From the NCBI GenBank assembly GCA_003576755.1, contig QEVT01000009.1:1-38639 (forward strand): 38,639 nt of DNA. The letters are read 5' to 3'. The notes beneath the pieces were generated by a model. The model saw nothing but the letters and a program-made list of their open reading frames with translations. It was not told the origin of the DNA and did no database searches. Below are positions 1 through 38,639 of the stretch, in pieces (the stretch's first letter is position 1; every line of letters starts with the position of its first letter). The position numbers and the translations under genes are program-made. This DNA is from a bacterium (lineage in GTDB: Bacteria; Chloroflexota; Anaerolineae; Epilineales; Epilineaceae).

Positions 1-309
1 CCGTCGGCGCCCGGCGCGGCGCCGGCCGGCGGGGCGCGGCCGAACGTGCCGCGGGTCGGACCGGGTGAGCCCGACGACCGCGACGACGACGCGGCGCCCG
101 GCAGCGGCGGCAGCCGCGAGGGGGAGGACGACGGGCAGGACGACAAGGGCGGCGACAGACAACGCAGCGACGATGACAAGGGCAAGGATGACGGCGGAAT
201 GGACGACGAACGCGAACGCGACGGCGACGACGAGGGCAAGGGCAAGGGCCGGGGTCGTGACGGCGACGATCGAGGCGGCGAAGGCGGGGATGACGGAGGC
301 GACGGGTGA
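1..309 (+). CDS. C-terminal tail of an acidic low-complexity protein (5' partial)
   Basis: The reading frame is open from the first base to a TGA at 307-309, so only the C-terminal ~102 residues of a gene starting left of the window are visible. The first ~20 residues are Ala/Gly/Pro-rich. The rest is dominated by Asp and Gly with interspersed Arg and Lys, has almost no hydrophobic residues, and is surely disordered. A GTG at 46 could in principle start a small ORF, but the frame is open upstream of it. The stop overlaps the GTG of the vWA gene by 4 bp (GTGA), so the two are probably translationally coupled. Function cannot be told. An Asp-rich tail may bind divalent cations or keep a secreted domain soluble, but that is speculation. 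Confidence 0.6.
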   Translation, partial: PSAPGAAPAGGARPNVPRVGPGEPDDRDDDAAPGSGGSREGEDDGQDDKGGDRQRSDDDKGKDDGGMDDERERDGDDEGKGKGRGRDGDDRGGEGGDDGGDG

Positions 310-2207
310 GCGCCGCGCAAGCGCGCGCCAGGCTCGCCGGCGCCGCCGCGCTGGCGGTGGCGGTCGTGGCCGTCGCGGCCAACCTGCCCGGCCCGGAACG
401 CCCGGCGCGGGCCCAGGGATCCAAGATGGCCAGCGCGTGCAGCGCCACGGTGCGCGAGGCGGCGGACGACCCGCTCCGCGACTGCCGGACCGGCGCCGTG
501 ACCGTGACGATGGCGGTGACGTGCCCGCCCGCGTTGCCGTTCCACGCAGTCGTCGTCGTCGCCCGCCACCTGCTGATGGAGGACCACCTCGACGACGCCA
601 AGGCTGCCGCTCGCGACGCCGTGAATGTGCTCGACTTCACGCCGGAGACCCGGATGGGGGTGGTGTCGCTCAGCGTGCAGGAGCGGGTCGAGCAAGAGAT
701 GACCGAGAAGAAGGGAAGCGTCGTCGCGGCCATCGGCCAGATCAAGCTCGACAACGTCGACCCCACGCTCAACTACTATGATTGGCTGGGCCGGGCCGGG
801 CGGATGCTCGAGAAGGCACGCGAGACGGCGGCCGCGCCGCCGCTCGAAGCCGTGGTGCTGTACTCCACCGGCTGCCCCACGGGGTTCGAGAGCTACTGCA
901 ACCGTCAGAGCGCCGCCGCCGGGCAGCTCAAGTCCCAGGGCATCACCGTGATCGGCGTGTGCAACCCACGCGCCCGCCCGTTCGGGATCCCCTTGCCCAA
1001 CAACCACTGCCGCCACATCCAACAGATGGCGTCCGCCGGCTACTACTACGACCTCGGCCAGGCTTCCCAGGTCGGGCGGGCGCTCGTCGACCTCCAGGCG
1101 ATGGGTCATGGCCTGCGTGCCGGGACGGTCACGCTGTCGGAACAGCTCGCCGGCGCGGTCGGGCTCGTGCCGGGCTCGGGCGTGCCGGCACCGGTGGTCG
1201 AAGGCGCCAAGCTGACCTTCACCTGGAACGGCGTGGCCGCCGGGCAGACGGTCAGCGCCACCTACGCCGTCGCGGCGCGGGGCGTCGGGCGTGCCGCGCT
1301 GCGCACGCCCGACAGCCGGGTCACCATCGTCGACAACCTCTTGCGCGTGTCGGCGCCGATCACCGTCCCGCAGCGGACGGTCGACGTCGTGCCGTGCGCC
1401 GCCCCGACCCCGACCGACGCCCCGCCGTCGGCGACGGCGACGGCAAGCCCGACCTCCGTGCTCCCCACCCCAACGGCGACCGACTCCCCCCGGCCGACGC
1501 CGACCGACGTGCCGAGCGATACGGCGACCCCGGCGCCCACGCCGGCGCCCTCGGCGACGCCGACGGCGGAGGCGCATCCCGTGTACTTCCCGGTCGCGCT
1601 GCGCCACGTGTGCACCGTGGCCGAGCGCACGAGCGACGTGGTGCTTGCGATCGACGCGTCGACCAGCATGCACGAGGCGCTCGGGGAAACGACCCGCCTG
1701 GCGGCCGCGCAGGCCGCCGCCCGACGCTTCGTGGCGCTGCTCGACCTCGGCCCACACGGCGATCAGGCGGCCGTGGTGGCGTTCAACGCCGCCGCGACCG
1801 TGTCGGCGCCGCTCGGCGCCGACCGGGCCGCGCTGATCCGCGCGATCGACGGGGTGGGCACCGTGCTGGGCACGCGCATCGATCTGGCGATCGTGGTCTC
1901 GACGGCGATCCTCGCCGGGCCGGATGCACGCGCCGGCAGCCAGCCGGTGCTCGTGGTGCTCACCGACGGCCGCCCCGACGGCGGCACCGGCGACGCGGCG
2001 CTGGCGGCGGCGGTCGCGGCCCGGGCGCGCGGCGTCACGCTCTACGTGGTCGGGCTGGGCGACGCGGTCGACGAGGCCTTCCTCCGCGAGCTCGCCGGCC
2101 GCCCCGACGCGTACCTGCATGCGCCGGACGGCGCGGCCCTGGAGGCGATCTACGCGGGGCTGGCGACGGCGCTGCCGTGCGCCGGCGGCGTCGTATGGGT
2201 GCCGTAG
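306..2207 (+). CDS. Secreted double von Willebrand factor A (vWA) domain protein
   Basis: 633 residues from a GTG start that overlaps the upstream stop by 4 bp. A hydrophobic segment at about residues 8-27, followed by an Ala-rich stretch, looks like a signal peptide. Residues ~78-260 resemble a vWA fold but lack the metal-binding DxSxS. Residues ~355-420 form a Pro/Thr-rich linker ending in a short VYFPVAL motif. A second vWA domain (about 440-625) has an intact MIDAS start D450-A-S-T-S454 and the later TDGRPDG loop with D554. vWA domains with a MIDAS bind protein ligands through Mg2+. Here the protein is probably an exported adhesion or scaffold protein. It heads the visible part of an operon with two radical SAM enzymes and two methyltransferases, but nothing in it shows a direct role in their chemistry. 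Confidence 0.85.
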   Translation: MSAAQARARLAGAAALAVAVVAVAANLPGPERPARAQGSKMASACSATVREAADDPLRDCRTGAVTVTMAVTCPPALPFHAVVVVARHLLMEDHLDDAKAAARDAVNVLDFTPETRMGVVSLSVQERVEQEMTEKKGSVVAAIGQIKLDNVDPTLNYYDWLGRAGRMLEKARETAAAPPLEAVVLYSTGCPTGFESYCNRQSAAAGQLKSQGITVIGVCNPRARPFGIPLPNNHCRHIQQMASAGYYYDLGQASQVGRALVDLQAMGHGLRAGTVTLSEQLAGAVGLVPGSGVPAPVVEGAKLTFTWNGVAAGQTVSATYAVAARGVGRAALRTPDSRVTIVDNLLRVSAPITVPQRTVDVVPCAAPTPTDAPPSATATASPTSVLPTPTATDSPRPTPTDVPSDTATPAPTPAPSATPTAEAHPVYFPVALRHVCTVAERTSDVVLAIDASTSMHEALGETTRLAAAQAAARRFVALLDLGPHGDQAAVVAFNAAATVSAPLGADRAALIRAIDGVGTVLGTRIDLAIVVSTAILAGPDARAGSQPVLVVLTDGRPDGGTGDAALAAAVAARARGVTLYVVGLGDAVDEAFLRELAGRPDAYLHAPDGAALEAIYAGLATALPCAGGVVWVP

Positions 2208-3694
2208 GCGCTGCCGCATCGGCAGACGCGCGCGCGCTTCCGGCCGAGGCCTCACGGGTCGCTCGCCCCGCGCCGGAGCGACCCCACCCGTCGGCCGACA
2301 TCGTCCTGACCCACGGGTACTGCCTCGGCGAGGACGCGCACGAGGCCAGGCACATGGCGCCGTACCCACCCTTGGGGCTGCTGTATCTGTCGGCCTATCT
2401 CAAGCGCGCCGGGTTCACGCCGGCGGTCGTCGACCCCACGTTCGGCGATCGCGCGGCCATCCGGGCCTGCATCGAGGCGCGTGCGGCGCCCGTCCTCGGC
2501 GTGTACACCAACCTGTTGACGCGCGCGGCGGTGGTCGAGATCATCGGGGCTGCGCGCACGGCCGGTTGGAACGTGGTGCTCGGCGGCCCGGAGGCGGCCA
2601 ACCACATCGATGCCTACCTCGCGCGCGGCGCCGACGTCGTCGTGGTCGGCGAGGGCGAGGCGACGCTGGCGGCGCTCCTCCCCGCCATCGCGGCCGACGG
2701 CGTCCACCGGCTGCACGCCGTGGCGGGCATCGCCTTCCGCGACGAGCACGGCGCCGTGGTGCGCACGCCGGCGCGGAGCCCCATGCGCGACCTCGACGCC
2801 CTGCCTTGGCCCGACCGCGAGGCCATCGACATCGCGGCCTACCTGGACTGCTGGCGCGCGCACCACGGCGCGTCGTCGCTCAACCTCATCACGGCGCGGG
2901 GTTGCCCCTACACGTGTCGGTGGTGCAGCCACGGCGTGTTCGGGTTCGCGCACGCGCGGCGCTCGCCCGGCGCCGTCGCCGACGAGGTCGACTGGATCCG
3001 CGCCCGCCACCGGCCGGACCGGCTGTGGTACGCCGACGACGTGTTCACGATCGGCCACCGCTGGCTCGGGGCGTTCGCCGGCGTGATGCGCGGACGCGGG
3101 CCCGCGATCCCGTTCGAGTGCATCACCCGGGCCGACCGCGTCGACGCGGAGGTCGCCGAACAGCTCAAGCAGCTCGGCTGCGACCGGGTCTGGCTCGGCT
3201 CGGAGAGCGGCTCGCAACGCATCCTCGACGCCATGTCGCGTGGCGTCACCGTCGCGCAGGTCCGCCAGGCCACGCGCCACCTCCAAGCGGCGAGGATCCG
3301 GGTCGGGCTGTTCCTGATGTGGGGCTACGAGGGCGAGGATGAGACCGACATCGCCGCGACCATCGACCACGTCAAGCGCACGCTCCCCGACGTGTTCCTG
3401 ACCACCGTCGCCTACCCGATCACCGGCACGCCGTACCACGACGCCGTCGCCGACCGACTGGCGGCGAGCCCGGACTGGGACACCGCGACCGACCGCGACC
3501 ACCGCATCCGCGGGCGCCACTCGCGGCGCTACTACGACCATGCGACCGCACGCCTTCGCCACGAGGTTGCGCTCCACCGGCTGCGGCAGGCAGGGTTGTC
3601 GCACCGCAACCTGCTCCCGGCGTCGCTGGCCGCCGCCGGCGCCTTGCGCGCGCGCGCCGGCATGCGCTGGACGGCCCGCGAGGTGGAGGCATGA
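2195..3694 (+). CDS. B12-binding-domain radical SAM enzyme (BchE-like class)
   Basis: 499 residues from an ATG at 2195 that overlaps the vWA gene by 13 bp. The N-terminal half (about 35-190) has the Rossmann-like cobalamin-binding fold typical of this class, with PPLGLLYLSAYLKRAG and a VVVVGEGE strand-loop. The radical SAM core follows, with the 4Fe-4S motif C237-x3-C241-x2-C244 in RGCPYTCRWC. Downstream are the ECITRAD and GSESGSQRIL segments common to B12-dependent radical SAM methylases and cyclases. Members methylate or rearrange unactivated carbons, or act in lipid and tetrapyrrole chemistry. The substrate here cannot be read from sequence. It ends in a 4-bp ATGA overlap with a methyltransferase, so the enzymes are likely made in fixed ratio for one pathway. 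A start at the Met of codon 2354 is possible but would clip the B12 domain. Confidence 0.9.
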   Translation: MGAVGAAASADARALPAEASRVARPAPERPHPSADIVLTHGYCLGEDAHEARHMAPYPPLGLLYLSAYLKRAGFTPAVVDPTFGDRAAIRACIEARAAPVLGVYTNLLTRAAVVEIIGAARTAGWNVVLGGPEAANHIDAYLARGADVVVVGEGEATLAALLPAIAADGVHRLHAVAGIAFRDEHGAVVRTPARSPMRDLDALPWPDREAIDIAAYLDCWRAHHGASSLNLITARGCPYTCRWCSHGVFGFAHARRSPGAVADEVDWIRARHRPDRLWYADDVFTIGHRWLGAFAGVMRGRGPAIPFECITRADRVDAEVAEQLKQLGCDRVWLGSESGSQRILDAMSRGVTVAQVRQATRHLQAARIRVGLFLMWGYEGEDETDIAATIDHVKRTLPDVFLTTVAYPITGTPYHDAVADRLAASPDWDTATDRDHRIRGRHSRRYYDHATARLRHEVALHRLRQAGLSHRNLLPASLAAAGALRARAGMRWTAREVEA

Positions 3695-4524
3695 GCCGCG
3701 GCGCCGGGGCCGCGCCTTTCGGCCCGCTGCCCAGCCCGTTCGACGCCGTCGCGCGGACCTACGACCGGCGCTTCACCCAGCACCCGCTCGGCCGGACGCT
3801 GCGGGCGGCCGTGTGGCGCCACCTCGACGCGGCCTTCGCGCCAGGCGCGTCGGTCCTCGACCTCGGCTGCGGCACCGGCGCGGATGCGGTGCACCTGGCG
3901 CTGCGCGGCGTCGACGTCGTGGCCGTCGACGCTTCGGCCGCGATGCTCGACGTCGCGCGCGAGCGCATCGCGGCCGCCGGCGTCGCAGACCGGGTGCGGC
4001 TGGTCCACGCGCCCATCGAAGCGCTGCGCCGGGTGGGTCTGGCAAGCGGCTCCCTGGACGGGGCGCTCGCGAACTTCGGGAGCCTCAACGCCATCGCCCC
4101 GGCCGACCTGCCGTTGCTCGGGCGCGACCTCGGGCGGTGCGTCCGGGGCAATGGGGCGTTCATCGCCGTCGTGATGGGGCCGTTGTGTGCGTGGGAGACC
4201 GGCTGGTACTTGGCGCGCCGCGATCCGCGGCGCGCCTTCCGCCGCTGGCGCCGCGGCGGCGTGACGGCCGACCTCGGCGCCGGACCGTTCACGGTGCGCT
4301 ATCCCAGCGTCCGCACGCTTGCCCGCGCCGCCGCGCCGTCGTTCCGGCTGGTCGGCGCCGTCGCCGTCGGCTGTGTCGTGCCGCCGACGTATGCCGGCGG
4401 CTGGCTCGTCGAACGTCCTCGGCTCTTGCGCTGGCTGACGGCGCTCGATCGCCAGATCGCGCACCGATCGCTCGCCGTCGCCTTCGCCGACCACTACCTG
4501 GCACGGCTCGGCCGCACGCCATGA
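3691..4524 (+). CDS. Class I SAM-dependent methyltransferase
   Basis: 277 residues. Motif I is VLDLGCGTG at residues 55-63, followed by an acidic motif II (VVAVDASAAML) and a later NFGSLNAI segment at the motif IV position, so this is a seven-strand Rossmann methyltransferase using S-adenosylmethionine. The N-terminus FDAVARTYDRRF is typical of small-molecule methylases of the Methyltransf_11/25 type. The C-terminal ~100 residues are Arg- and hydrophobic-rich and might lie at the membrane, but no clear transmembrane helix is seen. It overlaps its neighbours by 4 bp on both sides (ATGA at 3691 and 4521), placing it firmly in the radical SAM operon. Substrate unknown; it probably acts on the product of one of the radical SAM enzymes. 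Confidence 0.9.
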   Translation: MSRGAGAAPFGPLPSPFDAVARTYDRRFTQHPLGRTLRAAVWRHLDAAFAPGASVLDLGCGTGADAVHLALRGVDVVAVDASAAMLDVARERIAAAGVADRVRLVHAPIEALRRVGLASGSLDGALANFGSLNAIAPADLPLLGRDLGRCVRGNGAFIAVVMGPLCAWETGWYLARRDPRRAFRRWRRGGVTADLGAGPFTVRYPSVRTLARAAAPSFRLVGAVAVGCVVPPTYAGGWLVERPRLLRWLTALDRQIAHRSLAVAFADHYLARLGRTP

Positions 4525-5468
4525 CGACGGGGTGGCCGGTGGCGTGCCCCGACTGCGCCGCGCCGCTGGGCGCCCTGCCCACCGGCCGGGGCGGCACGGC
4601 CTCCGTCGTGTGCGCGGCGTGCGGCGCGGAGCGCTGCCGGCGCAGCGGCGTGTGGGACTTCCTGACCTCCGCCCAGGCCGAACGCATCTCCCCGTTCCTC
4701 GCCGAGTACACCGCGATCCGGCTTGCCGAAGGGCGTGGCGACGTGACGGCCGAGGCGCTCCGGCAGCGCCCGTGGGTGGATCCGGCACACCCCCGGGCCT
4801 GGGAGTGGTACATCCGTGCGATCGGCTTCGAGCACCTTGTGTCGCACGCGCTGCCGCCCGGCCGACCGGCGCTCCGCATCCTCGACCTCGGCGCCGGGAC
4901 GGGCTGGCTCAGCCACCGGCTGGCCCAGCTCGGGCACGTGCCGCTCGCCATCGACCTCTCGGACGACCCGTGCGACGGCCTGGGCGCCGCCCGGCACTTC
5001 GACGCCGTGCTCGACGACCCGTTCGTGCGCCTGCGCGCGGACTTCGACCGGTTGCCGCTGGCAGCGGGCGCGGCGGACGTCGTCGTCTACAACGCCGCCT
5101 TCCACTACAGCCCGGACTACGCCGCGACGCTTGCGGAGGGGGTGCGGGTGCTGGCACCGGGTGGGCGGGTGGTGATCCTCGACTCGCCGCTCTATCGCTC
5201 GCACGCGAGCGGCGAACGCATGGTCGCGGCCCGCCGCCGGGCCTTCACCGAGCGCTACGGCTTCCCGTCGGACCGGCTCGGCAGCCGCGAGTACCTCGTC
5301 GACCACGAGATCGGCGCGTTGGGCCGCCGCCTCGGCCTGCGCTGGAGCGTGCACGTTCCGCGCTACGGGCTGGCGTGGACGTGGCGCCGCGGGTGGCGGC
5401 GCCTGCGCACCGGCCGCGAGTCGGCGCGGTTCGAGATCCTGGTGGCCGAGCGGGACGCAGCGACGTGA
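4521..5468 (+). CDS. Class I SAM methyltransferase with N-terminal zinc ribbon
   Basis: 315 residues from the ATG at 4521. Residues 9-34 hold two CxxC pairs (C9-C12 and C31-C34), a small zinc ribbon of the kind found in TRM112-like or RlmA-like methylases. The SAM site is ILDLGAGTG starting at residue 120. A DVVVYNAAFHYSPD segment follows at the motif IV position, then a VLAPGGRVVILDSPLY strand. This layout recurs in methylases encoded beside radical SAM genes, which argues for a small-molecule or lipid substrate rather than rRNA, but that is inference. The gene overlaps the previous one by 4 bp (ATGA) and the next by 4 bp (GTGA), completing an unbroken chain of coupled genes. Confidence 0.88.
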   Translation: MTTGWPVACPDCAAPLGALPTGRGGTASVVCAACGAERCRRSGVWDFLTSAQAERISPFLAEYTAIRLAEGRGDVTAEALRQRPWVDPAHPRAWEWYIRAIGFEHLVSHALPPGRPALRILDLGAGTGWLSHRLAQLGHVPLAIDLSDDPCDGLGAARHFDAVLDDPFVRLRADFDRLPLAAGAADVVVYNAAFHYSPDYAATLAEGVRVLAPGGRVVILDSPLYRSHASGERMVAARRRAFTERYGFPSDRLGSREYLVDHEIGALGRRLGLRWSVHVPRYGLAWTWRRGWRRLRTGRESARFEILVAERDAAT

Positions 5469-6529
5469 CGACCACCCTCGCGCCCCGGCCGCGCTCGACC
5501 GGCACGCTCTCGGTCGGACCCACGCACGGCGCGGGCGACCCCGCGATCGCGCGGCTGCCGATCCTGATCCTGTACCCGTTTGCGCGCTGCGACTGCCGCT
5601 GCCGCATGTGCGACATCTGGCGGGGGCGGGGCGGCGCGGCGCTCGACCCCGCGCGGGTGGCCGCGGCGATCGACGACTGGCGCGCCATGGGCGTGCAGCG
5701 GGTCGTCTTGAGCGGCGGCGAGCCGCTGCTCCACCCGCGGCTCTGGGACCTCGCGGCGCCGATCGCCGGCGCGGGCATCGGCATCACGCTCGTCACGACC
5801 GGCCAACGGCTCGCGCGACACGCCCAGGCCGTTGCGCGACACGTCGACGACGTCGTGGTGTCGCTCGACGGGCCGGCCGAGGTCCACGACGCCATCCGCG
5901 GCGTCCCGGGTGCGTTCGCCCGCCTGGCGGCCGGGATCGCCGCCGTGCGCGACCAGGCGCCGCAGCCGGCCGTCACCGCCCGCTGCACCGTCCAGCGGGC
6001 CAACCACACCCGGCTGCGCGACGTCGTCGCCGCCGCACGCGCGCTTGCCGTCGACGCCGTGTCGTTCCTGGCCGCCGACGTGACGAGCGAGGCCTTCGGC
6101 CGTCCCGGGGGCTGGTCGACCGCCCGACGGGGCGAGGTGGCCCTCGCTGCGGCCGAGCTCTCGGCGCTGCGCGCGGAGCTCGACGCGCTCTACGCGGCGC
6201 ATGCGGCGGACTTCGCCGGCGGGTTCGTCGTCGAGTCGCCCGCCAAGCTCGACCGCGCGATCTACGACCACTTCGCGGCGCTCGCCGGCCACGGCGACCA
6301 TCGGCCGGGCACGTGCAACGCGCCCTGGGTCAGCGCCGTCATCGCCGCCGACGGCGCCGTGCACCCGTGCTTCTTCCACGCGGCCATCGGCCGTTGGACC
6401 GGCCAGCCGTTGGCCAACGTGCTCGAGGCCGCGCCCGCCCGCGCCTTCCGGGATGCGCTCGACGTCGCGACCGACCCGGTGTGCCGACGTTGCGTCTGCC
6501 GCCTGAACCTCGCGCCGCCGGTGCTATAA
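5465..6529 (+). CDS. Radical SAM enzyme with SPASM-like C-terminus
   Basis: 354 residues from a GTG start inside the previous stop (GTGA). The radical SAM motif is C42-x3-C46-x2-C49 in RCDCRCRMCDIW, with an extra Cys at 44. It is followed by the LSGGEPLLHP strand typical of SAM binding and VSLDGPAEVHDAIRG. The C-terminal third carries auxiliary-cluster cysteines: C284, C302 (HPCFFH) and a closing CRRCVC group at 340-345, as in SPASM or twitch domains. Such enzymes modify peptides, cofactors and lipids. No short precursor peptide gene is visible next to it, so a RiPP role is not supported. Its TAA stop lies inside the TATAAT box of the next promoter, and it is the last gene of the operon. Confidence 0.9.
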   Translation: MTTTLAPRPRSTGTLSVGPTHGAGDPAIARLPILILYPFARCDCRCRMCDIWRGRGGAALDPARVAAAIDDWRAMGVQRVVLSGGEPLLHPRLWDLAAPIAGAGIGITLVTTGQRLARHAQAVARHVDDVVVSLDGPAEVHDAIRGVPGAFARLAAGIAAVRDQAPQPAVTARCTVQRANHTRLRDVVAAARALAVDAVSFLAADVTSEAFGRPGGWSTARRGEVALAAAELSALRAELDALYAAHAADFAGGFVVESPAKLDRAIYDHFAALAGHGDHRPGTCNAPWVSAVIAADGAVHPCFFHAAIGRWTGQPLANVLEAAPARAFRDALDVATDPVCRRCVCRLNLAPPVL

Positions 6530-6530
6530 T
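6522..6530 (+). promoter_or_regulatory. Extended -10 promoter (TGcTATAAT) for the LuxR-Kelch gene
   Basis: TG-C-TATAAT is a perfect extended -10 element in otherwise very GC-rich DNA. No good -35 hexamer sits 16-18 bp upstream, which is usual for extended -10 promoters. The box overlaps the stop codon of the preceding radical SAM gene (CTA TAA T). Transcription would start near 6537, just before the GTG at 6539. Confidence 0.6.
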
Positions 6531-6538
6531 CGCGCCGC

Positions 6539-6604
6539 GTGACGGCGCGGCGCCTCCCGCCCCGCGAATCGCCCCGTGCGACCCGGCCTCACACCACCCC
6601 ATGA
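6539..6604 (+). CDS. Possible 21-residue leader ORF upstream of the LuxR-Kelch gene
   Basis: A GTG lies exactly 8 bp after the TATAAT box, the spacing seen at other likely leaderless starts in this window. It opens a 21-codon frame that ends in TGA at 6602-6604, overlapping the ATG of the LuxR-Kelch gene as ATGA. The peptide is rich in Arg, Pro and Thr and resembles no known family. If translated, it would bring ribosomes to a gene that has no Shine-Dalgarno sequence of its own. It could equally be chance, because short frames are common in GC-rich DNA. Confidence 0.35.
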   Translation: MTARRLPPRESPRATRPHTTP

Positions 6605-8040
6605 CCGATCCACACGACATCGCCCCCGCGGCCCTCAGCGACACCGAGATCGAGATCCTCCGGCTGGTGGCCACCGGTGCCACCAACCGCGAGATCGGCC
6701 GCGCCCGGCACATCTCGGAAGCCACGGTCAAGAAGCACCTCACCAACATCAACCTCAAGCTCGGGACCGGCAACCGCACCGAGGCCATGCGGCGGGCTCT
6801 GGAGCTCGGGCTGGTCAGCGTCGAGACGCCGGTCGACCGGGTCGACTCCGGCGGAGAGGGCATCCGATCGGCCGGCGGCGACGAGGCCCGTCGGTTGGCC
6901 GAAGAGCTCGAGCGCGCGCGCCAGCGGTCGCGCCACACGATTCGCGGGCTGGTCGTGACCTCGGGGCTCGTGCTGCTGCTTGGCTTCGCGTTGGCGTACG
7001 TGCTCGTGCGCGAGCCGGCTGCCGGGACCAACCGCCCCGCGGCCGTGCCCACCGCGGCGCTCGCGGCGGGTCAGCCGTTCTGGATCCCCGCGGCGCCGCT
7101 CAGCGGCGGACCCCGCAGCGGGTTGGCGCTGGCGACCGTCGGCAACACCGTTTACGCGATCGGTGGCGCGGGCGAGAGCGGGGTGCGTCCCGACACCTTG
7201 CGCTACGAGCGGGGCCTGGTCAACCAGTGGAAGCCCGAGCCGCCCAAGCCCACGGCCGTGCGCGACATCGCGGCGGCCGTGGTCGAGGAACGCATCGTCG
7301 TGCCCGGCGGCTGCCGCGACGACGGCGCGGCCGTCGACGTCGTCGAGGTCTACGACCCTGCCACCCGCACGTGGTCGACCGGCCCGCGCTTGCCGGAGCC
7401 GCGCTGCGGCTACGGCTTGGCGGTCCTCGACGGGCGGGTCTACCTGTTCGGCGGCCGCAAGGGCGACGACGTCGCCACGGCGACCGACGACATCTGGACG
7501 TACCGGCTCGGCGACGCGGCGTGGGTGGCCGTGCCCGAAGTCGACCGCCTGCCGCAGCGGCGCGCCGACCTCGCCGTGGCGGTCGTCGAGCGGGCCATCC
7601 ACGTCCTCGGTGGACGCGACCCGAGCGGCGAGCTGTGGCCCGACCATTGGGTCTACCGCCCGTTCGCACCCTCGAAGTGGGACACGGCGAGCGGTGCCCG
7701 ACTGCCGCAGGGGCGCGCCGGCCACGTCGCCGCAGGGCTGGTGCACGCCGGCGTGCCCCAGGCGCGGCGCTGGATCTACGTCATCGGAGGCGGGTGGGAC
7801 GCGAACGTGCAGCCCGGCGCCATCCTCCTCGAGCTCGACGGCGACGGCGTGTGGCGCCCCTTCGCCGACCTCGGCAGCGTGACCGCGGGGCAGACGCCGC
7901 AGCGCGGCGCCGGGCTCACCGTGCGCAACGCCGGCGGGCAGCTCTTCCTCGGGGGCGGTCGGACCGCCGAAGGCGGCCTCCTCGATCGGACGCACATCCT
8001 CAACTTCAGCCCGCCGAGCACCCCGGCATCGGATGGGTGA
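6601..8040 (+). CDS. Membrane-anchored LuxR-type HTH / Kelch-propeller regulator
   Basis: 479 residues. Residues ~10-75 are a complete LuxR/GerE helix-turn-helix (LSDTEIEILRLVATGATNREI, with ATVKKHLTNINLKLG as the recognition half). A charged, probably coiled-coil stretch follows (~95-115), then one transmembrane helix (~117-139). The rest is a set of Kelch-like blades with repeated VYAIGG, VYLFGG, IHVLGG and IYVIGG strands. The order implies a cytoplasmic DNA-binding domain and an extracytoplasmic propeller, as in ToxR/CadC-type one-component regulators but with different parts. There is no receiver domain. It has its own extended -10 promoter and is followed by a large secreted protein gene, a plausible target. 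Ligand and targets are unknown. Confidence 0.88.
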   Translation: MTDPHDIAPAALSDTEIEILRLVATGATNREIGRARHISEATVKKHLTNINLKLGTGNRTEAMRRALELGLVSVETPVDRVDSGGEGIRSAGGDEARRLAEELERARQRSRHTIRGLVVTSGLVLLLGFALAYVLVREPAAGTNRPAAVPTAALAAGQPFWIPAAPLSGGPRSGLALATVGNTVYAIGGAGESGVRPDTLRYERGLVNQWKPEPPKPTAVRDIAAAVVEERIVVPGGCRDDGAAVDVVEVYDPATRTWSTGPRLPEPRCGYGLAVLDGRVYLFGGRKGDDVATATDDIWTYRLGDAAWVAVPEVDRLPQRRADLAVAVVERAIHVLGGRDPSGELWPDHWVYRPFAPSKWDTASGARLPQGRAGHVAAGLVHAGVPQARRWIYVIGGGWDANVQPGAILLELDGDGVWRPFADLGSVTAGQTPQRGAGLTVRNAGGQLFLGGGRTAEGGLLDRTHILNFSPPSTPASDG

Positions 8041-8078
8041 TCGGCGCCACACCCGGCGCGCCCCGCGCCGCCCATCCC

Positions 8079-8108
8079 TGGACCGGACCCCGGTCGCTGT
8101 GCTAGACT
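8079..8108 (+). promoter_or_regulatory. Likely promoter for the secreted jelly-roll protein gene
   Basis: TAGACT at 8103-8108 is preceded by TG at 8100-8101, an extended -10. A partial -35 match (TGGACC, 8079-8084) lies 18 bp upstream. Transcription would begin near 8115, giving a leader of about 120 nt. The 8041-8237 gap otherwise holds only a weak GC hairpin at about 8054-8068 and an unconvincing 42-codon frame. Confidence 0.45.
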
Positions 8109-8237
8109 GACCGTGCGCACGGGGAGGGTGCCGCCCGCGGCTTGCGCCAGCCGTGAAGATCCCGTGCCGACAGACGTGGTGTTTCCCGGGGGACGGCCGC
8201 GCCGAGCGCGGGACGAGCGACACGGAGGAGTCGGGAC

Positions 8238-10394
8238 ATGAGCATGCGGATCGGTTCACGCCTGTTGGCGATGGCGGCGATGGGGGCGGCGGTGTTGACG
8301 GCGCTGCCGGGCGTGCCAGCACCGGTAGCCACGAGCGCCGATGCGCTCTCCCGGCTGGTCGACGTAGGCACGGCCGAGGTCCGGCCGATCGACGGGCAGC
8401 CCGCACGGCCGGAGCGGGCCGGCGATGCCGCCGACCAGGTGGACCCCGAGATCATCGAGGCCCAGGACTTCGAGGCCGCCACATTCCCCCCCACCGGGTG
8501 GGAGCTCAGGGACCTCATCAACGGCACGACCGGTGCGGCGATCCGGCACGGTTGGAGCCGACAGGTGTGCGAGACCCCGGACGGAAGCCAGGGCGCTGCG
8601 TGGTCGGTCGGCGGCGGCACCGACGGCGCCGGCCTGGCCTGCGGGGCGGCCTATGCCCGCCCGGTAAACAGCTGGCTCGTCCGCTCCGGCGTCGACACCC
8701 GCGCGTATCCCGGCGGGCTCCTCGTGACCCTCAACCTTTGGGTGGACACGCCGACGCCGGCGCCCGGGGAGCCCGAGCCGTTCCGGGTGTGCATGCTCCC
8801 GCAAGGTCAGACGCAAGCGCGGTGCTACAGCTTCAACCTCCAGCCGACCCAGCGGCGCCGTTGGCTCGAGCTGCGCGAGCCCTTGAGCTTCCCCGAGGCC
8901 GCGAGCCACGACACCGTGGACATCCTGTTCGTGTACCTCGACCTCGCGCCTTCCGGCACGCAGTCGGGGGCATTCGTCGACAACGTCGTCGTCATGGGGC
9001 TGCCCGAGGCGTCGCCCCCGACCGAGACGCCGGCAGCGACGGCCGGTGCCACGGCCACCTCGACCCGCACGCCGACCCGCGGCCCGACGCCGACGCCGAC
9101 GCTCCGGCCCACGCCCACGCCGGTCGGGCGCGTGGCGTTCCTGCCGCTCCTCATGCAGGCCGCGGACAAGGACGACCCGCTGACCTTCCCCACGGCGCCG
9201 AGCACCACCATCAACATCGCGTTCGGCACCGACGTCCGCCCCGACGGCACGGTCGTGGGGGCGTCGAAGGTGTTCGCCGCCGGCATCCTGCGCCTCTGCG
9301 CCAAGGAGAGCTGGCACGGGTTCGCGCGGGGCACGACCATCGCGTGGAAGTGGCACTTCCTCAGCGGCGGGAGCTGGGTCGAGATCCCGGGCGCGGCAGA
9401 CTCCGCCGACGCCGGCACCGTGAACTGGGCCCGACAGTGCATCACCAACGAACCGGGCGGCAACCCGGCGCCGCTGCCCGAGACACGCTACCGGGTGAGC
9501 GTCTACGTCGGCGATGGCCCCGACCCGGCGGCGGCCGAAGAGGCCGTCGTCACCGACAACCCCGGCCCGGGCGTGCCGACCCTCGAGCCGACGTTCACGC
9601 CCGAGCCGACCATCGCGCCGTCGGCGACGCCGGCCAAGACGCCGATCCCCGGCGCGCCCGCGTGTGCGCCGCCGATCGAGAACGGCGACTTCGAGCGCGG
9701 GTCGTCGGTCGGCTGGTTCCTCCGCACCAACGCGACCGACACCAACATCAGCCGCGTCATCGTGCGCGCCTCGGACATCGGTCCCAACGTGCGGGCTGCC
9801 GGCGGCGACTGGATGGCGATCATGGGCGGAGGCGTCGACGTCGTCGATCAGCTCGGCACCCCGCTCTTCGAGCTCCCCGATGCTTCCGACGTCGTGTCGG
9901 CCACGCTCGACTTCAAGATGGGCATCGCGACCGAGCAGAGCGCCGACGGCACGAGCGACGACACCTTCGCCCCGTTCTTCATCAACCAGGACAACACATC
10001 GGTGCAGGTGCCGCGGAGCGGCATCTCCGAGGAGAACGTGCCGGCGAACCTGATCGGCCAGTGGCTGGAGCTCGAGGCCCCCATCGACGTCACGCAGCTC
10101 ATCATCAAGCGCGACGGGTGGAGCCAGGCCCGCCTGCTGTTCCAGAGCCGCAACAGCGCCGATCGGCCATCGGTGCACTTCCTGGACGAAGTCGAGCTCG
10201 TGATCTGTCTGCGGAGCGGCGCGGTGCACCGAATTGCGTTGGAGCGGTCACCGGTCGGCCCGGCGTTCGGCGCCGGCGACACGACGCTCGCCGTCACGGC
10301 GCGCGCCGAGACGGTGCCGGTGCTGCAGCCCGCATTGGACCGCCTGGCGGGCGCCGCCCTGATGGGCTGGCGCGGCGCGGCGGTCCAACGCTAG
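8238..10394 (+). CDS. Large secreted multidomain protein with jelly-roll modules and Pro/Thr linkers
   Basis: 718 residues. The ATG at 8238 is chosen because GGAGGAG (8224-8230) sits 7 bp upstream. An N-terminal hydrophobic stretch (~8-30) is a signal peptide. The first module (~75-255) starts DFEAATFPPTGWEL, the signature of cleaved-adhesin-type or 'choice-of-anchor' beta-sandwich domains. A TP-rich linker (~258-295) ends in VAFLPLLMQ. A second beta-rich domain (~315-435) is not recognised. After another TP-rich linker comes a C-terminal sandwich (~475-660) beginning NGDFERGSSVGWF, like carbohydrate-binding jelly rolls. No catalytic site is evident. It is probably a cell-surface or secreted adhesin or binding protein. 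It sits between the LuxR-Kelch regulator and a GH-A glycosidase, so a role in binding polysaccharide is reasonable but unproven. Confidence 0.82.
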   Translation: MSMRIGSRLLAMAAMGAAVLTALPGVPAPVATSADALSRLVDVGTAEVRPIDGQPARPERAGDAADQVDPEIIEAQDFEAATFPPTGWELRDLINGTTGAAIRHGWSRQVCETPDGSQGAAWSVGGGTDGAGLACGAAYARPVNSWLVRSGVDTRAYPGGLLVTLNLWVDTPTPAPGEPEPFRVCMLPQGQTQARCYSFNLQPTQRRRWLELREPLSFPEAASHDTVDILFVYLDLAPSGTQSGAFVDNVVVMGLPEASPPTETPAATAGATATSTRTPTRGPTPTPTLRPTPTPVGRVAFLPLLMQAADKDDPLTFPTAPSTTINIAFGTDVRPDGTVVGASKVFAAGILRLCAKESWHGFARGTTIAWKWHFLSGGSWVEIPGAADSADAGTVNWARQCITNEPGGNPAPLPETRYRVSVYVGDGPDPAAAEEAVVTDNPGPGVPTLEPTFTPEPTIAPSATPAKTPIPGAPACAPPIENGDFERGSSVGWFLRTNATDTNISRVIVRASDIGPNVRAAGGDWMAIMGGGVDVVDQLGTPLFELPDASDVVSATLDFKMGIATEQSADGTSDDTFAPFFINQDNTSVQVPRSGISEENVPANLIGQWLELEAPIDVTQLIIKRDGWSQARLLFQSRNSADRPSVHFLDEVELVICLRSGAVHRIALERSPVGPAFGAGDTTLAVTARAETVPVLQPALDRLAGAALMGWRGAAVQR

Positions 10395-10410
10395 GCCTGG
10401 GCCATCGCAT

Positions 10411-10452
10411 CGGCCCCTCGGGGCGGTCGCGCATGGACCGCCCCGGGGGCCG
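10411..10452 (+). terminator. Strong GC hairpin, probable terminator without U-tract
   Basis: The arm at 10411-10428 pairs with 10436-10452 over 17 bp with a single bulge, around a 7-nt loop. No T-run follows. It lies 17 bp after the secreted-protein stop and 16 bp before the next start, where it could end transcription or protect the 3' end. Confidence 0.5.
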
Positions 10453-10467
10453 AGCGACGCACGTCGC

Positions 10468-12216
10468 ATGATCCCCCCGCCTCGGCTGCGCCGCATCAAG
10501 CTGTCGCTGGCGCTCCTGGCCGCCTGCATGGGCGGCCTGGGGTGGCTGGCCACCCGGCCGGCCCCCGTCGTCGATGCCGACGCCCCCAGACAACGCGAGC
10601 TCCCGCTCTCGGACGTGTCGCCCTGGGGCGCCAACTTCTTCCTCGAGCAAGAGGTGGACGCCTGGAACGCCGAGCAGACCGTCGCATGGGCCGCCCGCGC
10701 CGGGATCCGGTGGGCCAAGCAGCACTTCCCGTGGTACGAGATCGAACGCGGGCCCGGCGACTTCCGGTGGGACAAGTACGACCGCATCGTCGACCTCTAC
10801 CGTGCCAACGGCATCGAGGTGATCGCGCGGCTCGACTTTCCCGGCGCATGGGTGGCGGCCGCCGACTGGGTGCCGCCCGAGAAGCGCGGCCCGCCGGCCA
10901 ACACCCCCCCGGAAGACTACGACGACTACGGGCGGTTCGTCAAGGCCGTCGCCACGCACTTCAAAGGCCGCGTGCGGTTCTACCAGATCTGGAACGAGCC
11001 GAACCTGATCTACGAGTGGGGGTACAACCCGTCGCACCCGGTGGATCCCGACGACTACACCGACATGCTGCGCACCGCGGCCCGCGCCGCGCGCCAGGCC
11101 GATCCCAACGCCGTCATCCTCTCGGCACCGCTCGCGATCAACACCGAGACCGTCGAGCAGGCCGGCAACATGAGCGACCTGGCGTTCCTGCGCGGCATGT
11201 ACGAGGCCGACGCCGCGGCCGAGTTCGACATCCTGTCGGTCAATGCGTTCGGCATGGACCGGCCGCCCGAGGATGCCCCGGCAGAAGACGTGCTCAACTT
11301 CCGCCGGGTGGAGCTGCACCGTCAGGTGATGGTCGACGCCTCGGATGCCTGCACGCCCATCTGGGCCAACGAGTTCGGCTGGAACGCGGCGCCTGCGGGC
11401 ATGCACTCGATGTGGCGACAGGTCACGGAAGCACAGCAAGCCGACTTCACGGTCGGCGGCGTGCGATGGGCCGGCGCGCACTGGCCGTGGGCGGGCGTGT
11501 TCAGCATCTGGTTCTTCCGGCACCCCAGCCTCCCGCGCGACGATGCCGTGCACCACTTTCGAATGCTCGACGCCGACTTCAACCCCCGGCGGGTCTACGC
11601 GGCCGTGCAGGCCGCGGCCGTGCCGGTCGTCGCCGGCCCCGGCGACTGGGCGGAGCGCTCGGAGCCCGTGCGGCTATCCGGCCTCGACGATTGGACGTGG
11701 CGTTGGGACGGCACGCCGGACCAACGGTCGTGGTCGCGGCTGCGCTGCTTGTCCGGCGCCTGCTGCCGCGCGCCCGACGACCTCGCAGCAGACTTCAACT
11801 TCATCGCATCGGAGTCGCCGCTGGCGAGCCTGTCGTTCCGCTTCCGAGGACCTTCGATCGCGGTGCGGCTGCGCTCGCTCTCCGCCGTCAGCGTCGCCGA
11901 CACCGCGGTGGACGGTGACCAGCGCACCGTGACCCTGCGCGAGGCCGACGGCTGGCAGTGGCATGTCGTCGCCGACGGCCTTTCGGGCGGCACGCACGAG
12001 CTGCGGCTTGCCGTCGGCGGCGCCGGCGGACGGATCGCGATCGACGGCTTCCGCGTCGGGAGCGGGCCGCCGTCGGACCCGCGGTGGTCGTGGCTCACGG
12101 GGCTGGCGGGGCTGGCCCTCGTGCTCGCCGTCCTCGTGGCATGGGATGTGCGTTATGTCGCGCGCCGAGTTGAGGCGGTCGACGAGCCGATCCACATGGC
12201 GTCACCGAAGCTGTAG
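10468..12216 (+). CDS. Membrane-anchored clan GH-A glycoside hydrolase
   Basis: 582 residues. An N-terminal hydrophobic anchor (~12-30) precedes a TIM-barrel domain (~50-395). IWNEPN places the acid/base at E177 and WANEFGW the nucleophile at E302, the two strand-end glutamates of clan GH-A (GH5/GH39/GH30-like enzymes). The early RWAKQHFPWYEIE and FRWDKYDRIVDL segments also fit GH39/GH5-like families. A beta-sandwich (~410-530) and a second transmembrane helix (~535-560) follow, so the catalytic domain probably sits outside the membrane, tethered at both ends. The substrate cannot be assigned. No clear Shine-Dalgarno precedes the ATG. The 3' end overlaps queA, which is on the other strand, by 64 bp. 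Confidence 0.85.
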   Translation: MIPPPRLRRIKLSLALLAACMGGLGWLATRPAPVVDADAPRQRELPLSDVSPWGANFFLEQEVDAWNAEQTVAWAARAGIRWAKQHFPWYEIERGPGDFRWDKYDRIVDLYRANGIEVIARLDFPGAWVAAADWVPPEKRGPPANTPPEDYDDYGRFVKAVATHFKGRVRFYQIWNEPNLIYEWGYNPSHPVDPDDYTDMLRTAARAARQADPNAVILSAPLAINTETVEQAGNMSDLAFLRGMYEADAAAEFDILSVNAFGMDRPPEDAPAEDVLNFRRVELHRQVMVDASDACTPIWANEFGWNAAPAGMHSMWRQVTEAQQADFTVGGVRWAGAHWPWAGVFSIWFFRHPSLPRDDAVHHFRMLDADFNPRRVYAAVQAAAVPVVAGPGDWAERSEPVRLSGLDDWTWRWDGTPDQRSWSRLRCLSGACCRAPDDLAADFNFIASESPLASLSFRFRGPSIAVRLRSLSAVSVADTAVDGDQRTVTLREADGWQWHVVADGLSGGTHELRLAVGGAGGRIAIDGFRVGSGPPSDPRWSWLTGLAGLALVLAVLVAWDVRYVARRVEAVDEPIHMASPKL

Positions 12217-13334
12217 AAGCGGTACCGCTCGCGCACGGCCTCGGCATAGGCACGGTCGATGGCGGCCTTGCCCGCGAAGGCCGCGACGAGCATGAGGAGC
12301 GACGAGCGCGGCAGGTGGAAGTTGGTGATCAGCGCGTCGACGGCTCGAAACGCGAACCCGGGCGTGATGAAGAGGTCGGTCCAACCGTGAAACGCCGCGA
12401 CCGGCGCGCCGAGATCGGCGCCCGGCTGCCGGGCCGCCGTCTCGAGCACGCGCACGGCCGTGGTGCCGACCGCGACGATGCGCCCGCCGGCGCGACGCGT
12501 CGCGCAGATGGCCGCGGCGGTCGCGGGGTCTAGCTCCGCCCATTCGCGGTGGATGCGGTGGTCGGCGACGTGCTCGGCCTCGACCGGCCGGAACGTGTCG
12601 AGGCCGATGTGGAGGGTGACCGTCGACCACCCCACCCCGCGGGAAGCGATGGCGTCGATGAGCGCCGGGGTGAAGTGCAGGCCGGCGGTCGGCGCGGCGG
12701 CCGAGCCGGGGGTGCGGGCATACACCGTCTGGTAGCGCTCGCGGTCGTCGAGCCGTCGGTGGATGTACGGCGGCAGCGGTGCCTCGCCGAGCCGGTCGGC
12801 GACGGCCAGCGGGGGGCGGTCGAAGCGCACCACGCGGCGGCCGTCGGGCAGAACCTTCACGACCTCGGCGAGGAGTCGCGCGGCGGCGGCCAGCTCGTCG
12901 CCGGCGCCCGCCGCGGCGCCGGCGGGCAACGCTGGATCGATCGGCCGGCCGTCGGGGTCCGGGCCGAACGCAAGCCGCGTGCCCGGCCGGACACGCCCGC
13001 CGATCAAGCACTCCCACACGCACGCCGGGTCGGCGCCGGCACCGGGTTCGGCCACGCCCACGCCGCCGTCGCCGGCCGGCCGCAGGAGGAGCAGCTCGAT
13101 CCGCCCCCCGGAGGGCGTCTTGCGGCCGCGCAGCCGCGCCGGGATGACACGGCTGGCGTTGGCCACCAGACGGTCTCCGGGCTCGAGCAGGTCGACGAGG
13201 TCGCGGAACACCCGGTGCTGGATGGCGCTCGTCCCGCGATCGAGCACGAGCAGCCGCGCGCTGTCGCGCGGCTCGGCCGGCGACTGCGCGATCAACTCCG
13301 GCGGAAGGTGGTAGTCGAAGTCGGCCGTGCGCAT
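12153..13334 (-). CDS. queA: S-adenosylmethionine:tRNA ribosyltransferase-isomerase
   Basis: 393 residues. QueA transfers and isomerises the ribosyl moiety of SAM onto 7-aminomethyl-7-deazaguanine in tRNA, making epoxyqueuosine. Family signatures run along the whole chain: FDYHLPPELIAQSPAEPRD at the N-terminus, LVANASRVIPARLRGRK, PLPPYIHR, ERYQTVYA, TAGLHFT, VTLHIGLDTF, HREW, VGTTAVRVLE, TDLFITPGF and TNFHLPRSSLLMLV. The C-terminus runs ~13 residues past the usual FGDAM end and overlaps the convergent glycosidase gene by 64 bp. Other queuosine genes such as tgt are not in this window. The ATG is preceded by a -10-like TACCAT 8 bp upstream, so the transcript may be leaderless. Confidence 0.97.
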   Translation of the reverse strand: MRTADFDYHLPPELIAQSPAEPRDSARLLVLDRGTSAIQHRVFRDLVDLLEPGDRLVANASRVIPARLRGRKTPSGGRIELLLLRPAGDGGVGVAEPGAGADPACVWECLIGGRVRPGTRLAFGPDPDGRPIDPALPAGAAAGAGDELAAAARLLAEVVKVLPDGRRVVRFDRPPLAVADRLGEAPLPPYIHRRLDDRERYQTVYARTPGSAAAPTAGLHFTPALIDAIASRGVGWSTVTLHIGLDTFRPVEAEHVADHRIHREWAELDPATAAAICATRRAGGRIVAVGTTAVRVLETAARQPGADLGAPVAAFHGWTDLFITPGFAFRAVDALITNFHLPRSSLLMLVAAFAGKAAIDRAYAEAVRERYRFYSFGDAMWIGSSTASTRRAT

Positions 13335-13342
13335 GCGCGCTA

Positions 13343-13348
13343 ATGGTA
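13343..13348 (-). promoter_or_regulatory. -10-like box for queA, 8 bp from the ATG
   Basis: TACCAT on the minus strand is followed by 8 nt and the queA ATG, the same geometry as the arg leader and acyl-CoA dehydrogenase promoters. No convincing -35 is seen. The spacing would give an essentially leaderless mRNA. Confidence 0.4.
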
Positions 13349-13388
13349 CGCATCGCGCGGCCGGTGTGTGCGTCGGACGGGGACGGCC

Positions 13389-13453
13389 CGGCCGAACGTG
13401 CGGGGGTCGCGCCGGGCGTTGCCGTCAGACACGGTTGCCCTGCGGCCGAACGT
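13389..13453 (+). repeat. Two 11-bp direct repeats (CGGCCGAACGT) upstream of argH
   Basis: CGGCCGAACGT occurs at 13389-13399 and 13443-13453, 54 bp apart, roughly five helical turns. Each copy is followed by a similar GCCGGGC block. They lie between queA and argH and might be operator sites, but no regulator is implicated. The same motif also occurs at 38-48 inside a coding tail, which weakens the case. Confidence 0.3.
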
Positions 13454-13475
13454 CGCGTGTGCCGGGCTGCGGCCG

Positions 13476-13481
13476 TATCAT
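13476..13481 (+). promoter_or_regulatory. Weak -10 candidate (TATCAT) for argH
   Basis: TATCAT is the most AT-rich hexamer between queA and argH on this strand. It would give a leader of ~40 nt carrying the AAAGGA Shine-Dalgarno at 13513-13518. No -35 match is found at the right distance. Confidence 0.3.
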
Positions 13482-13526
13482 TGGTGGCCAACGCTGCCGT
13501 CGATCCGTCATGAAAGGACGCCGACC

Positions 13527-14885
<1,359 letters not shown>

Positions 14886-14940
14886 GGTGGCGCAATCGAT
14901 CCCGATTGACCCGCCCACAGAGAGGCGACCGAGTCTTCCC

Positions 14941-15447
14941 ATGACGATCCAAGTCCGCCGTGGAGAGCCCGGCGATCATGAGGCCATCCAGCGAATCGTG
15001 GCCGGGCCGCGCGCCGTCTGGGGCACGCTGCAATTGCCGTACCCTTCGATCGAGCAGTGGCGCAAGCGGCTCGCCGAGCCGGCCGAAGGCGTGATCCATC
15101 TTGTCGCGCACGTCGATGCCGAGGTCATCGGACATCTCGGGTTGCATACCTTCCCCCACGCCCCGCGCCGCCGCCACGTCGGGCAGATCGGCATGGCCGT
15201 GCGCGACGACTGGCACGGCAAGGGCGTTGGCACGGCGCTCATGCAGGCCGCGCTCGACTTGGCGGATCGCTGGCTCAACCTCCATCGGCTCGAGCTCGAC
15301 GTCTACACCGACAACACGCCGGCGATCCGGCTCTACGAGAAGTTCGGGTTCGGCATCGAGGGAACGTTCGTCGACTTCGCGTTCCGCGACGGGCGGTTCG
15401 TCGACACCTACGCGATGGCCCGGATCAGGATCCCAGCGCCCGGCTGA
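14941..15447 (+). CDS. GNAT-family N-acetyltransferase
   Basis: 168 residues from the ATG at 14941; a GTG at 14875 would add 22 unlike residues. Strand-helix motif A is at ~88-108 (GMAVRDDWHGKGVGTALM, with the acetyl-CoA pyrophosphate loop GKGVGT). LDVYTDNTPAIRLYEKFGF is the common GNAT motif B. The closest pattern is the YncA or ribosomal-protein-acetylase-like group, but the acceptor cannot be named. It follows argH by 55 bp on the same strand and precedes the arg operon promoter by 21 bp, so it is likely co-transcribed with argH. A role in arginine metabolism is not shown. Confidence 0.88.
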   Translation: MTIQVRRGEPGDHEAIQRIVAGPRAVWGTLQLPYPSIEQWRKRLAEPAEGVIHLVAHVDAEVIGHLGLHTFPHAPRRRHVGQIGMAVRDDWHGKGVGTALMQAALDLADRWLNLHRLELDVYTDNTPAIRLYEKFGFGIEGTFVDFAFRDGRFVDTYAMARIRIPAPG

Positions 15448-15468
15448 CCGGCGACGATCGACCAGATC

Positions 15469-15497
15469 TTGCCACACCCGCCCCGCCGCCCTAGAAT
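15469..15497 (+). promoter_or_regulatory. Sigma-70-type promoter of the arg leader and argCBDAGJ operon
   Basis: TTGCCA (15469-15474, 5 of 6 matches to TTGACA) and TAGAAT (15492-15497, 5 of 6 to TATAAT) are separated by exactly 17 bp. This is the best two-part promoter in the window. The expected start is 15504-15506, on or next to the leader peptide ATG at 15506. Confidence 0.8.
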
Positions 15498-15505
15498 ACC
15501 GCGCC

Positions 15506-15583
15506 ATGGCTTCGTCCGCGCGAGCGACCCGCGTCCGTCCGACGCGTCAGACCACCGGTCTGGCGCAACCCGGCCCCGCTTGA
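15506..15583 (+). CDS. Arginine-rich leader peptide of the arg operon
   Basis: A 25-codon frame starts 8 bp after the -10 box and ends at TGA 15581-15583. It begins MASSARATRVRPTRQTTG, with Arg at positions 6, 9, 11 and 14 using codons CGA, CGC, CGT and CGT. The last Arg codon (15545-15547) falls inside segment 1 of the downstream RNA hairpin, where attenuator control codons sit in trp and his leaders. No Shine-Dalgarno is present, and with the predicted start site the message would be leaderless. I infer that slow decoding of these Arg codons when arginyl-tRNA is scarce stalls the ribosome over segment 1. Raw Arg content alone would not prove this in such GC-rich DNA. The position of the codons, the promoter and the terminator together do support it. 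Confidence 0.72.
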   Translation: MASSARATRVRPTRQTTGLAQPGPA

Positions 15584-15641
15584 CCGCTCCCGCGGCCAAT
15601 GGACCGCCACCTGCGTCGCCAGACCGCTGATCGGTCTGGCG
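15544..15641 (+). promoter_or_regulatory. Four-segment arginine attenuator (anti-antiterminator / antiterminator / terminator)
   Basis: Segment 1 (15544-15553) pairs with segment 2 (15557-15566) in a 10-bp hairpin with loop ACC. Segment 3 (15617-15626) pairs with segment 4 (15632-15641) in the terminator. Segments 2 and 4 contain the identical decamer CGGTCTGGCG (15556-15565 and 15632-15641), so segment 2 can instead pair perfectly with segment 3 over 10 bp and prevent terminator formation. A ribosome halted at Arg codons 11-14 would mask segment 1 and favour 2:3 (read-through). A ribosome reaching the stop at 15581 would leave 3:4 free to form. I see no T-box consensus. The mechanism is inferred; the pairings are read directly. 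Confidence 0.75.
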
Positions 15642-15650
15642 ATTTTGCTT
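15616..15650 (+). terminator. Intrinsic terminator in the arg leader
   Basis: CGCCAGACCG (15617-15626) and CGGTCTGGCG (15632-15641) form a perfect 10-bp stem around CTGAT, extended by a T-A pair. It is followed at once by TTTTGCTT (15643-15650). It is the only hairpin with a clear T-tract I found in the window and lies 113 bp before argC, so it acts within the leader. The remaining 15651-15762 is a leader without further recognised elements. Confidence 0.82.
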
Positions 15651-15762
15651 TGTCGGGCAAAGGTCGCCCGCGCCATGCCATGCCGAGCCGCGTCGCCGAA
15701 GGCGCCGGCCGTCTCAGCCCGGTGCCGCCAGCCGTCGCCGGGCCCGAACACGGGAGTCTTGC

Positions 15763-16779
15763 TTGACCATCCGAGCCGGCGTGTTTGGCGCCACCGGGTA
15801 CACCGGGCTGGAGCTCATCGCGCTCCTTGCCGCACATCCCGACGTCGCGCTCCGGTTCGCGGCGTCGGAGTCGCGCGCCGGCCGCTCGCTGCGCGACGTC
15901 CATGCCGGCGCCCCCGACGTGCCGCTGATCCGACCACACGACGCGCCGGTCGGCGACATCGACGTCGCGTTCCTGTGCCTGCCGCACGCCGCCTCGGCCA
16001 CCACCGCGGCCTGGCTCCTCGACCGCGGCCCGCGCGTGATCGACCTGAGCGCCGACTTCCGACTGCGCGATCCCGCTGCCTATCGGCAGTGGTACGGCGC
16101 CGACCACCCCGCACCCGGCCTGCTCGGCACCGCCGTCTACGGCCTCACCGAGGTCGCACGGCCGCTCCTGCCCGGTGCGCGCCTCGTCGCCAACCCCGGC
16201 TGCTACGCCACCAGCATCCTCCTTCCGCTCCACCCGCTCGCCGGCGTCGGCGCGACGCGCGGCACCGTCATCGCCGACAGCAAGTCCGGCGTGTCCGGCG
16301 CCGGGCGCGTGCCCAAGCTGCACACCCACTTCGTCGAGGTCGCCGAGAACTTCGCACCGTACAGCATCGGCCGGACCCATCGCCACATCGCCGAGATCGA
16401 TCAGGCGCTCGCGGCGTGGAGCGCGGCACCGCCGCTCGTGGTGTTCTCGCCGCACCTTCTGCCGGTCACGCGCGGCATCCTGACGACGCTGTACGTGCCG
16501 CTCGCGCCCGACTGGGACCATGCCCGGGTGCACGCTCGCCTCGCGCAGGCGTTTGCCGGCGAGCCGTTCGTGCGCGTGCTGCCCGCGGGCGAGGCCGCCA
16601 CGCTGGCGCACGTCCTGCGGACCAACCGCTGCGTCGTCGGCGTGCACCCCGCCGGCCGGGACGGCCTGGCGATCGTCACGAGCGCGCTCGACAACCTCGT
16701 GAAGGGCGCGGCCGGGCAGGCGCTGCAGAACATGAACGCGATGTTCGGGCTGCCCGAGACCCGCGGGCTCACCGCGTGA
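15763..16779 (+). CDS. argC: N-acetyl-gamma-glutamyl-phosphate reductase
   Basis: 338 residues from a TTG start at 15763, supported by GGGAG at 15752-15756 and by the N-terminus TIRAGVFGATGYTG, the NADP-binding Rossmann loop. ArgC reduces N-acetylglutamyl phosphate to the semialdehyde. The catalytic Cys147 is in ANPGCYAT, and the later SGVSGAGR and HLLPVTRGI segments match the family. Length is typical. It is the first structural gene after the attenuator and ends with a GTGA overlap into argB. LysY of the LysW pathway is a homologue, but the ArgB/D/A/G/J neighbours argue for arginine. Confidence 0.96.
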   Translation: MTIRAGVFGATGYTGLELIALLAAHPDVALRFAASESRAGRSLRDVHAGAPDVPLIRPHDAPVGDIDVAFLCLPHAASATTAAWLLDRGPRVIDLSADFRLRDPAAYRQWYGADHPAPGLLGTAVYGLTEVARPLLPGARLVANPGCYATSILLPLHPLAGVGATRGTVIADSKSGVSGAGRVPKLHTHFVEVAENFAPYSIGRTHRHIAEIDQALAAWSAAPPLVVFSPHLLPVTRGILTTLYVPLAPDWDHARVHARLAQAFAGEPFVRVLPAGEAATLAHVLRTNRCVVGVHPAGRDGLAIVTSALDNLVKGAAGQALQNMNAMFGLPETRGLTA

Positions 16780-17584
16780 GCCCGCGCGTGCCGGCGCCTG
16801 CCACCCCCGCCCGCGTCGTCAAGCTGGGCGGGCGGTTGCTCGACGATCCCGCGGCGTTGGCCGGCCTTGCCGCCGCCATCGCGGGGCTGCCCGGGCGCGT
16901 CGTCGTCGTCCATGGCGGCGGCGACGCCATCGGCGAGCTGCAGGGCCGCCTGGGCTTGGCCGTCGAGAAGCGCGACGGCCTGCGCGTCACGACGGCCGGC
17001 GCGCTCGACGTCGTCACCATGGTGCTGGCCGGGCGCATCAACACGCGCGTCGTCGCGGCCCTGCACGCCGCCAAGGTCGATGCGCTCGGGCTGTCCGGCG
17101 TCGATCGCGGGCTCCTCGATTGCCGTCGCGTGATCCACCCTGCCGGTGACCTCGGCTTCGTCGGCGAGGTGGCGGCGGTGCGGGTCTCCGTCTTGGCCGC
17201 ATGCATGGCCGAGCACGTGGTGCCGGTGGTCGCGCCGCTCGGCGTCGACGCGGGCGGCCAGGTGTACAACGTCAACGCCGACGATGCGGCGGCGGCGATC
17301 GCCAGGGCCCTCGGCGTCGAGCTGGACCTGGTGTCCGACGTCGGCGGCGTCGTCGTCGACGGTGCCGTCGTGACGCGGCTGGCCGCCCCCGAGGCCGAAC
17401 GCCTCATCGCGGCCGGCGTGATTCACGGCGGCATGGTGCCGAAGGTGCGGGCCGCCCTCGGCGCGATCGCCAGCGGCGTGCCCCGCGCCCGGATCGTCGA
17501 TCCGCAAGGGTTGGTGGCGGGCGCCGGGACGGTCTTTGCCGGGGGCCCCGCGTCGCCCGATCCCGATGCGATGGAGATCAGCAC

Positions 17585-17588
<4 letters not shown>
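16776..17588 (+). CDS. argB: Acetylglutamate kinase
   Basis: 270 residues from a GTG overlapping the argC stop (GTGA). ArgB phosphorylates N-acetylglutamate. Visible family features are the N-terminal VVKLGGRLL strand, the VVVVHGGGDAI glycine loop, the VNADDAAAAIA segment and the C-terminal GVIHGGMVPKVRAA motif. It lacks a long N-terminal helix of the kind linked to arginine feedback in hexameric enzymes, although the first ~10 residues are unstructured-looking. A GTG at 16788 is an alternative start. It ends with an ATGA overlap into argD. A lysine-pathway kinase is less likely because no lysW is nearby. Confidence 0.95.
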
Positions 17589-18864
<1,276 letters not shown>

Positions 18865-18868
<4 letters not shown>

Positions 18869-19494
18869 CCGACGGCCTGCCCCGGCTTCGCCCGGCCGCG
18901 GCCGGCGACGTCCCGCGCCTGGCCGCGATGGTGGCCGCCCACGCCCGCAGCGGCGACGTGCTGCCACGGTCGGCCGAGAGCATCCGCGCCGGCCTGGACG
19001 ACTGGTGGGTGGTCGAGGCCGGCGGCGAGGTGATCGCGTGCGGTTCGCTGTGGGTGTACGGGCCGCACCTCGCCGAGGTCCGATCGCTGATCGTCGACGC
19101 GCCCGCGCGCGGCCAGGGGTGGGGCCGCGCCATCGTCGAGGCCCTCGTGGATGCCGCGCGCCGGCGCGGCATCCGCCGGGTGTTCACGCTCACCCGCGCC
19201 GCCGGGCTGTTCGAGCGCACCGGCTTCCACCCGACCGACAAGGCGGTCTTCCCGGAGAAGATCTGGAAGGACTGCCAGCAATGCCCGTTGCACGACGCGT
19301 GCGACGAGATCGCGCTGACCCGCGACGTGCTGACCGATGCCGACGCCGCCGCAACCGACGCCGTGGCGGACGAGGCGATCGAAGCACACGCGGTGCCGCT
19401 GGAGGGGCGTCCGATCGCCGGCCTCGCCCTGTCGCCATCGCCCGTCGCACGGGCGGCCCGAGGAGGATCGATTGCGCGCCCACACCGTCGCTGA
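18865..19494 (+). CDS. argA: N-acetylglutamate synthase, short GNAT type
   Basis: 209 residues. It is a GNAT fold: the [16 protein letters not shown] start, the [19 protein letters not shown] acetyl-CoA loop, and [15 protein letters not shown]. It ends in the distinctive [20 protein letters not shown] tail, with cysteines at ~137, 140 and 146. That tail is shared by the short bacterial N-acetylglutamate synthases, which lack an amino-acid kinase domain. Placement inside argCBDAGJ supports the role: acetyl-CoA-dependent acetylation of glutamate to prime the pathway. About 50 Ala-rich residues follow the domain, and the 3' end overlaps argG. Biochemical specificity is inferred from motif and context. 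Confidence 0.85.
19461..19467 (+). promoter_or_regulatory. Consensus Shine-Dalgarno deciding the argG start
   Basis: AGGAGGA ends 4 bp before the TTG at 19472 and far (34 bp) from the GTG at 19502. It lies inside the argA coding region and is among the few full-consensus ribosome binding sites in the window, so it favours the TTG start. Confidence 0.65.
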
Positions 19495-20749
19495 TGCCAC
19501 CGTGAACAAGGTCGTGCTCGCCTATTCGGGCGGGCTGGACACCTCGGTCATCGTGCCGTGGTTGCGCGAGACCTACGGCTGCACGGTGATCTGCTACTGC
19601 GCCGACCTGGGGCAGGGCGAGGAGCTCGCCGGGCTGCGCGACAAGGCGCTCGCCAGCGGCGCCGCCGACTGCGTCATCGAAGACCTGCGCGAGACCTTCG
19701 CGCGCGACTACCTCTTCCCGATGCTCCAGTCCGGCGCCGTCTACGAGCACCAGTACCTGCTCGGCACGTCGATCGCCCGCCCGCTCATCGCCGCGCGACA
19801 GGTCGCGCTCGCCGAGGCGGTGGGGGCGGATGCGGTGGCGCACGGCTGCACCGGCAAGGGCAACGACCAGGTCCGCTTCGAGCTGACGTTCAAGGCCCTG
19901 AACCCCCGGCTGCGGGTCATCGCGCCGTGGCGCGAGTGGCACATCCGGTCGCGCGAGGACGCGCTGGCGTATGCGGACGCCCACGGCGTGCCGATCGCCC
20001 AGCGCGAACGCAGCATCTACAGCCGCGACCGCAACCTCTGGCACCTCTCGCACGAGGGCGGCGGGCTCGAAGACCCCGCCCGCCCGCCCGACCCGGCGAT
20101 GTTCCTGTGGACCGCAGACCCGGCCGAGGCGCCGGGCACGCCCGAGATCGTCGAGATCGCGTTCGATGCCGGCACGCCGGTTTCCGTCAACGACGTCCGC
20201 CTGTCGCCGGCGATGCTCATCGACACGCTCAACGCCATCGGGGCCCGGCACGGGGTCGGGCGGATCGACCTGGTCGAGAACCGGCTGGTCGGCATGAAGT
20301 CGCGGGGGGTCTACGAGACCCCGGGGGGAACGCTGCTCTATGCCGCCCACCGCGAGCTCGAGTCGCTGTGCCTCGACCGCGACACGGCGCACGCCAAGGC
20401 CGGCCTGGCGCTGCGGTATGCCGAGCTCGTGTACTTCGGTCAGTGGTTCCATCCGCTGCGCGCCGCGCTCCAGGCGTTTGTCGACCAGACCCAGGCCACC
20501 GTGACGGGCTGGGTGCGGCTCAAGCTGCACAAGGGGCTCGTGACGGTCGATGGTCGGGACAGCCCCAACAGCCTGTACCGCGAGGACTTCGCCACCTTCG
20601 GCGCCGACGACGTCTACGACCAGCGCGACGCCGCCGGGTTCATCAACCTGTTCGGCCTGCCGATGAAGGTGCAGGCGATGCTCGGCGTGTCGGACGGCGG
20701 ACTGGTGCGCTACGCCGCGCCCGACTACAGCCGGTTCAAGCGCGACTGA
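19472..20749 (+). CDS. argG: Argininosuccinate synthase
   Basis: 425 residues from TTG 19472, chosen because AGGAGGA ends 4 bp upstream. The in-frame GTG at 19502 would give 415 residues and the more usual [11 protein letters not shown] start. ArgG condenses citrulline and aspartate with ATP. The PP-loop AYSGGLDTS begins at residue 17. Other signatures are [28 protein letters not shown] and the substrate loop [14 protein letters not shown]. It overlaps argA by 23 bp. Its substrate citrulline needs ornithine carbamoyltransferase, which is not encoded in this window. Confidence 0.96.
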
Positions 20750-20813
20750 GCACCGTCGGGACCGGTTGCGACGGCCGCTGCCGGCGATGCACGACCACCG
20801 CGGGAGCGTTTCC

Positions 20814-22157
20814 ATGGATCTCGACACGTCGAACCCCAAGGGCGAGCCCCCGGCCGTCTGGCTCGCAGACGGCGGCGTGACCAGCGCCGCCGGCTACCGG
20901 GCCGCCGCGGTCGCCGCCGGGCTCAAGGCGTCGGGAGGGCCGGACCTGGCGATCCTCGTCAGCGACCACGCCGCTGCCGCGGCCGGCGTGTTCACCCGCA
21001 ATCGCGTGGCGGCGGCCCCGGTCCTGGTCGACCGCGCGGTGCTCGCCGGCGGTGCCGGCCGTGTGCGCGCGGTCGTCGTCAACGCGGGCATCGCCAACGC
21101 GTGCACCGGGCCCGGAGGGCTGGAGGACGCGCAGGCGATGCAGCGGTTGACGGCGGCCGCGATCCCGGGGAACGCCGCGCCCGAACAGGTGCTCGTGCTC
21201 TCGACCGGCGTCATCGGGCACCGCCTCCCGATGGACCGCGTGGCGCAGGGCATCGCCGTGGCCGCGGGCGCGCTGGCCGCCGACGGCGGCGCGGCCATGG
21301 CGCGCGCCATCATGACCACCGACACCCGTCCCAAGCAGTGCGCGCTTCGCGTGCGGCTGGCCGGCGGCGACGTCGTCGTGGGCGGGGTGGCCAAGGGCTC
21401 GGGGATGATCCACCCCGACATGGCCACGATGCTCGCCGTGGTCACCACCGACGCCCGGTTGCCGGTGGCAGACCTCGATGCCACCCTCCGAACGGCCGTG
21501 GCGGGCACCTTCAACCGGATCACGGTCGACGGCGACACGAGCACCAACGACACCGTGTTGGCCCTGGCCAACGGCGCCGCCGGCGTCGCGGTCGAGACCC
21601 CCGCCGACCGCGACGCGTTCCAGGGCGCCCTCGAGGCCGTGTGCCTCGCCCTCGCGCACGCCATCGTCCGCGACGGCGAGGGTGCGACGCGCTTCGTCAC
21701 GGTGCACGTCCGCGGCGCGACGGACGATGCCGGTGCGGCGGCGGTGGCACGAACCATCGCCACCTCGCCGCTCGTCAAGACCGCCCTGGCAGGCGGCGAC
21801 CCCAACTGGGGCCGGATCCTGGCGGCCGCCGGCCGTGCCGGCGTGCCGGTGGACCCCGATCGGATGACGCTGTCGGCCGCGGCGGGCGGCGGGCTCGCGG
21901 CCTCCGACGCGGGTGCCGCGCCCACCTTGGCCAAGCCGGCGGAGGCCGATGCGGCGACGGGCTCCGGTCGACCGCCGGTGGTGCTGGTGCGTTCCGGTGC
22001 GCCCGCCGGTTATGTCGAGCAAGAGGCGGCAGCGGTCTTCGCCGCTCCGGAGATCACGCTGGACCTCGATCTCGGCCTCGGCGGCGGGGCCGCGACGTAC
22101 TGGACGACCGACCTGACGGCGGCGTACGTCGCGATCAACGCGGACTACACGACGTGA
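20814..22157 (+). CDS. argJ: Glutamate N-acetyltransferase / ornithine acetyltransferase
   Basis: 447 residues from ATG 20814 with GGGAG 7 bp upstream. ArgJ moves the acetyl group from N-acetylornithine to glutamate, recycling it. The precursor cleaves itself before T205 in KGSGMIHPDMATML, and that Thr is the nucleophile. VNAGIANACTG, STGVIG and the C-terminal YVAINADYTT also mark the family. The protein is about 40 residues longer than usual because of an Ala/Gly-rich insertion at roughly 352-395, near the C-terminus. It is the last gene of the arg operon and is followed by two GC hairpins. Confidence 0.95.
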   Translation: MDLDTSNPKGEPPAVWLADGGVTSAAGYRAAAVAAGLKASGGPDLAILVSDHAAAAAGVFTRNRVAAAPVLVDRAVLAGGAGRVRAVVVNAGIANACTGPGGLEDAQAMQRLTAAAIPGNAAPEQVLVLSTGVIGHRLPMDRVAQGIAVAAGALAADGGAAMARAIMTTDTRPKQCALRVRLAGGDVVVGGVAKGSGMIHPDMATMLAVVTTDARLPVADLDATLRTAVAGTFNRITVDGDTSTNDTVLALANGAAGVAVETPADRDAFQGALEAVCLALAHAIVRDGEGATRFVTVHVRGATDDAGAAAVARTIATSPLVKTALAGGDPNWGRILAAAGRAGVPVDPDRMTLSAAAGGGLAASDAGAAPTLAKPAEADAATGSGRPPVVLVRSGAPAGYVEQEAAAVFAAPEITLDLDLGLGGGAATYWTTDLTAAYVAINADYTT

Positions 22158-22205
22158 CGCGGCCCGTCGAACGCGGGCGGGGAACCAGGGCGACCATCGT
22201 CTGCG

Positions 22206-22242
22206 CCCGTGGCGTCGGGCCGGGCCGTCGCCCGGCCACGGG
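22206..22242 (+). terminator. GC-rich hairpin after argJ
   Basis: An inner 7-bp stem GCCGGGC/GCCCGGC around CGTC is extended by an outer CCCGTG/CACGGG pairing with a 7-nt bulge. It lies about 50 bp past the argJ stop. There is no T-tract, so termination is inferred from position. Confidence 0.4.
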
Positions 22243-22256
22243 GATCGCGCCTGGGC

Positions 22257-22278
22257 GCGTCGGGCGGCCGCCCGACGC
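22257..22278. terminator. Perfect 22-bp palindrome between convergent genes
   Basis: The sequence GCGTCGGGCGG and its exact reverse complement abut at the centre. Either strand can fold into a 9-bp stem with a GGCC loop. It sits 4 bp before the stop of the minus-strand nitrilase and after argJ, where a bidirectional terminator is expected. It could also be a protein-binding dyad. Confidence 0.45.
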
Positions 22279-22281
22279 ACG

Positions 22282-23061
22282 TCACCAGCCGGCGTAGACG
22301 TCCGGACGGCGGTCCGCCAGGAACGAGAACCGGGCCCGCGCCTCGGCCACGGCCGCCCCGTCGACGGCGCCGGCGACGACTGCCGGCTGGCCGGAGGCCG
22401 TGGCGATGACCTCGCCGAGGGGGTCGACCAGCGCCGAGTCGCCGACATAGGCCAGCCCACCGCCCGCGCCGACCCGATTGACGCCGAGCACGAACGCCTG
22501 GTTCTCGATGGCGCGCGCTCGAAGCAGCGCCGACCAGTGTTGCCGCCGCGCTGCCGGCCAGCTCGCGATCACCACGAACAGGTCGGTGCGGTCGGCCGCG
22601 GCCCGGAACGGCTCGGGGAAGCGCAGGTCGTAGCAGATCAACGGCGTCACCCGCAGGCCGTCGACGGCGACGGTGACCAGCGCCGTGCCCGCGGCGTAGT
22701 GCCGGTCCTCGCCCGCCAGCGAGAACGGGTGGATCTTGCGATAGCAGCCTGCCTCGGCGCCGTGCGGGTCGAACACCGCGCACGCGTTGAACGGGCGCGG
22801 CGCGCCCGGCTCGACCAGGCCGCCCGCGACCCAGACGCCGTGCCGCGCCGCCAGCGCCGCGAGGTACCGGCGCACGGCATCCCCGTGGGCTGCGATCGCG
22901 TCGGCAGCCATCGAGTAGCCGGTGGCGAACATCTCGGGCAGCACGACGAGCCGGGCGCCTCCGGCGACGGCGCCGGCCGCCAGCACGTCGGCGCGCGCGA
23001 AGCTCGCAGGCGGGTCTTCCCACGCGCTGTCGATCTGGAGGCCGGCGACCGGGAGCCCCAT
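22282..23061 (-). CDS. Carbon-nitrogen hydrolase, omega-amidase-like
   Basis: 259 residues from an ATG 11 nt after the phosphorylase stop. The nitrilase-superfamily triad is complete: E43 in VVLPEMFATGYS, K109 in CYRKIHPFS and C143 in LICYDLRFPEPF. The FSLAGEDRHYAAG loop and short length point to the Nit2/YafV group, which hydrolyse 2-oxoglutaramate or 2-oxosuccinamate, the products of glutamine or asparagine transamination. A class I aminotransferase of the matching type is encoded further up the same strand (28936-30105). Exact substrate is inferred, and another small amide is possible. Confidence 0.86.
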   Translation of the reverse strand: MGLPVAGLQIDSAWEDPPASFARADVLAAGAVAGGARLVVLPEMFATGYSMAADAIAAHGDAVRRYLAALAARHGVWVAGGLVEPGAPRPFNACAVFDPHGAEAGCYRKIHPFSLAGEDRHYAAGTALVTVAVDGLRVTPLICYDLRFPEPFRAAADRTDLFVVIASWPAARRQHWSALLRARAIENQAFVLGVNRVGAGGGLAYVGDSALVDPLGEVIATASGQPAVVAGAVDGAAVAEARARFSFLADRRPDVYAGW

Positions 23062-23072
23062 CGGCCGGAACC

Positions 23073-26000
23073 CTAGAGCCACTTCACGAGCGGCGTCAGC
23101 GTCTCGACGTCCGCGCCGGCCGGGTGCGACGCCGGGATCACGCGCACGCCCAGCGAGTGCTCCCCGGTCGCCGTCGGCGTGATCGAGGCCGCCCACACGC
23201 TCGCGGCATCTGGACCGCCGGCGCCGGTGGCGTCGGTCGCCGCCATGTCGAACGTGTCGAACCCGTCCACCTGCTCGTCCGTGCCCGCCCGGATCACCAC
23301 GGCCTGCACCCGCAGCTCCTCGGCCCGGAGGTGCGGGTGCCGCAGCTCGACGCGCAGTCGAACGACGGCTCCCGACTGGACGGTGTCGCCGTCCATGCCT
23401 TCGATGCCCAGATCGGCGAAGGCCACGGTGTCCCAATGCTGGTGCAGCCGCTGCTTGAACCCGACCAGCGCGAACAGACGGGCATGGCCGTCGGCCGTCA
23501 GCGTCGCGGCGTCGCGGCGGGCAGGGTCGTAGACCCGAGCCTGGTACTCACGCAGCATCCGCTCGGCCGAGAAGCGCGGCAGGATCGTGGCCATCGACTC
23601 CTTGGCCATCTCCACCCACTCGAACGGCAAGCCCCCCGACACCCGGCCCGTGAACCGCGGCAGCACCTCGTTCTCGATCGCGCCATACACCGAGGCGCTG
23701 TCGATCTGGTTCTGGTACTCGGGGTCTTCTTCGGCCGCGACGTCGTCGATCATCCAGCCGTTGCGTCCGTTGAACGCTTCGGGCCACCAGCCGTCGCCGA
23801 CGCTGAGGTTGAGGGTGCCGTTGACGCCCGCCTTGATGCCCGACGTGCCGCTGGCCTCGAGCGGGCGGGTGGGCGTGTTGAGCCAGACATCGCAGCCCGC
23901 CACCATCAGCCCGGAGAGGTGCATGCCGTAGTCTTCGAGGAACAACACGTGACCGAGCAGCCTCGGTCGGCGGGCCAGCTCGACGACGTCGCGGATCAGC
24001 GCCTTTCCGAGGTCGTCGGAAGGATGTGCCTTGCCGGCGAACAGGAACACGATCGGGACGTCTCCCGAGACCAGGCTCTCCAGCCGCTCGAGATCGCGAA
24101 ACAGCAACGTCGCCCGCTTGTACGGCGCGAAGCGGCGCGCGAACCCGATCACGAGCGAGTCCTCCCGCAGGTGGCGCAGGGACTCGGAGAGCGCCGCCGG
24201 ATGCTCGCGGCGCGACACCCACGTGCGCGGCACGTTGGCGCGCAGCCAATCGAGCAGCCGCTGCTTGGCCGACAGGCGCGCCTGCCAGAACTCGCGCGCG
24301 TCGAGCTGCCGCACGTGGTCCCAGTACGCCTCGTCGGCAAGGTGGGCGCGCCAGTCGTCGGGCAGGCGTGCATCGAAGAGCGCGTGCCACTCCGGTGCGA
24401 GCCAGGTCGGCACATGCACCCCGTTGGTGATGGCGGCGACCGGCACCTCGTCCTCGTAGAAGCCGGCGTAGAGCGGGTGGAAGAGCCGCCGCGAGACCGC
24501 CGCGTGGATGCGGCTGACGCCGTTGACGCGGTCGCTCCCGCGCAGCGCCAGCGCCGTCATGCTGAAGCTCGGGTCATGCTCGGCCCACGGGGCCTGGCCA
24601 AGCCCCGCGATCGTCGCGCCATCCTGGAGCAACACCGGTTCGAGGGGGGCGATGTACGGGCGGATCAGGTCTTCCGGAAACGCGTCGTGGCCGGCTGCGA
24701 CCGGCGTGTGGGTGGTGAAGGCCGTGGTCTGCCGCACCAGCGCGAGGGCCTCGTGCCACTTCAAGCCTCCCTGCACGAGGTCCACCAGGCGCGCGAGGAT
24801 CAGGAACGCGCTGTGGCCCTCGTTCATGTGATAGACCTGCGGCGTCAGCCCGATCGCCTTGAGGAGCCGGTAGCCGCCCATCCCCAGCACCATCTCCTGG
24901 CGCAGCCGATGGCGCTGGTCGCCGCCGTACAGGCTGTCGGTGAGCGCGCGGTCCTCGTGGCGGTTGGCTTCGATGTTGGTGTCGAGGAGATACAGGTCGA
25001 CCGTGCCGACGGCTGCGCGCCAGGCCCGCGCGTAGACCGTTCCGCCCGGCAGCGGCAGCTCGACGGTGACCGGCAGGCCGTGGTCGGTCGTCACGAGCAC
25101 GAGCGGGTGGTTCTGGGCCACCAGGTGCTCCTTGAGCGGTTCCTGCAGGCCGTCGGGCCGGAGCCGCTGCTTGAAGTACCCGTGACGGTACGCCAGGCCG
25201 ACCGCGCACATCGGCAGGCCGAGGTCGCTGGCGGTCTTGAGGTGGTCGCCGGCCAGCACGCCCAGCCCGCCCGAGTACAGCTTGAAGCTGTCCACCAAGC
25301 CGTACTCCATGCAGAAGTAGGCGATCTCGGGCCGGGCACGACGCTGCAGCGCGTCGGCCAGGTCGTGCACCGCCTGATCGACGCGCGCCACGAAGGCCGG
25401 CGATGCGGCGGCCGCGGCGAGCTTCGCGCTCTCGACGTGCTCGAGGAACTGGACCGGGTTTCGGCCGGTGTCGGACCAGAGGTCCGCGTCGAGCTCGGCG
25501 TACAACGACGCCGCAGCCGGGTGCCACGACCACCAGAGGTTCATCGCCAGCTCGCGCAACCCCGCGAGCGACGCGGGGACGGCGTTGCGCACGCTGAAGG
25601 CGTGCAGGCGGGCCGTGACGGCCGACCCGGTGGACACCGGACGGGCCTTGAGGCTCGCCAGCGCGGCGAACCGTCCCTTGGGCATCGTGCGCGCGCGCTC
25701 GGCCGCGCGTTCCGCGGCCTGGGCGTGCGCCTCGAGGTAGGCCGGGGCGAACTGCTTCCAGCGGCAGGCGTGGCTGGTGCGGAGGGCGGCGGCGGCCAGC
25801 GCGCGGCGTTCGTCGGGCGACAGGCCGAGGAACGCGACGAGGTGCTCCATGAGCGACTGGCTCACCCACTCGAACGCCCGCCCCTGGCGCGCGACCACCG
25901 CCACGCCGGTCGCCGGCCAGTCGCCGCGGTCGCGCGCCCAGCGCCCGAAGCCGGCCAGGTCGGTGGTGATCGTCGGGACCCCGAGAGCGATGCTCTCCAT

Positions 26001-27332
26001 CGGCGTGTAGCCCCACGGCTCGTAGAACGAAGGGAACAGCGTCAGGTCGGCACCGACGACGAGCTCGTAGTACGTCTCGTGCACGAGGGGATCGTTGCCG
26101 TCGAGGTACACCGGGACGAAGACGACGTGCACGGCGTTCTCGGGCCGGTTCAGCAGCCCCTCGTCGGCCAGCCGCCGCAGGATCGGGTCGGAAGCCTCGT
26201 GATGCAGGTCGTGGGTCGAGAGGTAGGGTTGTTCGACGCGCTCGCCCGTCCGCGACGCCTGGAGGATGGCCCGGCGGGGGCCCGCGTTGCCGGCGGGGAA
26301 CAGCGCGAACACCACCACCCGACCCCCGGACCGGGTGCGGAGGTCGTGGTCCAGCGCAGCCAACGCGTCGAGGGCGACGTCGATGCCCTTGTTGACGAAC
26401 TCGTAGCGCCCGGCGCACACGAAGAGCTCGGTCTGGTCGCGATCGTAGGTCGTCGCGGTCGCCAGCGTCGCGATCTCGAAGAGCCGAGCGCGGGCGGCGT
26501 GCACGGCCGTGGGCTCGCGCAGCAGCGCCGGGGGGAAATCGTCGTCCATCCCGTTCATGAGGATCGGATCGGGCGCTCGGCGCAGGAAGTGGAGGCACTC
26601 CTCGGCCGTGATCGCGCTGACCGTGGTGAAGCAGTCGGCCTCGCGCGCGGCAATGGACTCCATCGAGTGCTTCGACGGCACCCCGAGCTCGCGCGCGGTG
26701 GCGTCGGGGTCGACGGCGCCCATCGTGTCGTAGAGCTCGGGGCTCGGCCGATTGGCGGCGAGCGCCCGACCGAGGGTGGTCGCGTGGGTCGTGAAGACGG
26801 TTCCGACCTCGGGCACGCGCCGCTTGAGGTAGAGCAGCGTGGCGCCGGTCAGCCACTCATGCGACTGAACGACGACCGCGAGCTGGCGGGGCAGGAAGTA
26901 AGCCGATGCGAGCCGCTCGACGGCCTGACCGACCGCGTGGCTGAACATGACCGGCTCGAGGTAGTCCCAGCCCCCGGCGATGGAGTCGAGCCGATACCAC
27001 TCCCAGTACTGCGCCAGGATCGCGTCCTTGTGGGCCAGGAGCGCGTTGTGGTCGACGAGCAGGCAGCGCGGCTCGCCGGGCACCAGCCATCGGCCCATGC
27101 GACAGCCGACGGGCGCATCGGCGAGGGCCTCGTGCAGACCGGCGTGCCAGATCTCCTCGCGGAACACCGGGCGCGTGCCTTCGGCGCGGGCGAGGTCGGG
27201 ACCGACGACGATGTAGCGGGTTCCGTAGCGCGCCTGCATCGCACGAACCTTGGTGGCCAAGACGGTATGGATCCCGCCCACCATGTTGCAGACCTCCCAC
27301 GAGACCTCGATCAGGATGTCAGGGCTGCTCAT
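23073..27332 (-). CDS. Fused glycogen synthase (GT3-like) / alpha-glucan phosphorylase (GT35)
   Basis: 1419 residues, about the sum of two enzymes. Residues 1 to ~560 are a GT-B glycosyltransferase opening EVSWEVCNMVGGIHTVLATK, as in eukaryotic-type GT3 glycogen synthases, with the nucleotide-sugar region FYEPWGYTPMESIALG near 440. From ~590 an AFSVRNAVPASLAGLRELAMNLWW segment begins the DUF3417/alpha-glucan phosphorylase part. MEYGLVDSFKLYSGGLGVLAG and EASGTSGIKAGVNGTLNL (PLP lysine near 1166) define GT35. The last ~110 residues are beta-rich. One half would build and the other degrade glucan by phosphorolysis. Whether both sites are active cannot be told. A GT4 gene lies upstream on the same strand. 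Confidence 0.9.
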   Translation of the reverse strand: MSSPDILIEVSWEVCNMVGGIHTVLATKVRAMQARYGTRYIVVGPDLARAEGTRPVFREEIWHAGLHEALADAPVGCRMGRWLVPGEPRCLLVDHNALLAHKDAILAQYWEWYRLDSIAGGWDYLEPVMFSHAVGQAVERLASAYFLPRQLAVVVQSHEWLTGATLLYLKRRVPEVGTVFTTHATTLGRALAANRPSPELYDTMGAVDPDATARELGVPSKHSMESIAAREADCFTTVSAITAEECLHFLRRAPDPILMNGMDDDFPPALLREPTAVHAARARLFEIATLATATTYDRDQTELFVCAGRYEFVNKGIDVALDALAALDHDLRTRSGGRVVVFALFPAGNAGPRRAILQASRTGERVEQPYLSTHDLHHEASDPILRRLADEGLLNRPENAVHVVFVPVYLDGNDPLVHETYYELVVGADLTLFPSFYEPWGYTPMESIALGVPTITTDLAGFGRWARDRGDWPATGVAVVARQGRAFEWVSQSLMEHLVAFLGLSPDERRALAAAALRTSHACRWKQFAPAYLEAHAQAAERAAERARTMPKGRFAALASLKARPVSTGSAVTARLHAFSVRNAVPASLAGLRELAMNLWWSWHPAAASLYAELDADLWSDTGRNPVQFLEHVESAKLAAAAASPAFVARVDQAVHDLADALQRRARPEIAYFCMEYGLVDSFKLYSGGLGVLAGDHLKTASDLGLPMCAVGLAYRHGYFKQRLRPDGLQEPLKEHLVAQNHPLVLVTTDHGLPVTVELPLPGGTVYARAWRAAVGTVDLYLLDTNIEANRHEDRALTDSLYGGDQRHRLRQEMVLGMGGYRLLKAIGLTPQVYHMNEGHSAFLILARLVDLVQGGLKWHEALALVRQTTAFTTHTPVAAGHDAFPEDLIRPYIAPLEPVLLQDGATIAGLGQAPWAEHDPSFSMTALALRGSDRVNGVSRIHAAVSRRLFHPLYAGFYEDEVPVAAITNGVHVPTWLAPEWHALFDARLPDDWRAHLADEAYWDHVRQLDAREFWQARLSAKQRLLDWLRANVPRTWVSRREHPAALSESLRHLREDSLVIGFARRFAPYKRATLLFRDLERLESLVSGDVPIVFLFAGKAHPSDDLGKALIRDVVELARRPRLLGHVLFLEDYGMHLSGLMVAGCDVWLNTPTRPLEASGTSGIKAGVNGTLNLSVGDGWWPEAFNGRNGWMIDDVAAEEDPEYQNQIDSASVYGAIENEVLPRFTGRVSGGLPFEWVEMAKESMATILPRFSAERMLREYQARVYDPARRDAATLTADGHARLFALVGFKQRLHQHWDTVAFADLGIEGMDGDTVQSGAVVRLRVELRHPHLRAEELRVQAVVIRAGTDEQVDGFDTFDMAATDATGAGGPDAASVWAASITPTATGEHSLGVRVIPASHPAGADVETLTPLVKWL

Positions 27333-27352
27333 GCGGCGGTATCGGGCTCCAT
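27329..27352 (-). CDS. Possible 7-residue upstream ORF of the phosphorylase gene
   Basis: ATG GAG CCC GAT ACC GCC GCA TGA encodes MEPDTAA and ends as ATGA on the start codon of the fused phosphorylase gene. A GGGAGG lies 10 nt upstream. It may aid translational coupling, but it is short enough to be chance. The rest of 27353-27501 is GC-rich with a 7-bp hairpin at 27476-27495. Confidence 0.25.
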   Translation of the reverse strand: MEPDTAA

Positions 27353-27501
27353 GGTGGTTCGGCCTCCCTGGGCCGTGGGGGTGGCGCTCGGATGGGCGGC
27401 GGCGTTCGCCGGGGCGGGGGTGCCGAGCCGAAGGGGCGGTGAGATCGGTCGGCGGCGGCGCATGGCGACCGCCGCCGCCGGCGCATCGGCGCCGGCGTGC
27501 G

Positions 27502-28881
27502 TCAGTATGCCACCGACGGGGCCCGGGATGGAAGTGGCCGGCGCGTCACCGCGTGGTACACGTTGCGCGTGGACGCCGCGGCCGCGTCCCAGTGGAGGCG
27601 GCGGGCCTCGTCGCGCGCCGCCGCGGCCATGCGGGTCCGCAGCGCGGGGTTGCGCACGAGCCACACGATGGCGCGGGCGATCCGGTCGACGTCCCAGCCG
27701 TCGACCTTGAGCACGTGCTGCACCAGCTCCGCAACGCCGGACTGCCGCGACACGACCACGGGCGTGCCGAAGCTCATCGCCTCGAGCGCGGCGATGCCGA
27801 AGGGGTCGGACACCGACGGCATGACGAAGACGTCGGCGCCGCGGTAGGCCCGCGCAACCGCGGCGCCGTGCAGGAAGCCGGCGAACGTCACGGACGTCCC
27901 GAGGCCGAGCGTCTCGGCTTCGCGCGCCAGATCGTCCAAGAGATCGCCCGTCCCGGCGACGACGAAGGCGGCGTCGGGCACGTGGCGCACCACGCGGGCG
28001 GCGGCACGGACGAAGTATTGGGGACCCTTCTGGTGCGTCACGCGGCCAAGGAAGAGCACGGTTGGACGGGCCGGCGGCACGGCGGCGGCCGGGCGCGGGT
28101 CGGCCGGCATGGTGACGCCGTTGTGGACCACGTCGATTCGGTCGAGCGGGACACCGTGGAAGCGATGCACGCGCGCCCTGGCGTACCGGCTCACCGCGAT
28201 GATGCCGTCGGCCGCCAAGAGGCCGTCGTGCTCGATCGCGACGATCCGCGGATCGGGCCGGTCGCCGGCCCGGTCGTGCTCGAGGCTGTGGACGTGCACG
28301 ACGAGCGGCTTGCCGTGCTGGCGCGCCACCACCGTGCCCGCCGGCCACGTCAGCCAGTCGTGGGCGTGGACGAGGTCGAAGTCATGCCCGCTGGCGAGCG
28401 CGGCGACGCGATCGGCATAGCGGCCGACGTCGTCGAAGAGGTCGCCGCCGTAGAGGGCCATGGCAGGGCTCTCGGTCGCAGGCGTGGCGGGCTCGGCGGA
28501 GCGCTTGGCCGCAGCGCCGGCCGTGCCCCCGTCGCCCGTGCCCGGGGCGCCAGGCGCAGCCGCCGTCTGATATGGGCGGAGGCGCGCCGCGACCCGCAGA
28601 TGTCGGACGCCTCGCGGTGCGGCGGGGGTGCCGGGATCAACTTGGGCCTGGTGGCCGGCGGCGCGGAGGCTCCGCGCGGCGTCAGGATCGCGGGGAGTCC
28701 GGCGGTCGTCCGCCGCCTCGAGGCGCATGTGGGCCGCGTCCTCGTCGCCATGCACGCGTGGGACCACGAAGTCGATCTCGACGCCGGCGCGTGCCAGCGC
28801 GGTCGTCAAGCCATGGCACGCGGTCCCGAGCCCGCCGCTGATGGAGGGCGGGTACTCCCAGCCCAGCATGAAGACCTTCAC
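27502..28881 (-). CDS. GT4-family glycosyltransferase
   Basis: 459 residues from a GTG start with AGGAGGTG a few bases upstream. The N-terminal MLGWEYPPSISGGLGTACHGL is the donor-site glycine loop of GT-B enzymes. HAHDWLTWPAG, LFLGRVTHQKGPQYF and SDPFGIAALEAMSFGTPVVV (the E-x7-E nucleotide-sugar site) follow the GT4 order. Residues ~55-135 form an Ala/Pro/Arg-rich insertion before YGGDLFDDVGRYA. Such GT4 genes lie next to glucan phosphorylases in several phyla and are thought to act in alpha-glucan synthesis, which fits its position 169 bp upstream of the fused GT3-GT35 gene. Donor and acceptor are not proven. Confidence 0.88.
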   Translation of the reverse strand: MKVFMLGWEYPPSISGGLGTACHGLTTALARAGVEIDFVVPRVHGDEDAAHMRLEAADDRRTPRDPDAARSLRAAGHQAQVDPGTPAAPRGVRHLRVAARLRPYQTAAAPGAPGTGDGGTAGAAAKRSAEPATPATESPAMALYGGDLFDDVGRYADRVAALASGHDFDLVHAHDWLTWPAGTVVARQHGKPLVVHVHSLEHDRAGDRPDPRIVAIEHDGLLAADGIIAVSRYARARVHRFHGVPLDRIDVVHNGVTMPADPRPAAAVPPARPTVLFLGRVTHQKGPQYFVRAAARVVRHVPDAAFVVAGTGDLLDDLAREAETLGLGTSVTFAGFLHGAAVARAYRGADVFVMPSVSDPFGIAALEAMSFGTPVVVSRQSGVAELVQHVLKVDGWDVDRIARAIVWLVRNPALRTRMAAAARDEARRLHWDAAAASTRNVYHAVTRRPLPSRAPSVAY

Positions 28882-28935
28882 GGAGCCACCTCCTCTCGAT
28901 CGGCGCGATCCTGGGCGGTGGGGCGATGGCCGCAG

Positions 28936-30105
28936 CTACGGCCCGCCCGGCACGCCGAGCCCGCGCAGCCGTTCGCAGGCCGCCCGCAGCGTCTCCTCCC
29001 GCTTGCAGAACGCAAACCGCAGCAGCCGCGCGCCCTCGTCTCGCGCATCGCGGTAGAACGCGCTCGGCGGGATCGCGGCCACCCCGACCGACTCGACCAG
29101 CCGGCGGGCGAACGTGCGGTCATCGTCGGAGGTCAGCCCCCCGAAGCCTGCCAGCACGAAGTACGTCCCGGCCGGCACCGCGACCTCGAAGCCTGCCTCG
29201 GCGAGGCCGGACACCAGGAGGTCGCGGCGCGCCGCATACGCCGCGCGCAGACCCGCGAAGTAGTCGCCGTCGAACCGCTCGATGGCTGCGGCCATCGCCA
29301 CCTGCAGCGGCGTCGCCGCGCAGAACGTCAGAAACTGGTGCGCCGCCTGTGCCGCGGCCACCAGCGGCGCCGGGCCGACGGCCCATCCGACCTTCCACCC
29401 GGTCAGCGAGTAGGTCTTGCCCGTGCTCGAGATCGTCAGCGTCCGGTCGCGCATGCCCGGCCGTGTCGCCATCGGCACGTGCGCGTGCCCGTCGAACGTC
29501 AGGTGCTCGTACACCTCGTCGGCGATCACGACGACGTCGTGCGCCCGGCACAGGTCCGCGACGGCATCGAGCTCCGCCGGCGTGAAGACCTTGCCGGACG
29601 GGTTGTGCGGCGAGTTGAGCACCAGCGCCCGCGTGCGGCGCGTGAAGCACCGCGCCAGCGCATCGAGGTCCACGGCGAAGTCCGGAAACCGCAACGTGCA
29701 GCACCGCACCGTACCGCCCGCCAGCGCCACGACCGCCGGGTAGCTGTCGTAGAAGGGCTCGAAGAGCACCACCTCGTCGCCGGGCTCGAGCAGGCCCAAC
29801 AACGCCGCCGCGACCATCTCGGTCGCGCCACAGCCCACGGTCACCTCGGAAGACGGGTCGAGGTCAAGCCCGTAGTGCCGCTTCATCTTGCCGGCGATCG
29901 CCGCCACCAGCTCGGGGCGACCCATCGAACGGGCGTACTGGTTGTGACCCGCCCGCAACGCGGCCGCCGCGGCCTCGACGATCTCCGGCGGCCCGTCGAA
30001 GTCCGGAAAGCCCTGCGCCAGGTTGATCGCCCCGTGCGCGTTGGCCAGCGCCGTCATCTCGCTGAAGACCGAGGCGCCGAACGGTGCCAGCCGGGCGGAG
30101 ACCAT
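28936..30105 (-). CDS. Class I/II aminotransferase (YbdL / glutamine transaminase K-like)
   Basis: 389 residues. It is a fold-type I PLP enzyme with INLAQGFPDFDGP near the N-terminus, NSPHNPSGKVF, the IADEVYEHL Asp that contacts PLP, and the Schiff-base K230 in SSTGKTYSLTGWKVGW. The LAQGFPDFDGP and GWKVGW patterns are typical of methionine/kynurenine/glutamine transaminases such as YbdL and KAT I. Together with the omega-amidase-like gene at 22282-23061, it could form the glutamine transaminase-omega-amidase route used in methionine salvage. It starts 15 nt after the upstream membrane-protein stop, so the two are co-transcribed. Confidence 0.9.
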   Translation of the reverse strand: MVSARLAPFGASVFSEMTALANAHGAINLAQGFPDFDGPPEIVEAAAAALRAGHNQYARSMGRPELVAAIAGKMKRHYGLDLDPSSEVTVGCGATEMVAAALLGLLEPGDEVVLFEPFYDSYPAVVALAGGTVRCCTLRFPDFAVDLDALARCFTRRTRALVLNSPHNPSGKVFTPAELDAVADLCRAHDVVVIADEVYEHLTFDGHAHVPMATRPGMRDRTLTISSTGKTYSLTGWKVGWAVGPAPLVAAAQAAHQFLTFCAATPLQVAMAAAIERFDGDYFAGLRAAYAARRDLLVSGLAEAGFEVAVPAGTYFVLAGFGGLTSDDDRTFARRLVESVGVAAIPPSAFYRDARDEGARLLRFAFCKREETLRAACERLRGLGVPGGP

Positions 30106-30120
30106 CGCAGGGCGCCGAGC

Positions 30121-30585
30121 TCAGCCGAACGGCAGCAGCGCGCGGCCGACGGCCTCGCGGAACGGCCAGGGGATCGCCGCCAGGACGGCGATGAGCGCAA
30201 GCCCGAACCACACCGCGGCCGCCCGGTGCTTGGCCGCCGCGCGCTCCGCCCGTCGGCTCCGCGCGCGTCCGATGTGCGTCGCCACCACCGCCAGCAGCAT
30301 CAGCACGCCGTGCTCGATGCTCCAGAAACGCAGGGTGCCGTCGCCCATGGCTGCGCCCATGTCCGCCAGCGCCGCCTGCACGGTCGGGCTCATCCAATAG
30401 AGGGCAAGACCGACAAGCAGCTGGACGTCCATGCCCACGGTGAACCAGCGGCCGACCCGATCGTCCATTGGCGTCCATGGCGCGCCGCCGAGTCGGCCGC
30501 GCCAGGCCAGGACGACGGCCATCGCGCCGGCAAGGAGCACGAGCCAGCGGACGATCGAGTGCGTGGCGAGCAATGCGTCGAACAT
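30121..30585 (-). CDS. Conserved four-helix membrane protein with IPWPF motif
   Basis: 154 residues with four predicted transmembrane segments (about 8-27, 48-66, 88-106 and 122-140). Conserved-looking features are THSIVRWLVL at the start, a middle WSIEHGVLMLLAVVATHIG and a C-terminal AAIPWPFREA. I recognise this pattern from uncharacterised small membrane proteins in several phyla, without a known function. The spaced His residues (HS, EHG and ATH) could bind haem or metal, but that is speculation. It precedes the aminotransferase by 15 nt. Confidence 0.75.
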   Translation of the reverse strand: MFDALLATHSIVRWLVLLAGAMAVVLAWRGRLGGAPWTPMDDRVGRWFTVGMDVQLLVGLALYWMSPTVQAALADMGAAMGDGTLRFWSIEHGVLMLLAVVATHIGRARSRRAERAAAKHRAAAVWFGLALIAVLAAIPWPFREAVGRALLPFG

Positions 30586-30691
30586 GGTTTGGAGACCCTT
30601 CTGGGTGTGAGCGGATGGTCGCCGAAATCGGTCGGGCGCGCCGCGCGCGGCAATGCCCAGGCGGTCCGGGCAGCGCCGTGCCGGGCGCCCG

Positions 30692-31285
30692 CTACAGCCG
30701 CAACCGCCAGAGCACCGCGAAGACGGCGCCGACCGTGCCGACGATCCCGAGCACCGACCGCCATGGGCGATCGGCCGGCACGTCGTCGAGCGACCCGGAC
30801 CGATGGACCGCGGAGCTTCCGAGCACGATGAGCACGAAGGCCGTCCATGCCAGGAGCGGGATCGTCACGAACCCGAACCAGTTGATGTAGCGCACCGCAC
30901 ACGACACCCCGATCTTGCAGGCCGAGCTCTCCGCGATCACGCCCCTCTCGATGAGGAGGTGGTAGCTCGAGATGCACCACCCGGCCGCGGCCAGCGCGAT
31001 GGCGTAGCGGGGCAGCGCGCGGTCGCGCCACCACAGGCCGAGCGGCAGGATGATCGCCAGCGGGTACATCAGGATGCGCTGGTACCAGCACAGCGGGCAC
31101 GGCACGTAGCCGCGCACTTCCGAGAAGTAGAGGCTGCCCAGCGTGGCGACCCATGCCACCGCCAACGCAACGTGGAGGCCGTTCCGCTCGAGCCACGTCG
31201 GCACCGCCGCCGGCGCGTCGTCGCCGTCGACGGCGACGGCGGATGGCCTCGGGCGGGCGGCGACGGCAGGGTCGGTTGCGGCCAC
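30692..31285 (-). CDS. bdbC: Disulfide bond formation protein, BdbC type
   Basis: 197 residues from a GTG with AAAGGAG upstream. DsbB/BdbC proteins reoxidise thiol oxidases using quinone in the membrane. The first redox pair is C63-P-L-C66 in VPCPLCWYQRILMYPL. The second is C123 and C129 in ACKIGVSC, followed by AVRYINWFGFVTIPLLAW, all diagnostic of the Gram-positive-style BdbC branch. Four transmembrane helices fit. An unusual ~35-residue Ala/Pro N-terminal tail precedes helix 1. The partner DsbA/BdbD is not in the window. Its clients may include the Cys-containing secreted proteins nearby. Confidence 0.9.
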   Translation of the reverse strand: MAATDPAVAARPRPSAVAVDGDDAPAAVPTWLERNGLHVALAVAWVATLGSLYFSEVRGYVPCPLCWYQRILMYPLAIILPLGLWWRDRALPRYAIALAAAGWCISSYHLLIERGVIAESSACKIGVSCAVRYINWFGFVTIPLLAWTAFVLIVLGSSAVHRSGSLDDVPADRPWRSVLGIVGTVGAVFAVLWRLRL

Positions 31286-31325
31286 GCGGTGCTCCTTTGG
31301 ACAGGGTTTCGGCCAAGTGCCGCAG

Positions 31326-31331
31326 ATTATA
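31326..31331 (-). promoter_or_regulatory. -10 box TATAAT for bdbC, overlapping the upstream stop
   Basis: A perfect TATAAT on the minus strand overlaps the TAA stop of the lipoprotein gene (CTA TAA T), the same arrangement as at 6524-6530. Transcription would start near 31319 with a ~34-nt leader. No clear -35 is seen. Confidence 0.5.
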
Positions 31332-33048
31332 GCGTCTCGAACCCGAACGCCGCGATGGTCGGCAGCAGCTCGGCGCCGTTGAGCCGGTCGAACGCCTCCG
31401 GATCCTCGACGGACCACTCGGCGACGGCGTCGCGGATCCTTCGGACCGCGGCCGACACCGCGGCGGAGTCGACCGGGCGGCCGGCCGAGCGCTCGCCATG
31501 CCAGTACGCCAGCTCGAGCTGGTCCGTGGTCGTGCGAGCCACGCGCCACAGCGACTGCAGCCCACGCGCCAGGTCGGTCCGCCACGCGGCCGGCGCAGCG
31601 TCGCCAAGGGCGGCCACACGCGCCGACGCGTCGCGCCGCGCCTGGTCGATCGACCGGCGCCGCGCCTCGAACGCCTCCTGCGTCGTCAAGCCGCCGTGCG
31701 ACTGCACATACGCCAGCATGCCCGCGATCCGCTCGCGTTGGTCCCGGCTCTGTCGCCCTCGGAACGCCCGGCCGTGGTCGGTCAGGTCGACGCCCTCCGG
31801 GCTGAACAGGCGGGCGACCAGCGACGCGGATGCCTTGTACAGGGCGAAGGCCGCCTCGCGCGACGGCGCGGGATAGGTCTCCCCGATCCAGGCCCGCAGC
31901 AGCGCGTCGGGGTCGGCCTCGGGGTCCTTCGCCAGCCCGGCCAGGACCGCCACGTTGACCGCGTTGCCGTACGGCACGCCGAAGATCGGGTTGGCGGACG
32001 AGTTCCAGTTGATGCGAACGGCGACCCGGCGCCCGCCGGCGGCGACGAGGCGCCGGATGCGCGCGGCGAACACGTCCCCGAGGTAGGCGGGGAACGCGTT
32101 CCACCCGGCGTACTCCCCCCACGCGTCGAACTCGACGACGACCCGCGGCCCGACGTGGTCGAGCAGGTGCGAGGCCGGCGCCAACGGCACGAAGTCGCCC
32201 TCGGTGTGCTTGATCGACACGACGACGTTGGGCGGCAGCCGGTCCACCGCCGCCGCGAACGCCGCGCCGCCTGCGAGGTCGGCCAGCCGCCCCCAGGCGC
32301 GGACCTGCACCTCCTTCGGCGCCCCTGCGCCGGGTGTGCCCGCGCTGCCCGCCGTCTCCGCCACCAGTCGGCCGAGGATCGCGTCGGGGTCGACGGGGCG
32401 GCCGTCGGCGTCGACGCACTCCGTCACCGACATGTCGGCCTCGTCGGCGGTGAGCTGCAGCCCGTCGACGAACGGTGCCGCGCGCCAGAACGCCGCGAGC
32501 TTCGCGCGATAGACCGACCACAGGAACGGGCCGTCGACGCATGGCGCCGCCGCGGTGGCCATGTGCGGCCGCAGCACCGCCAGGACCTCGTCGGGGAAGC
32601 TCAGCTGGTTGGTGTGGAAGATCAGCCGCACCCCGCGCGCATGGGCGTGGGTGGCGACGTCGCGCAGCGCGCCGAGATACAGCGCCGCGTCGGCGGCCCG
32701 GGCCGCCGGGTCGGGAAACGCCGCGGCGCCGACGTTGCCGATCGGCTCGATCGCGAAGTCGTAGGTCTGCACGTCTTCGAACCCGCGCGAGAACACCACG
32801 TACGACCCGATCCCGAGGTCCGCGCCGCGATCGATGTTCGCGCGGATGGCCGACACGTGCCGCGCCAATCGCTCCGGGTCGGGCTCGAGCTGGCGGAGGT
32901 GGTGGTGGTCGACGAACGCGAGATCGAGCGAGCTCGCGGGCGGCGGTGGCGTTGGCGGCGCCGTCGCCGGCGGTGGCAGTGCCGCGCAGGCTGCCAGGCC
33001 GATGGCCAGGACAGGCGCGAGAACGACCGCGCGCCCTGGCTCAGCCAT
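31327..33048 (-). CDS. Lipoprotein, putative TIM-barrel glycoside hydrolase-like
   Basis: 573 residues from the ATG at 33048, which overlaps the previous stop by 8 bp; a longer upstream frame is not needed. A signal peptide ends in a lipobox LAAC with C21, followed by a Pro/Ala/Thr spacer. The body contains barrel-like strands: LDLAFVDHHHL, IGSYVVFSRG, GVRLIFHTNQLSFPDEV, DGLQLTADEADMS, VVSIKHTEGDF and VVVEFDAWGEYAGW. The order of strands and acidic strand ends recalls alpha-glucuronidase-like (GH67/GH20-related) barrels, but I cannot place the family with certainty. It is likely anchored outside the membrane. It sits in an operon with an NHL propeller and a cytochrome c. Confidence 0.6.
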   Translation of the reverse strand: MAEPGRAVVLAPVLAIGLAACAALPPPATAPPTPPPPASSLDLAFVDHHHLRQLEPDPERLARHVSAIRANIDRGADLGIGSYVVFSRGFEDVQTYDFAIEPIGNVGAAAFPDPAARAADAALYLGALRDVATHAHARGVRLIFHTNQLSFPDEVLAVLRPHMATAAAPCVDGPFLWSVYRAKLAAFWRAAPFVDGLQLTADEADMSVTECVDADGRPVDPDAILGRLVAETAGSAGTPGAGAPKEVQVRAWGRLADLAGGAAFAAAVDRLPPNVVVSIKHTEGDFVPLAPASHLLDHVGPRVVVEFDAWGEYAGWNAFPAYLGDVFAARIRRLVAAGGRRVAVRINWNSSANPIFGVPYGNAVNVAVLAGLAKDPEADPDALLRAWIGETYPAPSREAAFALYKASASLVARLFSPEGVDLTDHGRAFRGRQSRDQRERIAGMLAYVQSHGGLTTQEAFEARRRSIDQARRDASARVAALGDAAPAAWRTDLARGLQSLWRVARTTTDQLELAYWHGERSAGRPVDSAAVSAAVRRIRDAVAEWSVEDPEAFDRLNGAELLPTIAAFGFETL

Positions 33049-34975
33049 CCCGCGCGGCCGCCGGTCGGTCCTGCCGTGAGACGGCCTGGTCGCCCACGGC
33101 CGTGCCCGCGACCGCCACCGGCAGGAACACCGCTCGAGGTGCGGTGGCGGCGAGGCCGAAGACGTGCACGGCCTGCCCGCCGCGGTCGGTGACGAAGACA
33201 CGGCCGTCCGCGGCCGCCGCGACGTCGCTCGGCGCCTCGGGCGCGCCACGTGCCGGCGCCGGCAGCACGGCGGTGCCGAGCACCGCGCCGCTTGCCGTCA
33301 GCCGCACGAGGCTGCGGGCGGCAAGGACGACCGCGAACCCGCCGTCGGCCAGCGGCGCAAAGCGGATCGCGCCGGCAGGGACATCGACGCCCCCCACGAC
33401 CCGGCCCGCGGCGTCGAGCCGGAGCAACCTGCGCGACTGGGCGTTGAGCACCGCGACCGATCCGTCCGGCAAGACGTCGAGGTCGACGAGCGCCAGGCCG
33501 CCGCCCTGCTCGGCCAACGGCCACTCCGCCCGCCGCGACCCGGTCGCCAGGTCGAGCACCAGGACGCGGCGCCGGGCAGCGTCGAGCGCGTAGACGGCGC
33601 CGCGGGCCGGGTCGTGCCCGAGGGCGATGATCTGCGAGCGCTCGGCGCCGTCGATCGGCTCGGCCCAGTCGAACGACCACGTCCGCGCGGGCTCGCCGGC
33701 CGCGCCGGCGCGGCCATACCGCTCGATCCGGATGCGTCGGTGCCCTTGCGGCGCCACGTCCGGGTCGCGCGGGTCGTCGATGCTGCTCGCCGTCCGCGTC
33801 CGCACGATCAGCCAGTCGCCGTCTGCCGTGGCATCGGCCAGCTGCATGCCGAGGCGCCGGAGGCCGTGCGTGACCCGTCCGCGTGCGTCGAACCGTTGGG
33901 CACGTTCCATCTCGTCGACGACGTACAGCCCGCCGTCTTCGCCGACCGCGGCCCGGATCGGGTGCGACAGCCAGCCGGGCTCGATCGGCGGGAAGCGCCA
34001 CGTCCAGAGCGTGGTCAGCGTCCGACCGCCGTAGCGCACGGCCGTGACCCCGCCCTCGCGATCGCCGGTCGGGCCGTCGAGCAGGTACAACGTGTCGGGT
34101 GCCGCCGCCGCAATCGCCCGCACGTCGCTGCCGACGCCGACCGCCGCGTGGTTGCCGCTCGCGCGGTCGAAGTCGGTCACGAGTCGGCCCCCCGTCCCGT
34201 CGAGCATGAACACCCGGCCGGTCGGATCGATGGCGATGTCGCGCGGGTTCCAACCCCGGATCTGGGTGCGGGGCGGGATGACCTCGCCGTCGGGGCCGTA
34301 CACCCAGAGGATGGCCGGCCCGCCGGCGACCGGCGCCTCGGTGGCGATCCAGATCCGTCCGTCGGGCGCGACCGCCAGGCCGTTGGGCAGCGTGGCCTGA
34401 TCGGTCGGCGAAAACGGCACCGGGATGTTCACCGCCCGGCTGCCGTCCGCCTTCCGGCCGACGATGGCGCTGGCGCCCCGATCGAACACGAACACACGGC
34501 CAGCGGCGTCGCGAGCGATGGCTTCGGGCTTGGCGTAGTCGTTCCAGTGGGCGACGAAGTCGCCTGCCAGGTCGAATACCGCCAACCGCCCCTGCCGCCG
34601 GTCGGCGACGAACACCCGCCCGCCGGCCTCGTCGACCGCGATGCCGAAGGGGTGGTCGAGGCCGCCGTTGTCGAGGCCGGGCCGGCCCACCTGAAGCCTT
34701 GCCGTGCCACCGGCGTCGAACCGCAGCGCCCGGCGCAGGCCGGCGTCGACCACCCAGGCGGACCCGTCGGCGCCGACCGCGAGGTCGACCGGGTCGAGCA
34801 CGCCGCCGGGCTCGGGCTCGAGGTCGGACTGCCACGTGGCGATCCAGGCAAGACCCCCGTCGGCTGCACGCGCGGGCGTCGACGCCGGTGGCGCCGACAC
34901 CGCGACGGCGACCCCGCACGCCGCGACGAGGCCGGCGGTGCGCCAGGCGCGGCTAGCGCGGCGTCGGCGGCACAT
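33041..34975 (-). CDS. Secreted NHL-repeat-type beta-propeller protein
   Basis: 644 residues. A cationic, hydrophobic N-terminus (about 1-38) is an export signal; VAAC near residue 20 could even be a lipobox. The rest is built from repeated blades of the form 'DLAVGADGSAWVVD', 'GIAVDEAGGRVFVAD' and 'GLAVAPDGRIWIAT', at least ten in number, as in NHL/SMP-30 propellers. Near the C-terminus is VFLPVAVAG, like the short motifs after TP linkers in two other secreted proteins here. No catalytic residues are evident. The gene overlaps the cytochrome c gene by 23 bp and the downstream lipoprotein gene by 8 bp, so the three form one operon and may make a surface complex. Confidence 0.82.
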   Translation of the reverse strand: MCRRRRASRAWRTAGLVAACGVAVAVSAPPASTPARAADGGLAWIATWQSDLEPEPGGVLDPVDLAVGADGSAWVVDAGLRRALRFDAGGTARLQVGRPGLDNGGLDHPFGIAVDEAGGRVFVADRRQGRLAVFDLAGDFVAHWNDYAKPEAIARDAAGRVFVFDRGASAIVGRKADGSRAVNIPVPFSPTDQATLPNGLAVAPDGRIWIATEAPVAGGPAILWVYGPDGEVIPPRTQIRGWNPRDIAIDPTGRVFMLDGTGGRLVTDFDRASGNHAAVGVGSDVRAIAAAAPDTLYLLDGPTGDREGGVTAVRYGGRTLTTLWTWRFPPIEPGWLSHPIRAAVGEDGGLYVVDEMERAQRFDARGRVTHGLRRLGMQLADATADGDWLIVRTRTASSIDDPRDPDVAPQGHRRIRIERYGRAGAAGEPARTWSFDWAEPIDGAERSQIIALGHDPARGAVYALDAARRRVLVLDLATGSRRAEWPLAEQGGGLALVDLDVLPDGSVAVLNAQSRRLLRLDAAGRVVGGVDVPAGAIRFAPLADGGFAVVLAARSLVRLTASGAVLGTAVLPAPARGAPEAPSDVAAAADGRVFVTDRGGQAVHVFGLAATAPRAVFLPVAVAGTAVGDQAVSRQDRPAAARDG

Positions 34976-35699
34976 CGTCCAGCGTCCGAATGAAGGCGAT
35001 CAGGTCACCCATCTGGACTTCGTCGAAGGCGTAGGCGGCCATCGCGGAGCCGGCGCGCCCGTTCGCGATCGCATGCCGGATGAACGCATCGGTCGCGGTG
35101 GCCTGGAACACCGGACCCGCCAAGCGCGGCGCATCGACGCCCCAGCCGTCCGGGCCGTGGCACACGGCGCAGTGTTGGTCGTACGTGGCACGGCCGGCCG
35201 CGGCATCGCCCTCCGCCCGATACGCGCCAAGCGCCACGGGTGGCGCGGCCTGCCACCGCCGGATGTGGCCGATGATGGCCCGGACCTGGCTGTCGGTCAG
35301 GAGTGGGCCGCGCTCCGCGGCGAACGCGGGCATCTTGGTGCCCGGCACGCCACGGGCCGCCTCCCCGGGACGGCCCTGCGCGATGGCGGCATACAGGAAC
35401 GCGTCGTCCGCCGCCGCGAGGAGGTCTTGCCCGTTGAGGTGCGGCGCCGACTTGATGCTCGGGTCCGAGCGGCCGTCGGCGCCGTGGCACGCCGCGCAGT
35501 ACTGGAGGTAGAGCGCTTCGCCCTCCGTTGCCGGAGTCCGTGAGGGACCCGGCGGCACGGCCGCCACCGCCGGTGGCGAGAGGGCCGCGGTCGGCGCGGA
35601 CGACGGCAGCGGCGCGTCCTGGCCGCCCCCGCAGCCGGTCAGCGCCGCCACGAGCAGGGCGAACACGGGTCGGGAGCGGCGCATCACGACGATCGTCAT
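34953..35699 (-). CDS. Dihaem cytochrome c lipoprotein
   Basis: 248 residues from the ATG at 35699 (another Met at 35684 is possible). The signal peptide ends in LTGC (C22), so it is a lipoprotein. After a Pro/Ala spacer come two class I cytochrome c domains: CAACH near residue 68 with TKMPAF as Met ligand, and CAVCH near 178 with a later SAMAAYAF. It should carry two c-type haems outside the membrane and pass electrons to or from a membrane complex. The partner could be a dehydrogenase such as the nearby PQQ-type enzyme, but that gene is separate. It heads the minus-strand operon and has a TATAAT box ~55 bp upstream. Confidence 0.93.
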   Translation of the reverse strand: MTIVVMRRSRPVFALLVAALTGCGGGQDAPLPSSAPTAALSPPAVAAVPPGPSRTPATEGEALYLQYCAACHGADGRSDPSIKSAPHLNGQDLLAAADDAFLYAAIAQGRPGEAARGVPGTKMPAFAAERGPLLTDSQVRAIIGHIRRWQAAPPVALGAYRAEGDAAAGRATYDQHCAVCHGPDGWGVDAPRLAGPVFQATATDAFIRHAIANGRAGSAMAAYAFDEVQMGDLIAFIRTLDDVPPTPR

Positions 35700-35754
35700 G
35701 GCGATGGGGGTTCCTTACGGGCGAACGGCGGGCCGCGGTCCGGCACCGCGCGGA

Positions 35755-35760
35755 ATTATA
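35755..35760 (-). promoter_or_regulatory. -10 box TATAAT for the cytochrome c operon
   Basis: A perfect TATAAT on the minus strand predicts a start near 35748 and a 49-nt leader that carries AAGGA 12 nt before the ATG. No good -35 is present. It shares the 35700-35855 intergenic region with a divergent promoter. Confidence 0.5.
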
Positions 35761-35841
35761 ACGCCTGGGCCACCCCCGCTGGCACCCCGCCCGCCGACGC
35801 AGCGGCGGAGACCGCCGCGGGGACCCCCGCGGCGCCGATGG

Positions 35842-35847
35842 TATACT
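35842..35847 (+). promoter_or_regulatory. -10 box TATACT, 8 bp before the acyl-CoA dehydrogenase ATG
   Basis: TATACT is followed by ACCGCGCC and ATG. The same 11 bases (ACCGCGCCATG) follow the TAGAAT box of the arg leader. The geometry predicts a leaderless mRNA starting at or next to 35856. No -35 is evident. Confidence 0.55.
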
Positions 35848-35855
35848 ACCGCGCC

Positions 35856-37052
35856 ATGTCACTCGCCGCCCCTCGGCGCACGCAGCGCCTCGCCGAGGCC
35901 GACGCCCTGGCGGCCGTGTTCGGCCGCCGCGCCGCCGCGCTCGATGCGGAGGCCGCCTTCCCGCACGCCAACGTCGACGACCTGCGCGCCGCGGGCTGGC
36001 CCGCGCTCGTCGTGCCGCGCGACCTGGGCGGCGACGGCGCCGGCCTGCTCGATACCGTCCGCCTGGTCGAGCGGCTGGCGGCGGGCGACGGCAGCACCGC
36101 CCTGGCGTTCGCCATGCACCTGCAGACCGTCGGGGCGGCGGCCGCCTCGCGCGGCTGGCCGGCCGCGCGCTTCGCCGCGGTGTGCCGCGACGTCGTGGCG
36201 CGCGGCGCCCTCGTCAATGCCTGCGCCAGCGAGCCTGAGCTCGGCAGCCCGAGCCGCGGCGGCCTGCCGCGGACGGTCGCTCGGCGGGTCGGCGATGGAT
36301 GGCGCATCACCGGGCGCAAGTCGTTCGCCAGCCTGGCACCGGTGCTGGACTATGTCATCGTGCCCGCCGCCTTGGACGGCGAGCCCGACACCATCGGGCG
36401 TTTCCTCGTCACGCGCCAGCCCGGCGTGTCGGTGGTCGAGACGTGGGACAGCATGGGGATGCGGTCCACCGGAAGCCACGATCTCGTGCTCGAGGAGGTC
36501 GCGGTGCCGGACACCGACCTCTTGTACCGCCAGAGCGCGGCGGCCCCCGATCCGTACCAGCCCGACGCCAACGCCTGGTTCACGCTCGTCGTCAGCGCGG
36601 TGTACCTCGGCGTCGGCCAGGCGGCGCTCGCCGCGGCGCTCCGCTACGCCAACACGCGGGTGCCGACCGCTCTCGGCCGGCCCATCGCCACGGTCGACGC
36701 CGTCCAGCGGCGCGCCGGGCGCGCCGATCTGGCCCTGACGGCCGCGCGCGCGCTGCTCCACCAGGTGGCCGGCATGTGGGACCGCGCGCCAGCCCAGCGC
36801 CGCGGCCGCGGCGCGGACGTGGTGGCCGCCAAGATCCACGTCACCAACGCCGCGATCGACGCCGCCGGCGAGGCCATGCGCATCGTCGGCGGCGCGGCCG
36901 TGCGCCGCGACCTGCCGCTGGAGCGCCACTTCCGCGACGTCCAAGCAGGGCTGTTCCACCCGCCCTCGGACGACCAGGGACTGGCGCTGCTCGGCCGGCT
37001 GGCGCTCAGGCGGGTGGCCGACGACGACGGGGCCACGCCGCCCCACGGGTAG
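35856..37052 (+). CDS. Acyl-CoA dehydrogenase-family flavoprotein
   Basis: 398 residues from ATG 35856. The in-frame ATG at 35838 lies at the promoter -10 and is disfavoured. The three-part ACAD fold is visible: a helical N-terminus with LVVPRDLGGDGAGLLDTVRLVERLAAGD, a middle beta domain (VARRVGDGWRITGRKSF and ETWDSMGMRSTGSHDLVLEEVAVPD, FAD-contacting) and a C-terminal helical domain with IHVTNAAIDAAGEAMRIVGGAA. Members oxidise acyl-CoA or, in the DszC/SfnB-like branch, use reduced flavin to oxygenate sulfur or aromatic compounds. I could not locate a sure catalytic Glu, so the reaction is open. It is a single gene, divergent from the cytochrome c operon. Confidence 0.85.
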   Translation: MSLAAPRRTQRLAEADALAAVFGRRAAALDAEAAFPHANVDDLRAAGWPALVVPRDLGGDGAGLLDTVRLVERLAAGDGSTALAFAMHLQTVGAAAASRGWPAARFAAVCRDVVARGALVNACASEPELGSPSRGGLPRTVARRVGDGWRITGRKSFASLAPVLDYVIVPAALDGEPDTIGRFLVTRQPGVSVVETWDSMGMRSTGSHDLVLEEVAVPDTDLLYRQSAAAPDPYQPDANAWFTLVVSAVYLGVGQAALAAALRYANTRVPTALGRPIATVDAVQRRAGRADLALTAARALLHQVAGMWDRAPAQRRGRGADVVAAKIHVTNAAIDAAGEAMRIVGGAAVRRDLPLERHFRDVQAGLFHPPSDDQGLALLGRLALRRVADDDGATPPHG

Positions 37053-37090
37053 GGACGAAGTCCGTCACGCCGAGCGCGCACGGCGACGGG

Positions 37091-38485
37091 TCATCCGGAG
37101 CCGCCGTCGGTCGCGCGCACGCGGTACACCCCGCCCCCGAGGTCGGTCGCGTACACCTCGCCCGCGGCGTCCTCGCCGAAGCTGCTGATCGCGAGGCTCG
37201 AGTCGAGCAGCGGCACGGATCGCCAAGCACCGGCCGAGTCGCGCGCCGCGCCCCACACGCGCCCCGAGCAGTAGTCGGCGTACAGGTATACGCCCCACAG
37301 CGCCGGGGACGCGGCGCCGCGATACACCGTCCCCCCGGTCACCGCGCAGTTGCCGTCCTCGTGCGGGTACGAGAGGATCGGCGCGACGGTGACGATGGCG
37401 CTGTCGCAGTCCGGGTCTTCGCGGTAGCAGCCGTCGGCCTCGTAGATCGGCCAGCCGTAGTTGCGCCCGCCGGCGTCGCCCGCGGGCTGGTGGTCGATCT
37501 CTTCCCAGGCGCCCGCGCCGACGTCGCCGATGAACAGGTCGCCCGTCAGCCGGTCGAACCCGAAGCGCCACGGGTTGCGCAGGCCGTACGCCCAGATCTC
37601 GGGCAGGAAGTCAGGGTCGGCGGCGAAGGGGTTGGACGCCGGGATGCCATACCGTCGGTCGGCGGCCGGGTAGGGCGGGTCGGCGTCGACGTCGACGCGC
37701 AGGATCTTGCCGAGCCATGTGCCGGGGCGTTGGGCGTTCGCCCGGTGGTCGGTGCCGCCGTCGCCGAAGCCGATGTACAGGTAGCCGTCGGGGCCAAACG
37801 CGAGGTGCCCCCCGTTGTGGTTGGCCGCCGGCTGATCCTGCCTGAGCAGCACCGACTCGGCCGACGCATCGACCACCGCCGTTCCAGCCGGCGCGCGGAA
37901 CACGCCGACGACCGTGTCGCCCTCGCCGTCGGTGTAGTCCACGAACAAGCGATCGTCGGCCGGGTAGCGCGGGTGGAACGCCAGGCCGAGCAGGCCCTGC
38001 TCGGACGCGTCGTCGGTGACGCGGTCGCGGAGGTCGAGGAAGGCCGGCTCGGCCACCGTCCCGTCGCGCACCACGCGCACGACGCCCTGCCGCTCCACCA
38101 CGAACAGCCGGCCGGAGCCGTCGCCCGCATCGACCACGGCCACCGGATCGTCGAGCCCCTCCACCAGAGGCTCGAGGGCGACGGCAAGGTCGGACGGCGG
38201 CCACGGACGCGCACGGGCGGTCGCCGGCGGTGCGGGCAATGCGGTCGAAGCGCGGGTGCCCGTGCCGGAAGGCGCCGCCGACACCGTCGCGGACGGCGCC
38301 GGTGTCGCCGTGCCGACCGCCGTGGAGGGTGGAACCTCGATCGGCGCGGTCGCGGCGACCGGCGGCGTCGGCGACCCGGGCGTCGCCGGGCGGTACGGCA
38401 GGTCGTCGGGGCGGCACCCCGTGCTCAGCCCGATCACGCCGACCAGCGCTGCCGTGACGGCGATGTGCGGCGGGCGCATGTTCAC
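37091..38485 (-). CDS. PQQ-type glucose/sorbosone dehydrogenase lipoprotein
   Basis: 464 residues from a GTG that overlaps the upstream stop (GTGA). A signal peptide ends at C24 (LSTGC, a slightly loose lipobox). A long Pro/Thr/Ala spacer (~30-95) follows, then a six-bladed soluble glucose dehydrogenase (GSDH) propeller. Marks are EGLDDPVAVVDAGDGSGRLF, EQGLLGLAFHPRY, NHNGGHLAFGPDGYLYIGFGDGG (PQQ/substrate region), LGKILRVDVD, GLRNPWRFGFD and GDVGAGAWEEID. The enzyme would oxidise sugars or other alcohols outside the cell using PQQ and Ca2+. Many homologues lack proven activity, so substrate and cofactor are inferred. Confidence 0.9.
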   Translation of the reverse strand: MNMRPPHIAVTAALVGVIGLSTGCRPDDLPYRPATPGSPTPPVAATAPIEVPPSTAVGTATPAPSATVSAAPSGTGTRASTALPAPPATARARPWPPSDLAVALEPLVEGLDDPVAVVDAGDGSGRLFVVERQGVVRVVRDGTVAEPAFLDLRDRVTDDASEQGLLGLAFHPRYPADDRLFVDYTDGEGDTVVGVFRAPAGTAVVDASAESVLLRQDQPAANHNGGHLAFGPDGYLYIGFGDGGTDHRANAQRPGTWLGKILRVDVDADPPYPAADRRYGIPASNPFAADPDFLPEIWAYGLRNPWRFGFDRLTGDLFIGDVGAGAWEEIDHQPAGDAGGRNYGWPIYEADGCYREDPDCDSAIVTVAPILSYPHEDGNCAVTGGTVYRGAASPALWGVYLYADYCSGRVWGAARDSAGAWRSVPLLDSSLAISSFGEDAAGEVYATDLGGGVYRVRATDGGSG

Positions 38486-38639
38486 GGTGCGCCGGGCGGC
38501 GGCTCCGGCGCAGGTGGGGCAGGCTCGGGAGGCGAGGGCGGGGCCGGTGGGTCGGCCGGCGGCGGGGCCGGCGCGGGTGACGACGGCGGAGGCGGCTCGG
38601 CGGGCGCCTGGGGCTCAGGCGCGCTCGCCGGGGGCGCGG
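38482..38639 (-). CDS. Pro/Ala-rich C-terminal tail of a minus-strand gene (partial)
   Basis: The minus-strand frame is open from the window edge to a TGA at 38484-38482, giving ~51 residues composed almost wholly of Pro, Ala, Ser and Glu (for example PPPPSSPAPAPPPADPPAPP). The stop overlaps the GTG of the sugar dehydrogenase gene by 4 bp, so the two are in one operon. The low-complexity tail gives no clue to function; such tails often occur in envelope proteins of this phylum. Confidence 0.55.
   Translation of the reverse strand, partial: APPASAPEPQAPAEPPPPSSPAPAPPPADPPAPPSPPEPAPPAPEPPPGAP

Follow-up and report, generated by a model that had tools for sequence, protein, structure and literature searches.

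A probable ribosome-mediated attenuator precedes the arginine operon in Chloroflexota without a detectable ArgR

Introduction

What controls the arginine operon of a Chloroflexota bacterium in which a small open reading frame (ORF) with arginine codons and an intrinsic terminator lie ahead of argC? Knowledge of arginine biosynthesis in bacteria comes chiefly from the ArgR repressor, together with some T-boxes. Ribosome-mediated attenuators have been described for the trp, his, leu, thr, ilv and phe operons of Proteobacteria and for his operons in some Firmicutes (PMC9413887). The locus studied here lies in a window of 38,639 nucleotides (the whole stretch of DNA that was analysed) from a member of the Epilineaceae, class Anaerolineae. 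An initial annotation of this window had proposed that the logic of trp and his attenuation is applied there to arginine, with a leaderless leader peptide. Our analysis indicates that the element is very probably a ribosome-mediated transcription attenuator of the arginine operon argC-argB-argD-GNAT-argG-argJ. The basis for this reading is the anatomy of the element, its conservation, codon geometry and covariation, the absence of ArgR and the match between leader codons and the downstream gene; the start site, ribosome stalling, termination and arginine response of the window attenuator are predictions made from these data.

Anatomy of the argC leader

The leader lies downstream of argH and a GNAT gene, which end at 15447, and upstream of the operon listed in Table 1. 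The operon had been named argCBDAGJ and the gene calls agree, ArgA being an ArgA-like GNAT protein. TTGCCA-17-TAGAAT is the sole promoter-like match in 15000-16200, where 0.1 is expected from shuffles, and the leader ATG at 15506 stands 8 nt past the -10 hexamer. The ORF that follows carries Arg at codons 6, 9, 11 and 14. These codons are scattered across 27 nt and are not in tandem, which counts against the attenuator.

Two hairpins are predicted, 1:2 (15544-15566; 10 pairs, -16.5 kcal/mol, z -5.0) and 3:4 (15616-15642; 11 pairs, -20.9 kcal/mol, z -5.6), the latter followed by the T tract TTTTGCTT, which is interrupted and in this respect also counts against the reading. The resulting intrinsic terminator sits between the leader ORF and argC. 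The decamer CGGTCTGGCG occurs twice, at 15556-15565 in segment 2 and at 15632-15641 in segment 4. Pairing of segments 2 and 3 gives -33.5 kcal/mol for the fold of 15557-15626, with a duplex energy of -23.2 compared to a shuffle mean of -15.4 (p 0.01). The 1:2, 2:3 and 3:4 pairings are mutually exclusive, and the predicted fold of the entire leader is more stable than those of 200 shuffled versions (z -5.1). When re-read base for base, the promoter, ATG spacing, 25-codon ORF, Arg positions, hairpins and repeated decamer were all found where the initial annotation had placed them; the corrections are that segment 3 begins at 15616 and that the stop codon lies 15 nt past segment 2, not between segments 1 and 2. 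We also considered whether the GGTCTGG hairpin might serve as a terminator throughout this genome and rejected the idea: CCAGACC-N3..12-GGTCTGG occurs at one other place in 4.4 Mb, the same as for a reversed-pattern control.

Table 1 Features of the attenuator and the operon in the window
Feature	Coordinates	Strand	Remarks
Promoter	15469..15497	+	-35 TTGCCA 15469-15474, 17 nt, -10 TAGAAT 15492-15497
Leader ORF MASSARATRVRPTRQTTGLAQPGPA*, 25 codons	15506..15583	+	Predicted leaderless or nearly so; counterparts in relatives
Sensor Arg codons CGA 15521, CGC 15530, CGT 15536, CGT 15545	15521..15547	+	Arg is the most enriched residue in counterparts
Segment 1 GCGTCAGACC	15544..15553	+	1:2 hairpin -16.5 kcal/mol; 86% of cells paired in 19 sequences
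Segment 2 GGTCTGGCGC	15557..15566	+	Begins about 10 nt past last Arg codon; pairs with 1 or 3
Segment 3 TCGCCAGACCG	15616..15626	+	Partner of segment 2 (antiterminator) or segment 4 (terminator)
Segment 4 CGGTCTGGCGA and T-rich tract TTTTGCTT	15632..15650	+	Predicted intrinsic terminator; 3:4 covaries in relatives
argC, first structural gene of the operon	15763..16779	+	TIGR01850, 363 bits
argB (start approximate)	16812..17588	+	TIGR00761, 193 bits
argD (start approximate)	17699..18868	+	TIGR00707, 442 bits
GNAT N-acetyltransferase, ArgA-like (start approximate)	18880..19494	+	PRK07757, 143 bits, under its cut-off of 154
argG (start approximate)	19499..20749	+	PRK00509, 601 bits
argJ	20766..22157	+	PRK05388, 454 bits

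The leader is conserved before argC

ArgC was searched for in 298 genomes of the class, and 134 argC upstream regions were read; these relatives share descent, and the counts below are therefore not independent trials. In 117 of the 134 regions, argC is preceded by a terminator at a distance of no more than 270 nt. An ATG-initiated leader ORF, picked by position only and blind to its content, was present in 110 of these 117 compared to 43 in dinucleotide shuffles. Arg makes up 18.7% of leader residues (11.5% in shuffles) and has the highest z of all residues, 6.7 and 9.4 in two runs; 76 leaders contain at least 4 Arg codons, compared to 15.5 in shuffles, and the same test revealed no excess of Lys, Trp or His in the argC leaders. 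By a looser count the element occurs in 112 of the 134 regions and 29 of the 32 families, and the argC locus of Anaerolinea sp. CH6 (L227) has it. Outside the class, the element was also found in families f80 and f106. Counting against the reading, two genomes near the window's own, one of the same family (G001; L003) and one of the same order (G006; L007), have no element directly before argC, which stands in another gene context in both.

Promoter hexamers resembling TTGACA/TATAAT were found for 101 of the 110 leaders. In 51 of these 101 the start codon follows the -10 by no more than 12 nt; in the other 50 the spacing is 13 nt or more (13-40 nt in all but one), the 5´ ends being predicted throughout. 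A leaderless or near-leaderless start is thus likely in the window, given the 8 nt spacing, and appears common in relatives (about half) without being universal. Because the other relatives have 13-40 nt at this point, and some have a Shine-Dalgarno (SD)-like motif, a leaderless start is not an essential part of the element. In a 2011 survey, leaderless genes were detected in only a few Chloroflexi genomes, at 4-6% (PMC3160421).

Two variants of the leader were observed. The argC leader of G072 (L020/L307) has an in-frame TAG at codon 7, ahead of its Arg codons, with the remainder intact, reflecting either natural loss or a sequence error. Leaders in families f27 and f40 (L033, L034, L040, L042) contain clustered AGG Arg codons, such as CCTAGGAGCCCTAGGAGG, and perhaps sense one minor Arg-tRNA.

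Covariation and codon geometry

Covariation was measured on 19 alignable argC leader sequences. The 3:4 pairing covaries: 92% of cells are paired and 21 are double-changed, a number reached by none of 500 shuffles. Covariation of 1:2 is weaker. The 2:3 core is invariant across the 19 sequences and shows no covariation there. Since this invariance makes covariation inside the aligned group uninformative for 2:3, clades were compared instead. Between clades the two strands of 2:3 are swapped as a unit, with the pairs GGTCTGG/CCAGACC, GTGTGTC/GACACA, GGGTCCGG/CCGGGCTC and GAGGTTCG/CGAACCTC. Antiterminator pairing of 2 with 3 reached p<=0.05 in 54 of 117 regions, compared to 4 of 113 when a stretch lying further upstream was taken as control.

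The Arg codons are also positioned with respect to the RNA. In 67 leaders they are concentrated between 9 and 29 nt ahead of segment 2, and the median distance from the last of them to that segment is 12 nt; the corresponding positions in the window are 15547 for the end of the last Arg codon and 15557 for the start of segment 2. The size of the ribosome footprint enters this stalling geometry: segment 1 would lie under a ribosome whose A site holds the last Arg codon, and the leading edge of that ribosome would not quite reach segment 2.

ArgR is not detected in the class

The ArgR C-terminal domain PF02863 was found in none of 296 genomes of the class, the window's own genome (82% complete) included; 188 of these genomes are at least 90% complete. 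The same search recovered the domain in 8 of 14 control genomes and in 66 of 301 genomes of a phylum sample, all 66 lying outside the class. The f80 and f106 members that carry the attenuator outside the class are not among the genomes with ArgR. The check on the attenuator proposed at the outset was to look for conservation and covariation ahead of argC in related genomes, and the outcome is strongly positive: the leader ORFs, Arg excess and covariation in relatives, together with the absence of ArgR from the class, support attenuation logic applied to arginine. Apparently, the Arg-coded switch stands in for the arginine repressor protein in a large group of little-studied Chloroflexota.

Proposed mechanism and alternative explanations

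In the mechanism that we propose, RNA polymerase would start at or just before the leader ATG, where a ribosome would load and translate the leader. With ample Arg-tRNA, the ribosome would pass segments 1 and 2, after which 1:2 can re-form; either the ribosome or the 1:2 hairpin would keep segment 2 from segment 3, 3:4 would form and transcription would stop. With Arg-tRNA scarce, the ribosome would stall at the Arg codons and cover segment 1, leaving segment 2 free for segment 3. The 2:3 pairing would then prevent the terminator from forming and argC-argB-argD-GNAT-argG-argJ would be transcribed. If the leader were not translated at all, 1:2 would form and the operon would stay off. That the sensor codons follow the downstream gene, as described below, is most simply explained if charged cognate tRNA is sensed at the ribosome.

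Arg-rich leaders sited before arginine genes might also encode arrest peptides, in which case the ribosome would be stalled at high arginine by a nascent peptide that has bound arginine (or ornithine) inside the exit tunnel. The fungal arginine attenuator peptide and SpeFL are arrest peptides of this kind, with the opposite logic. However, if the ribosome stalled at the Arg codons, the antiterminator would be released, such that high arginine would turn synthesis on. Moreover, no conserved peptide beyond the Arg clusters was seen across the argC leaders compared; residues outside the sensor vary, segment 2 is read in different frames between clades, the scaffold takes Ala codons before alaS, where the peptide otherwise resembles that of the arg leaders, and Lys codons are used before lysW. 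We therefore regard an arrest peptide as very unlikely. More doubtful still is another RNA switch (a T-box or riboswitch), or an antiterminator protein acting on a conserved GGUCUGG motif, with the ORF incidental. Sequence conservation of the GGTCTGG/CCAGACC core is indeed strong among the aligned leaders, but a base used in 1:2, 2:3 and 3:4 alike is expected to change slowly, and other clades have quite different cores. Rfam gave no match in the window, and 20 further loci, most with the element, yielded only a tRNA; the T-box model RF00230 matched in neither. Yet Rfam does find T-boxes before trpE in relatives, with RF00230 above its gathering score in 8 of the 14 regions submitted (L428, L432, L435, L439, L441, L443, L446, L452). 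These trpE regions also served as a specificity control, and the 30 surveyed showed no leader excess (4 ORFs compared to 5.7 in shuffles).

The least probable of the alternatives, to which we give almost no weight, is that a plain terminator closes the upstream argH-GNAT unit and argC has a separate promoter, the ORF being there by chance. The terminator does follow argH and the GNAT gene. Nevertheless, the sole promoter found is upstream of the terminator, the ORF and its Arg content exceed shuffles, and the order promoter, ORF with Arg codons, terminator recurs in most of the 134 argC upstream regions, even where the sequence further upstream differs.

Relation to known leader peptides

The Chloroflexota element resembles trp/his-type attenuators in having a leader ORF with codons for the product, the 1:2, 2:3 and 3:4 pairings and an intrinsic terminator before the first structural gene. 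It differs from them in its arginine signal, in often having no SD, in a stop codon placed no earlier than segment 2 and in the absence of ArgR. Leaderless LeuL, TrpL1 and IlvL are described in Streptomyces lividans, where AlaL precedes alaS (PMC8079986), and mycobacterial poly-Cys leaderless ORFs (Canestrari 2020) are cited as acting on the translation of genes downstream (PMC9031893). These actinobacterial leaders share with ours sensor codons and, in Streptomyces, the alaS target, and their start codon at the transcript 5´ end has a likely counterpart in the window leader, but they belong to another phylum and include no arginine or lysine example. A 2005 survey of Actinobacteria gives no RNA element for arginine, which it places under T-boxes (PMC1262725). 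The closest arginine-codon leader, the speF orf34/SpeFL leader of Salmonella and E. coli, works by a different mechanism, controlling ornithine decarboxylase via Rho, RNase G and masking of a ribosome site (PMC6386406). There, too, the Arg codons of a leader ORF influence the downstream gene, but the peptide is conserved and there is no intrinsic terminator. ArgR and arginine T-boxes share the target genes and signal of the Chloroflexota element; by contrast, ArgR is a protein repressor and a T-box binds tRNA directly, and our element has no T-box match in a class without ArgR.

In the part of the literature covered, open papers only, we found neither an arginine biosynthesis operon nor lysW described as being under a leader-peptide attenuator. 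The initial annotation had seen an added novelty in the leaderless start; such a start, plausible for the window leader and for about half of those in relatives, is already known from leader peptides of Actinobacteria. What is described here is widespread in one class, and leader-peptide attenuators as such, leaderless ones included, were known before. A class-wide leader-peptide attenuator without ArgR, outside the phyla of the textbook examples, would mean that ribosome-mediated attenuation can carry the arginine pathway too.

Leaders of the same kind before other genes

A covariance model built from the argC leaders only was run on the class genomes and gave matches in 57 of 296, with argC sites strongest and second copies next. 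In seven f39 genomes such second copies lie before alaS (L327-L333), and six of the seven have clear runs of Ala codons; in one example the Ala leader is MKQSCVISAAAAAQTSGLVTSAA* and the arg leader of the same genome MRNFVNNAPLFIRRRSQAIGLDFEVA*. Sequence similarity between the arg and ala versions is clear. No alaS attenuator was seen in the window's own genome. Other copies are Arg leaders, one before argD in G135, whose argC has none, and one before argG-argH in G025.

A weak model match before lysW with a Lys-rich ORF (L341) was kept and led to a survey of lysW. Of 48 lysW upstream regions, a terminator was present in 30 and a leader ORF in 29, compared to 11 in shuffles; no residue is more enriched in these leaders than Lys (z 4.0). 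Homology of this lys version to the arg and ala versions is less certain and is suggested by the similar layout and a shared SG-stop tail. An exception is family f13, whose genomes have no close ArgC and whose lysW leaders contain Arg codons (L393, L394, L402; NSRRARAKRSQ); this hints at arginine as a product of the LysW pathway in these genomes.

We consider it reasonably likely that a single transferable attenuator scaffold has been recoded by evolution, with Arg codons before argC, argD and argG-argH, Ala codons before alaS (in the same genomes and with a similar peptide tail) and possibly Lys codons before lysW, and that it took over arginine control in a class without ArgR. Pairs of Arg- and Ala-coded leaders in the same genome are natural codon-swap experiments on one RNA scaffold, by which a change in attenuator specificity is directly testable, and the leader codons offer a sequence-level readout of the operon's product.

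Other weak model matches (L340, L342, L343, L345, L346; E about 5e-4 to 3e-3) had no convincing leader and were taken as ordinary terminators. Upstream of lysW (L377-L426), Lys-codon leaders with terminators were seen in many families, for example MFFKSFDSKRKQSKKPTEGSG*. The same type of leader with a terminator was also observed before a LysE-type exporter gene, named by eye (L338; G004:C301); its ORF is MTTLATINQRNPQPAFGSG*, with an ambiguous sensor codon.
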